Shown: piece by piece, positions 1 through 64,000 of the stretch
How the letters are laid out: every line of letters starts with the position of its first letter
How positions within the stretch are numbered: position 1 is the first letter of the stretch
Source of the DNA: Luteolibacter ambystomatis
Lineage (GTDB): Bacteria; Verrucomicrobiota; Verrucomicrobiia; Verrucomicrobiales; Akkermansiaceae
Reading direction: 5' to 3'
NCBI RefSeq assembly: GCF_018137965.1
Contig: NZ_CP073100.1
Location: 2,987,754 to 3,051,753, forward strand
Length of the DNA stretch: 64,000 nt
The notes under the pieces: model-generated
The model's database searches: none
What the model was told of the DNA's origin: nothing
Seen by the model: only the letters and a program-made list of their open reading frames with translations
Translations under genes and position numbers: made by a program

Positions 1-144
1 ATTCCGCGAATTGGGAATTCCACGCCCGGGTTTCCACGTTTCAACGTCCGGGATTGAACCCTTGCAGCGGATCGTGCTAAAAAATAGGGTCGCTTTTCCG
101 AAAGCTATTTCTTACGGATCTGTGAAGTAAACGTACTCCCCTTC

Positions 145-1245
145 ATGGCTGATCATCCCCCAACCGAGTCGAAAATGAAAGACCCGATCCGTCCTTGGTT
201 CAAAGCCTTGGAAGGCTTGGGCGAATACATCGGCATCCGGTTCGGCAAGGTGAATCCGGAAACCAACGAGGTGGAGTGGATTTTCCTGCCTCATACGGAA
301 TACGACGGCATCGGTGCCTTCGCGCACCTGATGCGCGAGGGCGGGGTGAAAATGAACCAACTCCCGCAGATCACTCATCCGGCTCCGTTGAACTGGACTT
401 CCTTCCTGCGGCTGGTGCCGAGGATGATGGGTCCGCGGCGGCGCCTGAAATGGAAGCCGCTGCCACAGGGACCGGCGCTGGACAATGCCCAGCAACCGCC
501 GCCCGCCGTGGCGTGGCACGTTTTCACCGAGGAGGATTCCGCCAAGCTGCGCCGCGCCAGCCGCTTGGCGAACGTTTCGGTCAATTCGCTGCTGCTGAAG
601 TACCTCGACCGCGCCGTCCGCGCGGATCTGGAGAATCCTTCGTCCGCCATCCCGTGGATGATCCCGGTGAACATGCGCGGCAAAGTCACCCAGGACAGCG
701 ATGTCGCGAACCACGCCAGCTACATCGGCATCCGCATCTTCGCCTCGGAGAGCGTGAAGGACGTCCATCGCCACATTTACGATGCTCTCGGAAAAGGTCA
801 GCACTGTGGCAACTGGAAGGCACTCAATGCCACCGGCTGGACCTCCGAAGCCACGAAGCAGAAGATGCTCAACATGGACCGGGCCACCCTCCAGTGGAGC
901 CTCGGCGGCTTCTCGAACCTCGGCGTCTGGGATCGGGAAAAAGCCATCACCGCCGAAACCTGCCAAGGTCCTTGGCTGTTTTCGCCGCCGGTACTGAGCA
1001 GCCAGTTGGTCGGCGCAGGTTGTATCACCTTCCAAGGCCGTCTCAGCCTCACCCTGCAGATCCATCCGGATCTCACCACCTCTCCCGAGGTGGCGGCGAA
1101 GTGGATGCGTACCTGGGTCCGCGAGATCGAGTTCGATTTTCCCGCCTTCTGGCCTGCAGAAAACGCGACTGCCGTTCCGACCCAGGGCCACATCCACAGC
1201 TTTCCCGGCGCGCTGCCCGCAAGCTCCGCACGCACCGGCTCCTGA
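145..1245 (+). CDS. Condensation/acyltransferase-superfamily-like protein
   Basis: The 366-residue protein carries a PHTEYDG segment near residues 49-55, which fits the HxxxDG active-site motif of the chloramphenicol-acetyltransferase-like superfamily (condensation domains, wax-ester synthases, PapA-type acyltransferases). The first His of the full HHxxxDG motif is Pro here. The downstream SVNSLLLKYLDRAV and IPWMIPVNMRGK segments resemble the helix and strand that follow in that fold. It is shorter than a full two-lobed condensation domain (about 450 residues). No signal peptide or membrane segment is visible, so a cytoplasmic acyl transferase is inferred; donor and acceptor are unknown. An in-frame ATG at 175 is an equally plausible start. 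The FadL-like gene follows within 40 bases, hinting at shared work on hydrophobic acyl compounds. Confidence 0.6.
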   Translation: MADHPPTESKMKDPIRPWFKALEGLGEYIGIRFGKVNPETNEVEWIFLPHTEYDGIGAFAHLMREGGVKMNQLPQITHPAPLNWTSFLRLVPRMMGPRRRLKWKPLPQGPALDNAQQPPPAVAWHVFTEEDSAKLRRASRLANVSVNSLLLKYLDRAVRADLENPSSAIPWMIPVNMRGKVTQDSDVANHASYIGIRIFASESVKDVHRHIYDALGKGQHCGNWKALNATGWTSEATKQKMLNMDRATLQWSLGGFSNLGVWDREKAITAETCQGPWLFSPPVLSSQLVGAGCITFQGRLSLTLQIHPDLTTSPEVAAKWMRTWVREIEFDFPAFWPAENATAVPTQGHIHSFPGALPASSARTGS

Positions 1246-1279
1246 TTCTCCTCCCTTGCCGAAAAACCCACGACATCCC

Positions 1280-2491
1280 ATGCAGCCAGCCCGCGTCCGC
1301 GATTCCCGTCTCGCCATACTTGCCGTGGCGTTCCTCTCCTTCCAACAGGCACATGCCGTCGGCTTCCGCCTGCCGAACCAAGACCCCGAAGCCATCGCCC
1401 GCGGCAATGCCTTCGCCGCCACCGCGGACAACCCCTCCGCGATCTACTACAATCCGGCCGGCATCACCCAGTTGGAGGGCCAACAGCTCAGCGTCGGCAT
1501 ATACGCCATCTCTGCCGACCTCCACTACACCTCTTTCACCGGCGCGACGGCCAGCAGCGATCCCACGGTCCAGTTCGTTCCGCAGATCTACTACACCTAT
1601 TCGCCCAAGGAGTCTCCATGGTCCTTCGGCCTCGGCGTTTACGCGCCGTATGGCCTCGGCGTGGACTACGGCACCCGGAGCCCGATCTCCACGATCGCCC
1701 AGGAAGCGAAGCTTCTCTACGCCACCGCCAATCCGGTGGTCGCCTACCAGATCAGCCCCACCCTCTCCATCGGCGGCGGCATCACCCTCAACTACTCGGA
1801 CGTCAATCTGGAACGCCAGATCGGCTTCGGTCCTGCGGATGGATTCCGCTTCAAGGGTGACGGCTTCGACACCGGCTTCAACCTGGGCCTGCTGTGGCAG
1901 CCCGTGACCGAGTGGTCCTTCGGCCTCAACTACCGCTCCGCCACCGAGATCGGCTACGATGGCAAATCGATCGCCTTCCCTTACGCCGGGTACAGCCCCA
2001 CCAGCGCTTCCATCGATTTTCCACAGAACATCGTGGCGGGCGTCTCCTACCGGCCGAACGACAGGTGGAACTTCGAGTTCGACCTCGATTGGACCGACTG
2101 GGACGTGGTGAATGACGCCACCTTCCGCGGCACCTTCGGCGGTCCGCAGGTCTTTCCGTTCCGCTATACCTCCGGGTTCATGTACAATTTCGGGGTCACC
2201 CGCCAATTGGGCAACGGTTACTTCCTCAGCGCCGGTTACATCTTCAGCGAGAACTCCGTGCCGGACCGCACGCTCACCCCGTTCAATCCGGACTCCGATC
2301 TCCAGCTCGGCAGCATCGGCTTCGGCCACCGCGGCGAATGCTTCAGTTGGGCGGTGGGCTATCACTTCGCCTACAATGGCGGCCGCACGGTCGTCGGCAG
2401 CGTGGCAACCTCGCCGATCGGCCAGACTGCGGACGGTCACTATACGACGTTCAACAACGCCTTGAACGTTTCCGTGCGCTACTCGTTCTGA
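1280..2491 (+). CDS. OmpP1/FadL/TodX family outer-membrane transporter
   Basis: This is an outer-membrane beta-barrel channel of the FadL family, which takes up long-chain fatty acids or other hydrophobic molecules. The mature N-terminus (VGFRLPNQDPEAIARGNA, then NPSAIYYNPAG) is the hallmark hatch-region signature of the family, and the chain ends in phenylalanine as barrel proteins do. A signal peptide ending near HA-VGF is clear. The ATG at 1280 is preferred to a TTG at 1256 because it gives a compact signal peptide. About 403 residues is normal for the family. It follows the acyltransferase-like gene closely and probably shares its transcript. The exact substrate cannot be read from the sequence. 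Confidence 0.9.
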   Translation: MQPARVRDSRLAILAVAFLSFQQAHAVGFRLPNQDPEAIARGNAFAATADNPSAIYYNPAGITQLEGQQLSVGIYAISADLHYTSFTGATASSDPTVQFVPQIYYTYSPKESPWSFGLGVYAPYGLGVDYGTRSPISTIAQEAKLLYATANPVVAYQISPTLSIGGGITLNYSDVNLERQIGFGPADGFRFKGDGFDTGFNLGLLWQPVTEWSFGLNYRSATEIGYDGKSIAFPYAGYSPTSASIDFPQNIVAGVSYRPNDRWNFEFDLDWTDWDVVNDATFRGTFGGPQVFPFRYTSGFMYNFGVTRQLGNGYFLSAGYIFSENSVPDRTLTPFNPDSDLQLGSIGFGHRGECFSWAVGYHFAYNGGRTVVGSVATSPIGQTADGHYTTFNNALNVSVRYSF

Positions 2492-2713
2492 GGCCGAATT
2501 TGCGGACATCTGGCCGGAAATCACCCCACTGGAGTCTTGTTAGGCCGGATTTTTCAGTTCACTTTAAATCCAAGAAAGGCGACGGCGCGCTCCGGCAGAC
2601 CGGAAACCTTTCTCACAAAGTCGGTGAATCCCAAGTGATGCTCATCGTGCTTCAAAATCCGGGGGGAGATTGAAGGGCGAAGGAGCCGCGGCAGACCGCC
2701 GGTGCTGTTCCCT
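2492..2713 (+). other. Non-coding stretch, possible small RNA
   Basis: No credible gene lies between the FadL-type stop codon and the terminator. Two short hairpins share the same CAGA loop but have different stems: tccgg/ccgga at 2591-2604 and gcgg/ccgc at 2688-2699. The stretch ends in a strong terminator, so it is either a long 3' UTR or a separate small RNA. No known RNA family was recognised, and no well-spaced promoter was found. Confidence 0.3.
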
Positions 2714-2754
2714 AAAAAGCGCGGGCCTGCTTTAGCAACAGGCCCGCGCTTTTT
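2714..2754. terminator. Bidirectional Rho-independent terminator
   Basis: A perfect 16-bp inverted repeat (aaaaagcgcgggcctg / caggcccgcgcttttt) with a 9-base loop. A-tract and T-tract flank the GC stem, so it works on both strands. It lies between convergent genes: it ends the FadL-side transcript and sits 27 bases after the stop of the minus-strand gene at 2781. Confidence 0.9.
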
Positions 2755-2780
2755 GGTAGCCATGGCAATGGCTGCAAGCC

Positions 2781-3212
2781 TTACCGCTCCACCAGCGATG
2801 CGCAGGTGTGGATGATGTCATCCGCCCGGTTCGCCGTATCGGCTCCGCGGCTGCGCAGGATCACCCCGGAAGCGGGCGTTGCTTCATACTCATAGGCCCG
2901 ACCCCAGGGATCGGTGGGCAGCGACTGCCGCAGATGTGTCCCATCCGGCATTTCTTCCAACAGCGCGGCGAGGCCTTTTTCCTTCGCAGGAGCATGGCCC
3001 GTGCGATGAAAGTATTCATCCAGATCGCCGTCCAACTGGCGCAGGTCGAACTCCGCCCGCTCGCGCAGCGAACTCCGGAACACCACGTGGTGGAGGCCCC
3101 ACACCATGCCGCCGGTCACCAGAAAAACCACCGAAGCGAACCCTAGAAAGCCAGTCCCCGGCCACAACCGCGGGTGGCCGTTCCAACGCATCAAAAACGG
3201 GAACGTTCTCAT
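2781..3212 (-). CDS. GspG-like (pseudopilin C-terminal-domain) membrane protein
   Basis: A 143-residue protein with one membrane segment (about residues 20-40, GFASVVFLVTGGMVWGL) followed by a periplasmic domain. That domain ends in a segment matching the C-terminal core of type II secretion major pseudopilins (TDPWGRAYEYEA, then SRGADTANRADDI), the region that forms the calcium-binding loop in GspG. It lacks the prepilin-peptidase cleavage site (G-FTLIE) expected before the hydrophobic helix, so it is not a standard pseudopilin. The frame extends upstream to 3449, but that would overlap the divergent phosphatase start; the ATG at 3212 is therefore chosen. No other secretion genes lie nearby. 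Function unknown. Confidence 0.6.
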   Translation of the reverse strand: MRTFPFLMRWNGHPRLWPGTGFLGFASVVFLVTGGMVWGLHHVVFRSSLRERAEFDLRQLDGDLDEYFHRTGHAPAKEKGLAALLEEMPDGTHLRQSLPTDPWGRAYEYEATPASGVILRSRGADTANRADDIIHTCASLVER

Positions 3213-3399
3213 GGACTGGGGCAGGAAAAGACCCTGATCCCGGGCCGCGGCAGTGGGGCCGTGTCCCGGTTCCAGGGTCCACTGGGAAAACGCTGCCCGG
3301 CCGACTTCTTGTCTGTATTCCCATTCTGCAGCGGAAAATGACAATACCGTCACATTTAGGGAAACATTCCGCCCTCGGGAAAGTATCCTTCCAGCCGTC

Positions 3400-4407
3400 A
3401 TGAATTTGGATTCTTCCGCCTTTTCCCGCCGCGACGTTCTCAAAACCACCCTGCTCTTCAGTTCCGGCCTTCTCGCCGGCGGCTGGGCATCCCGCCTCCA
3501 GGCGGCTACCGCGAAAACGGATTTCGGCCAAGGTGGGCTGCACCTGCTGGCGGTCGGCGACTACGGCACGGCCAATGCCGAGCAGAAGAAGGTGGCCGAT
3601 TGCATGAACAGCTTCGCGGGCAAGCTCAGGTCACCGCTTTCCGCCGTACTCGCACTAGGGGACAACTTCTACGGCATGATGACGCCGGAGCGTTTCCAGC
3701 CCGGCTTCGAGCAGATGTATTCGAAGGAGCATCTCGACTGCCCGTTCTATGCCTTGCTCGGAAACCACGACTACGGTCCGCAATACGATTCCAAGCAGGG
3801 CCGGGCGAAGGCGGACATGCAGCTCGACTACGCCAAGGCGAACCCCACCTCGCGTTGGAAGATGCCGGCAAAGTGGTATTCCTTCGAACTGGGCGCACCG
3901 GACAAGCCGCTGGTGAAGGTGATCTATTTGGACGGCAATAACTTCGAAGGCGCATTGACGCCGCAGGAGAAGATCGACCAGAAGCGCTGGCTGGAAGCGG
4001 AGATGCAAAAGAAGACCTCCGCGAAGTGGTTGTGGGTCGTCTCACATTACCCGTTGTTCTCGGACACCACGAAGCGCGGCGACAAGGAAGGCGCGAAGCT
4101 GGTGGAGAACTGGGGCGCCTATCTCCGCGAAAAGCCCGTCTCACTCTATCTCTCCGGGCATGATCACAATCTCCAGCATCTGCGCGTGGAGGGCTACCAG
4201 CCGAGCTTCCTTGTTTCCGGTGGTGGTGGCGCGCACCGCTACGAAGTGCAGCAGTCCGACCGCGGCTTCTCGATGCAGACGCGCGGCTTCAACCACATCC
4301 ACGTCACCGAGGACAAACTGACAGTGCAGCTCATCAATCCGGACGGGCAGCGCCTGCATGCCTTCGAGCGGAACCTCAAAGGCGAGACGACGATTCTAAC
4401 AGTTTGA
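3400..4407 (+). CDS. Tat-exported metallophosphoesterase, purple/tartrate-resistant acid phosphatase-like
   Basis: A 335-residue calcineurin-fold phosphoesterase. The metal-binding motifs appear in family order: GDYGT (about 53-57), GDNFY (87-91), GNHDY (121-125), then SHYPLF and SGHDHNLQ. This order, including the Tyr after GD, matches tartrate-resistant acid phosphatases that use a mixed di-metal centre to hydrolyse phosphomonoesters. The N-terminus has a twin-arginine signal (SRRDVLKTT followed by a hydrophobic stretch and LQA), so it is exported folded. The ATG at 3400 is chosen because it places this signal at the N-terminus; the open frame extends further upstream without support. It is divergent from the GspG-like gene. 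Confidence 0.88.
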   Translation: MNLDSSAFSRRDVLKTTLLFSSGLLAGGWASRLQAATAKTDFGQGGLHLLAVGDYGTANAEQKKVADCMNSFAGKLRSPLSAVLALGDNFYGMMTPERFQPGFEQMYSKEHLDCPFYALLGNHDYGPQYDSKQGRAKADMQLDYAKANPTSRWKMPAKWYSFELGAPDKPLVKVIYLDGNNFEGALTPQEKIDQKRWLEAEMQKKTSAKWLWVVSHYPLFSDTTKRGDKEGAKLVENWGAYLREKPVSLYLSGHDHNLQHLRVEGYQPSFLVSGGGGAHRYEVQQSDRGFSMQTRGFNHIHVTEDKLTVQLINPDGQRLHAFERNLKGETTILTV

Positions 4408-4559
4408 TCATCCCGCTGGGAGTGGCTGCTTCCGAACAGCCATGACAAGAGGGAAAGACAGCATGCCGTTTCAACGCATCCGGAGTTCAGGAAACCTACC
4501 CGCTTGAGAGTTTTGGGGGATCGTTTGGGAAATGGCAGATCGAAAGCCACCACTCCCGG

Positions 4560-4925
4560 TCAGGCCTCATCACGATGCACCGTCTCCGGAGAGAAAGCAT
4601 CGAGACAGACGGCGATATACTCCGCTCCCTCCGGACCGGGTGAGCTGTAGCGCACCCATTCTCCACGATTCGTCTGAATGGCCTGGCCTGCGGACACCTG
4701 ATGAACGCCCTCGCGGGTCTCCACCTGCAGGGTACCGCGCATCACCACCGTGTACTCATCGAATTCCGGAGTCTGGCCCGGCTCCGCCCAGCCGGACGGA
4801 CTGACCATCCGCGCGATGCTGACCGCGGAGGTGCCCGAATTCACCCGGCCGAAGAATTCCTCGATCACTTTCGGAGGCTCGCCGTGGGCATGGATGCGGG
4901 TCGGAGCTGGAATCAGTCGTGCCAT
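4560..4925 (-). CDS. Small cupin-domain protein
   Basis: A 121-residue single-domain cupin. The EFDEYTVVMRGTLQVET strand pair and the Pro/Gly-rich AGQAIQTNRGEW turn match the two conserved cupin motifs, with Glu residues and few of the usual His ligands. Such small cupins are sugar or small-molecule binding or isomerising proteins, often of the ethanolamine-utilisation EutQ-like group; the ligand cannot be predicted here. It is a single gene, transcribed divergently from the moxR operon across a 185-base gap. No signal peptide. Confidence 0.75.
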   Translation of the reverse strand: MARLIPAPTRIHAHGEPPKVIEEFFGRVNSGTSAVSIARMVSPSGWAEPGQTPEFDEYTVVMRGTLQVETREGVHQVSAGQAIQTNRGEWVRYSSPGPEGAEYIAVCLDAFSPETVHRDEA

Positions 4926-5110
4926 GGCCGGACGATGTCAGGCATGGGCCGGAAACGCACGGGAAAGTCACCGCTGGACGGGTCCGATTGGAATCCGCGG
5001 TCACATTTGCAAAATACATGCCCGGGCGAATCGCCTATTTTTCATGCGATCTTCATTCCCTGCGGCGTTTCCTTTGTTAGCGTCGGTCAGTTCAGATTCC
5101 CCAGATTTCC

Positions 5111-6118
5111 ATGGAACACGCCTCCGAAACCGAAGTTGTCAACGCGGGCAAGCACCTCCGCTCGCTGGTGAACGGCCTCAATCAAGTGCTGTTCGGTCAG
5201 GAGGAACTGATCGATCTGGTCCTTACCGGCATTCTGGCCCGCGGCCACATCCTGCTGGAAGGTCTGCCCGGCCTCGGCAAGACGGAGCTGGTCAAGGGTC
5301 TCTCAAAGCTGGTGCGCCTCGGCACGAAGCGCGTCCAATTCACCCCGGACCTGCTGCCGGGTGACATCACCGGCAACCCGGTGCTGCAAGAGACCAACGG
5401 CCGCCGCGAGTTCGTGTTCCAGCCGGGTCCGCTCTTCACCAACATCGTGCTGGCGGATGAAATCAACCGCGCCTCGCCGAAAACCCAATCCGCCTTGCTG
5501 GAAGCGATGCAGGAACGCCGCGTGACCGTGCTGGGCGAGACCCACACACTGCCAAAGCCGTTCTTCGTGCTCGCCACCCAGAACCCGATCGAGCTGGAAG
5601 GCACCTACCCTCTGCCGGAAGCTCAGCTCGACCGCTTCCTGTTCAAGCTGGAGGTCACCCGTAACAACGTTGACACCCTCCAGCGCATCGTCTCGAACCG
5701 TGAGATCGGCACCGAACCGGTGGTGGAGCCGGTGATGGATGCCGCCACCTTGGAGGAACTGCTGGAACTCGTGCGCCGCATTTATCTGCCGGACGTGGTG
5801 GCGAACTACATTGCCCGCCTCGTGGATGCCACCCATCCCGGCCAGTCTTCCGCAGCGCATGGCATCCGCTACGGAGCCAGCCCGCGTGCGGCGCTTGCAC
5901 TGGCATCCGCCGCCCGCGCGCGCGCGCTGATGAACGAGCGCGTCAATGGCAGCTTCGAGGATGTGAAAGCGGTGGCCCCCGCCGTGCTGCGCCATCGCAT
6001 CGTGCTCGACTACAATGCGCGGGTGGAAGGACTGACCACGAACGACCTGGTGCGCTCGCTGCTGGAGGAAGTGCCGTTCCAATCCACCTCCACACCTCGG
6101 ACCCTCAAGCCGGCCTGA
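5111..6118 (+). CDS. MoxR-type AAA+ ATPase
   Basis: A 335-residue MoxR ATPase, a chaperone-like AAA+ protein thought to help mature or insert metal cofactors into partner proteins with VWA domains. The Walker A GLPGLGKT is at residues 51-58 and the Walker B/MIDAS-facing NIVLADEINR at 111-120. They are followed by the diagnostic SPKTQSALLEAMQERRVT and the LATQNPIELEGTYPLPEAQLDRF stretch. It opens the seven-gene operon running to 15793, which also contains DUF58 and VWA proteins, the classic MoxR partners. Confidence 0.95.
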   Translation: MEHASETEVVNAGKHLRSLVNGLNQVLFGQEELIDLVLTGILARGHILLEGLPGLGKTELVKGLSKLVRLGTKRVQFTPDLLPGDITGNPVLQETNGRREFVFQPGPLFTNIVLADEINRASPKTQSALLEAMQERRVTVLGETHTLPKPFFVLATQNPIELEGTYPLPEAQLDRFLFKLEVTRNNVDTLQRIVSNREIGTEPVVEPVMDAATLEELLELVRRIYLPDVVANYIARLVDATHPGQSSAAHGIRYGASPRAALALASAARARALMNERVNGSFEDVKAVAPAVLRHRIVLDYNARVEGLTTNDLVRSLLEEVPFQSTSTPRTLKPA

Positions 6119-6161
6119 CCACCGGCCGCCCGACCGCTTCCGATTTCCCATATCCCACTTC

Positions 6162-7913
6162 ATGATGCGCCGGCTCGCCCCTCTGCTGCTCGCTCTCGCT
6201 GCTTCCGCTTCCGCCCAGGAGCAACTGATCCGCGAGGTGACCGATCCGAAGACGGACACCCACGTCGAGATCACCTCGCTGTTCTCCGAGCCACCTTCCC
6301 ACGGCTACCTGCCGGTGCGGGTGACGATTGCGAACCGGCTGGAGTCGAACCGTTCCGTCACCGTTTCATTCGAGTGCAACACGAACGGCTCCTACAGGGA
6401 CGAAGGCAGCAAGATGACTTCGTCGTTCACCTTCGATGCTCCGGCGGAGAAATCGAGCGATCACGATATCCTCGTGCCCTTGCCAACCGCCATCGGCGGT
6501 CGTGGCACCGGCACCTCCGTGAAAACCACGCTGTCCGGCACGCTGGGCAACAGCAGCCATACGTTGAGCGGAGAATTCGCGGAGAACCAACCCGGAGTCT
6601 TGATGGGGGAAAAGCTCTACACCGCCAATGCCCTGGATCTCTCGAAGGAAGCCGGCTCCCACCTGAGCACCTATCGTGGCAGTGTGACCTTCGCCTCCCG
6701 CTTCGATGCCCGGCGCATGCCCGACGATTGGCGCGCCTACTCCGGCTACGACCATGTCATCATGACGGATGACGAGTGGACGACCTGCTCACCGGGCGCG
6801 AAGACCGCCCTGCTGGCATGGATCCGTCTGGGCGGTCATCTGAGGATCTACACGTCCACCGGCACCGCCACCGGCCTCAACCTGCCGGTGGATACCAGTT
6901 TCGGCTCCGTGAAGGTGGAAAAGACCAGCGGCGGCGCGCTCAAATTGGACGCTCCAGCCGTGGTCAACGCCATCCTCGCCAAAGGCCCCCGCTCATCGCA
7001 ACTCGAGTCCATCAACAACGACTACAACGCGAGGTGGCCGTTGCAGGATGACTTCGGCAAGGTCGGCTTCAACTACGCGGTTTTCATTGTCATCCTCATC
7101 GCCTTCGGAGTCGTCGTGGGACCGGTCAATCTCTTCGTCTTCGCCAAGACCGGACGCCGCCACCGATTGTTCATCACCACTCCTCTGATCTCTCTTGCCG
7201 CAAGCTTGCTGCTGGTGATCCTCATTCTTCTCCAGGATGGATTCGGCGGACGCGGAGTAAGAGTGGCACTGATGGAAGTGCGTCCGGACAACAGCGAGAA
7301 CGCGGCCTACATCCACCAGGAACAGTTCAGCCGCACCGGCGTGCTGACGGGCGTACGCTTCACGCTCCAAGACGCGGCCGTAATCTCCCCGGTACCCATC
7401 GCGGAGGACAACCGCTGGGCTCGCCTCACCACCACGAATGGCGGCGGCGGCAACGGCTACTCGGCCAATTTCGTGGATGGCAAGCTGGAGACCGCTGGCG
7501 ATTGGTTCCAGAGCCGCTCGGAACAAGGCCAGATCCTGGAAGCGGTCATCCCCACCCGTGGCCGCATCGAAAGAGCCACCGGCGGCGGCGATCCCTCGCT
7601 GCTGTCCACCTTCGATTTCCCGATCGAAACGCTGCTCTTCCGCGATGACTCGAAGCAATGGTGGAAGGCTACCAACGTGCAACCCGGCTCGCGCATCCAA
7701 CCCGTGACCATCACCGATGCGGAAGCCAATGGCATCATCGACATCGAAAAAGGCCGCCTCGGCAACCGCAACGCCAACCTGTTGGACAAGGTGAAGCTCC
7801 GTGACGGCTCCTTCATCGCCACCACCCTCAAGGCTCCCGCCGTGGAGACTTACAAAAGCATCAAGTGGCAGCAAACCCGGACCGTGATCACCGGACCGGT
7901 CATCATCCCCTGA
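6162..7913 (+). CDS. Secreted/membrane-anchored protein of the MoxR operon
   Basis: 583 residues with a signal peptide (LLLALAASASA-QE), a long periplasmic domain, and two membrane helices at about 304-327 and 338-358. A second extracytoplasmic domain of about 220 residues completes it. The part after residue 195 (YDHVIMTDDEW, then AWIRLGGHLRIY) resembles the glutamine-amidotransferase-like fold used as a scaffold by proteins that accompany DUF58/VWA systems. No catalytic residues are identified. It lies 43 bases after moxR and 7 bases before the ABC ATPase, so it is probably a structural partner of the exporter. Family not recognised with certainty. Confidence 0.7.
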   Translation: MMRRLAPLLLALAASASAQEQLIREVTDPKTDTHVEITSLFSEPPSHGYLPVRVTIANRLESNRSVTVSFECNTNGSYRDEGSKMTSSFTFDAPAEKSSDHDILVPLPTAIGGRGTGTSVKTTLSGTLGNSSHTLSGEFAENQPGVLMGEKLYTANALDLSKEAGSHLSTYRGSVTFASRFDARRMPDDWRAYSGYDHVIMTDDEWTTCSPGAKTALLAWIRLGGHLRIYTSTGTATGLNLPVDTSFGSVKVEKTSGGALKLDAPAVVNAILAKGPRSSQLESINNDYNARWPLQDDFGKVGFNYAVFIVILIAFGVVVGPVNLFVFAKTGRRHRLFITTPLISLAASLLLVILILLQDGFGGRGVRVALMEVRPDNSENAAYIHQEQFSRTGVLTGVRFTLQDAAVISPVPIAEDNRWARLTTTNGGGGNGYSANFVDGKLETAGDWFQSRSEQGQILEAVIPTRGRIERATGGGDPSLLSTFDFPIETLLFRDDSKQWWKATNVQPGSRIQPVTITDAEANGIIDIEKGRLGNRNANLLDKVKLRDGSFIATTLKAPAVETYKSIKWQQTRTVITGPVIIP

Positions 7914-7920
7914 AACCACC

Positions 7921-8943
7921 ATGTCCGCCGCCCTCAAGGTTCACAATCTCTACCGTTACTTCGGCCATCTCCAGGCCGTGAACGGCGTCTCCTTTGAAGT
8001 GCCACATGGCTCGGTCTGCGGTTTCGTCGGCGCGAATGGCGCGGGCAAGACCACCACCATGCGCATCCTCGCCACACTTGACTACCCCACCATGGGGGTC
8101 GCGGAAGTGTGCGGCATCAATGTGGTGAACCATCCCTCCGAGGTGCGGAAGCTGATCGGATGGATGCCCGACCACTTCGGCAACTACGAGCACATGACCG
8201 TGCTCGAATATCTCGATTTCTACGCGCGCGCGCTGGGCTACAAGGGCAAGGAGCGCCGCCAGCGCGTGCAGGAGGTGATGGAATTCACCGACCTCATCCC
8301 ACTGGCCGAGCGTTTCTCCAACAAACTCTCGAAGGGCATGACCCAGCGTCTCGGTCTTGGCCGGGCACTGCTGCATGACCCGCAGGTGCTGATCATGGAC
8401 GAACCCGCCGCGGGTCTCGATCCGAAGGCGCGCGTGGAACTGAAGCACCTGATCCGCGTGCTCGCGAAGGAAGGCAAGACGATCTTCATCTCCTCCCACA
8501 TCCTCTCCGAGCTGGGCGAGATGTGCGATTCGCTGCTTTTCATCAATGCCGGGCGCGTGGTCCATCATGGCAATGCCGAAGATCTCAAGCGCGGCGCGGA
8601 CGCGCTCGGCGGCGTCCTTTACGACGTGCAGGTGGCGGGCGAAGCGCAGACGGTCTCCGATTGGTGCGTGCTCCAGCCGCATGTCGAGTTCCTGGAAGCG
8701 CGCAAGCACGGCGGACGTATCCGGATCGAAACCGATGATCCGGCAAAGGCCGCGGACGTGCTTTCGCGCATGGTGAAGGACGGCCTGAGGGTGGTGGAGT
8801 TCCACCGCGAGCAGCGCAATCTGGAGGACGCCTTCATCGACATCCTCGGCCGTATCGAGCGCGGTGAGAAAAACGTGATCGCCCCCCCGCCGATGCCGGA
8901 AACGAAATCCGCGCCAACGGCCACCACCGCCAGCGAGTCCTGA
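7921..8943 (+). CDS. ABC transporter ATP-binding protein
   Basis: 340 residues with a complete ABC ATPase core. The Walker A GANGAGKT is at 37-44; the signature is LSKGMTQRLGLGRALLHDP, followed by Walker B VLIMDEPAAGLD and the H-loop in IFISSHILSEL. The variant LSKGM signature and the roughly 100-residue C-terminal tail are typical of ABC-2-type exporters and the gliding/Nos-type group. The permease starts 3 bases downstream, so the two form one exporter. Its position between MoxR and DUF58 genes is unusual. Confidence 0.95.
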   Translation: MSAALKVHNLYRYFGHLQAVNGVSFEVPHGSVCGFVGANGAGKTTTMRILATLDYPTMGVAEVCGINVVNHPSEVRKLIGWMPDHFGNYEHMTVLEYLDFYARALGYKGKERRQRVQEVMEFTDLIPLAERFSNKLSKGMTQRLGLGRALLHDPQVLIMDEPAAGLDPKARVELKHLIRVLAKEGKTIFISSHILSELGEMCDSLLFINAGRVVHHGNAEDLKRGADALGGVLYDVQVAGEAQTVSDWCVLQPHVEFLEARKHGGRIRIETDDPAKAADVLSRMVKDGLRVVEFHREQRNLEDAFIDILGRIERGEKNVIAPPPMPETKSAPTATTASES

Positions 8944-8946
8944 TCC

Positions 8947-10365
8947 ATGTCCACCATCTCCGAACGTCCCGACGACTTCCCGGACCGTTTCTCACCGATG
9001 CTGGTGAAGGAGCTGCGCCAGGGCTTGCGGGCGAAGACTTTCGTGATCGTCTTCCTGATTCTCCAGGGACTGCTGGGACTGATCCTCCTGGTGGCGAGCG
9101 CCGGGGCCACCTCGGCACGCGCCGGAGAAAAGGTTTCCCAAATCGTCTTCGTCTTCTTCTCGCTCGCCGTACTGGTGGTGCAGCCCTTGCGCGGCATCGG
9201 CGCGCTGGCCGGTGAGATCCGCGGCCAGACGATCGACCTGATGGTGCTCACACGGCTCAGCGCGATGCGGATCGTGCTCGGGAAGTGGGTGGCCATCGTG
9301 AGCCAGTCCGCGCTGATCACGGCCACGATCTTCCCGTATCTGATCCTGCGCTACTACTTCGGTGGCATGTCATTGTTCCCGGAACTGCTGGCGGTGCTGA
9401 TGGTGCTGTTCGTTTCCGCCGGTTTCACCGCCATCACCGTGGGCATCTCCGGCAGCGCGTCGGTGATGGTTCGCGGCATCATTCCAATCATCGCCGCCAT
9501 CCCGCTGATCATGTGCATCTTTGAATTCGGTTTCGGCGGGGAACTGGGAGAACTGATCGGTTTGTTCACATTCACCGACACCGGAAAAACCTGTGCGCTG
9601 CTGCTCTTCATCATCACGACCATCCACATCTCCTGGAACATGCTCTCGCTGGGAGCCTCCGCCATCGCCCCACATGCGGAGAACCATGCGACGCCCCGGC
9701 GTCTGGCCGCGCTGGCCGTGCTGGTGGTGGCTCCCGTGCTGATGCATGCCGCGGACATTCATTCGGAGGAAGCCATCGTCATCTGGCTGATCCTCGCCGC
9801 GCTGCCGATCGCCATCGCCCTTACGGAGAACACTCCTCTCGTTCACGCCATCGCCATCCGGTTCGCCCGGCGTGGCGCGGTCGGACGCCTTGCCGGACGC
9901 ATCCTCTATCCCGGCTGGCCGTCCGGAGTGATGTTCACCATCGCGGCGTCCGGTATCGGCCTGCTGATGATGCCGGTGCTTTCGCCGGGCAAAGACGTGG
10001 ACATGTGGATCGGCATGCTGGGAGGACTCGGCAGCCTCTTCCTGCCCGGTCTGCTGGTGATCGCACTCGGGAAGAAAGTGAAGGACCGGCTCGCGGTCTA
10101 TATCCTCGGATGGTCGATCTCCTTCGCTCTGGTCATGATTCTCTCCGCCATCACCGATGGCATGTCGTCGCGCGGCATGCTGTGGGGGTTCGTCTGGTGC
10201 CCGCTGATGCTACTCCCGATGTCCGACCACGGCATCAGTGATCACGCGCTGTTCATCACCGGCCTGATCGTCGATGCGACCTACCTCGGCACCCTGATGA
10301 TCATGGCCATCGCCGCCCAGCGCGGGATCAGTGAAATCGAACGCCAGGCTCTTGCCAACGAATGA
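8947..10365 (+). CDS. ABC-2-type transporter permease
   Basis: 472 residues, mostly hydrophobic, with roughly eleven to twelve predicted membrane helices. The N-terminus (SPMLVKELRQGLRAKTF) is the cytoplasmic elbow typical of ABC-2 permeases, and the early IRGQTIDLMVLTRLSAMRIVLGKW stretch is the conserved coupling region. It partners the ATPase immediately upstream. The last four bases overlap the start of the DUF58 gene, indicating translational coupling. Substrate unknown. Confidence 0.88.
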   Translation: MSTISERPDDFPDRFSPMLVKELRQGLRAKTFVIVFLILQGLLGLILLVASAGATSARAGEKVSQIVFVFFSLAVLVVQPLRGIGALAGEIRGQTIDLMVLTRLSAMRIVLGKWVAIVSQSALITATIFPYLILRYYFGGMSLFPELLAVLMVLFVSAGFTAITVGISGSASVMVRGIIPIIAAIPLIMCIFEFGFGGELGELIGLFTFTDTGKTCALLLFIITTIHISWNMLSLGASAIAPHAENHATPRRLAALAVLVVAPVLMHAADIHSEEAIVIWLILAALPIAIALTENTPLVHAIAIRFARRGAVGRLAGRILYPGWPSGVMFTIAASGIGLLMMPVLSPGKDVDMWIGMLGGLGSLFLPGLLVIALGKKVKDRLAVYILGWSISFALVMILSAITDGMSSRGMLWGFVWCPLMLLPMSDHGISDHALFITGLIVDATYLGTLMIMAIAAQRGISEIERQALANE

Positions 10366-11243
10366 CCGCCGAGGAACTCCAGCTCTGTCACAGCCGCGCT
10401 CTCGCTGCCGCCGGAAGGTTGCGGCTGCCTCTGCGCTCGAAAGTCTGGCGCGGCCAGGCCGGTGAATTCAATGGCGGTGGCACCGGCTCCTCGCTCGATT
10501 TCCAGGACCACCGCTCCTATGTACCGGGCGATGATCCCCGCCATCTCAACTGGCAGGCCTATGCGCGCACCGGGCACTACACGATGAAGCTCTACCGCGA
10601 GGAAGTGCGTCCGGTGATCGACCTGATTTTCGATGCCTCCGAGTCGATGTTCTTCGATCCGGTGAAAGCCGCGCGTTCCGCCGAGCTATTCTACTTCATC
10701 GTGGCCACCGCCCGGGCCAATGGTGCCAGCGTCGGCATTCACGTCGTCCGTGGCGATGCCTCCGTGCGTGTCGATCCGGACAGCATCCCAAGCCACCGCT
10801 GGCTGGACGCCGCCCGCGCGCTGCCAGCCGCGGATGCCTCCGCGCCGCTGGATCTCTCGCGTGTCACGCTCCGTGCCAATGCCGTGCGGGTGCTGATTTC
10901 CGATCTGCTGTTCCCGGGCAATCCCGATCCCCTGCTGCGCCATCTCGGCCAGCGGCACGGCAGCATCATCGTCTTCTCTCCCTTCCTCGCAAGCGAAGCG
11001 AAGCCGGAGTGGACGGGCAACTACGAGTTTGTTGACGCGGAGCGCCAGACCCGCCACCAGCACCGCATCGAGCCTTCCGTACTCGACCGCTACCTCGCAG
11101 CCTACGCGCGCCACTTCGATCTCTGGAAGCAATCGTGCCGCCGCCATCAGACCGCCTTCGCGCGCATCCCGGCGGAACCGGATCTCGCCACCGCTCTCTT
11201 CAGTTCCGCCGTTCCCGCGGGAGCGCTGGAAACGTCCCACTGA
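10362..11243 (+). CDS. DUF58 domain protein
   Basis: 293 residues containing the DUF58 signature, FQDHRSYVPGDDPRHLNWQAYARTG, near residues 47-70. It is followed by a VWA-like region with LIFDASESM (DxSxS MIDAS-type motif). DUF58 proteins are usually encoded next to MoxR and are thought to be assembled or activated by it. Translation is coupled to the permease (ATGA overlap at 10362-10365). No signal peptide, so the domain is cytoplasmic. Confidence 0.93.
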   Translation: MTAEELQLCHSRALAAAGRLRLPLRSKVWRGQAGEFNGGGTGSSLDFQDHRSYVPGDDPRHLNWQAYARTGHYTMKLYREEVRPVIDLIFDASESMFFDPVKAARSAELFYFIVATARANGASVGIHVVRGDASVRVDPDSIPSHRWLDAARALPAADASAPLDLSRVTLRANAVRVLISDLLFPGNPDPLLRHLGQRHGSIIVFSPFLASEAKPEWTGNYEFVDAERQTRHQHRIEPSVLDRYLAAYARHFDLWKQSCRRHQTAFARIPAEPDLATALFSSAVPAGALETSH

Positions 11244-11252
11244 TCTCCGCCC

Positions 11253-13076
11253 GTGCTGACTCTTTCCAATCCCTACGGCCTCTGGGCGCTGGCAGGCATC
11301 CCGGTGATCCTGGCCATCCACTTCCTCCAGCGGAAGTCGGTGGTGCTGCCGGTGTCCACGTTGTTCCTGTTGGAGAAGACGCAGCGCGAGTCAGTCAGTG
11401 GCCGCCGATTCGACCGACTGATGAATTCCATCCCGCTGTGGATGCAGTTGCTGGCGGTGCTGCTGCTCGCGTGGTTCCTGTGCGAGCCGCGCTACCAGAA
11501 ACCTCGTAGCACGCAGCGCGTCGCCATCGTGCTGGATTCGTCCGCCTCGATGAATGTCTTCAAGGACAAGGCGCTGGAACAACTGAAGGCGAAGCTTCCT
11601 TCGCTGCAAGGACCGGCCGCCGCGCTGGATCTCATCGTGTTCGAAAGCACGCCCGGCCGACCACGGCTCTATGCCGGCGACTCTCCTGAGAAGCTGTTGG
11701 AAGCGCTCAAGGACTGGCGGCCACGGGATGGACTCATTGACCCCTCGCAGGCGCTGCGCCTCGCACGCTCGTTGGTTTCACGGGAAGGCATTGTCGTTTA
11801 CGTCACGGACACGCCTGCGGAAACGCTGCCCTTTGACGCCCGCCTGCTGGCGGTGGGCGAACCGATCGACAACGTCGGCTTCACCGGCATCTCGTTCACC
11901 CACGAGGAAGGCGCGCTGGTCTGGCGGGCACTGGTGCGGAACTACGGCACCGGTCCGGTGGACCGCACCTGGACCTTGGAGAGCCCGGGCGGCCGCAGCG
12001 AGGCCAAGCCGATCCATCTCGATCCGAACGGCCTCGCATCCTTGCAAGGAGCCTTCCCTCCCGGCACCGACAAGGCACGTCTGGTACTTTCCGCCGACCG
12101 CTTCACCACCGACGACATCCTACCGCTGGTCGTTCCGAAACCGAAACCGCTTTCGCTCTTCGCCGGCACTTCGGAGACCTTCCAGGATCTCACGAACAAA
12201 CTGCTGCGTTCCATCGAAGGCATGGCTCCTGCCAACGACGCCTCCGAATCGGATCTCGCGCTGATCAGCTACGACCCACTCGACCCGATCCTGCCGCCGG
12301 GCAATGCGGTGGTGTTCGTCCACGATTCCACCAAAGGCGGTGCGTATCTCAAAGGTGGGATCGTCCCACAACCCCACCCCTTGATGGACGGGCTCAACTG
12401 GCAGGCCCTGCTGGTGCGCGAGACGATCACGCTGCAACGCACGGCCGCGGACCAGGTGCTGCTGTGGCAGGGCGACCGGCCGCTGATTTTCCTGCGCGAC
12501 ATCGCCGCCACCGCGGAGCGTCCCGCCGCACGGCAGTTGTGCTTCAACTTCGACCTCCGCCTTTCGAATGCGGCCACACAGCCCGCCTTCATCGTGATGC
12601 TGCATCGCTTCGCCGAATCGATCCGGGACTCGAAGGTGGCTCCTGCTTCGGAAAATCTGGAAACCAACCAGTCGATCCGGCTCGCCTCGCATCCCGGTGC
12701 GGAAGGCAAACCCGCCGCTCCGCTCGAAGCCACCGCGCTCGATCCGGATGGCAAACCCGCGGCCGTGTCCCGCATCAAGCCGGGCGATCCATTGCAGGCT
12801 CCGCTCGATCCCGGATTCTTTACCGTGAAGCAGGGCGATGAAACGTTGCTGGAAGCTTCCGTCCACTATGGCGACACCCGCGAGGCGGACTTCACCGCGT
12901 GTGGCGCGGCCGATACCTTGAACCAAGGCACCGGCGAGGCCGTCGAACGCCACACCATGGAAGATCCGCTCTGGAGGATCGGCCTGCTTGTCCTGATCGC
13001 CGTCCTGCTGGTGTCGTGGCACTATACGGTGGGACGCTCTCGTTCCTCCGCCGAACCGAACCTCTCTCATTCGTGA
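11253..13076 (+). CDS. BatA-like membrane protein with von Willebrand A domain
   Basis: 607 residues. The N-terminal membrane module (LSNPYGLWALAGIPVILAIHFLQRKS and a second helix near 62-77) is the BatA N-terminal domain, followed by a VWA domain with the MIDAS motif DSSAS at 95-99. A C-terminal helix (about residues 575-592) anchors the far end. Such proteins present a metal-dependent adhesion domain in the periplasm and act with MoxR and DUF58. Translation starts at GTG 11253. The stop overlaps the next start by four bases. Confidence 0.85.
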   Translation: MLTLSNPYGLWALAGIPVILAIHFLQRKSVVLPVSTLFLLEKTQRESVSGRRFDRLMNSIPLWMQLLAVLLLAWFLCEPRYQKPRSTQRVAIVLDSSASMNVFKDKALEQLKAKLPSLQGPAAALDLIVFESTPGRPRLYAGDSPEKLLEALKDWRPRDGLIDPSQALRLARSLVSREGIVVYVTDTPAETLPFDARLLAVGEPIDNVGFTGISFTHEEGALVWRALVRNYGTGPVDRTWTLESPGGRSEAKPIHLDPNGLASLQGAFPPGTDKARLVLSADRFTTDDILPLVVPKPKPLSLFAGTSETFQDLTNKLLRSIEGMAPANDASESDLALISYDPLDPILPPGNAVVFVHDSTKGGAYLKGGIVPQPHPLMDGLNWQALLVRETITLQRTAADQVLLWQGDRPLIFLRDIAATAERPAARQLCFNFDLRLSNAATQPAFIVMLHRFAESIRDSKVAPASENLETNQSIRLASHPGAEGKPAAPLEATALDPDGKPAAVSRIKPGDPLQAPLDPGFFTVKQGDETLLEASVHYGDTREADFTACGAADTLNQGTGEAVERHTMEDPLWRIGLLVLIAVLLVSWHYTVGRSRSSAEPNLSHS

Positions 13077-15793
13077 CCCTGCCCGTCTTCCAAGCTCCCG
13101 AATGGTTCCTGCTGATCCCGGCGCTCGCACTGCTGGGGTGGTTCTGGCGTCCGCTGAAGCTGCACTCACCATTGCGCGCGCTGATCCTCCTGATCATCAC
13201 CTTGATCCTCGCCGATCCACGGATGCGCCGGCAACAGGATGCTCTCGACCTGTGGGTGCTGCTCGATCGCTCCGATTCCACCGAGTCCATCGTCGATCAG
13301 GGCCTGCCGGAGTGGCGGAAGCTGCTGGAGAAATCGAAACCCTCGCGGCATGACACGCTCCACTTCGTGAACTACGCCGCCGAGGTCGTGGAACTGGGCA
13401 AGGACGGCGATACCTTCACCGGCTCGCGCAAGCTGACGCGCACCAATCTCGCGCTGGAAAACATCGCCGCCATGGCGGACGAGAAGAAGCCCTCGCGCGT
13501 GCTGGTCTTCACCGATGGATTCTCCACGGAGCCCCTTCATGAAAGCGCCGCCCAACTTGAATCCCGCGGCATTCCGGTGGATTTCCGGTTGATCCGCGAG
13601 GAGACCGAGGAGGACTTCCGCATCGCGCGTCTGGAGTTCCCGGAGCGGGTGCAGGCGGGTGAGCCGTTCCTGCTCGGCGTGATCGCCCGCGGTTCGAAGG
13701 ACATCACCGTACCGCTGGTGCTCCGCCGCAACGGCCAGAAGCTCACCGAAACCACCGTCACCCTGGTCAATGGCGCGGGCAAGGTGGAGTTCACCGACCG
13801 CATCCCGCGCACCGGCTCCTTCGAATACGAGGCGGAGATCCTTCCCGAGAAGGACGCGCATCCGGGCAACAACCGCTTCAACCGCTGGATTGAGATCGCG
13901 GGCGGGCCGCGCATCGTGCTGGCCACCCGCTACGCCGATGATCCGGTGGCGAAAGTACTAGAAACGCAGGACTTCACCGTGCAGACGATTTCCGATCCCG
14001 GCCAGTTGCGCCCGGGCCTGCTGGCGGGCGCGAGGGCGGTGGTCTTCAACAACATCCCCGCCCACGAGGTGCCCACCGATTTCCTCAAGGCGCTCGACTT
14101 CTACGTCCGCGAGCAAGGTGGCGGCTTCCTGATGGTCGGCGGCGAGAGGTCGTTCGGTTCCGGCGGCTATTTCCAGTCCGCGATCGATCCGCTGCTGCCG
14201 GTGTCGATGGAGCTCAAGACCGAGCACCGCAAGCTCTCCGTGGCGCTCGCCATCGCCATGGACCGCTCCGGCTCCATGTCCGTGAACGTGGCGGGAGGAG
14301 TGACCAAGATGGATCTCGCCGACAATGGTGCGGCGAACGCGATCGAACTGCTCGGTCCGATGGACCAGGTTTCGGTGATCGCGGTGGACAGCGCCCCGGA
14401 GGTGTTCGTGCCGATGTCACGCGTGGAGAACCACAAGAAGGAGTTCCAGACCCGCGCGCGCAAGATCCGCTCGGAAGGCGGTGGTATTTTCATCTATGAA
14501 GCGCTCAAGGCCGGATGGGACCAGTTGAAGAAAACCAATGTCGGCACGCGCCACATGATCCTCTTCGCCGATGCAAACGACTCGGAGGAACCCGGCGACT
14601 ACAAGAAGCTGCTGGCGGAGATGACCAGTGAAGGCTGCACCGTGACCATGATCGGCATGGGCACGAAGAAGGACCAGGACTCCGCCCTGCTGGAGGACAT
14701 CGCCAAGCTCGGCAACGGCCGCATCTATTTCGCCGAGCAGCCGATGGACATCCCCAACGTGTTCTCCCAGGAAACGGTGACCATCGCCCGCTCCGCTTTC
14801 GTGAAAGACCCGGTCGGAGCCAAGGCCACCGGCCGCTGGACCGAGGTGTCTCCGAAGCCGCTCGACTGGCTCGCGGAAACCGATGGCTACAACCTTTCCT
14901 ATGCCCGCGAGGACGCCACCGTCTCGCTGGTCACCACCGATGAATACCTCGCACCACTGGTCGCACAGGCACGCCGGGGACTCGGCCGCACCGCCGCGAT
15001 CTCCTTTCCGCTCGGCGGCGAGTTTTCAGAAAAGGCCCGCGCTTGGTCCGGCTATGGCGATTTCGTCCAGACCGTTACCCGTTGGCTGATGGGGAACGAA
15101 GTCCCGCCCGGAATCGGCATCCGCCACCGCCTCGATGGCACCCGCCTGACGGTGGACCTGCTCTATGACGAGGCGCTGTGGTCGGAGAAACTGGCCGCCA
15201 TGCCACCGAGGATCAAACTCGTGGAGGAAGGCGGCGTGCCCTATGACGTGGCGTGGAAACGCATCGCGCCGGGACACTTCAGCGTGACACGCGATCTGGA
15301 AGCCGGTTCGGTGGTTCGTGGCGCGATCCAGGTGGGCAGCGTGGCCCTGCCCTTCGGTCCCATCAGCGTGGGGGCATCGGTCGAGTGGGCTTTCGAACCG
15401 GAACGCATCGCCGAGTTGCGGGCCGTCTCCACCCAGACCGGTGGCCGCGAGCTTCTCAATCTGGAGAACGCCTGGCTGCGTCCGCCATTCATCCACGAGG
15501 CCTCGCTGAAGCTGCCGCTCGCGATCGCGTTGATGGGTTTGATCCTCGCGGAAGCCCTTTTCACCCGCACCGGTTGGAAGCTCCCCGCCTTCTCCTTGCC
15601 TGCGGGCAAACGGGTCCGCACCCCGCGTCCAGCCCGGGTGGCGAAGTCCCGCACCGCTGCCTCCACGCCCGTCGTCGAAGAAATGCCCGAACCAGAAGCG
15701 GATGACCAACCGGTTCCGAATGTCCCGCAGATGCCGCCCACCGAGGACACCGACCGCCGCTCCCGCTTCCAGCGTGCGAAGGACCGGCGCTGA
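13073..15793 (+). CDS. Large membrane protein with VWA and glutamine-amidotransferase-like domains
   Basis: 906 residues from the GTG at 13073, which overlaps the previous stop as GTGA; the longer frame from 12899 would lie inside the upstream gene. Two N-terminal helices (about 10-25 and 35-48) precede a first VWA-like segment with DRSDS at 65-69. Then comes a GATase1-like domain (GGGFLMVGGERSFGSGGY) and a second full VWA with MDRSGSM (Asp 397). A C-terminal helix is followed by a charged, proline-rich tail. Proteins of this architecture are frequent in Verrucomicrobia and Planctomycetes beside MoxR/DUF58. It closes the operon, 21 bases before a convergent gene. Confidence 0.85.
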   Translation: MTLPVFQAPEWFLLIPALALLGWFWRPLKLHSPLRALILLIITLILADPRMRRQQDALDLWVLLDRSDSTESIVDQGLPEWRKLLEKSKPSRHDTLHFVNYAAEVVELGKDGDTFTGSRKLTRTNLALENIAAMADEKKPSRVLVFTDGFSTEPLHESAAQLESRGIPVDFRLIREETEEDFRIARLEFPERVQAGEPFLLGVIARGSKDITVPLVLRRNGQKLTETTVTLVNGAGKVEFTDRIPRTGSFEYEAEILPEKDAHPGNNRFNRWIEIAGGPRIVLATRYADDPVAKVLETQDFTVQTISDPGQLRPGLLAGARAVVFNNIPAHEVPTDFLKALDFYVREQGGGFLMVGGERSFGSGGYFQSAIDPLLPVSMELKTEHRKLSVALAIAMDRSGSMSVNVAGGVTKMDLADNGAANAIELLGPMDQVSVIAVDSAPEVFVPMSRVENHKKEFQTRARKIRSEGGGIFIYEALKAGWDQLKKTNVGTRHMILFADANDSEEPGDYKKLLAEMTSEGCTVTMIGMGTKKDQDSALLEDIAKLGNGRIYFAEQPMDIPNVFSQETVTIARSAFVKDPVGAKATGRWTEVSPKPLDWLAETDGYNLSYAREDATVSLVTTDEYLAPLVAQARRGLGRTAAISFPLGGEFSEKARAWSGYGDFVQTVTRWLMGNEVPPGIGIRHRLDGTRLTVDLLYDEALWSEKLAAMPPRIKLVEEGGVPYDVAWKRIAPGHFSVTRDLEAGSVVRGAIQVGSVALPFGPISVGASVEWAFEPERIAELRAVSTQTGGRELLNLENAWLRPPFIHEASLKLPLAIALMGLILAEALFTRTGWKLPAFSLPAGKRVRTPRPARVAKSRTAASTPVVEEMPEPEADDQPVPNVPQMPPTEDTDRRSRFQRAKDRR

Positions 15794-15814
15794 ACGGGAG
15801 CCCGGATGCCACGA

Positions 15815-17272
15815 CTACGTCAGGATCGCTTTCACCGGAGCGGCAGGTTCCACGCCGGTCAGTTTCATATCCAGCCCTTGGTATTTCACCGTGAAGCGGC
15901 TGTGGTCGATGCCGAACTGCTGTAGCAGCGTGGCGTGAAGATCTCGCACGTGAACCACGTCCTGCACCGCTGCATATCCCATCTCATCGGTGGCACCGTG
16001 GACGGTGCCCGGTTTGATCCCAGCGCCGGCCATCCACAAGCTGAAGCCCTTGATGTGATGGTCGCGGCCACTGCCCTGGCCCATCGGTGTGCGTCCGAAT
16101 TCTCCGCCCCATATGATGAGCGTGTCCTCCAATAGTCCACGCTGCTTCAGATCCTTCACCAGCGCCGCGGAAGCCTGATCGGTGAGCCGCGCGCACTCGG
16201 GCAGTTGCTTTTCGATGTTTCCGTGATGGTCCCAACCACGGTGATAGAGCTGCACGAAGCGCACGCCTCGCTCGAGCATCCGCCGGGCGAGGAGGCAGTT
16301 GCTCGCAAACGAGCCATCACCGGGAGTCTTCACGCCGTAGAGATCACGGATGTGCTGGGGCTCGTCCCGCATGTCCGTCAGTTCCGGCACCGAGGTTTGC
16401 ATCCGGAACGCCATCTCATACTGGGCGATACGCGTTTCGATCTCCGGATCGACACGCTCCTCCCGCAGGATGCCGTTCAGGCGCCCGATCTCATCGATCA
16501 CCTGCCGCTGGGTGGATTGGCAAACGCCGTCCGGACTGCCGACATAGTGGACGGCATTGCCCTTGCTCTGGAACTGGACACCCTGGAACTTGCTGGGCAG
16601 GAAGCCCGCGCTCCACTGCCGCGCCGAGATCGGCTGGTCCGGTTCCGACCCGCGGGAAACCATCACCACATAGCCCGGCAGATCCTGGGTCTCCGCACCC
16701 AGCCCGTAGAGCAACCACGAACCCATGCTCGGCCGCCCTTTGAGGATCGAGCCGCTGTTCATGAATGCGTGCGCCGGATCATGGTTGATCTGTTCCGTCA
16801 CCATCGAGCGGATCACGCAGATCTCATCCGCGATCGAGCCGATGTGTGGAAACAGTTCGGAAATCTCGACCCCGCTCTGTCCGAACTTCCGAAACTTCGT
16901 GAACGAACCACGCGCGACCAGCTTCGAGCCCTGGAGCTGGGCAAGCTGCTGTCCGGCAGTGAAGGAGGCCGGGAATTCCCTGCCATGAAGCGCATCGAGC
17001 GCGGGCTTCGGATCGAAGGTCTCCAGGTGGGAAGGCCCGCCGGCCATGCACAGGTGGATCACGCGTTTCGCCCGCGCCGGAAAATGCAGCCCGCCCCGCC
17101 CCTGGATGAAGGGCAGCCCCGCCAGCGGCTCCTGCTCTGCAAGACTCCTGCCTCCCCCGAGCAGTTGTGCGAACGCCAGCCCGCCGAGACCGGCGAAGCT
17201 GCGCTTGAGAAAAGTACGACGGCTCCAGTCGAGCTGATGTCGTTCGAGATGTTCGATGAAGGGATGTTTCAT
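15815..17272 (-). CDS. DUF1501 family Tat-exported protein
   Basis: 485 residues. The twin-arginine signal SRRTFLKRSFAGLGGLAFAQLL leads into a DUF1501 domain, an alkaline-phosphatase/sulfatase-superfamily fold very abundant in Planctomycetes and Verrucomicrobia. Family markers include LCMAGGPSHLETFDPKP, GPRFVQLYHRGWDHH-like HGN segment, and IIWGGEFGRTPMGQGSGRDHH near the C-terminus. These proteins are nearly always encoded right after a PSCyt/DUF1549/DUF1553 protein and are thought to be its exported partner. Here the ATG lies one base after that gene's stop. The substrate is not known. Confidence 0.93.
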   Translation of the reverse strand: MKHPFIEHLERHQLDWSRRTFLKRSFAGLGGLAFAQLLGGGRSLAEQEPLAGLPFIQGRGGLHFPARAKRVIHLCMAGGPSHLETFDPKPALDALHGREFPASFTAGQQLAQLQGSKLVARGSFTKFRKFGQSGVEISELFPHIGSIADEICVIRSMVTEQINHDPAHAFMNSGSILKGRPSMGSWLLYGLGAETQDLPGYVVMVSRGSEPDQPISARQWSAGFLPSKFQGVQFQSKGNAVHYVGSPDGVCQSTQRQVIDEIGRLNGILREERVDPEIETRIAQYEMAFRMQTSVPELTDMRDEPQHIRDLYGVKTPGDGSFASNCLLARRMLERGVRFVQLYHRGWDHHGNIEKQLPECARLTDQASAALVKDLKQRGLLEDTLIIWGGEFGRTPMGQGSGRDHHIKGFSLWMAGAGIKPGTVHGATDEMGYAAVQDVVHVRDLHATLLQQFGIDHSRFTVKYQGLDMKLTGVEPAAPVKAILT

Positions 17273-17273
17273 C

Positions 17274-20200
17274 TCAGTAGCGGGTGATGGTTTCGTGGAG
17301 GTTCAGGATCACGCGGCAGGTCTGCGCCCAGGCCGCGAGCTCCACCGCCTTGGCAGGATTGCCGTGATCGGAGAGGCCGGTCTTCAGGAATGCCGCGGCA
17401 TCGGCGGGGGTGGCCGCGTAGGCCGATCGTTGTTGTCCGACGAAGGCAACCAGAGATTGCAATTCGGCGGGCTTCGGCACTCGGCCGAGTGCCGCAAGGA
17501 ATGCGTCCCGGACACGCTCCGCATCCGTGGCAGCCGGATGCTCCGCGACGAGCCTCAATGCGAAAGCGCGCGCCGCCTCCACGAAGGTGGGATCATTGAG
17601 CTGCACCAGCGCCTGCTGGGGGCTGTTGGATTGCAGCCGGTCTGCGGAACATTCCTCGCGGCTCGGTGCGTCGAATGCCGCCAGCATCGGATGCATGAAC
17701 GTACGCTGCCAATGCATGTAGAGGCCGCGCCGGTACTGCTGGTCGTCCGTGTTGGCGAGGTAGTCGCGCTGGGGAAAATTCAGGTTCGCATAGTAGCCGG
17801 CCGGTTGGTACGGCTTCACGCTGGGACCGCCGATGATGCTGCCGGACAGCAGGCCGGAGATGGCAAGGGCATTGTCCCGCACGAATTCCGCGTCCAGACG
17901 GCGGGGCGATTGCTCGCAGAGCAGGCGGTTGCCCGGGTCGATCCCGGCCAGGTCGGCACGCGCCGCCGAACGTTGGCGGTAGGTATGGCTCATGACGATC
18001 AGCCGGACCATGTGCTTCACGTCCCAGCCGGAATCGCGGAACTCGGCCGCCAGCCAATCGATCAACTGCGGGTGGGACGGCCACTCGCCCTGGTTGCCCA
18101 GATCATCGAGCACGTTGGAAAGGCCCTTGCCGAAGAACTGCTTCCACAGCCGGTTGGTGAACTGCCGTGGGGTCAGCGGGTTCTCCGGGGATGACAGCCA
18201 GCGCGCCAGATCAAGGCGGGTGAGGCGTCCGGTTTTTCCCGCCAGCGACGCATGGGGCAGAAACTCCGGCACCGCAGGCTGCACCACCTCGGCGGGAGCC
18301 GCCCAGTTGCCACGTGGCAGCAGATGGGAGACCCGCATCTGGGCCGGAGGCAGCGCCTGCGCCACCAGCGAGTGGGCGTAGCCCGCGCGGCAAGCGATGA
18401 TCCCATCCCGGATCCTGCGGTAGTCCGCGGGCAGCGCCGCATCCGGCGTGGTGGCTTGGAGCCAGCCTGCCACGAGTTCCCGGCGATAGGATTCACCCGG
18501 CGGGGCGGCAGGCGTTTTCAAGGCCGTGGCAAGTTGGGCGCGCAACGCGCTGGGCATGCCCGGCACCGCATCACCGAAGGGAGTCACACTCAGGCGGACG
18601 CGACCGAGATTCGTGCTCGCCAGCGTGACGCGCAGCACGCGTCCGGCTTCGGCCGGAAGCGGCTCCGCCAGATGATAGATGGCCTGGTGCGGACGGGACG
18701 CCGCGTCCTGCGGCTCCTCCAGCACCGCTGGTGCGGATGTCCACTGCGGCTCCAGAAGCGGCGAACTGTCGCCATTGTTGTACTTCGCCGGGGTGCGACG
18801 GTCCGCCTGCGACCATGCGATCTTCAAGGGAACCGTATCCACGGCAAACGTCGGCGTGACGCTGAACTTCCCGTTCACCTCCCGGCCCACCTTGCCCGAG
18901 TTCCTGGCGTCAGGCAGCACCTCGAGCCGGATCGACCGCACCGCCGTATCCGGCACCGGGAAAGCCACCGTCACTATTTCATCCTTCACCGGCGGTCCCG
19001 TGAGCAGAACCGAACTGCTTGCCGCATCGACCTCATGCGGGGTGCCTTTCACCACGGTGGTTTCGCCCGGTGCCAGCACTGCCCAGCCGGTGGGGTTTGC
19101 CGTCAGAAACGCGGCCGCACCCTGTATCCACTGCTGGAACCCGGGAGCATCCATCCTACCCCCCGCCGCCAATGCCGCCACGCCTTGATCCTGGAGCCAC
19201 AGCAGGCGCTTCTGCACCGCGATGTTCGGCGCGCAGATTTCAGGAGGAAACGGATACTCGTTGTTGAACCCCGGCAGGTCCTTGTTCGGCGTGTAGTTGT
19301 AGTCGGAATATACTCCCCACTGCCGCACGTCATCGAAGAACGCGCCCAACGAATAAAAGTCCTTCGAAAGCAGCGGATCAAACTTGTGGTCATGACACTC
19401 GGCACAGCCGGTGGTCAGCCCCAGCCAGGCCGCGCCCACCGCACGCACGCGGTCGCCCGCGTACTTCGCGAGATACTCCGGCGGCTGGGCTCCCCCCTCG
19501 CGGGTCATCAGGTTCAGCCGCAGGAAGCCCGTCGCGATCCGCTGCTCATCGGTCGCGCCCGGCAGCAGGTCGCCTGCGAGTTGCTCGATGGTGAACTGGT
19601 CGAAGGGCTTGTTGTCGTTGAACGCCTTGATGACGTAGTCCCGGTAGGGAAAGATCCGCTGGTTCTGGTCACCGTGATAGCCCACCGTATCGGCGAAGCG
19701 CACTACGTCCAGCCACGGCACCGCCATTCGCTCACCGTAGTGCGGGGAAGCCAACAGCCGCTCCACTTGCCGCGCATATGCGTCCGGACGGGTGTCGACC
19801 ACGAAAGATTCAATCTCCGCCGGGGCGGGCGGCAGACCTGTTAGATCCAACGCAAGCCGCCGCAGCAGTGTCGCCTTGTCCGCCTCCGAGGAGGGTTCCA
19901 GATTCTCCTGCTCCAGCCTCGCGAGGATGAACGCATCGATCGGATTCACCACCGACTCCGGATGCTTCTTCACCGCCGGCACGACGGGCTTCACCACCGG
20001 CGCGAAAGCCCAGTGCTGCTCATACTTCGCCCCTTGTTCGATCCAGCGGCGGATGAGGGCCTTCTGCATCTCCGTGAGATCCTTGTGAAACTCCGGCGGC
20101 GGCATGACCTCCTTCGGGTCGGTGGAAACGATGTGTTTCCAGATCGCACTCTCCTCCGGCTTTCCCGGAACGATCGCCCGCTGCTCGGAATCCTTCAGCT

Positions 20201-20462
20201 TCGCGTAGCCGCCCTCCTCGGTGTCCAGTCGCAGGTCCGCCTTGCGATGGGCCTTGTCGAAGCCATGGCAGGCAAAGCAGGTGTTCGAGAAGATCGGGCG
20301 GATGTGGGCGTTGAACGACACCTTTTGAGGCAGATCTGAGGAAGCGGCAGCTTGCGCCGGCACCGGGACCACCGCCTGGGAGCGGCTCCACACGGAGACC
20401 ACACCGCCAATGACCACCAGCGTGGCCGGGATCACGATTCTGGAAACAATTCGAAGCAACAT
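17274..20462 (-). CDS. PSCyt1-DUF1549-DUF1553 (planctomycete-type cytochrome) protein
   Basis: 1062 residues from the ATG at 20462, which avoids overlap with the upstream FecR gene. An N-terminal anchor (about 5-25) leads to a c-type heme site CFACH at 62-66 with a downstream MPPP candidate heme ligand. It is followed by DUF1549 (AEIESFV...DAYARQVERLLASPHYGERMAVPWLDVVRFADT) and, after a carbohydrate-binding-like middle part, DUF1553 (LARWLSSPENPLTPRQFTNRLWKQFFGKGL). The heme motif places it outside the membrane as an electron-transfer or oxidative enzyme, probably acting on complex organic matter; the reaction is unproven. It forms one unit with the DUF1501 gene. Confidence 0.93.
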   Translation of the reverse strand: MLLRIVSRIVIPATLVVIGGVVSVWSRSQAVVPVPAQAAASSDLPQKVSFNAHIRPIFSNTCFACHGFDKAHRKADLRLDTEEGGYAKLKDSEQRAIVPGKPEESAIWKHIVSTDPKEVMPPPEFHKDLTEMQKALIRRWIEQGAKYEQHWAFAPVVKPVVPAVKKHPESVVNPIDAFILARLEQENLEPSSEADKATLLRRLALDLTGLPPAPAEIESFVVDTRPDAYARQVERLLASPHYGERMAVPWLDVVRFADTVGYHGDQNQRIFPYRDYVIKAFNDNKPFDQFTIEQLAGDLLPGATDEQRIATGFLRLNLMTREGGAQPPEYLAKYAGDRVRAVGAAWLGLTTGCAECHDHKFDPLLSKDFYSLGAFFDDVRQWGVYSDYNYTPNKDLPGFNNEYPFPPEICAPNIAVQKRLLWLQDQGVAALAAGGRMDAPGFQQWIQGAAAFLTANPTGWAVLAPGETTVVKGTPHEVDAASSSVLLTGPPVKDEIVTVAFPVPDTAVRSIRLEVLPDARNSGKVGREVNGKFSVTPTFAVDTVPLKIAWSQADRRTPAKYNNGDSSPLLEPQWTSAPAVLEEPQDAASRPHQAIYHLAEPLPAEAGRVLRVTLASTNLGRVRLSVTPFGDAVPGMPSALRAQLATALKTPAAPPGESYRRELVAGWLQATTPDAALPADYRRIRDGIIACRAGYAHSLVAQALPPAQMRVSHLLPRGNWAAPAEVVQPAVPEFLPHASLAGKTGRLTRLDLARWLSSPENPLTPRQFTNRLWKQFFGKGLSNVLDDLGNQGEWPSHPQLIDWLAAEFRDSGWDVKHMVRLIVMSHTYRQRSAARADLAGIDPGNRLLCEQSPRRLDAEFVRDNALAISGLLSGSIIGGPSVKPYQPAGYYANLNFPQRDYLANTDDQQYRRGLYMHWQRTFMHPMLAAFDAPSREECSADRLQSNSPQQALVQLNDPTFVEAARAFALRLVAEHPAATDAERVRDAFLAALGRVPKPAELQSLVAFVGQQRSAYAATPADAAAFLKTGLSDHGNPAKAVELAAWAQTCRVILNLHETITRY

Positions 20463-20499
20463 GGGGAAGAAGAGGAAACGCAAAACCGGTCCAGCCGGG

Positions 20500-21837
20500 T
20501 CACGGCGCGAAGATCCGGATTTCATTGAGCCCGCCACCTTCGTTCGGATTGGACACAGGGCGGCTGGCGTTGCGCCAGTGGGACAGGCAGACGAGCTTCA
20601 CATAGCGGGCCGTCACCGGCGCGAACCGGAACGACTCGAACGGGATGTCCGTACCTGGCGGCGGTAGTTCGGTGATCTGCGCCAGCTCGCCACGAGCGAC
20701 TTCCCGGAATGAGACGTTGTCATCGGACACCAACAGGGAAAAGGCGCGCGTACCGCGGTCGGCGTGGTTGCGGTTGCGGGTGTTCTGGAGATCCACCCGG
20801 GCGATCGTGGCTGGCTCCAACAGGTCCACCGTGAACTCCCCGTCCACCTGGTTCGGGGCCAGCCAGAACGACCAGTCTCCCGGCACACCTGTATCATTGA
20901 GGCGGCCATCGGTCAGCTTGTCCGGCGGGAACACCTCGCCGGTACGACCCGCATAGTAATTCGGAGAAAAAACCGGCTTGCCCAGCGCCAGGTTCACGCC
21001 GTCCGCCGGCCGGGGGCGCGCGGCGGGCAGTTGCCGCGCCGGATTCGCGATGCTCACCGGCTGGTTGTCCAGCTGCGAGAGCAGGCGGGTGCCGCCACTA
21101 TCCCGGAGAATCGCCATCGATTCGCCGCGTTTCAGCCTTTGGAAAGACGAAGCCGCACCGGGAATCTGGATCTCGCCATCGAATACCTCGCTGACCACCA
21201 CCGCGCCGTCGTCACCCCTGCCGACCGCCACGCCGAACTCGGTCCCCAGGTCCGTGATACGCCCACCGGGGGTATCGACATAAAAGCCGCTCGTCCCCTT
21301 CGGCACCTTCACCGATGCCCTCCCGCGGGTCACCTTCATCGAATGATCCCCGGTCACCTCGAACCGGCATGGAGCCTCCAGCACCACCTTGACCCCGCTC
21401 CGGTAACTGAGCTCCGCGAAACCGCCTGCAAGATCCTGCACCCGCCCGGGGCCAAAGCCCTGCTGGAGGGCCACCGGCTCCGGCCAGCTGGCCGCAGTCA
21501 TCCCGCTGAGCGTCGCCGGCGCAGGATCCGGCCTCCGACTGGAGAAAATCACCGTCCCGACCATCAATCCCACCGCTGCGGCAGCCGCAACCGGCCACCA
21601 CAGCCCCCGTCGGCGTACCGGCATTGGCACGATTTCCGGGGCGAACGTCGGCACTTCGTCACGGCCATGCCTCACCAGCGAGCTGTGGATGGCGATGATC
21701 CGCCGGTAATGGCGCCGCGCCTCGGAGCTTCCCCGCAATAGCCCGGCAAGTTCCTCCGCTGCGTCCGGTGGCAGGTCCCCATCCAGCAACAAATGCGTCA
21801 GCGCCTCCAAACGGCGATCATGGAATGGAGCGCTCAT
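20500..21837 (-). CDS. FecR-domain transmembrane regulator with discoidin-like C-terminus
   Basis: 445 residues. An anti-sigma-like N-terminus of about 75 cytoplasmic residues precedes one helix at 79-99. A FecR domain follows (GFAELSYRSGVKVVLEAPCRFEVTG, TDLGTEFGV). The last 150 residues look like an F5/8-type (discoidin) carbohydrate-binding domain (FSLLVSDDNVSFREV, FAPVTARYVKLVCLSHW). In this family FecR proteins sense an outside signal and control the co-encoded sigma factor. The ATG at 21837 overlaps the sigma factor stop as ATGA, giving tight coupling. Confidence 0.88.
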   Translation of the reverse strand: MSAPFHDRRLEALTHLLLDGDLPPDAAEELAGLLRGSSEARRHYRRIIAIHSSLVRHGRDEVPTFAPEIVPMPVRRRGLWWPVAAAAAVGLMVGTVIFSSRRPDPAPATLSGMTAASWPEPVALQQGFGPGRVQDLAGGFAELSYRSGVKVVLEAPCRFEVTGDHSMKVTRGRASVKVPKGTSGFYVDTPGGRITDLGTEFGVAVGRGDDGAVVVSEVFDGEIQIPGAASSFQRLKRGESMAILRDSGGTRLLSQLDNQPVSIANPARQLPAARPRPADGVNLALGKPVFSPNYYAGRTGEVFPPDKLTDGRLNDTGVPGDWSFWLAPNQVDGEFTVDLLEPATIARVDLQNTRNRNHADRGTRAFSLLVSDDNVSFREVARGELAQITELPPPGTDIPFESFRFAPVTARYVKLVCLSHWRNASRPVSNPNEGGGLNEIRIFAP

Positions 21838-22367
21838 GGGAGGGAATGAACCAGCTTGCGCTCCACACAGACCTCCAGCAAATGGCGGATGCGGTGCAGT
21901 TCCAGCGAGATTGCGTTCGGGGTCTGCCCTCGCGCCGCAGCAAGTCCACCCACCGAGGCTTCCGGATGGTAGCGCTCCAGAATGAGCGCCCTCTTTTCCG
22001 GTGGAAGCTGTCCCAGGCATTCCTGAAGCGCGTGATCCAACGCACCTGTCGCCTCGTCGTCATCGAATTCCTCCGCCGCGAGCTGGTCAACCAATTCGGA
22101 ATCGAACACATGCCGGTCCCGTGCCACATCCCGCCGCGCCGACTTCACTTGGAAAAAGGCGATCCTGCAGGCCCATGGCATGAACGGCCTTGCCGCGTCG
22201 TACTCCTCCGCCTTTCTCCACAGGATGAGATTCGTTTCCTGCAGCACATCGTCCACCAGCCGGTCGTCCACCGGCATCAGCGACTGGATGTAACCACGAA
22301 GCGCCCCCTGATGACGTGTGATCAAGGCCACCAGATGCTCCTGTGAATTGGCGGGCGGATATTCCAT
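21834..22367 (-). CDS. ECF RNA polymerase sigma factor
   Basis: 177 residues with sigma-70 region 2 (VDDVLQETNLILWRKAEEYDAARPFMPWACRIA) and region 4 (LPPEKRALILERYHPEASVGGLAAARGQTPNAIS). The sequence fits the Rhodopirellula/Verrucomicrobium subgroup of ECF factors. It is the first gene of a four-gene reverse operon with a FecR regulator, a PSCyt1/DUF1549/DUF1553 protein and a DUF1501 protein, so it most likely controls its own operon in response to an external ligand sensed by the FecR partner. The 140-base gap to the divergent gene at 22508 should hold its promoter. Confidence 0.93.
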   Translation of the reverse strand: MEYPPANSQEHLVALITRHQGALRGYIQSLMPVDDRLVDDVLQETNLILWRKAEEYDAARPFMPWACRIAFFQVKSARRDVARDRHVFDSELVDQLAAEEFDDDEATGALDHALQECLGQLPPEKRALILERYHPEASVGGLAAARGQTPNAISLELHRIRHLLEVCVERKLVHSLP

Positions 22368-22507
22368 CTCTCTTTCTTATTTGCCGGAAAATGCCCCGGT
22401 CTTTCGGATTTTTTCCCCCGACGACTCTCCCCCGCTCCGTAAATTCAACGTAAACCGTTCGTCATGAACTTGATCCGACTCACGGAGTGTCCGACCCTCG
22501 GAGACCC

Positions 22508-23770
22508 ATGAAAACGACATCCATCGCTCTTTTGGCCTCGGCCGCACTCGCCGCCGGAGGTCCCGAATACCAACTCCACGAATGGGGCACCTTCACCACC
22601 GTGTCCGGTTCCGATGGCGTGCTGCTGGAAGGACTGCAACGCGAGGAGGAACAGCTTCCCGCCTTCGTTCAATCCCACTACGGCTTCGAAAACAGCTCGA
22701 ATCCGAACATGAAGAACTACGAGCGCCTCGCACGGCTCCACGGCACCGCCGGATATGCGGAGCCCGGCCAAAAAGGCCTAGCGAACCGCCCGCTGGCGGG
22801 CGTGACCGTGAAAATGGAAACGCCCGTGCTCTATTTTCATTCGCCCGAGACCTTCCATGCGAAGGTCAAGGTAGGCTTCGAAGGCGGAACGATCAGCCAG
22901 TGGTACCCGGAACGCTCCGGCGGCGATACTCCTCCCGAACCCAAACCGCCCGCCGATCCCGCCAAGAATCCGACCCCGCTGAAGGCTTGGCTGCTGGATT
23001 TCAACAAGCCCTACCATGGCTCGATCGAGTGGGATGTGGACGTGCTTTCGCCCGCGGACAGTGCGAAACAACTGCTCTTCAAGCCAAGCGACTCGCTCAG
23101 TTGGGTCCGTGCCCGCGTACCGGATACGAATGTCGTGCGCACCAGCAGCGGCCAAACCGAGGGCTACCTGTTCTACCGCGGTGTCGGCCACTTCGATCCC
23201 GGCTTGAAAACGACCGTGGACAACAACGAGGTCATCCATCTGGAGAACCGCACTGGCGGCACGATCCCGTATCTGGTCGCCTTCGAGCGCATGGCGGATG
23301 GCACTCTCCGCTGGACCGAGCGCCGTGACGCCTTCACCGCCGGAGGCTCCCTCGATCTGCCGGAAAGCGCATTCAAGACGGAGCCGGAGGGATTCTGCGA
23401 GCCGATCTACCGCGCGGTACAATCCGGACTCGCCGGATGCGGCCTCACCGAGGCCGAGTCCCACGCCATGGTGCAGACATGGTGGCGGAGCTACTTCGAA
23501 ATGCGTGGTCTGCGCGTGTTCTGGGTGCTGCCCCGCACCGCCACCGACCGCATCCTGCCGCTGGAGGTATCCCCCGCTCCCACCTCGCTGGTGCGGGTGC
23601 TGGTAGGCCGCTCGGAAATCTTCCGTCCGCGGCACGAGCAGGAATGGATCGCCATGAAAGGTGCCAGTTCCGAAACGGATGTGCGGTGGAACCAGATTGT
23701 CTATAGCGACCGCTTCGGCATCCCGATCCAGAAACGCGTGGAAATGCTCCAGCAACGCGCGGAGCGATAG
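22508..23770 (+). CDS. Secreted protein of unknown function
   Basis: 420 residues from the ATG at 22508, which starts a short signal peptide (MKTTSIALLASAALAAGG). The mature N-terminus QLHEWGTFTTVSGSDGVLLEG is, to my recollection, a recurring signature of an uncharacterised family of secreted proteins in Planctomycetes and Verrucomicrobia. The rest looks like beta-rich domains; no cysteine pairs or catalytic motif are evident. It is divergent from the sigma factor operon and 45 bases before pdxH. Function cannot be assigned. Confidence 0.7.
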   Translation: MKTTSIALLASAALAAGGPEYQLHEWGTFTTVSGSDGVLLEGLQREEEQLPAFVQSHYGFENSSNPNMKNYERLARLHGTAGYAEPGQKGLANRPLAGVTVKMETPVLYFHSPETFHAKVKVGFEGGTISQWYPERSGGDTPPEPKPPADPAKNPTPLKAWLLDFNKPYHGSIEWDVDVLSPADSAKQLLFKPSDSLSWVRARVPDTNVVRTSSGQTEGYLFYRGVGHFDPGLKTTVDNNEVIHLENRTGGTIPYLVAFERMADGTLRWTERRDAFTAGGSLDLPESAFKTEPEGFCEPIYRAVQSGLAGCGLTEAESHAMVQTWWRSYFEMRGLRVFWVLPRTATDRILPLEVSPAPTSLVRVLVGRSEIFRPRHEQEWIAMKGASSETDVRWNQIVYSDRFGIPIQKRVEMLQQRAER

Positions 23771-23815
23771 CCTTTCGCGGCTTGCACATCGGTCCCGCCC
23801 GCCGTTGCATCGGGC

Positions 23816-24451
23816 ATGGATTTGTCGGATTTCCGGAAGGAATACTCGGACCGCGGCCTGCATCATGATGAGCTGGCCGCGGACCCCTTCACCCAGTTCG
23901 CGCAGTGGTTCCAGCAAGCCACCGCCCTCGGCCTGCACGAGCCGAACGCGATGACCCTCGCGACGGTGGACCAGCGCGGCATGCCGGCCCAGCGGACCGT
24001 GCTATTGAAAGGTTTCGACGAACGTGGCTTCGTCTTTTTCACCAACTACCAGAGCCGGAAGGCACTGGACATCGCCGTCAATCCCCAGGCCTGCCTGCTC
24101 TTTCCCTGGGTGATCCTGGAGCGACAGGTGATCGTGCAGGGCCGGGCGATCAAGACCTCCCATGAGGAATCCCTTGCCTACTTCCACTCCCGCCCGCGGG
24201 AATCCCAGATCGGAGCCTGGGTTTCCGACCAGAGCACCGTGATTCCGGACCGGGCGTTTTTGGAGAACCGGCTGGCGGAAACCCGCGGCCGTTTCGGCGA
24301 CGGCCAGATTCCGCTGCCGCCGCACTGGGGCGGCTACCGGGTGGTCCCACAGGCCATCGAATTCTGGCAGGGCGGGCCCGCGCGGCTCCATGACCGCTTC
24401 GTTTACACCCGCGAGGGCGCGGGGTGGCGGATCGAGCGGTTGTCCCCCTGA
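23816..24451 (+). CDS. pdxH: Pyridoxamine 5'-phosphate oxidase
   Basis: 211 residues, the usual length. This FMN enzyme oxidises pyridoxamine or pyridoxine phosphate to pyridoxal 5'-phosphate, the last step of vitamin B6 synthesis and salvage. Family segments in order are [23 protein letters not shown] (FMN and substrate binding), [17 protein letters not shown], and the C-terminal signature [29 protein letters not shown]. The conserved C-terminal Arg-Leu-His-Asp-Arg that contacts PLP is intact. Cytoplasmic. Confidence 0.97.
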
Positions 24452-24543
24452 TGCCGCCGAGCTTTTCCGGTTGCCAGCCGCCGCCATTTCCCTAGGAAAG
24501 GCCACCCGCCCGGAAGATCCGGGCGACCACCTGCCGTCACCCG

Positions 24544-25296
24544 ATGCGCGCATTCCGGATTCTATTTCGAAAGGAGTTGAAAGGGTTCTTCCAGAATCCG
24601 TTCGGCTGGATCGTCATCGCCTTCGTCATCGTCATGCAGGGGATCTCCCTCTCCATGGCCATGAAGGGGCTCCGGAGCGCCAACTCGCCGAACAGCCTGA
24701 TCTACGCGATGGTCCACACCCCGCTGTTCTGGTTCTATTTCCTGTTCATTTTCCCGCTGATCACCATGCGGCTTTTTTCCGATGAGGAAAAGAGCGGCAC
24801 ACTGGAAACACTGCTGACCGCCCCGGTCCGGACCTGGCACGTGGTGCTCTCGAAATTCGGAGCCGCGTATCTGTTCTACATCGTCCTCTGGATCCCCAGT
24901 TACTTCCAGCTCAAGCTCTTCAATTGGACCACGGGACTGCCCGATGCCTGGACCACTGGAAACATGGTGGGCACCTACGGGATCGTCCTGTTGATGGGTG
25001 CGACCTTCACCGCCGTCGGCTGCCTGGCCTCCTCGCTTACCTCCAGCCAGATCATCGCCGGGATCACCACCATCTGCGGCCTGCTCATCATCTACTTCCT
25101 CGGCTTCGTCACGGTGATCTGGGGGAGTGGTTTCCCGGGGGCGGAGTTGTTCCGCTACATTTCGATCCAGCAGCACCTCCACTATTTCGCCAGCGGTCTG
25201 CTGGACACCCGTCCGGTGGTCTTTCACCTGACACTCACCCTGTTCCTGCTGTTCATGACCTACCAGATCGTGGACTACCGCCGCTGGAAGCACTGA
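24544..25296 (+). CDS. GldF-like ABC-2 permease
   Basis: 250 residues with six predicted membrane helices. The start (RIFFRKELKGFFQNPFGWI-like RILFRKELKGFFQNPFGW) is the cytoplasmic elbow of gliding-type ABC permeases, and LFSDEEKSGTLETLLTAPV is their conserved coupling-helix segment. It is followed by a GldG-like protein and a DUF4340 protein, the usual set. The ATPase that normally precedes the permease is absent here: only 92 non-coding bases separate it from pdxH. In non-gliding bacteria the substrate of this exporter is unknown. Confidence 0.88.
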   Translation: MRAFRILFRKELKGFFQNPFGWIVIAFVIVMQGISLSMAMKGLRSANSPNSLIYAMVHTPLFWFYFLFIFPLITMRLFSDEEKSGTLETLLTAPVRTWHVVLSKFGAAYLFYIVLWIPSYFQLKLFNWTTGLPDAWTTGNMVGTYGIVLLMGATFTAVGCLASSLTSSQIIAGITTICGLLIIYFLGFVTVIWGSGFPGAELFRYISIQQHLHYFASGLLDTRPVVFHLTLTLFLLFMTYQIVDYRRWKH

Positions 25297-25314
25297 TCCG
25301 CTCTTCTTCCCATC

Positions 25315-26880
25315 ATGTCCGATTCCACCCAAGACCCGACACCCGCTCCCGCCAAGGCGGTCAGCCGCTGGCGTGTCGGCTCCCTGTCCGTGGTCCAGAT
25401 CGCCCTGATCATCGCGCTGCTGGTCGCGGTGAACTACCTCGCGTCCCTGTATTTCCAAACCAAGGACGCGTCCCAGGTCGGCGACTTTTCTCTTTCGGAG
25501 CGGTCGTTGAAATACCTCCACAGCGACGCGGTCCGGAAGCACAAGGATCCCATCCGCCTCATCGTCGCGATGAGGGCCAGCGCGACGATGTCCGACCGGG
25601 TCCGCGCTCTCGCCGAGGACTACTCCCGCCATTCCGGTGGAAAGATCACCATCAAGCTGATCGATCCGGTCCGGAATCTCGACGAAGCCCAGAAGCTGGC
25701 CGCCACCTACGGCATGTATGACCCGGCGAACCAGCAGATCTCCCGCAAGGATCTGGTGATCATCGATGCCCGTAGCCAGGAGCAGATCGACGCCGCCACC
25801 AAGGAGAAGAAGCCGACTTCCGCCAACGTCCGGATCATCAACACCGAGACCATGCTCACCTACAAGGTGGAGGCTGGCAAACAGCGCACACTCGAAGGCT
25901 TCCAAGCCGAGGACCTCATCACCGCGGGCCTGATGGCGGCCATCGAAGGCACTCCGCGGAAGGTCTATTTCCTTGCGGACAAGAGCCGGATGGACACCGA
26001 GAGCGCCAATTCCCCCTGGCGGACGTTGGAAAAAAACCTGGCCCTCCAGAACCTCATCCTCGAACCCATCAACATCGCCGGCCTGGCCTCCATCCCTCAG
26101 GATGCCGCGGGAGTGGCGCTCGTCGCACCCAAGTATGACTTCACGCCGGAAGAGATCTTTACCTTGGAATCCTACTGGGACCGGCCGAAGTCCGCGCTGA
26201 TCGTGCTGTTGAAGCCGGATGACGTGCCCGACCGCCTGCGCGCGTTTCTCCGCGCCAATGGTGTGACCCCGCGCCGCGACCGGGTCATCACCGTGCGCAA
26301 TCACCAGACCCTGTCCACGGTGCATGGCAATTTCACCGAAGGCGTTTCCTTCCTGGGTGGGCTGGCGAAGCAATCGACCATCCTGGACGGCGTCAGCTCC
26401 TCCCTGGAAGTGCGTGAGAACGCCGGGGAAGACCAGTTGTCGGACCGGCAGATCCATCCGCTGGCCCTCATCCAGGCGGCTCCGGAATTCTGGGGGGAGA
26501 CCAAGTTCGGACAAGGCAAGGAGACCTTCGATGCACTGGAAGACAAAGGCGCGCCGATCTTCCTCGCCGCCGGCGTGACCCGCGGCTCGGAAAGCGACGA
26601 CCGCTTCGCGGACCAGAGTTCCCGCATGCTGGTCATGTCGAACACCGATTTCCTCGATCCATCCCGGTTGATGGAATCCAATGTCGACTTCCTCGCTTCC
26701 TCCGTGAACTGGCTGGTCGGCCGTGAAGAGATGGCAGGCGTGGGTCCGCGGTTGATCGGCAAATACCGGCTCCCGATGTTGGACGCCCAGGCGGCGTTCA
26801 TCAACCGGATCAATCTGTTTTTCCTTCCGGCCTTCGTGCTGGTGATCGCCGGCTTCGTCTGGTCCTCGCGCCGCGCCTGA
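25315..26880 (+). CDS. GldG-family ABC transport auxiliary protein
   Basis: 521 residues. An N-terminal helix (about residues 25-46, VVQIALIIALLVAVNYLASL) is followed by a long periplasmic part and a C-terminal helix (about 502-518). The periplasmic GldG domain shows SERSLKYLHSDAVRKHKDPIRLIV and TAGLMAAIEGTPRKVYFLADKS, matching the glutamine-amidotransferase-like fold of this family. GldG proteins pair with GldF permeases. The gene starts 18 bases after the permease and ends 4 bases before the DUF4340 gene. Confidence 0.9.
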   Translation: MSDSTQDPTPAPAKAVSRWRVGSLSVVQIALIIALLVAVNYLASLYFQTKDASQVGDFSLSERSLKYLHSDAVRKHKDPIRLIVAMRASATMSDRVRALAEDYSRHSGGKITIKLIDPVRNLDEAQKLAATYGMYDPANQQISRKDLVIIDARSQEQIDAATKEKKPTSANVRIINTETMLTYKVEAGKQRTLEGFQAEDLITAGLMAAIEGTPRKVYFLADKSRMDTESANSPWRTLEKNLALQNLILEPINIAGLASIPQDAAGVALVAPKYDFTPEEIFTLESYWDRPKSALIVLLKPDDVPDRLRAFLRANGVTPRRDRVITVRNHQTLSTVHGNFTEGVSFLGGLAKQSTILDGVSSSLEVRENAGEDQLSDRQIHPLALIQAAPEFWGETKFGQGKETFDALEDKGAPIFLAAGVTRGSESDDRFADQSSRMLVMSNTDFLDPSRLMESNVDFLASSVNWLVGREEMAGVGPRLIGKYRLPMLDAQAAFINRINLFFLPAFVLVIAGFVWSSRRA

Positions 26881-26884
26881 TCCG

Positions 26885-28915
26885 ATGCGTTCTCCCTTCA
26901 CCACCTTCCTGCTCGCCCTTCTCGCCGTCGTCGCCTGCGGGTTGGTGGGCTGGCGCTTTTCACGGGGCAATCTCTACGTGCTGTTCGGAGCTCCGCCGAC
27001 CAAGGCCGGGGAATTGCTCTATCCCGGGTTCCCCTCCTACCATTCGAACAAGGTGCGGAAGATCGCCCTGTTCACCAAGGCCGCCTCGATCTCAGACGAT
27101 GGCAATGTGGCCGACACCGCTGGCAAGGGCACACGCGCGGTTTTCAACTGGGATCCCAAACAGGGATGGATGATGGAGGAGCCTTGGAAGGACCGCATGG
27201 ACCCGGATGCCGCGGAAGCCCTCATCAATTTCACCCGCGGCACCCACGTGGCCGACGTGATCCCGAAGGACAAGATCGACCCCGGTACCGCGGGCTTCAA
27301 GGACGGCGTGATCGTCATCCGCATGGAGGACGAAGGAGGACAGCCGCTGTGCAAATACCTGCTCGGCCGCAAGACCGCATGGATCGGCACCGAAGAACCG
27401 GAGCAGATCCCCGGGGGTCCTCCGCAACAGCCGATCGAAGTGCCCACGGTCTTCGTCCGCACCTGGGACAAAAGCCGCAAAAACTACATCTACGCCTGCA
27501 CGGGGGACATCCACGCGCTTTTCAACGATGGTTTCCGCTACCTCCGGGATCACCATCCTTTCTATTTCGCCCGCACCGCCCCGTTTGCAATCGAGCCGGC
27601 GACCTCCGGCACGACTCCTTTTTTCACTCCCGAAAACCTCCAGCACGTGCGGCTCCGCAACAGTGGCGGAGAACTCACCGTCGCCCGTGAAGGCCCGGGC
27701 CAGCCCTGGCACATCGTCAAGCCGCTCGACCTGCCCACCGATCCCAACCAGATGCTGATGCTCCTGGGCGGTCTGGCGAAACTACGGGCCGTGAAAGTGA
27801 GCGACCGGTCCTCCGTCACGCTGCCGACCAACGGCGGAACCGCAGGCACCGAGCAAATCGCGCTCCAGGCCTTCGGCTCCACGGCGGAAACCATCCTTGA
27901 GATCCTGCCACCCGCCACTCCCGGCGCCGCCACCCGTCTCGCCACCGTGAGCGATCGTCCGGGCACCGTCTTCGAACTGCCGGTGAAGGCGGAGGCGGGA
28001 GTCATCACCCTCTCCTCACTGCCGCTGACAGTGAACGCGCTCCGCGATTCCACGCTCACGAACCTGAACATTGCCGCCGTCTCCGGCATCCTCATCCAGC
28101 CGGCGGCCCGTCCGAAGATCTCCCTTTCCCTCAAACGGAAACGCTGGGTGATGGGCGAGGGGGAAAACGAACAATCCGCCAACGAACGCCGCCTCTACGA
28201 TCTGCTGAAGGCCGTGACAGAGCTGAAGATCGAAGGCTTCGTCACCGATGCCGCCACCGATTTCAGCCCGTGGGGACTGGACAAGCCGCTCGTCACCATC
28301 CGCTTCCTGACGATCGACAACCAATCCCTGGAACTCGCCTTCGGCCGGGACAAAGCCAACGACTACTTCGTCACCCGCACCGGCACCAACACGGTGATGA
28401 AAATCAATGGTGACATCATCAGCAAGATCGCCACCCGCCCCTTCGAGTGGCGCAGCGCCTTGGTGTGGTCGCTCAGCAAGGCGGACCTGCTGCGGATGAC
28501 CATCCAGGCAAAAGGCAAACCGCTGACAGCTCTCCTCTACAACGATAGCAAGCAGACCTTCGAAGCCATGCGCAACGGAGCGGATGCCACCTTGGACTTC
28601 GACCAACCCCGGGGCCGCAACTTCATCGACGCCCTCGTGGCGGTACAGGCGAACCGCTGGGTGTCCGAGGATGACGAAGCCGCCGCGGCCGCCCTCGCGG
28701 ATCCGGCGCTGACCTTCACCATCACCAGCAACAAGATCGACGAAACCGGCGAAATCAACGGCGAAGAGGTCCGGGTGCTGAGCCTCGCACCCGCCGCCGC
28801 CGGATCGCTCAACCGTTTCTACTACGGCCGGGTTAGCACCGATCCGAATCCCTTCGTGCTGGATCAGGAAACCTACATCCGCCTGGCCGTGGAGCTCTTT
28901 GGCGACCGCCGCTGA
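26885..28915 (+). CDS. DUF4340 domain protein
   Basis: 676 residues with one N-terminal membrane helix (about 4-22) and a long periplasmic region containing repeats of the DUF4340 type (WMMEEPWKDRMDPDAAEALINF, PWHIVKPLDLPTDPNQMLMLL, FSPWGLDKPLVTIRF). DUF4340 proteins are the constant companion of GldF/GldG-like exporters in many phyla. Their role is unknown; a periplasmic partner of the transporter is the usual inference. Confidence 0.88.
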   Translation: MRSPFTTFLLALLAVVACGLVGWRFSRGNLYVLFGAPPTKAGELLYPGFPSYHSNKVRKIALFTKAASISDDGNVADTAGKGTRAVFNWDPKQGWMMEEPWKDRMDPDAAEALINFTRGTHVADVIPKDKIDPGTAGFKDGVIVIRMEDEGGQPLCKYLLGRKTAWIGTEEPEQIPGGPPQQPIEVPTVFVRTWDKSRKNYIYACTGDIHALFNDGFRYLRDHHPFYFARTAPFAIEPATSGTTPFFTPENLQHVRLRNSGGELTVAREGPGQPWHIVKPLDLPTDPNQMLMLLGGLAKLRAVKVSDRSSVTLPTNGGTAGTEQIALQAFGSTAETILEILPPATPGAATRLATVSDRPGTVFELPVKAEAGVITLSSLPLTVNALRDSTLTNLNIAAVSGILIQPAARPKISLSLKRKRWVMGEGENEQSANERRLYDLLKAVTELKIEGFVTDAATDFSPWGLDKPLVTIRFLTIDNQSLELAFGRDKANDYFVTRTGTNTVMKINGDIISKIATRPFEWRSALVWSLSKADLLRMTIQAKGKPLTALLYNDSKQTFEAMRNGADATLDFDQPRGRNFIDALVAVQANRWVSEDDEAAAAALADPALTFTITSNKIDETGEINGEEVRVLSLAPAAAGSLNRFYYGRVSTDPNPFVLDQETYIRLAVELFGDRR

Positions 28916-28979
28916 AGACTGTTCGATTTGCCTTCCCCTCCAACAGGTGAAGCGACAACATTCATCGCATCATCCCCAA

Positions 28980-29462
28980 ATGAGCACCGATTTTTCCCGT
29001 CCTGAACTCCCGGCACAAGGCATCGTGGCCGCGCTTGCCGATGAAGACCGTTCCCTGTTGAGCAACTACGGCGAGTTCCTGCCGGTTCAGCCCGGACAAA
29101 CGATCATCTCCGAAGGCAACGCCCAGGATTCGCTCTACTTCGTGATCTCCGGCGTGCTGCACGTCCACACGGACTCCCAGACCCGCCGCACCTTGATCGC
29201 GCGTGCGGAGGCCGGTGAAACCCTCGGCGAGGTGAACGTCTTCGATCCCGGCACGGCCAGCGCCTCGGTGACCGCCCAGGATTTCACCCAGGTCTGGCGT
29301 GCGAACCGCGAGGACATCGACGCCTTCGTGACCGCCTACCCGGAAGCCGGCGCCCGCCTGCTGGCCGCACTGGTCACGCTGATGAGCCGCCGCATCCGCC
29401 GCATGAACGAGCGCCTCGCCGCCAAGGAACTGGAATCCGAGTTCCACGATTTCTGGCACTGA
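28980..29462 (+). CDS. Cyclic-nucleotide-binding-fold protein
   Basis: 160 residues from the ATG at 28980; an upstream in-frame start at 28899 would overlap the DUF4340 gene. The central part is a cNMP-binding beta-roll (LPVQPGQTIISEGNAQDSLYFVISG, then GETLGEVNVFDPGTASASV). The conserved Glu of the phosphate-binding cassette is present, but the Pro-Arg that binds the cyclic phosphate is Thr-Ala, so ordinary cAMP binding is doubtful. There is no DNA-binding domain. It is encoded 435 bases upstream of the end of an adenylate cyclase, an interesting but unproven link. Confidence 0.82.
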   Translation: MSTDFSRPELPAQGIVAALADEDRSLLSNYGEFLPVQPGQTIISEGNAQDSLYFVISGVLHVHTDSQTRRTLIARAEAGETLGEVNVFDPGTASASVTAQDFTQVWRANREDIDAFVTAYPEAGARLLAALVTLMSRRIRRMNERLAAKELESEFHDFWH

Positions 29463-29469
29463 AGCCGCC

Positions 29470-29913
29470 ATGTTTTCCGCTCCGATCATCGGTGCTGTCA
29501 CCTCATCCGGCGGCCAGTTCGATCCGGCTCTCGGTGGTGCCGTATTGTTCGCGCTGCTGATCGGTCACGCGCTGGCGGACTATCCGCTGCAAGGTGCTTT
29601 CCTCGCGAAGGCCAAGGACCGCCACTCGGACTCCGGAGCGATGTTCGCGGAGAGCGTGCCGCCAAAGGGGCTGTGGATCCACGCGCTGACCGCCCACTCG
29701 CTGGTGCATGCGGGATCGGTATGGATCATCACCGGCTCGGTGGTGCTCGCGCTGATCGAACTGGTGCTGCACTGGATCATCGATTTCGCCAAGTGCGAGG
29801 GCTGGACCGGCTTCACCACGGATCAGATGCTGCACGTCCTCTGCAAGATCGGCTACGCCGCCGTGATCGCCACCGGCCTTGTGGCGGCGAAGGGCGTCAT
29901 TTGCTGCCCATGA
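29470..29913 (+). CDS. DUF3307 family membrane protein
   Basis: 147 residues with four hydrophobic stretches. Conserved features of the DUF3307 family are visible: HALADYPLQGAFLAKAK, HALTAHSLVHAG, and ELVLHWIIDFAKCEGW. The family members are small integral membrane proteins with His, Asp and Gln in membrane-facing positions; function unknown. It is 7 bases after the cNMP-fold gene and probably co-transcribed. Its last 17 bases overlap the convergent cyclase gene. Confidence 0.75.
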   Translation: MFSAPIIGAVTSSGGQFDPALGGAVLFALLIGHALADYPLQGAFLAKAKDRHSDSGAMFAESVPPKGLWIHALTAHSLVHAGSVWIITGSVVLALIELVLHWIIDFAKCEGWTGFTTDQMLHVLCKIGYAAVIATGLVAAKGVICCP

Positions 29914-32026
29914 CCACGGTGCCGTCCCACCCTGCGGGCGGCTCCACGGCGTAATCCGCCGACCACTTTGCCAGACGGCTGGCCGCGCCATCCTCGGGAT
30001 CGGCGCGCTGGAGTTCGAGAAACGCTTCCGCCGCGCGTGCGAACTCTCCCTTCTGGAACAAGGCGAGTGCCACAGCGAACGCTTCGTCCAGATCCGGATC
30101 GCGGGACAAGGTGTGCAGCTCCACCGGTTCATGGCGGCCCTTCACCCGGATACTGCCCACGCAGCGGAGTTTCGCGTTGCCATCGGTGGCATCGACCACT
30201 GCTCCGGAGACCAGCAACGGCACGGCGAAATACTTGGTCATCCCTTCGATGCGCGAGGCGAGGTTCACGGCATCGCCAATCACTCCAAACTCCGTGCGCT
30301 CGCGCGACCCGATCTCCCCCGCCAGCACTTCGCCGAGATGGAGCCCGACGCCGATCTTGAACGGTTCACGCCCCTCATCCATCCACTTCCCGTTCAACTC
30401 ATCGAGCGCCTCCAACATGTCGCCCGCGGCCTCGACCGCTGCTCTGGCGTTGTCCCTCTCGTCCCCTTCCTCCAAGGCCCCCCAGTGCGCCATCACCGCA
30501 TCGCCGATGAACTTGTCGAGCGTGCCACCATGCTTGAACACGATGTCCACCATCCTGGACAAATACTCGTTGAGCTGGGCCACCAGTTCCGCCGGATCGC
30601 TGTCCTCGGAGCGGCTGGTGAAGCCGCGAACGTCCGAGAACAAGACCACCACCCGCCGTCTGCGGCCTGAGGCGACACCGCGATAGAGATCCGGATCACG
30701 CACCAGCGTGTCCGCCACATCGCGTGATACAAAGCGCCGGAACTCACGGTGCAGACGGCCGCGTTCAAGCCTCTCCGTCACAAGATCGTAGGACTGCGCC
30801 AGGATCCAGCCGGCGGCGAAGGTCCCCACCACCAGAACCACCATGACCAATACAAAGGCTTTCGCAGCGAGGAGATAAGAAGCCGCCAGCACCACGACCG
30901 CCAGCCCCAACGCGCCAACCGCGGAAACAATGGGGCGCTTGATCCACGCCGACCAAGCCACCGCCGCGGCCACCGCACAAAGCAGCAGCAGCAACCAGGT
31001 CCCGGTGGCGTGCTGCTTGTCCAGCGGCCGCACATACGCCCCTTCCAGCGCGCAGGTCAGGGCCTGGAGGTGGAGCTGGGGTCCGGTGATCACACCACCG
31101 ATCGTGGCATGCTGGTCCTGGAACCGGGGAGCCGTCGGCCCGATCACCACGATCTTGTCCTTGAAAAAACTACCTTCACCGTAGTTCCGCTTCCAATCGT
31201 CGGGCACGAAGATCGAACGAACGCTGCGGGGGGCATAAATGCTTCTCGCGCCTTCCTTCCGGCCGAGCGCCAGCCTCATCTCCTGCCGTCCTTCCGGCAC
31301 GGGTTTTCCAAGAGCCCGCAGGATTTCCCCCGCCAGGGAATAAACCCGCTCGGAGTCCTTGTGGGGACGACCGTTCATCTCGCTCAGCGTCGTGACATAG
31401 GAAACCGCGCGCACCTTGCCATCGTCATCCGGCTTGAAGTTGGCGAAACCACACCGCGTCTGATCCGGCCCCGGGCCGAATAGCTCCGGGATGGGCTCGA
31501 TCAAGGTGTACAGCGTCTCACCTCCATCCTTCACCCCGGTTTCTGAGAACGCCGAAGTCAGAATCACCTTGTCCCGATGCCGCCCGATCGCTTCCGCAAG
31601 ATCCAAGTCCGACTGGGGAAAAGTCTCCTCACTGAAAAACAGATCGATCACGATCAGCTTCGCTCCCGCGTCTGAAAGCTTGTCGATTGCCGCCGCCCAC
31701 ACCGAACGGTCCCATGGGAAGCGGGTGGTCATCATGCCAAGAATCGGATCGCCGGCGACCACCTGCGGGTCCACGTCCGTGCCGGAGAGACTGGCATCAT
31801 CAATACCCAGCAGCACGATGTCCTGCCGTTCCTTCGGCCCTCCGGTCACCCGGAGAACGATGTCCCAAACCCCTCGGTCGGCACGCGCGGCAATCTCCTG
31901 CACGTGGCTGAGAACCGGGAAATCATCGGGCAGCACCATCACCAGCACCACCAGCGCGCTCCCCAGAAACGCCACCAGCGCCTTCCGGACGGAGCGTTTC
32001 CGGGTGATCGCGCGCAGGCTTGTCAT
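29897..32026 (-). CDS. CHASE2-domain class III adenylate cyclase
   Basis: 709 residues. A first helix (about 17-33) exports a CHASE2 sensor domain (to about 335), then three helices (342-361, 367-386, 389-411) lead to a class III cyclase domain. Metal Asp residues are in LFSDVRGFT (D465) and KFIGDAV (D509). Lys 505 in DKFIGD is the residue that selects adenine, so cAMP is the likely product; GDAVNLASRIEG carries the transition-state Asn and Arg. A TPR-like tail follows. The protein senses an extracytoplasmic signal. It is divergent from the barrel and FecR genes with a 48-base shared promoter region. Confidence 0.94.
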   Translation of the reverse strand: MTSLRAITRKRSVRKALVAFLGSALVVLVMVLPDDFPVLSHVQEIAARADRGVWDIVLRVTGGPKERQDIVLLGIDDASLSGTDVDPQVVAGDPILGMMTTRFPWDRSVWAAAIDKLSDAGAKLIVIDLFFSEETFPQSDLDLAEAIGRHRDKVILTSAFSETGVKDGGETLYTLIEPIPELFGPGPDQTRCGFANFKPDDDGKVRAVSYVTTLSEMNGRPHKDSERVYSLAGEILRALGKPVPEGRQEMRLALGRKEGARSIYAPRSVRSIFVPDDWKRNYGEGSFFKDKIVVIGPTAPRFQDQHATIGGVITGPQLHLQALTCALEGAYVRPLDKQHATGTWLLLLLCAVAAAVAWSAWIKRPIVSAVGALGLAVVVLAASYLLAAKAFVLVMVVLVVGTFAAGWILAQSYDLVTERLERGRLHREFRRFVSRDVADTLVRDPDLYRGVASGRRRRVVVLFSDVRGFTSRSEDSDPAELVAQLNEYLSRMVDIVFKHGGTLDKFIGDAVMAHWGALEEGDERDNARAAVEAAGDMLEALDELNGKWMDEGREPFKIGVGLHLGEVLAGEIGSRERTEFGVIGDAVNLASRIEGMTKYFAVPLLVSGAVVDATDGNAKLRCVGSIRVKGRHEPVELHTLSRDPDLDEAFAVALALFQKGEFARAAEAFLELQRADPEDGAASRLAKWSADYAVEPPAGWDGTVVMGSK

Positions 32027-32074
32027 GGCTACGTATTCTCCCTAATCTACACACGACTAACAGGAAAATCCCCG

Positions 32075-33055
32075 ATGAGAACCGCCGGACTGCTATCCCT
32101 TGCACTCGTGCCTTCGCTGGCGACGGCGGACGTCCTGTCCTCCTTCGACCGCTTTCTGGGCGACTCTCGTCCGGACTACGATCCCACCCAGCTCGAAGCC
32201 CGTGAGGTCGACAGCGGCCGGGATTTCGCGCCCTTCTCGCCCGGCGATTCCGATCTCGGGGTCCAGGAAATCCTCGGCGAATACAAGGGCCTGCCTCCCG
32301 TGCGCCTGGAGCTTTCCACCGGCCTCTACTGGACGGACAATGCCCCGGCCGCCACCCGCCAGCTTGATGACGAATCCTGGTTCTGGACCGCCCGCGCCGC
32401 CGCTTCCTGGCAGCCACGCATCGGCCCCGGCTGGTTCGCCGACCTCGGGGTGGATGCCAGTCTCTTCGAGTTCGATGACGGAAATGCCAATGATTTCCAA
32501 AACTACGTGGTCTATGCCGGCGTGGTGAAGCTGCTCCCGGATCTGCAGGACCTGTTGCTCTACGGCCGCTTCGAATACCAGTTTCTCAATTTCGACAATG
32601 GCGGGGTTTTCTTCCCCGGGAATGACGACTACAGCGCCGCCCGCATCCGTGTGGGAGCGCAGAAGGTGCTCTTCAATACCCCGCACCATCATCTGGCAGC
32701 CGGTGTCAGCGCCGCCTTCGATCTGGCGGCGGATGATTCAACCCTCGAGCGCAACGAATACGCGCTGGATGTGAACTACACCTGGTTCATCCGGGACAAT
32801 CTGAGCGCCACACTTTCCTACCGCGGAGCCTTCTGGGACTTTGACTCCCCCACCGGTGTCCTCCCGTTCTACACGGAGGACCGGCAGGACTTCAACCAGG
32901 TGGTCGGCCTCGAGCTGGCCTATCATCCGTGCAAGAACTCGAAGGTCTACACCTCGCTCTTCTTCAGCGACAGCAACTCCAACACTCCCTTCGGTGCGAA
33001 CGATTCCCAGGCCTGGACCGCAGGGCTGGGCGTGGGTGCCGTGTTTGAATTCTAA
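32075..33055 (+). CDS. Predicted outer-membrane beta-barrel protein
   Basis: 326 residues with a signal peptide (MRTAGLLSLALVPSLATA). The mature chain alternates amphipathic strands (VDASLFEFDDG, DLLLYGRFEYQFLNF, LSATLSYRGAFWDF) and ends in VGAVFEF, a terminal phenylalanine as in barrel proteins. The family is not recognised. The ATG at 32075 is chosen because it alone gives a signal peptide. It lies 14 bases before a secreted FecR gene and is divergent from the CHASE2 cyclase, so the trio may form one signalling locus. Confidence 0.72.
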   Translation: MRTAGLLSLALVPSLATADVLSSFDRFLGDSRPDYDPTQLEAREVDSGRDFAPFSPGDSDLGVQEILGEYKGLPPVRLELSTGLYWTDNAPAATRQLDDESWFWTARAAASWQPRIGPGWFADLGVDASLFEFDDGNANDFQNYVVYAGVVKLLPDLQDLLLYGRFEYQFLNFDNGGVFFPGNDDYSAARIRVGAQKVLFNTPHHHLAAGVSAAFDLAADDSTLERNEYALDVNYTWFIRDNLSATLSYRGAFWDFDSPTGVLPFYTEDRQDFNQVVGLELAYHPCKNSKVYTSLFFSDSNSNTPFGANDSQAWTAGLGVGAVFEF

Positions 33056-33069
33056 ACCCCGATCCCGCG

Positions 33070-33897
33070 ATGAAAACGGCCTTCCTCACCACCACCGTTT
33101 CGCTGCTTGCGCTCGCCACCGGCCATGCGGATCCCCTCAAGTCCGCCAAGGTCACCGTGGCGGTCAATGAGGTGAAACTCCTCCCGGATGCCCAATCCGC
33201 CCGCCCGGCCCAGGTCGGAGACACCGTCAGCGGCTCCACCTCCGTGGAAACCGGCCGCCGCTCCCGTGCCGAGCTCACCTTCGCCGACAATACCGTCACC
33301 CGTCTCGGCCAGAATTCCGTCTTCTCTTTCCGCTCCGGCGGCCGGGACATGGAGCTGTCCCAGGGCACCATTCTCCTGCAGGTGCCGAAGACCAATGGCG
33401 GAGCCACCATCCGCACCGCCACCGTCACCGCCGCCATCACCGGCACCACGGTGATGTTCGAGTACAGCCCGAACAAGTGGATCAAGCTCGTAACCCTGGA
33501 GGGCAGGCAGAAGCTCTTCATCAAGGGCAGGAAGGACGCCATGGAGGTTCCCGCCGGGCAGATGATCATCATGCACCCCAATGGCCAGATTCTCCAGGCC
33601 CCAGTCACGGTCGATCTCGCCCGGATGGTCGGCACCTCCGCCCTGACCGGGAAAAACGGTAATTTCGGCCCCCTTTCCCCCCAGGCCGAGGGATTGATTG
33701 CGGACGCAATTGAAAAACAAAAGGAGCAGAAGCGCACCGGCGACCTGATCCCCACCTTCTCCGTCATCACCGGCCCCGGTGGCCGTGTGGGCGATCTTTC
33801 CATCCTCGGCCGCTCCGTGACCGGCTTTCATCCCGAGGTCAGCAACCCCGACGATATCGTACCCGGACCGGTCATCACGGGTCCCGGTGGTCCCTGA
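33070..33897 (+). CDS. Secreted FecR-domain protein
   Basis: 275 residues with a signal peptide (LLALATGHA-DP). A FecR domain follows (AQVGDTVSGSTSVETGRRSRAELTFADNTVTRLGQNSVF), the fold used in iron-dicitrate regulators, here in a soluble exported form with no membrane helix. The C-terminus holds two copies of an (S/P)VITGPGG motif. Soluble FecR proteins are often encoded beside CHASE2 cyclases, which fits this locus and suggests a ligand or partner for the cyclase sensor; this is inference. A weak hairpin follows the stop. Confidence 0.82.
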   Translation: MKTAFLTTTVSLLALATGHADPLKSAKVTVAVNEVKLLPDAQSARPAQVGDTVSGSTSVETGRRSRAELTFADNTVTRLGQNSVFSFRSGGRDMELSQGTILLQVPKTNGGATIRTATVTAAITGTTVMFEYSPNKWIKLVTLEGRQKLFIKGRKDAMEVPAGQMIIMHPNGQILQAPVTVDLARMVGTSALTGKNGNFGPLSPQAEGLIADAIEKQKEQKRTGDLIPTFSVITGPGGRVGDLSILGRSVTGFHPEVSNPDDIVPGPVITGPGGP

Positions 33898-33906
33898 ACC
33901 TTCCGT

Positions 33907-33937
33907 GCGGAAATGCCCCGGGACAGGGTGTTTCCGC
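33907..33937 (+). terminator. Weak hairpin after the FecR gene
   Basis: A 12-bp stem (gcggaaatgccc / gggtgtttccgc with two G-T wobbles) and a 7-base loop begins ten bases after the stop. The run after it is only ttcccc, so termination would be weak. Confidence 0.4.
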
Positions 33938-33998
33938 TTCCCCATCGCCTGTTGATCCGCTTTCCTAACGCCCTCATCCCCATCCGACCGAGCCAAAC

Positions 33999-34277
33999 AT
34001 GGAACTGGACATCATCGACGTACATTTCGACCTCCGGGACATCAAACCCAAGGAGATCGAGGAAGCGCTCGAAGATCCTTTCTCCGTCCGCTTCATGCCG
34101 GATGTGGACCGTCCCGATGGCGAGGCCCGTTACTACGCGCTGGGACGCACCGTCTCGGACCGCTACCTGTTCCTGTGCTTCCGGACCGATGGCAAGGCCA
34201 CGCGCATCATCGCCGCCCGCAACATGAGCGAGGGCGAGCAGCGCTTCTACGACCGCAAGTACAACGAACTCCGCTGA
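33999..34277 (+). CDS. BrnT-like toxin of a type II toxin-antitoxin pair
   Basis: 92 residues. The core GRTVSDRYLFLCFRTDGK followed by TRIIAARNMSEGEQRFYDRK matches the BrnT/DUF497 family of small ribonuclease-fold toxins: LG(R/T) strand, then RII-AR and a closing helix with Tyr. The gene is followed 14 bases later by a CopG-like antitoxin, the order seen in brnTA. RNase activity of BrnT is known for the Brucella family member; here it is inferred. Confidence 0.75.
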   Translation: MELDIIDVHFDLRDIKPKEIEEALEDPFSVRFMPDVDRPDGEARYYALGRTVSDRYLFLCFRTDGKATRIIAARNMSEGEQRFYDRKYNELR

Positions 34278-34291
34278 CCCTTCCCCGCCTG

Positions 34292-34564
34292 ATGAAACCT
34301 ATCACCCGCTGGTCCGATATCCCGGAGTTCGCCGACGAGGAGGCCGAAGCCGTCTTCTGGCGCGAGAATGAACTCGACTCCCGCCTCATGGCCACCTCCG
34401 TGCAGGAGTCGGACACCAAGGAATCGACCACCATCACGCTGCGCTTCGACCCGCGCATGCTTTCCCGCATCAAGCGCATCGCCCGCTCCCGCTTCCTCAA
34501 CTACCAGTCGATGATGAAGCAGTGGCTCGCCGAACGTCTTGAGGACGAGATGCGCAAGCAGTGA
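34292..34564 (+). CDS. CopG-like antitoxin
   Basis: 90 residues from the ATG at 34292. The N-terminus IPEFADEEAEAVFWRENELDSRLM resembles the toxin-binding segment of the CopG antitoxin family. The C-terminal ITLRFDPRMLSRIKRIARSRFLNYQSMMKQWLAERL is a ribbon-helix-helix DNA-binding domain. Such antitoxins neutralise the toxin and repress their own operon, so autoregulation is expected. It follows the BrnT-like toxin by 14 bases. Confidence 0.78.
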   Translation: MKPITRWSDIPEFADEEAEAVFWRENELDSRLMATSVQESDTKESTTITLRFDPRMLSRIKRIARSRFLNYQSMMKQWLAERLEDEMRKQ

Positions 34565-34579
34565 TCCCCGCGTGATCTG

Positions 34580-34966
34580 ATGCGCCTGCCCCGCCATCCG
34601 GCCTTCTGGCTGACCGCCTGGCTTGTGTGGTTCGGCACCCTGTGGTGGCTGTCCTCCGCACCACGTGAAATCCCGGGCACCCGGGACATCACCAATTTCG
34701 ACAAGGCCTGTCATTTCGGCTACTTCTTCGGCGGCGCGGGACTGTTCGCCGCCTTCCTCTATCGCCTGCGCCCGGCCAAGCCGGACTGGAGCACCCTGCT
34801 CGCCCTTTGCATGGTGGCCGGCATGGTCGTCGGTCGTATGGACGAGTGGCACCAGACCCACGTCCCGAACCGCTCCGGTGACGACATCAACGACTTCCTC
34901 GCCGACATGACCGGCACCCTCTGCGGCGTGCTGGTGTTCCGGCGGATGCACCGGATGGTGGAATAA
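34580..34966 (+). CDS. VanZ-like family membrane protein
   Basis: 128 residues with about four membrane helices. The family pattern is visible: a WLSSAPR-type stretch, NFDKACHFGYFF with Lys and His, then DEWHQTHVPNRSGDDINDFLADMTG, the conserved VanZ segment. VanZ-like proteins are linked to envelope and glycopeptide response, but members outside vancomycin operons have no assigned role. It follows the toxin-antitoxin pair by 15 bases. Confidence 0.85.
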   Translation: MRLPRHPAFWLTAWLVWFGTLWWLSSAPREIPGTRDITNFDKACHFGYFFGGAGLFAAFLYRLRPAKPDWSTLLALCMVAGMVVGRMDEWHQTHVPNRSGDDINDFLADMTGTLCGVLVFRRMHRMVE

Positions 34967-35016
34967 GCCTCCGGCTTCGGTCACGACGGATGCACTTCCG
35001 TATTGGTCCCTTATAG

Positions 35017-37287
<2,271 letters not shown>

Positions 37288-37301
37288 TCCTCACACAAAA
37301 A

Positions 37302-37333
37302 ACGCCCGATGGCAGCGGACTGCCATCGGGCGT
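37302..37333 (-). terminator. Hairpin with T-tract on the antisense strand
   Basis: A perfect 13-bp stem (acgcccgatggca / tgccatcgggcgt) with a 6-base loop follows ligA by 14 bases. The uridine-rich run (ttttttg) is on the minus strand, and the plus strand shows gatcattgct. It therefore looks like a terminator of leftward transcription, or at best a weak one for ligA. Confidence 0.6.
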
Positions 37334-37660
37334 GATCATTGCTCTATTGCTATTACCCAAGAAAACGGACGGAGCGGCAGGAGCGACCGCTGGAACCGTG
37401 CTTTTCCACAAATTCCCGGGCCACCGTGGAAACGGCGGCGGCAACACTCGGATGGAGCGGCAAATTCATCGGGAAATCGGAAAAGACGGCAAAAGGAACG
37501 TTGTGGATATGGCACGGCAAAGTGCCGCCAGCAACCCCCCAGCTTCGGAAAATCTGCGAATCAAAGTTGAACAGATGGCGAATACCGGAATTTGCCGGAA
37601 ATTATTTCGCGCGATTGGCAAAAGACGTGTTTTCCGCCACATCCCGTTCGTCGCCCCGCC
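37334..37660. other. Non-coding stretch upstream of the DUF3142 gene
   Basis: No convincing gene or RNA was seen here. Open frames cover it, but they have no family likeness and overlap each other. It presumably holds the promoter of the lipoprotein operon that starts at 37661. Confidence 0.4.
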
Positions 37661-38869
37661 GTGTCGCTCCGCTGGCTGATTTTCCTGCTGTTTCCCCTGA
37701 CCGCCTGCCGGAAGGAAGCCCCGCGCCCGGCCCCAGCCATCGAAGCTTACGTGTGGCAATCGCCGTCCCGCCCCGAAGTCGCCGCCGCCATACAGCAGTC
37801 ACACGGTACGGTCGCCACCCTCCACGTCCGGGCCGCGGAGATGCGTTGGACCGGCCAAGCGTTCGAAACCAACCGCGCTGTAACCAGCCGCCTGCCGAAA
37901 GCCGGCTGCGGACTGGTGCTGCGGATCGGTGCCTCCGCCTCACGGCTCGAATGGACGCCGGATCAGGTGGCTCCCGTCGCGGCGGTGGTTCGGGAGCTGG
38001 CCGCCCTCCAGCCGGGGGAAATCCAGTGCGACTACGATTGCCCGCAATCACGCCTTGATCGCTACGGCCGGCTGCTGGACGCACTGCAAAAGGAAGCGGG
38101 CGCGATTCCGCTGGTGCCCACCACACTGCCATCCTGGCTGGATGAACCCGCCTTCAAAACACTGGTGGCGAAGCGACCCGGCTATGTGCTCCAGGTTCAT
38201 TCGCTGCAACTTCCAAAACAGGCCGGCCAACCGGTGGTGATCTTCGATCCCGCCACCGCCCGTTCGGCTGCAAAAAAAGCCGCGTCTCTTGGTATACCCT
38301 TCCGGATCGCCATGGCCACCTACGGTTGCGAGGTCTGGTTCGGCTCCGATGGCAAGGTGATGGAAGTGATTTCCGAAGACGCCGCCCCATTGAACAAAAC
38401 ACCCGCCAGCCGCGCTTTCACCCTGGCGGACCCGAACGAAAGCGCGCGGCTGATCCGTGAATGGAACACCTCGCCACCCGCCGGTCTGCAAGCCGTGATC
38501 TGGTATCGTCTGCCCGTGGAAGGTGATCGCCGCAACTGGCCATGGGTGACCTTCCAGCATGTCGTCCGAGGCGAAGCAGCGGCTCCCAACCTCGTGCTCG
38601 AAAGCACCGATCACGACGGCACACACGACCTGCACATCGTGAACCGCGGCGATTTTCCCGTTCCACTTCCCACCACCGCCATCATCACCACTCCTGTCAT
38701 CTCCGCAGACGGAGCAGGAGCCTATCGCTTGGAAAAACACGATGATGGCTTGCACTACCTTCGCCGCGAAGGCATCTGGCCGTGGCTCGATCCCGGGAAA
38801 AAAATTCCCGCAGGTTGGTTGAGAACCCGCGAGCCGGTTTCACGTATTGATTGGCACTTCACTCCATGA
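37661..38869 (+). CDS. DUF3142 family lipoprotein
   Basis: 402 residues from GTG 37661, which gives a lipoprotein signal peptide ending LTAC with Cys 16 as the lipidation site. The DUF3142 domain is recognised by EIQCDYDCPQSRLDRYGRLLDALQ. Related folds are sugar- or wall-active, but the role of the family is unknown. Its stop overlaps the next gene's ATG (ATGA at 38866), so the two are co-translated. The 3' end of this gene recurs as a fossil at 41238. Confidence 0.82.
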   Translation: MSLRWLIFLLFPLTACRKEAPRPAPAIEAYVWQSPSRPEVAAAIQQSHGTVATLHVRAAEMRWTGQAFETNRAVTSRLPKAGCGLVLRIGASASRLEWTPDQVAPVAAVVRELAALQPGEIQCDYDCPQSRLDRYGRLLDALQKEAGAIPLVPTTLPSWLDEPAFKTLVAKRPGYVLQVHSLQLPKQAGQPVVIFDPATARSAAKKAASLGIPFRIAMATYGCEVWFGSDGKVMEVISEDAAPLNKTPASRAFTLADPNESARLIREWNTSPPAGLQAVIWYRLPVEGDRRNWPWVTFQHVVRGEAAAPNLVLESTDHDGTHDLHIVNRGDFPVPLPTTAIITTPVISADGAGAYRLEKHDDGLHYLRREGIWPWLDPGKKIPAGWLRTREPVSRIDWHFTP

Positions 38870-39020
38870 ACCTCCGTGTTCTTCCCGGGCTGCTCGCCTG
38901 GACCTTCGTCTCCCCCTTCGCGGCCGCTTGCGGGCCGTTCTTTCCGGACACCGTTCTCGACAAGCCACAAGCCGCGCTCGATGTCCCGCCGGTATCCTAT
39001 CTCGCAGAGCTGCACCGGAT
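38847..39020 (+). repeat. Direct repeat, copy 1 (174 bp)
   Basis: Matches 41238-41411 at 173 of 174 positions; the only difference is C at 38904 against T at 41295. It spans the last 23 bases of the DUF3142 gene and the first 155 bases of the following gene (the two overlap by four bases). Confidence 0.95.
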
Positions 39021-41223
39021 GGCGGGCACGCAAATGCCGGAAACGGACGAGATGTCACGCTCCGGTGAAGCATCAACTGCTCTGGCGCAGATCCCCGCGG
39101 AAGTCGCGGAACTGACACGATACTGGACGGAAAAGAATGCGGACCCTGCGGACATCGAGAGACTCACCTTCCACTATCAGGATGTCAGGCGGTCAATGTT
39201 GGGTGGACTGAATTACACCGCGGCAAGGCGGTTTCCGACGCAGGCGGAATCCATGCGCTCTTTGCCGGAACGTCCTCTCAACAACGAATACCCCGGTGAA
39301 GTAGCCGACTACGTGGAAGCGGCCCGACTTTATGGGCTCGGCAAGAACGACGAGGCCCGCGCTCTCTGGAAGGCGATATTGGACCGCCCCATCAGTGAAC
39401 GACGTCTGCGATGCGTATGGGCGGCGTGGATGCTCGCGCAAACCGCCCCGGATGATGACGAATGCCTGACATGGTACGAGCGGGTGGACAAGGAAGCCAC
39501 CGCAGGAGGTACGGATGCCATCGGGCTGGGTCCTGCCTCCATGAGCAAACGGGCGAGGTTGTCATCCGATCCTATCGCCAAGCTTCATCTGTATTTCGAG
39601 GGATTCCGTCGGGGCGATGCCGTGGACGTATGGGAACTCAGGCGTTGCTCCCGCGAGCTCCTGCGGTCCGCATCTGCAGAAGATCTCTCCAGAGCCGCAG
39701 CCGATTCCTGGGTGCGCCAACTGGTTCACCTGGACCTGCAAGCCAACCTGGACGGCCCTCGGGACGAGCCATCTTCCAAACCGGATCCTTCCTTGATCCC
39801 GCAGGCGTGGCTGGATGCGGTCAGACAACATGCGCAAACACCTCTTCCGGATGGAGCAAGACTGGCTTGGGCGCTCTATTCTCTGGGCCGCTTCGATGAA
39901 GCCCATCAGTGGCTGGATCTCTCGGTCAAAGAGTCTCCGCTGTCCCTTTGGCTGGAAGCAAAGTTCGATCTCCGGGCCGGCAAGTTGGACAAGGCCCGGG
40001 ACCATCTGGGCGCGGCCATCCGGATACTGGAGGCGCAGAAGAATTGGGACCCGGCGAATCCCCCTCAGCGGGGCTATTGGGCGGGAAACCTGCGGGAACG
40101 CTTTCAGAAAACCCAAGGCCGCCTTCTGGCGGATGCCGGTTTGGTGGCACTCGGGCGGGAAGACTACCCATCTGCTCTCCAATTTCTCAGCCAAGGCGGT
40201 TATGCCGCAGATGCCGCCTACGTCGCGGAGCATCTCCTTTCGACCTCCTCTTTATTGAAGCATGTCAAAACGGTGGCACCCCGGTTCTCGGACAAGCCTG
40301 CAGGCAAGGGGGACTATTTCGACTGCTACTTCGATAGCACCCCTCCGGAAGTCGATCCGGCCACCTGTCTGGAACCCAACCGGGTCGGCGTTTACCGGTG
40401 GCTCAAAAATCCGGACAACCGGCTCCGCTATGAACTGGCGCGTCGGCTCGCCCGCGAAGACCGGCTCAACGAAGCGGTCCCATTCATGCCACCGCAGTTG
40501 GACAAGGTCTTCCGCCACTACGCCGCATTGGATCGCGCCGCGAAATCGGGAAGGTACAAGGGCTCGGTTCTCGCTGCGATCCTGTGGAGGCAGGCGAAGA
40601 TCCACCGCTGGTGGGGTGCGCAGCTTTTCTCCACCGATAGTTTCCCAGATAATGGTATCTACGAATGGGACTTCCCCTTTCCGGAGCTCCAGGACATGCG
40701 AACATTTCGCAACGGCTGGGCGATGGAGTGGTCCGGTGGCTCCCGCTATCAAGGAATCGCCCGGTTTGTGGCGGCCCGCACCGAACAGGAGAAAGCCGTC
40801 CCTCTGGTCCGGGCCGAGGAAATCCGGCGCCTCTCGATTCCGCGGCTGAAATACGACCACCGCTATCACTATCGCTCGGTGGCTGCGGATCTGGCTTGGA
40901 ACGCGGCCAAATTGCTACCCAACGACGATCCGCAACTCGCCTTGCTCTACAATACAGCCGGTCGATGGGTGGAAAATTCCAATCCCGACATGGCGGACCG
41001 TTTTTACGAAACCATGCTGAAACGGTGTCCCAACACGGAGATTGCCGGGACAGCTATCACGCGTCGCTGGTTTGTCCGGGATGTGCCCCCCCTCAAGGAA
41101 TTGTCCGGCCTTCCCGCGAAACTCATGCCCAAACCTTTCGAAAACGGGTGGAAACCCAGGGATCCCAATGAGAACTTGGAACCCGAGCCAACCGATGTCA
41201 CCGATCCAGATGAGAACCGGTGA
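38866..41223 (+). CDS. CGPFFP-motif large exported protein, copy 1
   Basis: 785 residues from the ATG at 38866. A signal sequence ends SPFAAAC at Cys 22, followed by GPFFPDTVLDKP; this is a probable lipoprotein N-terminus. The body is helical with TPR/solenoid-like units (VADYVEAARLYGLGKNDEARALWKAIL, ARLAWALYSLGRFDEAHQWLDLS, KFDLRAGKLDKARDHLGAAIRIL). Such helix-turn-helix scaffolds hold partner proteins; no enzyme motif is visible. It ends in a Pro/Glu/Asp-rich tail. A paralogue follows directly. Function unknown. Confidence 0.75.
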   Translation: MNLRVLPGLLAWTFVSPFAAACGPFFPDTVLDKPQAALDVPPVSYLAELHRMAGTQMPETDEMSRSGEASTALAQIPAEVAELTRYWTEKNADPADIERLTFHYQDVRRSMLGGLNYTAARRFPTQAESMRSLPERPLNNEYPGEVADYVEAARLYGLGKNDEARALWKAILDRPISERRLRCVWAAWMLAQTAPDDDECLTWYERVDKEATAGGTDAIGLGPASMSKRARLSSDPIAKLHLYFEGFRRGDAVDVWELRRCSRELLRSASAEDLSRAAADSWVRQLVHLDLQANLDGPRDEPSSKPDPSLIPQAWLDAVRQHAQTPLPDGARLAWALYSLGRFDEAHQWLDLSVKESPLSLWLEAKFDLRAGKLDKARDHLGAAIRILEAQKNWDPANPPQRGYWAGNLRERFQKTQGRLLADAGLVALGREDYPSALQFLSQGGYAADAAYVAEHLLSTSSLLKHVKTVAPRFSDKPAGKGDYFDCYFDSTPPEVDPATCLEPNRVGVYRWLKNPDNRLRYELARRLAREDRLNEAVPFMPPQLDKVFRHYAALDRAAKSGRYKGSVLAAILWRQAKIHRWWGAQLFSTDSFPDNGIYEWDFPFPELQDMRTFRNGWAMEWSGGSRYQGIARFVAARTEQEKAVPLVRAEEIRRLSIPRLKYDHRYHYRSVAADLAWNAAKLLPNDDPQLALLYNTAGRWVENSNPDMADRFYETMLKRCPNTEIAGTAITRRWFVRDVPPLKELSGLPAKLMPKPFENGWKPRDPNENLEPEPTDVTDPDENR

Positions 41224-41237
41224 TCTGATCCCACCTC

Positions 41238-41411
41238 TTGATTGGCACTTCACTCCATGAACCTCCGTGTTCTTCCCGGGCTGCTCGCCTGGACTTTCGT
41301 CTCCCCCTTCGCGGCCGCTTGCGGGCCGTTCTTTCCGGACACCGTTCTCGACAAGCCACAAGCCGCGCTCGATGTCCCGCCGGTATCCTATCTCGCAGAG
41401 CTGCACCGGAT
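41238..41411 (+). repeat. Direct repeat, copy 2 (174 bp)
   Basis: Copy of 38847-39020 lying 2391 bases downstream. The first 23 bases still read as the tail of the DUF3142 protein (DWHFTP and stop) though that gene is not present here, so this is a duplication fossil. Confidence 0.95.
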
Positions 41412-43530
41412 CGCCGGGACGCCGATGCCAACGGAACGCTTCGTTCTCGGCGAGACCCCTTTTCTGGCTCAGATCCCGCTGGAAGTGGCTCAGTTGCGGA
41501 TGGGATGGCGGGAAGCCGGAGTGCCGGAGCAAGTCATCGAAGATCGCATCAAACGCTACACGGAGGTACGACAGGTGCTGCTGACCGGTCTGGAAACTGT
41601 GGGACGGTCAGGCTTTCCAATCGGCGCAGCGGCTGCGGGAGCCCTGCCGCTCAAACCACTGGAGCAGGATTTCCCGCGCGACGTGGCGGACTACGTGGAA
41701 GGAGCTCGCCTGCATGCCATCGGTCGTACGGAGGAGGCGCGTGCGCTGTGGAAGGGCATACTGGAACGCCCTGCGGCGGAAAAGCGCCTGCGCGGCATCT
41801 GGGCGGCGTGGATGCTGGCGAAGACCTCCGGCGATCCCGATGAATGCTTGCGCTGGTACGAGCGGGTGGACCGCGAGGAACAGGAAGGCGCGATCGATCT
41901 TCTGAACCTGGCCGCCGCCGCGAAATCCTGGCGGGCATCGGCGGTGGGAAATCCGATCGAAAGCCTGCGCCTGTTCTACGATGCCTTTCGTAGTGGCAAG
42001 GAGGGTGCCGCCCTCGATATCCGCAATATCTCCGCCGCCATTCTGGAAGAGAAGAATGACACGAGTCTCAAGGAAGCTGCGGCCGATCCGGTGCTGCGGC
42101 GACTTCTGAATCTCCATCTCCAGGCCCTGCTCGATGGTCCCGGACAAAACGACCGCATCGAGGAAGAAGCGGAACCCGGCGCGGAGCAGGCATCCCTCCT
42201 GCCTCCGAATGAATGGCTGGCCGCGCTCGCGGCGACGGCACCATTGCCTCTGGAGGATGGTTCGCGGCTGGCGTGGGCATTGTATGCCGCCGGACGCTAC
42301 GATGAGGCCGCCCATTGGCTGACGATCTCAAGAAAAGACGAACCGCTCGCCCGGTGGCTTCAGGCGAAGTTCGACCTGCGCGCCGGCAATCTCGAAGCCG
42401 CCCGCCGGAATCTGGCCGCCGCGGAGCAGGTCTGGTCAATGGCAGCGGATTGGAAGCCGGGCAATCCCTATTTGGAGTCGATGTGGATGGATGCGGGTAC
42501 GGAACGCCTCCAAGGCTTCCAAGGCCGTTTGCTCGCCGATGCCGGCATGGTGGCGCTCGCCTCCGCGGACGTGTCCGCCGCAACCGTGTCACTGGTGGAA
42601 GGCGGCTACGATGAAGATGCCGCTTATCTGGCGGAGCGGGTGCTTTCCACGGACGAGCTGCTGAAGCTGGTGCGTGCCAAAGCACCCGCATGGGAGCCGG
42701 CGCCGGACCGGCCACAGTCCGAGGAGGAAGACTACCGGACGGATGATTCGGATGTCGTAGATCCCGCCACCTGCCTGGAGGGTGACATGATCGGAAACTA
42801 CTCCTGGCACATGACCGCGAAGAACCGGCTCCGCTATGAACTGGCACGGCGGTTGGGACGCGAAGGCCGTTTGGATGAGGCTGCGGAGTTCATGCCCCCG
42901 TCATTGAAACGGCTTTTCGACCACTATCGCTCCCTCCATGCCGCCCGAACCTCGGGACGATATTCAGGAGAAGCGTTGGCCGCGATCACCTGGCGTGAGG
43001 CACGCCTGCACCGCTCCTGGGGGGCGGAACTTTTCTCCACCGACACTTTCCCCGATGGCGGGATCCATGGCTGGAGCTTCGAAGCGGAAGATCTGTCGGC
43101 AATCCGCTCCCACCGTCATGGCTGGACCGTGGAGTGGAACGAGCAGCTTGAGATCAAGGACGCGGAGGTGGAGGCCGATCGCGCGGTGCCGCTGGTCCTG
43201 GAGAGCGAGATCGAGCGCGTGAAACGGCATCCGCTGCCGAATACCAACCGCTTTCACTACCGCTACGTCGCCGCGGATCTGGCCATGAAGGCCGCGGAAT
43301 CCCTGCCGGACAATCATCCCCAGCTCGCCCCCCTCTACAACACCGCCGGCCAGTGGCTCGCCGCCCGCAATCCCCAGGCCGCCGATCCGCTCTACCAAGC
43401 GATGGTGAAGCGCTGCAAGGACACGCCGATGGGACAAGCAGCCGACAAGAAACGGTGGTTCATCGGGAATACGGAGGCGTTGCAGGATCTGCCGGGTTTG
43501 CCTGATGAACTGATGCCGAAAAAACCGTAG
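41257..43530 (+). CDS. CGPFFP-motif large exported protein, copy 2
   Basis: 757 residues from the ATG at 41257. It is a full-length paralogue of the preceding protein: the same signal and Cys 22 region, then similar repeat units (VADYVEGARLHAIGRTEEARALW, SRLAWALYAAGRYDEAAHWLT) and the same FHYRYVAADLAMKAAESLPDN near the end. The first 51 or so residues are identical to copy 1, while the rest has clearly diverged. It lacks the acidic tail of copy 1. The gene starts 33 bases after the first stop, so both are probably one transcript with the DUF3142 gene. Confidence 0.75.
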   Translation: MNLRVLPGLLAWTFVSPFAAACGPFFPDTVLDKPQAALDVPPVSYLAELHRIAGTPMPTERFVLGETPFLAQIPLEVAQLRMGWREAGVPEQVIEDRIKRYTEVRQVLLTGLETVGRSGFPIGAAAAGALPLKPLEQDFPRDVADYVEGARLHAIGRTEEARALWKGILERPAAEKRLRGIWAAWMLAKTSGDPDECLRWYERVDREEQEGAIDLLNLAAAAKSWRASAVGNPIESLRLFYDAFRSGKEGAALDIRNISAAILEEKNDTSLKEAAADPVLRRLLNLHLQALLDGPGQNDRIEEEAEPGAEQASLLPPNEWLAALAATAPLPLEDGSRLAWALYAAGRYDEAAHWLTISRKDEPLARWLQAKFDLRAGNLEAARRNLAAAEQVWSMAADWKPGNPYLESMWMDAGTERLQGFQGRLLADAGMVALASADVSAATVSLVEGGYDEDAAYLAERVLSTDELLKLVRAKAPAWEPAPDRPQSEEEDYRTDDSDVVDPATCLEGDMIGNYSWHMTAKNRLRYELARRLGREGRLDEAAEFMPPSLKRLFDHYRSLHAARTSGRYSGEALAAITWREARLHRSWGAELFSTDTFPDGGIHGWSFEAEDLSAIRSHRHGWTVEWNEQLEIKDAEVEADRAVPLVLESEIERVKRHPLPNTNRFHYRYVAADLAMKAAESLPDNHPQLAPLYNTAGQWLAARNPQAADPLYQAMVKRCKDTPMGQAADKKRWFIGNTEALQDLPGLPDELMPKKP

Positions 43531-43630
43531 CCACCATGTAGCCGGGCTGGTGACAGCTCGGCTGGCAGGACGCACGGCGGTCTTCGCGAACGCTCAAATG
43601 GCAACGAGGCACGAAAGGAAAGCGTGGATC

Positions 43631-43662
43631 ACCACCGCCTGAAGTCTCACGACTCCAGCTAC
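43631..43662 (-). repeat. Short dispersed repeat, copy 1
   Basis: On the minus strand it reads gtagctggagtcgtgagact followed by tcaggcgg. The plus strand at 50461 has the same sequence with a few changes (gtagccgatgtcgtgagact). Both lie in intergenic sequence next to gene 3' or 5' ends. Confidence 0.5.
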
Positions 43663-43677
43663 GAAGAGACGGACGAA

Positions 43678-44664
43678 CTACGATGTTCGTAGTCCGTCGA
43701 AGATCTTGTGTGAGAAGTACCGTTCCATGCGGTCCGGGAACACCGTCACCACCTTCGCTCCCGGCCCCTTTTCACGCAGCACTTCGAGAGCCGCGGCATA
43801 ATTCAGGCCGGAACTCGGCCCCACCGGATAACCGAGCGACCAAAGCTGCCGGGTGAGATCCAGACAACGGCGGTCGTCGATCCGCCACTCGCGCAGTCCG
43901 CCATTGTCTCCGCCTTGCTTCCACGATTCGTAGATCGCGGACAGGCACTCGACCACCCCTGGCACATCCGAACTGAAGGCGAGACTGCAACATTCCGCGT
44001 TTCCGCCGAAGACCTCGCCACAGCACGGGATGGCAGCGTGCGCGCTCACGTCACAGCCGGCATCGCGGAACGCTTCCCACAATCCTCGCAGTGTTCCTCC
44101 GGTGCCCACACCGCTGACCACGGCGTCCACGGAGCGCCCCTCAACTTGCGACAAGATCTCCGGACCGGTGAAAAGGCGGTGCGCCTCGGTATTGTCCGGA
44201 TTTTCGAACTGCCGCGATTCAAACCAACCGTTGGTGGCCGCCGCGTCACGGGCGGCTTCCAGCACCCGCGCCATGCCGCCCTCCACGCGGATCACCCGGC
44301 CCCCCAGCGCCTCGATCATCAGGCTGCGCTCGCTGGTGGCGGAGGCTGGAATGAATGCCGCGAACTTCATCCCCATCTGCGCGCAGGCCAACGCGAGCGC
44401 GATGCTGGTGGAGCCGCTGGAGGCCTCGACCACCGTGTCTCCCGGCTTCAGCACGCCGCGGCGGCGGGCTTTCTCCAGAATATGGCGGGCGATGCGGTCC
44501 TTGGTGGAGCCACTGGGATTGAGGAACTCCAGCTTGCACCACACCGGACCCAGCTCCGGATCAAGTGTCACCGCCGCCAGCGGCGTGGGGCCGGTGCGGT
44601 GGAGAAATTCACCGGTAGGTGCGGTGGGCGGAACGGAAAGCATTCCGTCATCCCACACCCCCAT
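43678..44664 (-). CDS. Cysteine synthase-like PLP enzyme
   Basis: 328 residues of the fold type II PLP family that makes cysteine or related amino acids by beta-replacement. The PLP lysine is Lys 55 in PSGSTKDR; EASSGSTSIALA is the substrate loop and VSGVGTGGTLRG binds the cofactor phosphate. A segment near residues 213-226 carries paired cysteines (PCCGEVFGGNAECC), unusual for the family and perhaps a redox or metal site. The ATG at 44664 is chosen; a TTG at 44709 in the same frame is less likely. It is divergent from the DUF1080 gene. Confidence 0.88.
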   Translation of the reverse strand: MGVWDDGMLSVPPTAPTGEFLHRTGPTPLAAVTLDPELGPVWCKLEFLNPSGSTKDRIARHILEKARRRGVLKPGDTVVEASSGSTSIALALACAQMGMKFAAFIPASATSERSLMIEALGGRVIRVEGGMARVLEAARDAAATNGWFESRQFENPDNTEAHRLFTGPEILSQVEGRSVDAVVSGVGTGGTLRGLWEAFRDAGCDVSAHAAIPCCGEVFGGNAECCSLAFSSDVPGVVECLSAIYESWKQGGDNGGLREWRIDDRRCLDLTRQLWSLGYPVGPSSGLNYAAALEVLREKGPGAKVVTVFPDRMERYFSHKIFDGLRTS

Positions 44665-44759
44665 TTCCCGACAGCCAAGCTGCAATGTTTTCCTGAGTTT
44701 TTCGGGCAATCTCGTCTGGTAGCAAGATCATGGCCGGTATAGCCGTTATGATCACGACC

Positions 44760-45467
44760 ATGACACGCACTCTCATTGCTCTCGCCTGCTGTCTCGCCCC
44801 GCTCGCTCATGCGGGAGAAAAGCAACTTTTCAACGGCCAGGACCTGACCGGCTGGGAAGGTCAGCCCGGCTTCTGGTCCGTGAAGGACGGCGCCCTCACC
44901 GGCCAGACCACCGCCGAGCACCCGGCGAAGGAGAATACCTTCCTGATCTGGAAGGACGGCGAGGTCGCGGATTTCGAACTGACCTTCAAATACCGCATCG
45001 TCGATCAGGATGGCGGCACGAAGGGCTTCGGTAACAGCGGCGTGCAGTATCGCAGCCGCATCGTGAAGCCGGAGTACTCCGTGGTCGCCGGCTACCAGGC
45101 CGACTTCGAGGTCGGCACCACCTACAGCGGCATCCTCTATGAGGAAAAGGGCCGCGGCATCCTCGCCAAGCGTGGCGAGAAGGTGACCATCACCGATGGC
45201 GAGCAACCGGGGAAGCCGAACATCGCCGTCACCGGCCAGCTCGAGAAATCCGAAGACATCCAGGCCGCGATCAAGGGCGGCGAGTGGAACGAATACAAGG
45301 TCGTCGCCAAGGGTGGCCACCTCCAGCACTTCATCAACGGTCACCAGACCGTGGACGTGCAGGACAATACCGAGATCGGTGCGCGCAAAGGCGTGATCGC
45401 CCTCCAGCTCCACCAGGGCAAGCCGATGACCGTCCAATACAAGGACATCGTGCTGAAGACGGAGTGA
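44760..45467 (+). CDS. DUF1080 (3-keto-disaccharide hydrolase family) secreted protein
   Basis: 235 residues with a signal peptide (ALACCLAPLAHA-GE). The DUF1080 core begins LFNGQDLTGWEGQPGFWSVKDG and continues with IVDQDGGTKGFGNSGVQYRSR, a concanavalin/laminarinase-like beta-sandwich. Some family members hydrolyse 3-keto-glycosides, others only bind carbohydrate. The family is highly expanded in Planctomycetes and Verrucomicrobia. The ATG at 44760 is the start that gives the signal peptide. A terminator-like hairpin follows. Confidence 0.92.
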   Translation: MTRTLIALACCLAPLAHAGEKQLFNGQDLTGWEGQPGFWSVKDGALTGQTTAEHPAKENTFLIWKDGEVADFELTFKYRIVDQDGGTKGFGNSGVQYRSRIVKPEYSVVAGYQADFEVGTTYSGILYEEKGRGILAKRGEKVTITDGEQPGKPNIAVTGQLEKSEDIQAAIKGGEWNEYKVVAKGGHLQHFINGHQTVDVQDNTEIGARKGVIALQLHQGKPMTVQYKDIVLKTE

Positions 45468-45493
45468 AGCAACAGCACATTGTGAATGTTCAC

Positions 45494-45540
45494 AGCGGAC
45501 CGTGTGGAGATGGCAGGAGCCTCTCTTGCGGTCCGCTTTT
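45494..45540 (+). terminator. Probable terminator after the DUF1080 gene
   Basis: A 9-bp perfect stem (agcggaccg / cggtccgct) with a 26-base, itself structured loop, followed by tttcattt. It starts 27 bases after the stop codon. Confidence 0.6.
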
Positions 45541-45555
45541 CATTTCAAAATGGAA

Positions 45556-45634
45556 GGGACCGCAGATTTCGCAGATGACACGGATTGAATTCCAGAATCT
45601 GATCTCTCAATCAGCGGAATCTGCGTAATCTGTG
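45556..45634. repeat. Intergenic hairpin-forming repeat
   Basis: A left arm (gcagatttcgcagatgac) and a right arm (cggaatctgcgtaatctgtg) are near-complementary, giving a hairpin of about 16 bp with two mismatches. The same kind of unit recurs at 56945-57065. It is in the gap between the convergent DUF1080 and pyrC genes, a typical place for dispersed intergenic repeats. Confidence 0.7.
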
Positions 45635-45744
45635 ATCAAATCCACGCGGAGGCTCAAAATCCGACGATCCAGCCTCACAGGATATTTCGACTCTCGCGAG
45701 CGCGATGCACCGCCCTCAGCCGCAACTTGGAGAGTTGCGCTACT

Positions 45745-47025
45745 TCAGCGCTCCAACAGGATCTGATCTCCCAACACCACGAGGTCCACGCGACCCTTCA
45801 GCGTCTTGTCGAAGAACGGCGTGTTGCGACTCTTCGACTTCATGAAGTCGAGCGAGAAGGTCGTTTCCGCCTCGGTGTCGAACAAGATCAGATCAGCGGG
45901 TCTGCCCTCCTCCACCGGCACGGGCTCAAGGCCCATCATGCGGCGTGGTTCGGCGGAGTAACGCTTCACCACCAGATCCCAACCGAACTTCCCCGTGGCG
46001 ACGAAGTAGTGATAGAGCGAAACCAGCGCCGTCTCCAGACCGGTGATGCCGTTCGGCGCGCTGACGAAGTCCTGCGACTTCTCAAACGGCGTGTGCGGCG
46101 CGTGGTCGGTTGCGATGAGATCGAAGACACCTTCGATGAGCCCTTGCAACAGCGCCTCCGTATCCGCCTTGGTGCGCAGCGGCGGGTTCATCTTGTAGTG
46201 GGTGTCGAAATCGCCGATGTCCTCCTCGGTGAAGAGCAGGTGATGCGGTGCGACCTCGGCTGTAACCTTCACATCGCCACGCTGCTTCCACCAGCGGATG
46301 GTCTCCATGCCGATCTTGCTGGAAACATGCTGGATGTGAATGTGTGCGCCAGCCGCGTGGGCGAGACGGATGTCACGGTCGATGATGATTTCCTCAGCGG
46401 CGGCCGGAGTGCCCTTGATGCCGAGACGGTAGGAAACCACGCCTTCGTTGAGCGCACGCGGACCGGCCAGTTCCGGCACCTCGCAGTGGCTGGCGAAGAA
46501 CATGCCGAACTCGCTGGCATACTGCATGGCCCGTAGCAACACCGCCGGATCGGCCACGCTGTCGCCGTCATCGGTGAGCATCTTCACGCCCAAGCCACGC
46601 ATGCCATCGATGCCCGCGAGCTCCTTGCCCGCGCGATCCTTGGTGATGCAGCCGGAGGTGTACACCGGGATGCGGGAATTCTTCGCGGCGCTGTCCAGCA
46701 CCATGCGGACCACCGGCGCGGAGTCGATGGCGGGCTTGGTGTTCGGCATCATCACGATGCCGGTGATGCCGCCATTGATCGCAGCCTCGGTGCCGGTGGC
46801 GATGGTTTCCTTCGCTTCCTGGCCCGGCTCGCGGAAATGCACGTGCGCATCGAACATCGCGGGCATCACGAGACGGCCGTTCGCCTCGATCACCTTCGCC
46901 CCTTCCGGCGCGGACAATCCTTTGCCGATGGAACGGATGATGCCTCCCTCCACCAGCACGTCCCCTTCGCGGAGCGTGGCGGAGTCTTCGGAGGCGATGC
47001 GGGCGTTGCGGATGAGGAGGGACAT
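45745..47025 (-). CDS. pyrC: Dihydroorotase
   Basis: 426 residues, a normal length. It cyclises carbamoyl aspartate to dihydroorotate in pyrimidine synthesis. The metal-binding DAHVHFREPGQEAKETI (His 61 and His 63) opens the amidohydrolase barrel, and IATDHAPHT carries the catalytic Asp. It belongs to the class that works with aspartate transcarbamoylase. The gene closes the operon purD-pyrR-membrane protein-pyrB-pyrC. A stem of 21 paired bases ends three bases before its ATG, which may control translation. Confidence 0.96.
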   Translation of the reverse strand: MSLLIRNARIASEDSATLREGDVLVEGGIIRSIGKGLSAPEGAKVIEANGRLVMPAMFDAHVHFREPGQEAKETIATGTEAAINGGITGIVMMPNTKPAIDSAPVVRMVLDSAAKNSRIPVYTSGCITKDRAGKELAGIDGMRGLGVKMLTDDGDSVADPAVLLRAMQYASEFGMFFASHCEVPELAGPRALNEGVVSYRLGIKGTPAAAEEIIIDRDIRLAHAAGAHIHIQHVSSKIGMETIRWWKQRGDVKVTAEVAPHHLLFTEEDIGDFDTHYKMNPPLRTKADTEALLQGLIEGVFDLIATDHAPHTPFEKSQDFVSAPNGITGLETALVSLYHYFVATGKFGWDLVVKRYSAEPRRMMGLEPVPVEEGRPADLILFDTEAETTFSLDFMKSKSRNTPFFDKTLKGRVDLVVLGDQILLER

Positions 47026-47027
47026 GT

Positions 47028-47110
47028 GGTTATTCGTTAGATGTTAAAGGTTACAAGGAAGAGGAGGCGGGAGAAATCCCCCAATAACAAATAACCTCTA
47101 ACCAATAACC
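47028..47110 (-). promoter_or_regulatory. AT-rich inverted repeat before pyrC
   Basis: Arms 47028-47053 and 47085-47110 match as an inverted repeat at 21 of 26 positions. The sequence is far richer in A and T than its surroundings. The hairpin fills the pyrB-pyrC spacer, takes in the end of pyrB and touches the pyrC start, so it may modulate pyrC translation or mRNA stability. Confidence 0.55.
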
Positions 47111-48027
47111 TCCCCGCCCGGCTTCAGCCAGTAGAGGACGGCCATGCGGACGGCGATGCCGTTCTCGACCTGGTCGTTGATGAGGCTGCGCGAGTAATCG
47201 AGCACGCCATCGCAGAGTTCCACACCGCGGTTCACCGGGCCGGGGTGCATAATGTAGAGGCCATCGCCATCGATGCGGCGCAGGCGTTCCTCAGTCACAC
47301 CATACAGGCGGTGGTATTCGCGGACGCTCGGGAAGTATTGGACGTCCTGACGCTCCATCTGGACGCGGAGCAGATAAACGACATCCGGCTTCCACTTCAT
47401 CGCTTCCTCGTAGTTCGTGAAGCGCTGGACGTTCTCCGGGCCAACCTTCGGCACCAGCGAACCGGGCCCGAGGTAAGCGACTTCGACTCCGAGCTTCTTG
47501 AGGATCGTGCTGGTGGAACGGGCCACGCGGCTGTGAAGGATATCGCCGACGATCAGCACACGCTTGCCGGTGGGATCGGGGAACTTCTCCTTGATCGTGA
47601 AGGCATCGAGCAAGGCCTGCGTCGGATGGGCGTGCGCGCCGTCACCGGCGTTGATCACGCTGGCCTTCGTCATGCGGGCGATGGTCGAGGGCAGGCCGGA
47701 GCGGCTGTGGCGGACGATGATGTAATCGGTCCGCATCGCCTGGAGCGTCTCCACCGTCTCACGGACGGACTCGCCCTTCACGATGGAGGACGAGGCGACG
47801 GCGAAGTTGGTGACGTCCGCGGAGAGCCGGTTGGCCGCGACTTCGAAGGACGAGAGCGTGCGGGTGCTTGGCTCGTAGAACAGGGTGAGAACCGATTTCC
47901 CCTTGAGGGCCGGGACCTTTTTGACCGATCGCGTGAAGAGTTCTTTGAAGGGAACGGCTTGGTCGAGGAGGTGGTCGATTTCCTCCCTCTCAAGCGACAC
48001 GATATCGAGCAAATCCTTACGAGGCAT
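47098..48027 (-). CDS. pyrB: Aspartate carbamoyltransferase, catalytic chain
   Basis: 309 residues. It joins carbamoyl phosphate and aspartate, the first committed step of pyrimidine synthesis. The carbamoyl-phosphate site FYEPSTRTLSSFE contains STRT at 54-57, and GDGAHAHPTQALLD is the second conserved motif. The ATG at 48027 is chosen on homology; the frame extends upstream but overlaps the preceding gene. It overlaps the upstream membrane-protein gene by 11 bases. No regulatory chain gene is nearby. Confidence 0.97.
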   Translation of the reverse strand: MPRKDLLDIVSLEREEIDHLLDQAVPFKELFTRSVKKVPALKGKSVLTLFYEPSTRTLSSFEVAANRLSADVTNFAVASSSIVKGESVRETVETLQAMRTDYIIVRHSRSGLPSTIARMTKASVINAGDGAHAHPTQALLDAFTIKEKFPDPTGKRVLIVGDILHSRVARSTSTILKKLGVEVAYLGPGSLVPKVGPENVQRFTNYEEAMKWKPDVVYLLRVQMERQDVQYFPSVREYHRLYGVTEERLRRIDGDGLYIMHPGPVNRGVELCDGVLDYSRSLINDQVENGIAVRMAVLYWLKPGGEVIG

Positions 48028-48580
48028 GGACCGGGTTGAGGTTCGGGAACAAGTACAGGGCGGTGAACGCGGCGACAAGCACGGCGATCATCGCCATGAA
48101 TCCGGCGTGATGCCGCGAGAAAGGTTTCTTCAGGGCGATGTAGAGCGCCACCGGAAAGGCTCCTACTCCGCCCGCCAGCGCGAGCACGTAGCCGAGCCCC
48201 AGAAGGAACGGATGCGCGGTCGATAGCTGGAGATGGGAAAGTGCCGGAGACACGCCCGTATTCGCAGCCGTCATCGCCTCATGCCGCCGCATGGTGTCCA
48301 GCTCCCGCTCGCTGTGGCGGCGGGTTGGCAGAGCGCTGCCGGAGGCTTTGGCTACCACGGGAGCCGCGTCTTCCTCCGGAGCGGGCTGGCGCTCGGAACG
48401 CTTCAGAGAGCGGACCGCTTTTGCGGGTGGGCGCGGGCGTGGCGGCTCGTCGTCGATTTCCGGAGCACTCTCGGGCGGCGCCTCAGTGGAAACATTCGAC
48501 GGCGATCCCGGAAGCCCCATCTCCTCACGGAGCCTGGCGATTTCCTCGGCCGACTTCTTCCGCTGGGGCAGCGCGCTCAT
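48017..48580 (-). CDS. Small membrane protein of the pyrimidine operon
   Basis: 187 residues. An acidic, Arg/Pro-rich cytoplasmic N-terminal region (about 120 residues, low complexity) is followed by two membrane helices (LLGLGYVLALAGGVGAFPVALYIAL and GFMAMIAVLVAAFTALYLF). It is embedded between pyrR and pyrB with overlap to pyrB. Family not recognised; a role in nucleotide supply is only suggested by position. Confidence 0.65.
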   Translation of the reverse strand: MSALPQRKKSAEEIARLREEMGLPGSPSNVSTEAPPESAPEIDDEPPRPRPPAKAVRSLKRSERQPAPEEDAAPVVAKASGSALPTRRHSERELDTMRRHEAMTAANTGVSPALSHLQLSTAHPFLLGLGYVLALAGGVGAFPVALYIALKKPFSRHHAGFMAMIAVLVAAFTALYLFPNLNPVHAS

Positions 48581-48588
48581 GGGTTCAT

Positions 48589-49119
48589 TTATTTGGATCC
48601 GGGTTCGACCACTTCGATGAAATCCTTGCCGTCGGTATTCTCCAACGAAACGTAGACGTGGTCGAGACGGTTCGTCTCCAGCACCAGGCCGACGTAATCC
48701 GGCTGGATCGGCATTTCGCGGTGGCCGCGGTCGATCAAGGCAGCCAGTTCGACCCGGCCGGGACGCCCCCAATCGGAGAGGGCATCCAGCGCGGCACGGA
48801 TGGTGCGGCCGGTGAAAAGCACGTCATCCACGAGAATGATGTGCGCGCCATCGACAGTGAAAGGGATGTCGCTTTCCTGGAGCTTCGGATTCTCGTGGAG
48901 ATGCTCGAAGTCATCGCGGTAGAGCGAGATGTCGAGAATGCCGAGATCAAGCTCGCGGTCTTCATCGGCGAGGAGATTGCAAAGGCGCTCCGCGACCTCG
49001 TCGCCGCGGCTGCGGATGCCCACGAGGGCGATCGGCTTGCCCTCGGTGCGGGTGCGGATCGCATCGGCCAGAGTCTCGACCGCTTGCGCGATTTCTTCGG
49101 CGGAAAGGGTGCGGTTCAT
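48589..49119 (-). CDS. pyrR: PyrR bifunctional regulator / uracil phosphoribosyltransferase
   Basis: 176 residues. The PRPP-binding signature ILVDDVLFTGRTIRAAL is at about residues 95-111, and LVGIRSRGDEVAERL and IDRGHREMPIQPDYVG are the family's other conserved parts. PyrR binds pyr mRNA as an attenuation regulator in Firmicutes and keeps weak uracil phosphoribosyltransferase activity. No PyrR-binding leader was recognised upstream of purD, so which activity matters here is open. It is the second gene of the operon, 8 bases after purD. Confidence 0.95.
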   Translation of the reverse strand: MNRTLSAEEIAQAVETLADAIRTRTEGKPIALVGIRSRGDEVAERLCNLLADEDRELDLGILDISLYRDDFEHLHENPKLQESDIPFTVDGAHIILVDDVLFTGRTIRAALDALSDWGRPGRVELAALIDRGHREMPIQPDYVGLVLETNRLDHVYVSLENTDGKDFIEVVEPGSK

Positions 49120-49127
49120 GGAGGAAA

Positions 49128-50381
49128 TCATTCGAAATGCATGATGCCGATGTCCCGGCGGCGTTGCGAGCCGGGGAACGTGACGAGATCGGTGGCGGCG
49201 TGGGCCCTGCTTACGGCCTCCTCGCGGGACTCCGCCCCGGCCACCACGGCGAGCACGCGGCCGCCATTCGTCTCCCAATCGCCCTCGCAGGTCTTGCGGG
49301 TGCCGGCATGGTAAACGCGCGCGCCATCCACGAAATCGAGGCCGCTGATGCGGTCGCCGCTGTGGGAGCTTTCCGGATAACCGGCGGAAGCGAGGATCAC
49401 GCACACGCTCCAGCCCTCGCTGAAGCGGATCAGCTCCGGGGCCAGTTCGCCCTTCGCGCCCGCGAGGCAGAAGCCCGCGAGATCCCCGGACACCAGCGGC
49501 ATCACCGCCTGGCACTCCGGATCGCCGAAGCGGCAGTTGTATTCGATCACCTTCGGCCCCTGCGGAGTGAGCATCAGGCCGAAGTAGAGGAAGCCGCGGT
49601 AGGGCAGGCCATCGTGACGCAAGCCGAGCACGGTGGGGGAAACGATGTCGCGCTCGATGGTTTCGAGCAGGTGGACGTCGATCAGTCGGCGGCTGGCGAC
49701 CGCGCCCATGCCACCGGTGTTCGGACCGGCGTCCCCTTCTCCGATGCGCTTGTAATCGCGCGCCGGGGTGAAAATCAGGAAGCCGTCATCCACCACGGCG
49801 GCAAAGATGGAAACTTCCGGGCCGGTCAGGCATTCCTCGACCAGAAGGCGGCCTTCGCCAAAGCGGCGCTCGACCAGCACTTCCTTCAGGAACTCCTCCG
49901 CGGATGCTTCATCCGGACAAACCGCCACGCCCTTGCCCGCGGCGAGGCCATCGAACTTCAGCACGGTCGGGTAGACGCCGTTGATGGCGGCGCGAGCTTC
50001 CTCGATGGTGTCCACCACCGTGACCGCGGCTGTCGGAATCTTGTGGCGGAACAGGAACTGCTTCGCGAACTCCTTGCTGGCCTCAAGCTGGGCGGACTGT
50101 TTGTGCGGTCCCCAGCACGGGATGCCTGCCTGCTCGCAGAGATTGGCGAGGCCCTCGTTTTTCACGAGATAGCTTTCCTCACCGGCCACGCAGAGGTCGA
50201 TGGCATTGGCCTTCATCCACCCGACGAGGGATTCGAGGCCATCGGCGGGGACGGGCCGGGCGATTTCCAAGATCGCATCGCTGCCCGGGAAGCAGAACAG
50301 CTCCGGAGCCCCCGGGGATTCCGCCAACGCGCGAACCAGCGCGTGTTCACGCCCGCCTTTGCCAACAACCAGAATTTTCAT
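49128..50381 (-). CDS. purD: Phosphoribosylamine-glycine ligase (GAR synthetase)
   Basis: 417 residues. This ATP-grasp enzyme joins glycine to phosphoribosylamine, the second step of purine synthesis. The start MKILVVGKGGREHALVRALAESPG is diagnostic. The ATP-binding LKFDGLAAGKGVAVC and RFGDPECQAVMPLV segments follow in the expected order. The ATG at 50381 is chosen on this match; the longer frame is not supported. It is first in an operon with pyrR, pyrB and pyrC. Confidence 0.97.
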   Translation of the reverse strand: MKILVVGKGGREHALVRALAESPGAPELFCFPGSDAILEIARPVPADGLESLVGWMKANAIDLCVAGEESYLVKNEGLANLCEQAGIPCWGPHKQSAQLEASKEFAKQFLFRHKIPTAAVTVVDTIEEARAAINGVYPTVLKFDGLAAGKGVAVCPDEASAEEFLKEVLVERRFGEGRLLVEECLTGPEVSIFAAVVDDGFLIFTPARDYKRIGEGDAGPNTGGMGAVASRRLIDVHLLETIERDIVSPTVLGLRHDGLPYRGFLYFGLMLTPQGPKVIEYNCRFGDPECQAVMPLVSGDLAGFCLAGAKGELAPELIRFSEGWSVCVILASAGYPESSHSGDRISGLDFVDGARVYHAGTRKTCEGDWETNGGRVLAVVAGAESREEAVSRAHAATDLVTFPGSQRRRDIGIMHFE

Positions 50382-50460
50382 CCGGGCCGGTTTTCCGGGA
50401 AAGCGACGGAAGACGCAACCCCGGAGAACGAGGGGTCGGACATTCGTGGCTCTTCCTTTG

Positions 50461-50491
50461 GTAGCCGATGTCGTGAGACTTCGGGCGGGGA
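50461..50491 (+). repeat. Short dispersed repeat, copy 2
   Basis: Plus-strand counterpart of 43631-43662; the shared core is gtcgtgagactt followed by cgggcgg or caggcgg. It lies between purD and the gene at 50524. Confidence 0.5.
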
Positions 50492-50523
50492 TTACTTCGG
50501 GCCTCCCTGACACCCCCAGTCAC

Positions 50524-50985
50524 TCAAAACGATCCCGGATCATCCACCTTCGGATCCCGGGGCTGGAAATAGACCGGTAGCGGCCGGTCAGGATAACGTT
50601 TCAATCTTTGGAACGAAGTGACAGCCATCCCCGCCCCCGAAATGATCGAACCGAAGGTCACCACGATCCATCCGCCGAAATTCAACGCGCTGACCAGCGT
50701 GGCAACCGTCACCACCAAGCCGATCGCAAACAAACCGATGCCCGCGAAAAGCCGGAACTGGAAGTGATCCCTCAGCTTCTGGTTCAACAACGCGCCATCC
50801 CGCAGGCCCGCCGGATTATATTTCACCTCGATCTCCCGCACCGCTGCGCAGGCCCACTCGCGGGACCAACCATCCTTTTCCAACTCAAGAGCCACGTGGC
50901 AAGGCGTCGAAGCCTTCAGTCTCTCCCGAAGTTTCGAGCTATTGGAAGCAACGGTCATCTCATAACTCTGTCCCGCAGTCAGCAT
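50524..50985 (-). CDS. Small membrane protein of unknown function
   Basis: 153 residues from the ATG at 50985 (an in-frame ATG at 51042 is possible). A basic N-terminal domain of about 80 residues is followed by two helices (LFAGIGLFAIGLVVTVATLVSAL and GGWIVVTFGSIISGAGMAV). The C-terminal tail is polar and ends DPKVDDPGSF. It resembles DUF3592-type membrane proteins in layout (LEKDGWSREWACAAVREIEVKYNPAG), but the match is weak. It lies between purD and the repeat tract. Confidence 0.55.
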   Translation of the reverse strand: MLTAGQSYEMTVASNSSKLRERLKASTPCHVALELEKDGWSREWACAAVREIEVKYNPAGLRDGALLNQKLRDHFQFRLFAGIGLFAIGLVVTVATLVSALNFGGWIVVTFGSIISGAGMAVTSFQRLKRYPDRPLPVYFQPRDPKVDDPGSF

Positions 50986-51063
50986 CGGAGCGAATCTTGG
51001 TGAGCAAGCGCGCCGAAATGCAATATCGGGATAAATTGACAATCGCTCCTATCAGGAGGTGGG

Positions 51064-51178
51064 AAAAGGAAGCGGCCCGACCGATAAACCTCAGGAAAAA
51101 CCCATTAAACCTGGAGGCTCTTCGGCCGGACCGCCTTGTGTGTCGCGACACAGGACTATACGCAGATCCGGGACCACT
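51064..51178 (-). repeat. Structured direct repeat, copy 1
   Basis: About 110 bp; the first 75 bases match copy 2 (366 bp downstream) almost exactly. Arms at 51072-51084 and 51122-51134 pair fully, with two G-U wobbles, in minus-strand RNA, while the plus strand would have two mismatches. Confidence 0.75.
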
Positions 51179-51271
51179 TTATCGATTATTTTTCCAGCGA
51201 CATTTTCCACCCGATGAGGTTTGCCAAAGAGGGTTGGAATGAAGTCCCCGACGTAATGAGCCCGCCTCCAG

Positions 51272-51413
51272 AGGTAGGGCGATCTCGCCGAGAGCGCCGG
51301 GTCTGAAACTCCGCTCGCGATTCATGGCCCACCCTTGAAGATTGTTGGGGGACGATGCTTCATCCGCCATCCCTCCATCGCTCCCCGGACGCCTCGGCGA
51401 GGCTTCCCTACCT
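51272..51413. repeat. Imperfect inverted repeat inside the tract
   Basis: Arms 51272-51300 and 51385-51413: aggtaggg and ctcgccgag recur in inverted form, about 21 of 29 positions. Looks like a small dispersed-element remnant. Confidence 0.5.
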
Positions 51414-51429
51414 TCTGAAACGCCCACCT

Positions 51430-51544
51430 AAAAAGAAGCGGCCCGACCGATAAACCTCAGGAAAAACCCAATAAACCTGGAGGCTCTTCGGTCGGACCGC
51501 CTTGGTCGTCGCGACGCCGGGGCTATAGGCAGAGACCGGCCTGC
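51430..51544 (-). repeat. Structured direct repeat, copy 2
   Basis: Copy of 51064-51178. Its arms 51438-51450 and 51488-51500 pair with one G-U wobble in minus-strand RNA, and the minus strand then reads cttcttttt, as in a terminator. Confidence 0.75.
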
Positions 51545-51583
51545 TTGGTCAATGGATTTTTTTCGGATTTTTCGAGGGGAAAC

Positions 51584-51615
51584 AAAAAACCGGCCGGAGT
51601 TCCCTCCGGCCGGTT
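51584..51615 (-). terminator. Terminator of the mcsA-mcsB-clpC operon
   Basis: A perfect 11-bp stem (aaccggccgga / tccggccggtt) with a 6-base loop begins 44 bases after the clpC stop. On the minus strand it is followed by ttttttg, a textbook Rho-independent terminator. Confidence 0.92.
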
Positions 51616-51659
51616 CGCAGATGGTAGAAGACGCTTGGCGGTTGGAAACCGCCGCCACG

Positions 51660-54206
51660 TTATGGCATCGGCACGTTGGCTTCGTCCGGAGCGGATTTGG
51701 CTTCGACCGGGAGGAACAGGAGTTCGTCGGTCTCGCCACGGCGGACCACCTGGACGGTGTCGCCAGCCTTGATGTCGCCGCGGAGCAACGCTTCGGCCAG
51801 CGGGTCTTCCAGGTAGCGCTCCACCGCACGGCGCATCGGACGCGCGCCGTAGGACGGATCGTAACCCTTCACGATGAGCAGGTCGCGGGCACCTTCGGTG
51901 AGCTCCATGATCATGTCCTTTTCCTTGAGACGCTTGACCAGCTTGCTGACTTCGAGATCGACGATCTGCGAGAGATCCTTCTTCTCGAGCATGTGGAAGA
52001 CCACGAGGTCATCGAGGCGGTTGAGGAACTCCGGTTTGAAGTAGCGCTTCGACTCCTCCATGATCTTCTCCTTCATGCCTTCGAAGTCGGCTTCGTCCGA
52101 GGTCATGGCACCGAAACCAAGGGTGGTCTGGCGCTTGATGGACGAGGCCCCGACGTTGGAGGTCAGGATGATGATCGTGTTGCGGAAGTCGATCTTGCGG
52201 CCCAGCGAGTCGGTGACCATGCCTTCCTCCAGGATCTGGAGCAGGAGGTTCATCACATCCGGGTGCGCCTTCTCGACTTCGTCGAAGAGCACGACCGAGT
52301 ACGGGCGGCGGCGGACGGCTTCGGAAAGCTGGCCACCTTCCTCATAGCCGACGTAGCCCGGAGGCGAGCCGATGAGGCGGCTGGAGGTGAATTTCTCCAT
52401 GTACTCGGACATGTCGATCTGGATAAGCGCATCCGCATCGCCGAACATGAACTCGGCGAGGTTGCGGGCCAGATAGGTCTTGCCGACACCGGTCGGGCCG
52501 AGGAACAGGAACGAACCGATCGGGCGGCGCGGGTCCTTGAGGTCGGCACGCGAGCGGCGCAGCGCCTTGGAGATCGCCTTGACCGCCTCGTCCTGGCCGA
52601 TCACGCGGCCCTGGAGCTCGGACTCCATCTTGAGGAGCTTCTCGGTTTCCTTCTCCTCCATGCGGCGGAGCGGGACGCCGGTCCACTTCGAGACGACGGC
52701 CATGATGTCATCATCGGTGACGGTGACGACGGTTTCCTCGGACTTGGCGCGCCAGTTCTTGAGGGTGTCCTCAAGTTCCTTTTTGGCGTGCTTTTCCGAA
52801 TCGCGGAGCGCGGCGGCTTTCTCGAAGTCCTGCTCACTGATGGCGGCAACCTTGTCGCGGTTGATCTGCTCGATGTTCGCCTCGAGTTGCTTGATCTCCG
52901 GCGGGCGGGTCATCTGGCCGATACGCGCGCGGGCTCCGGCTTCATCGAGCACGTCGATGGCCTTGTCCGGCAGGAAGCGTCCGGTGAGGTAGCGCGAGGT
53001 GAGGCGGACGGAGGCCTCCACGGCTTCCGGGGTGAACCGGGCCTTGTGGTGGGTCTCGTACTTCTCCTGCAGGCCCTGCATGATCTTGATGGCATCGTCC
53101 ACGGAGGGCTCGTCCACCTTGACCTGCTGGAAGCGGCGCTCAAGCGCGGCATCCTTCTCGATGTACTTGCGGTACTCGTTGAGGGTGGTCGCGCCGACGA
53201 CCTGGAGCTCCGAGCGGGAAAGCGCGGGCTTGATGATGTTCGAGGCATCCATCGCGCCTTCCGCCGAACCGGCACCCACGATGGTGTGCAACTCGTCGAT
53301 GAAGAGGATGACGTTCTTCACCTTGCGGATCTCGTCCATCACCGCCTTGATACGCTCCTCAAACTGGCCGCGGTACTTCGTGCCTGCCACCATGAGGGCG
53401 AGGTCGAGCGTCACGACCTTTTTGTCGCGCAGGATTTCCGGCACATTGCCCGAGGCGATCTCCTGGGCGAGGCCTTCCACGATGGCGGTCTTGCCAACGC
53501 CGGCCTCACCGACGAGCACCGGGTTGTTCTTGGTGCGGCGGCACAGGATCTGGATGACACGCTCGATCTCCGGCTCACGGCCGATGACCGGATCGAGTCC
53601 GCCTTCGCGGGCGAGCTTGGTGAGGTCGCGGCCGAACGCGCGGAGGGCGGGAGTCTTCGACTTGCCTTCCGTTTCGGGCGCTTCGGATTCGCTCTTCACT
53701 TCTTCCTCCTCTTCGAAAGGACCGTCGTCGTCCTCGATCTCGTCGTCATCATCTTCATGATCAGGCGAGAAGTTCGGATCGATCTCGGCGAGAATCTCGT
53801 TGCGGGTGCGCTGGATGTCCACGTCCAGCCGCTTCAGGACGCGGGCGGCCACGCCCTCGCCCTCGCGGAGCAGGCCGAGCAGCAGGTGCTCGGTGCCCAC
53901 GTAGGAATGGTTGAGCGCCTTGGCCTCCTTGTTGGCCAGCGCCAGCACCTTCTTCACGCGCGGGGTGTAGGGGATGTTTCCGGGAGCCTTCTGGGGCGCG
54001 CCGGAGCCGACCTCTTTCTCCACCTCCATGCGGACGGTTTCGAGGTCGAGACCCATTCGTTCGAGAACATTGACCGCCACTCCCTGGCCCAGCTTGATCA
54101 GCCCGAGCAACAGGTGCTCGGTGCCGACATAGGAGTGGTTGAAGCGGTCCGCTTCCTTGCGCGCGAGCGCAAGGACCTGTTGGGCGCGTGGGGTGAAGTT
54201 GTTCAT
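51660..54206 (-). CDS. clpC: ClpC-type AAA+ unfoldase
   Basis: 848 residues. It unfolds substrates for ClpP. Two N-terminal Clp repeats ([32 protein letters not shown]) precede AAA1 with Walker A GEAGVGKT, a UVR-type coiled-coil insertion ([18 protein letters not shown]), and AAA2 with [21 protein letters not shown] loop matches the ClpP-binding site. The N-domain and UVR insertion are what McsB/McsA engage in Firmicutes. Its ATG overlaps the mcsB stop (54203-54206). ClpP itself is not in the window. Confidence 0.97.
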
Positions 54207-55330
54207 GCGTCGCCGGAAGTTTCGGGGGTGTTGGGATTGTCCCCGTTTCTGGTTGTAGGACGAATATCAGGGGGTGGAAGAGAATGCAACCGGGAGCGAA
54301 TGATTTCCGCGCGAATTGCATCACGCTCCTCGGGCGAAAGCTTGCGTCCGCTGTGCAATTGAAGATGCGCCGGCTGGATGTCCATCAGCAGCGCGTCCGC
54401 AAGACGCATCGTGTCGTTTGTAAAGAAGCCGAGGTCGGAGCCAAGGCGCAGCAGCGAGACGTGATTCAGAGCTTCCTTGGAATCAATGACCCACGCATGG
54501 CGCAACACGCCGTATGCGCGGCCGATCTTGTCCGCGACCATGTCCGGATCATCCTCCAACAGCTTCTCGCGGGCGTTCCGCTCATGCTCGGCGACCTGTG
54601 AGATCACTCGCTCAAGACGCCGGATGATGGTATCTTCACTCTCGCCCAACGTGGACTGATTGGAAATTTGGTACAAATTTCCAAGCGATTCGGTGCCCTC
54701 TCCATAGATGCCGCGCACCGCCAGACCAATCTTGTTCACAGCCTGGAGGACCTGGCCGATCTGGTCGCTGAGGACGAGGCCGGGCAGATGAAGCATGGCG
54801 GAAGCGCGCAGACCGGTGCCGAGATTGGTCGGGCAGGTGGTGAGATAACCCAGCTTCGGGTCGAAGGCATAGGGCAGCGCCTGGGCGAGTTCATCGTCCA
54901 AGGCGGAGAGCCCCTCATACGCCTCGCGGAGTTCGAGGCCCGGACGGATCGCCTGCATGCGGAGATGATCCTCCTCATTCAACATGAGGCTGTACATCTG
55001 GCGGCGCTCGATCACGGCGGCGGAGCCATCACCACGGGCGGCGTGCTCGCGGGAAATCAGGTGGCGCTCCACCAGCACCTGCTTCTGCACGGAGCTGAGA
55101 TCGCTGAGCGTCTGGGAAAAGCCGTCCTTCATCGGGGCCAGTCCTTCCACGGCGGGACGCAACTCCTCCAGCGTGGCGGCGCGTTGCTCGCGGGTGGCCC
55201 AGCCAGGGAACGGCTCGTCACGCAGGTTGCGGGCGAGCCGGATGCGGGAGGTGAGAACGACGCTGTTGTCGGCATTCGCGCCGGTCATCCAATCGGCGGG
55301 ATACTTGATCAGCGTGGAGAAACGCATCAT
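54203..55330 (-). CDS. mcsB: Protein arginine kinase McsB
   Basis: 375 residues, the usual length. McsB phosphorylates arginines on damaged or misfolded proteins and so marks them for ClpCP. Hallmarks are VVLTSRIRLARNL (residues 24-36), NEEDHLRMQAI (118-128) and CPTNLGTGLR, with the conserved Cys 166. In Firmicutes it needs McsA as activator. The operon order mcsA-mcsB-clpC is conserved here with coupled translation to clpC. Confidence 0.96.
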   Translation of the reverse strand: MMRFSTLIKYPADWMTGANADNSVVLTSRIRLARNLRDEPFPGWATREQRAATLEELRPAVEGLAPMKDGFSQTLSDLSSVQKQVLVERHLISREHAARGDGSAAVIERRQMYSLMLNEEDHLRMQAIRPGLELREAYEGLSALDDELAQALPYAFDPKLGYLTTCPTNLGTGLRASAMLHLPGLVLSDQIGQVLQAVNKIGLAVRGIYGEGTESLGNLYQISNQSTLGESEDTIIRRLERVISQVAEHERNAREKLLEDDPDMVADKIGRAYGVLRHAWVIDSKEALNHVSLLRLGSDLGFFTNDTMRLADALLMDIQPAHLQLHSGRKLSPEERDAIRAEIIRSRLHSLPPPDIRPTTRNGDNPNTPETSGDA

Positions 55331-55374
55331 ATGCGGAACAGAGGGTCAGGGGTGTAATAGCGGAAAGCGTGCCA

Positions 55375-55893
55375 TCAACCGGAAATGCCGGTGTGAAGCT
55401 CGATCTGGCGGATTTCATCCCGCAAGCCGGCGGCCTCCTCGTAATTCTCGGCGGCCACGGCCTGGTCGAGGCGGGCGCGCAACTCCTCCAGCCGCTGGTC
55501 ACGGACCTGCTGCTCCATGAGGCCCTTCGGCACCTTGCCGACGTGCAGGCTGCCCTTGTGCATGCCACGGAGAATGCCGGTCAACTCGTCGTTGAAGGTC
55601 TTGTAGCACTCGCTGCAGCCGAACCGGCGCACGCGGCGGAGGTCTTCCAGTGTGAATCCACAGGCCGGACATTGCTTCCCGCCGCCCGCGGTGACCGGAG
55701 CGTGGGTCTGGGTCACGACCGTCTTTTGACCGGGCATTCCACCGAGCAGGGCATCCGCCAGCGAGAATCCCGTGGGGTCGGTCACCCCGCGCTCCTGCGC
55801 GCACGACTCACACAGACAGACCTTTTTCATCTGCCCGTCAACGAGTTGCGTAAGGAAAACGGATGCTTTTTTGTCGCAGAAGTCGCAGACCAT
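55375..55893 (-). CDS. mcsA: McsA-like zinc-binding activator with UVR motif
   Basis: 172 residues. It has CxxC pairs at 3/6, 28/31, 75/78 and 93/96 (CDFCDKK, CESCAQ, CPACGF, CSECYK), forming two zinc sites. A UVR/coiled-coil C-terminus follows (LEELRARLDQAVAAENYEEAAGLRDEIRQIE). This is the McsA layout; in Bacillus McsA binds and activates the arginine kinase McsB. It is the first gene of the operon. No ctsR gene, the usual repressor gene in Firmicutes, is present. Confidence 0.93.
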   Translation of the reverse strand: MVCDFCDKKASVFLTQLVDGQMKKVCLCESCAQERGVTDPTGFSLADALLGGMPGQKTVVTQTHAPVTAGGGKQCPACGFTLEDLRRVRRFGCSECYKTFNDELTGILRGMHKGSLHVGKVPKGLMEQQVRDQRLEELRARLDQAVAAENYEEAAGLRDEIRQIELHTGISG

Positions 55894-55904
55894 GCCTGAG
55901 AGAA

Positions 55905-55964
55905 GCTAAAACCCCCTGAGCCCGATGCGAAATGAAAACTTCGCGCAGGGTGAGGGTTTTTAGC
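55905..55964 (-). promoter_or_regulatory. Imperfect inverted repeat in the mcsA leader
   Basis: gctaaaaccc (55905-55914) and gggtttttagc (55954-55964) are inverted matches with one bulge, and inner segments (tgcg, gaa, ccc) also pair. It lies between ilvE and mcsA, 12 bases before the mcsA ATG, and may be an operator, a leader hairpin, or the ilvE terminator. It is not a CIRCE element. Confidence 0.5.
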
Positions 55965-55984
55965 ATTCCGGGAGCCGGAAAGGC

Positions 55985-56854
55985 TCAGTAAACCGGCGTT
56001 CCGGTCGAATTCGCCTCCTCACGGAAGGCTTCGATGAAGCGCTTGGTGAGCGGGCCGGGCTTGCCATCGCCGATCTGGCGGCGGTCCAGCGAGATCACGG
56101 GGACCACCTCGGCGGCGGTGCCGGTGAGGAAACACTCGTCCGCGATGAAAATGTCGTAGCGGGTCAGCGACTGCTCGCGGACCTCGACGCCCAACTTGCC
56201 AGCCACCTGGAGGATCACCGAGCGGGTGATGCCATCGAGGCCGCCGTCCGAGATCAGCGGGGTGAGCAGCACGCCGTTCTTCAGGAGGAAAATATTGTCG
56301 CCTGTGCACTCGGCCACGTAGCCCTGCTCGTTGAGCATGATGGCTTCGAGGGCGTTGGCCTGGATCGCCTCGATCTTCGCCATGATGTTGTTCAGGTAGT
56401 TCAGCGACTTGACCTGCGGCATCAGGGCGGCCGGAGCCGGACGGCGGGTGGCGCAGGTGATCAGCGCGAGGCCGTTGTCGTAGTGCTCCTTGGGGTAAAG
56501 CTGGATGGTGGAGGCGATGATGAACATCGACGCCTTCGGACAAAGATAGGGGTTCAGGCCCAGACCGCCGGTGCCGCGGGTGACCACGAGGCGGATGTAG
56601 CCATCCTTCAGGCCGTTCGCCGCCACGGTCTCAACGGTGGCCTTGATGACCTCTTCGTAGGTCCACGGGATGGTCAGCACGATGGCCTTGGCGGAGTCGA
56701 ACAGGCGGCGGATGTGCTCTTCCAGACGGAAGACGCGGCCGTTGTAAATGCGGATGCCTTCGAAGACGCCGTCCCCGTAGAGGACCGCGTGGTCAAACAC
56801 GGAGATTTTCGCTTCGGATTCATCCACCAGGTTGCCATCGAGCCAGATTTTCAT
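55985..56854 (-). CDS. ilvE: Branched-chain amino acid aminotransferase
   Basis: 289 residues, fold type IV PLP enzyme. It transfers amino groups to the keto acids of leucine, isoleucine and valine. The N-terminus KIWLDGNLVDESEAKISVFDHAVLYGDGVFEGIRIYNG is typical; the PLP Lys lies in QVKSLNYLNNIMAKIEA, and the late NIFLLKNGVLLTPLISDGGLDGITRSVIL binds the phosphate. The ATG at 56854 matches homologues. The gene is upstream of mcsA but probably not co-transcribed. Confidence 0.92.
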   Translation of the reverse strand: MKIWLDGNLVDESEAKISVFDHAVLYGDGVFEGIRIYNGRVFRLEEHIRRLFDSAKAIVLTIPWTYEEVIKATVETVAANGLKDGYIRLVVTRGTGGLGLNPYLCPKASMFIIASTIQLYPKEHYDNGLALITCATRRPAPAALMPQVKSLNYLNNIMAKIEAIQANALEAIMLNEQGYVAECTGDNIFLLKNGVLLTPLISDGGLDGITRSVILQVAGKLGVEVREQSLTRYDIFIADECFLTGTAAEVVPVISLDRRQIGDGKPGPLTKRFIEAFREEANSTGTPVY

Positions 56855-56944
56855 GCGGGGTGGGGAGCGTAGCGGCGGAACTCCGGCTGGCAAGCCACTT
56901 AGGCTGCGACATTCATACGGGATTTCCGGAATACCCCGGGCATT

Positions 56945-57065
56945 GGGACCACGGATTACACGAATTGAACGGATGAAGAGAGGGACCGCAGATGACGCGG
57001 ATTCCGCAGATCGAATGGACCAAGAGGCGCTTTAAAAACCAGAGCCATCTGCGAAATCTGCAGTC
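56945..57065. repeat. Intergenic hairpin-forming repeat, second locus
   Basis: Contains accgcagat/atctgcg-type arms and the motif gattacacgaattgaacgga. It is the same class of repeat as at 45556-45634. It fills most of the ilvE-CYTH gap. Confidence 0.65.
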
Positions 57066-57084
57066 CGGTCTCTTCCCTATGTCC

Positions 57085-57546
57085 CTACCACTCCTTGAAC
57101 GGCATCCGGACGAGGTGGGAGTTCAGGTAGCGCGGATCGTCGGAAACCTCGTCCCCCACCCACTCCGGCAGCGGGACTTTCACGTCCTCCGAGTCCATCT
57201 CGATCTCGGCGACGATCAGGCCGTCATTGTCGCCATGGAAAACGTCCACTTCCCACACATGCCCGGCGTAGCCGACGCGGTAGCGGATCTTATCGATCAC
57301 CGCGCCGGTGCAAAGCGCCAGCAGTTCCCGCGCCTCATGTGCCGGGATGGTGTATTCGAATTCCTGCCGCACCAGTCCCTGCGCGCGGCCCTTGATGGTG
57401 AGCCACGCTTCATCCCCGGCAAGACGCACGCGAACGGTGCGGTCCGGATCGAGGCTCAGGTACCCCTGAGTCATCCGCTTACCGGTCGCGCCGTGATTCC
57501 ATCCGGAGCCGGTCACCAGAAACTTGCGCTCGATCTCCCGGCCCAT
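57085..57546 (-). CDS. CYTH-domain phosphohydrolase
   Basis: 153 residues from the ATG at 57546. The start MGREIERKFLV carries the EIERKF motif of CYTH proteins (adenylate cyclase CyaB and thiamine triphosphatase fold). Charged strands of the tunnel follow (TVRVRLAGDEAWLTIKG, FEYTIPAHEARELLALC, WEVDVFHGDNDGLIVAEIEMDSED). Bacterial single-CYTH proteins usually hydrolyse inorganic triphosphate rather than make cAMP. It precedes the secreted protein gene on the same strand by eight bases in reverse order. Confidence 0.88.
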   Translation of the reverse strand: MGREIERKFLVTGSGWNHGATGKRMTQGYLSLDPDRTVRVRLAGDEAWLTIKGRAQGLVRQEFEYTIPAHEARELLALCTGAVIDKIRYRVGYAGHVWEVDVFHGDNDGLIVAEIEMDSEDVKVPLPEWVGDEVSDDPRYLNSHLVRMPFKEW

Positions 57547-57553
57547 GGCGGTA

Positions 57554-58135
57554 TCAGGGAGTCTGCCCTTCGGCGGGCTTTTCCTTCGGCTTGTAATCGG
57601 TGACGGCAACCCAATCGACCGGGCCCTTGTCGAGCCGCTGGGTCTCGCTGGCGTACACGGCGTCCTCGTTCTTCGGGTCCATGCCGGCCGCCAGTTCGAT
57701 GAAAATCCGGGAAAGCTGGGAGTTCTCGTCGCCGCCCTGCTTCTGGAGCAACTGGCCGCGGGTGATCAGCAGACGGGCGAGCACCTGCGGGCTGTAATCA
57801 CCGGTGGCCGCATCCGGGATCACGCCCTTGCCAAGCTGGAAGGTGGTGACCAGCGCCTTGCGGTTGCGCGGAGAAAGATGCAGCGCCACCGCCAGCAAAC
57901 GGCGGGCTTCCTCAAGGGAAGTGGGCGAAGCCTTCGCCTGGATCACGCGGTTGGTGGCATAACTGGCGAGGTTGGTGGCGTAGTCCTCACGCTCGCTGTC
58001 GAGCATGCCGAGGTCATTGGTGAACATCCCCTTCCCCACCTTCGGCGGAGCCCAGGTAAACGGCTTTGCCTCCTCGGCGCCGGACACCGACGCGAGAGCC
58101 ATCAACACGACCGCAGCTTGCCACGCACCCCTCAT
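57554..58135 (-). CDS. Secreted protein of unknown function, TPR-like
   Basis: 193 residues from the ATG at 58135 with a signal peptide (VVLMALASVSGA-EE). A helical repeat part (SLEEARRLLAVALHLSPRNRKALVTTFQLGKG) resembles a tetratricopeptide unit; it ends in a charged KPKEKPAEGQTP tail. No enzyme motif. Together with the CYTH gene eight bases downstream it may form a two-gene transcript. Confidence 0.65.
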   Translation of the reverse strand: MRGAWQAAVVLMALASVSGAEEAKPFTWAPPKVGKGMFTNDLGMLDSEREDYATNLASYATNRVIQAKASPTSLEEARRLLAVALHLSPRNRKALVTTFQLGKGVIPDAATGDYSPQVLARLLITRGQLLQKQGGDENSQLSRIFIELAAGMDPKNEDAVYASETQRLDKGPVDWVAVTDYKPKEKPAEGQTP

Positions 58136-58171
58136 GGCCGATAACCTCGAAAGCGCTCCGGCGCTTGGCAA

Positions 58172-58714
58172 GTGGCAAATCCCGAGACATTCCCGAACAA
58201 ATCCGCGCTCCGCACCGAAATGCGGCGGCGTCTCCGTGAGATACCGGGCGATTCAGCCGTGCTCCGCGAGGCGATCTCCGCATGGCTGGACGCGCATCCG
58301 GAGGCGCGCGTGATCGCCTCCTTCGCCGCACTGCCGGGAGAACCCGATCTGCTGCCATTGGTCGCCATACATCCGGAACGCATGTGGGTTTTCCCCACCG
58401 TTCGTGGCGAGCATCTCACGTTTCATCCGGTGGCGGACACCGCCGCTGATTTCGAGGCCGGCTCCTTCGGCATTCGTGAGCCTGCGGCATCGCTGCCAAC
58501 GATGCCGCACCGGGACATCGATGTATTCCTCTGTCCGGGACTCGCATTCACAAACTCCGGCGGTCGGCTGGGCCGAGGCCGCGGCTTCTACGATCGGATG
58601 CTGGCTCTCGCCCGGCCCGATACGATCAAGCTCGGCGTTTGCTTCCCCTTCCAGATCACCGCCAACATCTTTCCCGAGCCCCACGATGTTTCCATGAGCG
58701 GGATCATCTGTTGA
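58172..58714 (+). CDS. 5-formyltetrahydrofolate cyclo-ligase
   Basis: 180 residues from GTG 58172. It converts 5-formyl-THF to methenyl-THF with ATP. The N-terminal ALRTEMRRRLREIPG is the basic helix that binds nucleotide; GSFGIREP, and especially GGRLGRGRGFYDRML, are the family's conserved C-terminal motifs. It is divergent from the secreted-protein gene. Cytoplasmic. Confidence 0.93.
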   Translation: MANPETFPNKSALRTEMRRRLREIPGDSAVLREAISAWLDAHPEARVIASFAALPGEPDLLPLVAIHPERMWVFPTVRGEHLTFHPVADTAADFEAGSFGIREPAASLPTMPHRDIDVFLCPGLAFTNSGGRLGRGRGFYDRMLALARPDTIKLGVCFPFQITANIFPEPHDVSMSGIIC

Positions 58715-58753
58715 AAAGAAAGAACAGGAGATGCCGCGCGGTAGCCACCAGCC

Positions 58754-60169
58754 GTGAAATCCTTGTCCGCCTTGATCCCGCTCGTCCTTGCGACCACTGC
58801 CGCCGCACGGCCTGTCACCATCGTCAACCCGGGCTTCGAGGCAGACGCCATCGCAGGAGAAAACGCCCCGAGTTTCGAAGCCCGCGCCACCGCCCCCTCG
58901 GGATGGAGCTATGTGGAAGGCGTCGGGGGCATTTGCGGACTCCTGGACCCGAAGGCATCGACCGCTGCCGGAAAGCCGGACTTCTACCCCCCTGCCGTCA
59001 CGGGCACGGAAGGATCGCGGGTATGCTTCTTTTTCAAGAACGGAGCGATCCGGCAGACCCTTGGCGAGAAACTCGCACCCAATACCACCTATACCCTCAG
59101 CGTGGCCAGTGGCACGCGCCTCAAGGGAGCCTTCGGCGGCTACAGCATCGTCCTCGACACCACGTCAGGCGCACTCGTCGGTTCGTGGACCGGCGCGAAT
59201 CACAATATCGCGAAACCCGGCTCCTTCGCCGCCACCTCCCGCAGCTTCACCACCGGTCCCAATCCACCCGGACTTGGCGAAAGCCTGCGCATCACCCTTG
59301 CGCAGGAACCTGGCAAACCGGATGCCGACGACTACGCCGATCTCGACGACGTGCGCCTCATGGCGGTTTCAGCCGCAACCCGTCCAACCAAGTGCCCGGT
59401 GGACGTCTTTTTCGTGGCGGGGCAATCGAACGCCCACGGCTGGAAGGCGGATGCGACCGCGCTCAGCCCTAACAACCGGCACTATGCAGACACCCCCGAT
59501 TCGCGTGCGCTGCTGGCATACCGCGAACGGAACCTTCCCGAGCCAGTCGACTGCACCGGCTCCATCGGGCTCCTCGGGGTACAGGGCGCTGGCTTCGGCG
59601 GATATTTCAGCGGCTTCGGTCCGGAGTTGTCCCTCGGCAGCGATCTGGCCAAGGGAGTCAACGGACGTGTCGCCATCATCAAGTATGCGATCGGCAGCGC
59701 CGGCCTGGAACAGAATTTCATCAAAGCCCACCCAACCGCGAAGCCCCACTACGAAGCGATGCTCGCCCACTTCCGTTCCTCGCTGGCGGAACTGCAGAAG
59801 CAGGGCTTAGAACCGCAGATGAAGGGCCTGTTCTGGCTCCAGGGTGAAACGGATTCAGGCGGTGGCGAAGCCGCGCGATATGGCGAGAACATGAAGCGGT
59901 TCATCGCCGACTTGCGGGTGGACCTCGGCGCTCCGCAACTGCGCTTCTTCCTCACCGAGATCAACGGCCAGATGCCAGCCCTCAAGCCACGCGCGGGCGT
60001 CGCCCAGGTCAATGAGGGAATGAAGGCATGTGCCGCCGCCGATCCTCTCGTCCGGTTCATTCCCGTCAGTGACATCGACAGTGGCTTCGCGGATGCCATC
60101 CACTACAGCGCGGATCAGGAGATCGAGATCGGCCGACGCTGGGCCAAGGCATGGCTTGGCACGAAATAA
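58754..60169 (+). CDS. Secreted sialate-O-acetylesterase-type carbohydrate esterase
   Basis: 471 residues from GTG 58754 with a signal peptide (LIPLVLATTAAA-RP). The first 200 residues form a beta-sandwich module (NPGFEADAIAGENAPSFEARATAPSGWSYVEG), perhaps carbohydrate binding. The SGNH-type esterase domain follows: FFVAGQSNAHGW carries the serine of block I, KYAIGSAG the oxyanion glycine, and FWLQGETDSGGG is the third block. The catalytic Asp-His pair is expected near DAIHYS. It precedes two convergent GH97 genes, so it may remove acetyl groups from the same glycan. Confidence 0.88.
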   Translation: MKSLSALIPLVLATTAAARPVTIVNPGFEADAIAGENAPSFEARATAPSGWSYVEGVGGICGLLDPKASTAAGKPDFYPPAVTGTEGSRVCFFFKNGAIRQTLGEKLAPNTTYTLSVASGTRLKGAFGGYSIVLDTTSGALVGSWTGANHNIAKPGSFAATSRSFTTGPNPPGLGESLRITLAQEPGKPDADDYADLDDVRLMAVSAATRPTKCPVDVFFVAGQSNAHGWKADATALSPNNRHYADTPDSRALLAYRERNLPEPVDCTGSIGLLGVQGAGFGGYFSGFGPELSLGSDLAKGVNGRVAIIKYAIGSAGLEQNFIKAHPTAKPHYEAMLAHFRSSLAELQKQGLEPQMKGLFWLQGETDSGGGEAARYGENMKRFIADLRVDLGAPQLRFFLTEINGQMPALKPRAGVAQVNEGMKACAAADPLVRFIPVSDIDSGFADAIHYSADQEIEIGRRWAKAWLGTK

Positions 60170-60188
60170 AGGCGGTTGCTTTGCGGGG

Positions 60189-62117
60189 TCATCGTGCCGT
60201 GAGAATCACGGCGAATCCGTTGCCCGCTGCGACCTCGCGTTTGAGGACCGTCTTTGCATTCACCTCCAGCTTGTCGATGGCCACGTGAGTGAGAGTGGAC
60301 ACGGCAGGATCATCGCGAAACACCTCCGCCTGATACGTCTTCGCCGGATCAAGGAAAGCCAGCGGCACCTCGAACGTGCGTGCGGAGTTTCCGTTCAATC
60401 CACCCACAAACCAGACGTCCCCCTTGCGACGCGCGATGGTGACATGCGTGTCCGGATGGCCGTCCAGCACCCGCGTTTCATCCCAGGTCGTTGGCAGGCG
60501 ATCAAAGAACGAAAGCTCCGGCACTTCCTGGATCACGGGTTTGGTCGGCCCTGCCTGACCCACGCCGGGTGAACCCATCGGACGATCATACCAGTAAAGC
60601 ATCTGCCACGGGCTGAAGATGCATACGGCCTTCGCAAGCTGCGAGGCATGCGAACCCATCTTCTCCGTGACACGTGGCGCGAAGTAGCAGTTCGTCTGAT
60701 CCGCCGCTCCGGCGAGACAGCGGGTGAAGATCGTCTTGAGCACGTCTATGTTCGGCACGCTTTCCTCATCGCCGCGGATGCCTTCCTGAGTGAGAAGATT
60801 GGGCCACGCGCGCGAGACGCCGGTGGGGCGGTATTCATCGTGGATGTCCACCATCAGCTTGTGCTCCGCGCACTTCGCCACCGCCTTGTGAAGCCATGCC
60901 GTATCACCCTGCGGTCCGACCTTGACGAAGCCGAACTTGATGCCCGCCGCGCCCCACGATTGGTAGAGCGGCGCGATCTCATCGATCTGCCGGGTCAGCG
61001 CGATCTGGTTCACATAGAGGATCACGCCGATGCCCTTTTGCTTTCCGTAAGCGATCACCATCTGGAGATCGAGCGGACCGGGAGAGCGCGCGGGATCGAG
61101 ATCCACCTTCGTGGCATCGGATGAAGCGGAGCCTTCCGGTCCGTACCATCCCGCATCAAAGAGGATGTGCTGCAAACCGTGCGCCGCGGCGAAATCGATG
61201 CAGGCCTTGCCGCCCTGCGTGGTGAGCGACGCCTCGCGGATCACCTTGCCGGGACGAATCCATGAGATGTCGGCGATCTTGGAAGGCTCGTTCAAATTCA
61301 AGATGAACCCGCTGTCCTGCAACAGCGCCGCCGGGCTGCCCCCCACCCGCACGTAACGCCACGGGCTCGTGAAGGAATCCGTGAAAGCAACGCCGCCCGC
61401 CAACTTGGCGCGCAACGTCACCGCGCCATCGGACACAAACTTCATCCGCGCTCCATCGACCAATCCGGCTTCGCCAATGGCAGCAAAGAGATCCGGTGCG
61501 AGCTGGGCGAACAGCGGTCGCTCAACCTGCCCCTTTACCTCGGAGATCAACTGCCTGGTGATCGGGCCCTGTGCGGTCGTGGAGGTCCACACCTGCGTAG
61601 CTTCCGGCAAAGTGAATGAGGTTGCTTCATCCGTCACGGTGCCATCCCCCGCCAAAAGATATCGCCATGCGACTCCCGTGTCATACGCACGCACCTGAAG
61701 CTTCACCTCAGGCAACCCTGCTTCGGTGGGAATGATCGGCAGCGTTTCCTCACGGCAGCGATCCTGTACGGTAGAGGCTTCGCCGAAAGAGTTCGACCAG
61801 GTCGTATCGATGTCCTTCGCATCCATCTTTCCAAGCGTGCCGCGCGCGGCCACAACTCCGACACCGCGCAACTCCAACCCGAGGTCGCCATGATTCACCA
61901 CCGTGCGGCCACCGGAGGTCAGACCGTAAACGAGCTCTCCCGTGGTCTCGTTCTTCTCCAGCGTGAAGACCGATCTCCCACCCGGACTTCTGACGGTGCG
62001 CAGGGTCGCGTAATCGGCCGCCGATGCGGAAGCGGCGGAAAGCAGCAGCATGCAAAACAAGTTCCAGATCATGACGAATGGCTTGGACCCTGCATGCCAT
62101 TTCATGCGGGAGTCCAT
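60189..62117 (-). CDS. Secreted GH97-family glycosidase
   Basis: 642 residues with a signal peptide (MIWNLFCMLLLSAASASA). GH97 family features are in order: N-terminal beta-sandwich, catalytic barrel with FDAGWYG (320-326), GIKFGFVKVGPQGD (392-405) and HDEYRPTG (426-433), then TQEGIRGDE (443-451) and the C-terminal sheet. GIKFGFV has Gly where retaining GH97 members carry the Asp nucleophile, so the inverting type is more likely; the exact sugar is unknown. A purine-rich aggaaggggg precedes the ATG at 62117. It is a close paralogue of the next gene upstream. Confidence 0.92.
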   Translation of the reverse strand: MDSRMKWHAGSKPFVMIWNLFCMLLLSAASASAADYATLRTVRSPGGRSVFTLEKNETTGELVYGLTSGGRTVVNHGDLGLELRGVGVVAARGTLGKMDAKDIDTTWSNSFGEASTVQDRCREETLPIIPTEAGLPEVKLQVRAYDTGVAWRYLLAGDGTVTDEATSFTLPEATQVWTSTTAQGPITRQLISEVKGQVERPLFAQLAPDLFAAIGEAGLVDGARMKFVSDGAVTLRAKLAGGVAFTDSFTSPWRYVRVGGSPAALLQDSGFILNLNEPSKIADISWIRPGKVIREASLTTQGGKACIDFAAAHGLQHILFDAGWYGPEGSASSDATKVDLDPARSPGPLDLQMVIAYGKQKGIGVILYVNQIALTRQIDEIAPLYQSWGAAGIKFGFVKVGPQGDTAWLHKAVAKCAEHKLMVDIHDEYRPTGVSRAWPNLLTQEGIRGDEESVPNIDVLKTIFTRCLAGAADQTNCYFAPRVTEKMGSHASQLAKAVCIFSPWQMLYWYDRPMGSPGVGQAGPTKPVIQEVPELSFFDRLPTTWDETRVLDGHPDTHVTIARRKGDVWFVGGLNGNSARTFEVPLAFLDPAKTYQAEVFRDDPAVSTLTHVAIDKLEVNAKTVLKREVAAGNGFAVILTAR

Positions 62118-62164
62118 CGGAAACCCCCTTCCTGCAACGTTTGTTCAGGCTCCGCCGCAACCTC

Positions 62165-64000
62165 TCATGGCACCGCGATGCGGAAAAACATCTTCCCGGC
62201 CGGTGGTTGCTCCAAGGACACATCCACGGTCGAGACTCCATTGGCATCGCGCGCACCCTCGTTGAACGCAGCACCGAATTGTCCGCTCACGAGAGACTGC
62301 CAATCGTCCAGCGTGGTCGAATACTGGACCTGCGGTTGCAGGAAAGGTCCTGTAGCGCTCAATCGGTAGGAGTATCTCAGACCGTTCACATCCATGGTGA
62401 GTGTCGGCAGTTTCGTGCTGTCATCGCGCACCAGCGGATTCGTGCCCAACACGCATTCGATCGCATTCGGAATGCCATCGCCATCCGGATCATCATCGGT
62501 TCCGGCGGAAGCGATCGGAATGCCTTTGAGAGCCACCCATTGTCCATAGGGGTCCGCAGGGAAATACTCCACGATGAGCTCCGGGTGCCAATCCGCATTC
62601 GTATGATCACTGCTGGCGAATTGCCACTGGGGCGCGCCTGTATAGGGAGCGCCATAGGTCAACAGCAACCCTGCGTTGCCACTGCCACCGCCCGCGATCC
62701 ATGAATCAACGATCTTCGTGAGCGAGTCGCGGGTGGACACTCCGCTGGGTGCTGACAACGGGATTTCAATCCATGCGCCCACCGGTGCGATGGATGAATC
62801 GAGGGTGGCGGACCCGAGCTGGGCATAGCAATCGGTGGCCGTGCGTGCGCCCGCGGTTCCTCCCAGCCAGGCCCCGGCAGTGGACGCGGCATGGTTCCAG
62901 CACGACGTGCCGGACACCGCGGCCCCGTTCGCACTTCCCTCAACCCATCCGGAATTTCCTTCCCGCTCCAACTGGACACCCACCTGACAACTGGCGGATA
63001 GATCCGTCACCGCCGCCACGCGCAGGCGGAGTGTCATCGATTTGATGGAAGCATACCTTCCTCCCAGCACGGACAGATCGAACCTCGTCAATCCGGAGCG
63101 CACCTTGCCGCTGCCGAGCACGCCAACCAGGAGCGTGTCGCGTCCACCGTAGTTGTTGCCGGGAGTCTCCTGAACCAAGGAGGTATCCTGCACGCCCTGA
63201 TAGTTGCTCAGGTGGACGAGACCGTCCGAGGAACCGGGAGACGTCCCTTTCTTGAAGATCATCGAACTGAGAGGCGGAGTCGGTGGTACCACTTCCCGCA
63301 GCCCGTTTTCGGTGAGGATCACGGTGAAGCCATTCCCCGCTGCGACACTCCGAACCAGCGTGGCGCCCGCATCGACATCGAGCATGTCGATCGCCACCTG
63401 CGTGGTGGTCGCGACGGAGCCATCATCCCGGAACACCTCCGCACGATACGCCTTGGTGGAATCGAGAAAGGTCAGTGGCACTTGGAACGTACGCGCCGTA
63501 TTGCCATTCAGACCCGCGAGAAACCATGTCGTCCCCTTGCGCCGTGCCACCGTCACGTGTGTGTCCGGATGCCCATCGAGAATCCGGCTTTCATCCCAGG
63601 TCGTCGGCAGGCGATCGAAGAACGATAGTTCCGGCACCTCCTGCAATACGGACACTCCTCCTCCGGCACCCGCACTCCCGGGCGAACCAGCCGGACGGTC
63701 ATACCAGTAGAGCGTTTGCCACGGACTGAAGATGCAAACGGACTTCGCCAGTTGGGACGCATGCGAACCCATCGTGGCCACCCGGCTGGCAAAATAGCAG
63801 TTGGTCTGGTCCGATGCCCCTGCGAGACAGCGGGTGAAGAGACTCTTGAGCGCGTCCGCGTTCTTCGGGGTTTCTTCATCACCACGGATACCTTCCTGGG
63901 TGAGAAGATTCGGCCACGTGCGCGACACGCCGGTGGGGCGGTATTCGTCGTGGATGTCCACAATGAGGTGATGGTCCGCGCATTTCGCCACCGCGTTGTG
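62165..64000 (-). CDS. Secreted GH97-family glycosidase with DNRLRE and calcium-repeat tail (partial)
   Basis: The N-terminal part lies beyond the right edge; at least 611 residues are visible. The barrel end repeats the neighbour's motifs (AVAKCADHHLIVDIHDEYRPTGVSRTWPNLLTQEGIRGDEE). Unlike the neighbour it then adds a DNRLRE/CBM96-like beta-sandwich (NNYGGRDTLLVGVLGSGKVRSGLTRFD). A calcium-binding repeat (DDDPDGDGIPNAIE) and a C-terminal domain of about 80 residues follow, of a kind common in exported verrucomicrobial proteins. The two genes are 47 bases apart and look like a tandem duplication followed by domain gain or loss. Confidence 0.9.
   Translation of the reverse strand, partial: HNAVAKCADHHLIVDIHDEYRPTGVSRTWPNLLTQEGIRGDEETPKNADALKSLFTRCLAGASDQTNCYFASRVATMGSHASQLAKSVCIFSPWQTLYWYDRPAGSPGSAGAGGGVSVLQEVPELSFFDRLPTTWDESRILDGHPDTHVTVARRKGTTWFLAGLNGNTARTFQVPLTFLDSTKAYRAEVFRDDGSVATTTQVAIDMLDVDAGATLVRSVAAGNGFTVILTENGLREVVPPTPPLSSMIFKKGTSPGSSDGLVHLSNYQGVQDTSLVQETPGNNYGGRDTLLVGVLGSGKVRSGLTRFDLSVLGGRYASIKSMTLRLRVAAVTDLSASCQVGVQLEREGNSGWVEGSANGAAVSGTSCWNHAASTAGAWLGGTAGARTATDCYAQLGSATLDSSIAPVGAWIEIPLSAPSGVSTRDSLTKIVDSWIAGGGSGNAGLLLTYGAPYTGAPQWQFASSDHTNADWHPELIVEYFPADPYGQWVALKGIPIASAGTDDDPDGDGIPNAIECVLGTNPLVRDDSTKLPTLTMDVNGLRYSYRLSATGPFLQPQVQYSTTLDDWQSLVSGQFGAAFNEGARDANGVSTVDVSLEQPPAGKMFFRIAVP

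Follow-up and report, generated by a model that had tools for sequence, protein, structure and literature searches.

The locus considered here lies in a 64,000-nucleotide window (the whole stretch of DNA that was analysed) of the genome of Luteolibacter ambystomatis, hereafter G000, and comprises a DUF3142 gene followed by two paralogous genes, X1 and X2. The same gene pair is carried by a relative, hereafter G050. The key features, all on the + strand, are the following.

37592..38869, +: DUF3142 gene (first start codon provisional)
38819..38869, +: final 16 sense codons of the DUF3142 gene with its stop (LRTREPVSRIDWHFTP-stop), the source of the fossil
38847..39020, +: first copy of the near-identical block, consisting of the 19 nt of DUF3142 that precede the ATG, then 51 whole X1 codons and 2 nt
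38866..41223, +: X1, 785 aa, with a signal-like N terminus (by eye), a CGPFF motif and weak TPR matches
41210..41260, +: fossil of the DUF3142 end, a 16-codon open frame with its ATG at 41210 and a TGA at 41258-41260 that overlaps the X2 ATG
41210..41237, +: decayed part of the fossil (28 nt), outside the near-identical block
41238..41411, +: second copy of the block, at the 5' end of X2, the putative conversion tract
41257..43530, +: X2, 757 aa, paralogue of X1 with an overall identity of 50%

The DUF3142 gene is assigned by Pfam (PF11340, E 3.4e-26), a test confined to the gene in the window. It ends in DWHFTP-TGA at 38867-38869, and the TGA overlaps the ATG of X1 (ATGA). An overlap of 4 nt between the DUF3142-like stop and the X start is found in 8 of the 9 genomes examined, the start codons of X in the relatives being the analyst's choice; for G203 this count takes a later ATG, and the site patterns an earlier one, 12 nt upstream. 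G024, which lacks the 5' end, is outside the count, and the exception is G289, with a provisional X start: one candidate ATG lies 7 nt past the end of the DUF3142-like frame and a second falls inside it, with an overlap of about 47 nt.

X1 and X2 share 48% protein identity in G000 from codon 52 on and 55% nucleotide identity in the body, and the spacing from the X1 stop to the X2 start is 33 nt in G000 and 69 nt in G050. Searches with both proteins yielded weak TPR matches in Pfam, none at the curated cut-off, and nothing close to any cut-off in NCBIfam, and a PDB sequence search gave no match at E <= 1. The predicted structure of X2 is mostly helical, at moderate confidence (mean pLDDT 67).

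The match that the earlier note had reported between 38847-39020 and 41238-41411 is borne out exactly: the copies are identical at 173 of 174 positions, at an offset of 2391, and the sole mismatch, C/T at 38904, is synonymous (ACC/ACT, Thr). A wider stretch of 219 nt (38820-39038 and 41211-41429) shows 93% identity and, as a query, finds no third copy in its own genome (one contig, 5.32 Mb) at E <= 0.001. An assembly artefact in G000, that is, a chimeric join or copied stretch, is highly improbable, given that the genome is a single contig, that diverged sequence flanks both copies, that one base differs between them and that the pair is present independently in G050. Of the "2391-bp duplication" proposed previously, the tandem duplication stands, and 2391 is the present spacing, the original unit not necessarily having been of that length.

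The DWHFTP-TGA reading that ends at 41258-41260 before X2, where no DUF3142 gene is present, is a real remnant belonging to no gene, and it is longer than first described, reaching 16 codons. Immediately left of the block in G000, 18 of 27 nt match the DUF3142 tail in register, compared with a shuffle mean of 6.9; none of 20,000 shuffles reaches 18, while a single unrelated site elsewhere in the 64-kb window matches at 19 of 27, above the fossil. The frame stays open further upstream in G000, with three more ATGs there. X2 of G050 is also preceded by a decayed, in-register fossil. The best non-self ungapped match of the 47-nt DUF3142 tail of G050 in the 10-kb locus lies exactly in register before X2 (26/47, the runner-up places reaching 24 and 23), and left of the block the fossil matches its own tail at 16 of 27 positions.

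A survey of copy number in relatives, which the earlier note had proposed as a check, finds the tandem X1-X2 pair in two genomes only, G000 and G050, the latter with the same gene order, DUF3142-X1-X2. Six others (G001, G002, G012, G110, G203 and G192) have a single X match directly behind a DUF3142-like gene, the DUF3142-like calls being made by eye or from pairwise alignment; X runs off the contig in G012, and the contig of G001 ends within 1 kb of X. From codon 52 on, protein identity between G000 and G050 is 58.2% for X1-X1 and 68.5% for X2-X2, with X1-X2 values of 46.3-48.8% both within and between the two genomes. For the body from codon 63 on, the tree that pairs orthologues beats 3 rival trees by at least 164.9 log units; six sequences entered this comparison and the AU tests, namely G001, G002 and the two copies each of G000 and G050. 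The trees used nine sequences, with G012, G024 and G289, all cut by contig ends, outside the trees and distances. The placement of G002 with X1 is weakly supported (SH-aLRT 28, UFBoot 54), so that this genome may have lost X2. Informative sites outside the block favour the orthologous, paralogous and cross pairings in the proportions 206/52/45; within the block they number 0/8/0 (Fisher P 4.6e-6, sites treated as independent). Because the pairing is orthologous in the body and paralogous in the block, the X1/X2 duplication is older than the split between G000 and G050, and homogenisation of the block followed after that split, on the G000 side.

The fresh appearance of the block and the fossil end in G000 could be taken to mean that the entire duplication is recent and that X1 and X2 evolved unusually fast outside the block. 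We regard this as scarcely credible, because G050 has the same pair, with X1 and X2 each having its own orthologue, and because synonymous divergence outside the block is high (dS 1.68). Thus, the tandem duplication described in the earlier note stands, but it is old and common to G050, and only the homogenisation is recent.

A comparison of synonymous divergence inside and outside the block was also proposed in the earlier note. By the NG86 method, dS between X1 and X2 of G000 is 0.03 in the block (1 difference in 40.7 synonymous sites) vs 1.68 in the rest, the contrast expected of a conversion tract. In the same block, dS is 0.90 for the X1-X2 pair of G050 (21.2 of 40.3 sites) and, between the G000 and G050 orthologues, 0.64 for X2-X2 (17.5 of 40.5 sites) and 0.94 for X1-X1, so that 43-54% of synonymous sites differ between orthologues. 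The near-identity is thus directly observed in G000 and is absent from G050. The AU test on the 51 codons of the block alone gives the orthologous tree deltaL 4.0 and p-AU 0.079, the stretch being too short for rejection. The tract in X2 is flanked by sequence of X2 itself, the decayed fossil on the left and the X2-type body on the right, as expected of non-reciprocal transfer. A one-step unequal crossover is rejected by reasoning, since it alters copy number and cannot produce a tract with X2 sequence to its left and right.

The 5' ends might have stayed identical without transfer, through strong purifying selection alone acting on the signal peptide, the CGPFFP segment and the start region, and the region does show conservation at the DNA level. 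The CGPFFP/signal segment is conserved at the protein level, and orthologue dS is lower in the block than in the body (0.64 vs 1.24 and 0.94 vs 1.96). The DUF3142/X1 junction (the last 26 codons of DUF3142 and the first 13 of X1) is 95% identical in nucleotides between G000 and G050, ranking first by this measure among 1164 overlapping 39-codon windows; its same-residue codons are identical in 85% of cases, the median being 50%, which gives it rank 10 on this second scale. Nevertheless, selection as the sole cause is very unlikely: the single synonymous difference in the G000 pair (1/40.7) is far below the 21.2/40.3 of the G050 pair (Fisher P 1.5e-7) and the 17.5/40.5 of the X2 orthologues (P 8.7e-6), and the identical stretch takes in 19 nt that are non-coding for X2 and are decayed in G050. 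Of the two causes offered earlier, recent gene conversion or strong selection, the former is supported and the latter, as sole cause, fails on the divergence of the G050 pair and of the orthologues. Judging from the sequence comparisons, the near-identity is explained by intragenic gene conversion, selection alone being insufficient, with homologous recombination of the RecA type as the probable agent.

The scenario that we favour, with a probability of about 0.88, is an old duplication, decay of the fossil and a later 5' conversion tract in the G000 lineage. An ancestral DUF3142-X pair with an ATGA stop/start overlap would have undergone tandem duplication of X, with the last codons of DUF3142 copied along, before the G000 and G050 lineages parted. 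Decay of the copied stretch of DUF3142 would have accompanied the divergence of X1 and X2 to approximately 48% protein identity. At a later time, recombination of the two copies in the G000 lineage would have overwritten about 174 bp at their 5' ends, beginning 19 nt ahead of the start codon and running to codon 51, and left them identical, with one synonymous change since.

The fossil was previously held to fix the direction of the event. This applies to the left end of the tract, which moved from X1 to X2, and does not extend to codons 18-51, which appear X2-like. For the right half of the tract, the copies of G050 give a tentative direction at most: among discriminating sites in codons 18-51 of both G000 copies, 23 agree with X2 of G050 and 3 with X1, and nucleotide identity is 87% to the former and 68% to the latter, but maximum likelihood separates the direction alternatives by a mere 0.6 log units, too little to choose between them. 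This imbalance of sites suggests that the transfer may have been two-way or two-step, with X2 perhaps the source of codons 18-51, whether in that event or before it. A simple one-way transfer from X1 to X2 leaves part of the pattern unexplained unless X1 of G050 evolved fast in these codons. The affinity of codons 18-51 to X2 rather than X1 of G050 could also point to a third source, acquired horizontally either by both copies or by one of them, which then served as template for the other. We give this origin next to no weight: 5 of 73 genomes of the genus match the segment, the closest copies outside G000 are those of G050 (84-85%), and the genome itself holds no third copy.

Under the favoured scenario of duplication followed by conversion, the fossil might have been retained as a 16-codon mini-cistron that delivers ribosomes to X2 and takes over the coupling role of DUF3142, its functional end having been renewed by conversion; on the sequence features at hand, we consider this conceivable but doubtful. 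In both G000 and G050, the fossil can be read as an open frame that spans 16 codons or more and contains an ATG, without an indel over 48 nt and with an ATGA at X2, and its ATG stands where DUF3142 has TTG. Under simulated neutral decay the frame stays open in 60% of G050-like and 74% of G000-like cases, and its openness is therefore uninformative by itself. The simulation yields an ATG at codon 1 in about 3.4% of cases, a site that was spotted before its test and is one of four in-frame ATGs in G000, and no indels in 1.4-43%, for assumed indel/substitution ratios of 0.1-0.02. Left of the block, 13 of 27 positions are shared by the G000 and G050 fossils, fewer than each shares with its own DUF3142 tail, and this two-genome comparison therefore gives no sign of constraint on the fossil peptide. 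Tests in E. coli and Haloferax, outside this phylum, showed that the last 15 nt of an upstream gene were enough for reinitiation and that most or all of it disappeared at distances of 22-38 nt (PMC10666635), to be compared with the 33 nt (G000) or 69 nt (G050) between the X1 stop and X2.

The G000 tract resembles those of tufA/tufB in Salmonella (PMC5485169), where a short tract is made identical between paralogues and is discordant with the gene body, and of the RF1/RF2 genes (PMC4530459), another case of intrachromosomal gene conversion between bacterial paralogues. Unlike tufA/tufB, which are near-identical throughout, X1 and X2 are so only at the 5' end, with the body at 55% in nucleotides, and their tract takes in a fragment of the adjacent gene. 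The overlap of the DUF3142-like stop with the X start is like that of ATGA-overlap pairs with termination-reinitiation (PMC10666635, PMC6728339), except that the upstream partner of X2 is a 16-codon remnant and the coupling is putative. Among the titles and abstract openings listed for gene conversion combined with tandem duplication, concerted evolution, translational coupling or duplication, nothing comparable appears, and DUF3142 is mentioned in a single paper of the literature searched.

At this locus, comparison with one relative cleanly separates a gene duplication, the decay of the neighbour's end that was carried with it and a later conversion tract. If the mini-cistron is real, a duplicated gene reliant on translational coupling can carry the coupling element along, which would be a route by which tandem duplicates in operons remain expressed.

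The adjacent paralogues X1 and X2 of Luteolibacter ambystomatis share a 5' block in which 173 of 174 positions are equal at a constant offset of 2391, in agreement with the earlier note; the sole mismatch, C/T at 38904, is synonymous. The features of the locus are the following:

37592-38869, plus strand, DUF3142 gene (PF11340, E 3.4e-26; start codon provisional)
38866-41223, plus strand, X1
41257-43530, plus strand, X2
38847-39020 and 41238-41411, the two copies of the block
41210-41260, remnant ("fossil") of the DUF3142 end before X2

The first block copy starts 19 nt upstream of the X1 ATG, within the final codons of the DUF3142 gene, the TGA of which overlaps that ATG, and the second starts 19 nt upstream of the X2 ATG, where the DUF3142 gene is absent. 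A search of the whole genome (one contig, 5.32 Mb) found no third place for the block segment at E <= 0.001; a distant X homologue (31-32% identity) lies at 4.02 Mb. With a probability of about 0.88, we interpret the locus as an old tandem duplication that carried along a scrap of the neighbouring gene, since decayed, and the 5' end of which was renewed by recent gene conversion. As a type of event, this combination is already known, and the locus illustrates it well.

The X1 (785 aa) and X2 (757 aa) proteins are 50% identical over the full length and 47.6% (331/696) from codon 52. Both have N termini that look signal-like by eye, weak TPR matches and a C-G-P-F-F motif that is invariant across five aligned sequences, and an AlphaFold2 model of X2 (five sequences) is mostly helical, with mean pLDDT 67 and pTM 0.48. 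Judging from the signal-like N termini and the helical model, X1 and X2 are putative TPR-type scaffolds, secreted or lipid-anchored.

The window contains other repeats. A second adjacent paralogous pair on the minus strand (60189-62117 and 62165-63991, the latter exceeding the window end), which we take to resemble GH97-type glycoside hydrolases, includes direct repeats 60256-60890 and 63369-64000 (73-84% nucleotide identity, spacing 3110-3113). A 91-nt direct repeat (51064-51154 and 51430-51520, 91% identity) has its copies 366 nt apart.

In a copy-number survey across 260 genomes of the family with X1 as the query, matches at E 1e-60 or better come from 10 genomes. Two adjacent copies are present only in L. 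ambystomatis and one relative, G050; the remaining eight have a single match each, with G012, G024 and G289 truncated by contig ends and the G001 contig stopping less than 1 kb past X. G050 has DUF3142, X1 and X2 in this order, followed by the reversed gene that also lies downstream in the window (85% nucleotide identity there over 2282 aligned positions). In the single-copy genomes, a DUF3142-like gene directly precedes X and, therefore, this order is likely ancestral.

From codon 52 on, protein identity is 58.2% between the X1 orthologues and 68.5% between the X2 orthologues, compared with 46.3-48.8% for the four X1-X2 pairs. Of the informative nucleotide sites in the body of the genes, 206 group the orthologues together, 52 unite the two copies of one genome and 45 show the crossed pattern, and in a six-sequence analysis from codon 63 on, the orthologous tree is better than three rivals by at least 164.9 log units. 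This pairing of orthologues indicates that the duplication predates the split between the two lineages. In the block, by contrast, the respective site counts are 0, 8 and 0 (Fisher P 4.6e-6, with sites treated as independent); for the block alone, with 51 codons, too few, the orthologous tree is 4.0 log units worse and not rejected (p-AU 0.079).

Synonymous divergence inside and outside the block was compared, as the earlier note had proposed. Between X1 and X2 of L. ambystomatis, it is 0.03 in the block (1.0 change over 40.7 sites) versus 1.68 in the rest. The corresponding values are 0.90 and 1.27 for the G050 pair, 0.64 and 1.24 for the X2 orthologues, and 0.94 and 1.96 for the X1 orthologues, so the block appears somewhat conserved in all comparisons, with near-identity confined to the L. 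ambystomatis pair. The earlier note had offered recent gene conversion or strong selection; selection alone, keeping the 5' ends of the two genes alike, should hold the G050 copies alike as well, and with their block dS at 0.90, this explanation is highly improbable, whereas conversion stands. The transfer would date to about 4-6% of the X2-orthologue block divergence (per site, 0.025 vs 0.432 uncorrected, 0.03 vs 0.64 corrected), with one substitution since and a very wide error.

The earlier note took the fossil to fix the direction of the duplication; for the exchange, it does so at the left end but not for the whole. In its leftmost 19 nt, the block consists of DUF3142 codons, and the DUF3142 end of G050 carries equal letters, indicating that this part moved from X1 to X2. 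At the discriminating sites, the L. ambystomatis copies agree with G050 X1 at 6 and G050 X2 at 1 in codons 1-17, but at 3 and 23, respectively, in codons 18-51. In this right part, states that are shared but missing from the outgroups G001 and G002 number 2 for X1 and 6 for X2, which suggests that X2 was the source of this part, whether beforehand or in a single event with the rest. There, G050 X1 is more distant than G050 X2 from all five outgroups and more distant than the L. ambystomatis copies from four of the five, hinting at fast change of G050 X1; by maximum likelihood, the alternative directions are 0.6 log units apart and not separated.

The fossil itself extends left of the block: the DUF3142 tail matches the stretch before X2 in register at 18 of 27 positions, next to 19 of 27 for a single unrelated place in the window. 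In G050, the match is 26 of 47 (fossil at 5363-5413 of its locus, L035, decayed, in register, before X2), the best non-self ungapped match of the tail in the 10-kb locus (next best, 24). Given in-register matches in both genomes, the fossil most likely dates from the old duplication and decayed in both lineages, and its final 19 nt in L. ambystomatis would have been renewed by conversion. In alignments inspected by eye, neither genome has clear likeness further upstream than about 48 nt, a boundary that could be the joint of the duplication or the point beyond which decay has erased the match.

The junction of DUF3142 and X1 (final 26 and initial 13 codons, 38789-38904) was ranked among overlapping 39-codon windows. 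Between L. ambystomatis and G050, it is 95% identical in nucleotides (rank 1 of 1164 windows of both genes), and 85% of its codons for shared residues are the same, where the median window has 50% (rank 10). Compared with G002, it ranks 13/1102 for L. ambystomatis and 17/1080 for G050; L. ambystomatis-G001 gives 30/1082 and G001-G002 215/1082, so the conservation signal fades with distance. An ATGA overlap with a DUF3142-like frame occurs in 8 of 9 genomes (L. ambystomatis, G050, G001, G002, G012, G110, G203 and G192) and is not clear in G289. These features fit translational coupling, hinting at a coupling element constrained at the DNA level.

The decayed fossil is an open 16-codon frame from an ATG in both L. 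ambystomatis and G050, with its TGA overlapping the X2 ATG. In L. ambystomatis, the frame is open over 79 codons with three additional ATGs upstream; in G050, a stop immediately before the ATG leaves exactly 16. X2 starts 33 nt after the X1 stop in L. ambystomatis and 69 nt after it in G050. According to PMC10666635, a 38-nt spacing in E. coli abolishes reinitiation for one of three pairs and lowers it by 80-90% for the other two, 22-23 nt in Haloferax abolishes it or nearly so, and the final 15 nt of an upstream gene suffice for reinitiation. Together, the open frame, the gap and these spacing limits raise the possibility, which we consider unlikely, that the fossil acts as a mini-cistron coupling X2: neutral decay leaves the frame open in 60-74% of cases, constraint on the fossil peptide was not found in these two genomes, and the site was spotted post hoc in a sample of two, too few. 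What deserves a test here is this putative new role of the scrap in coupling.
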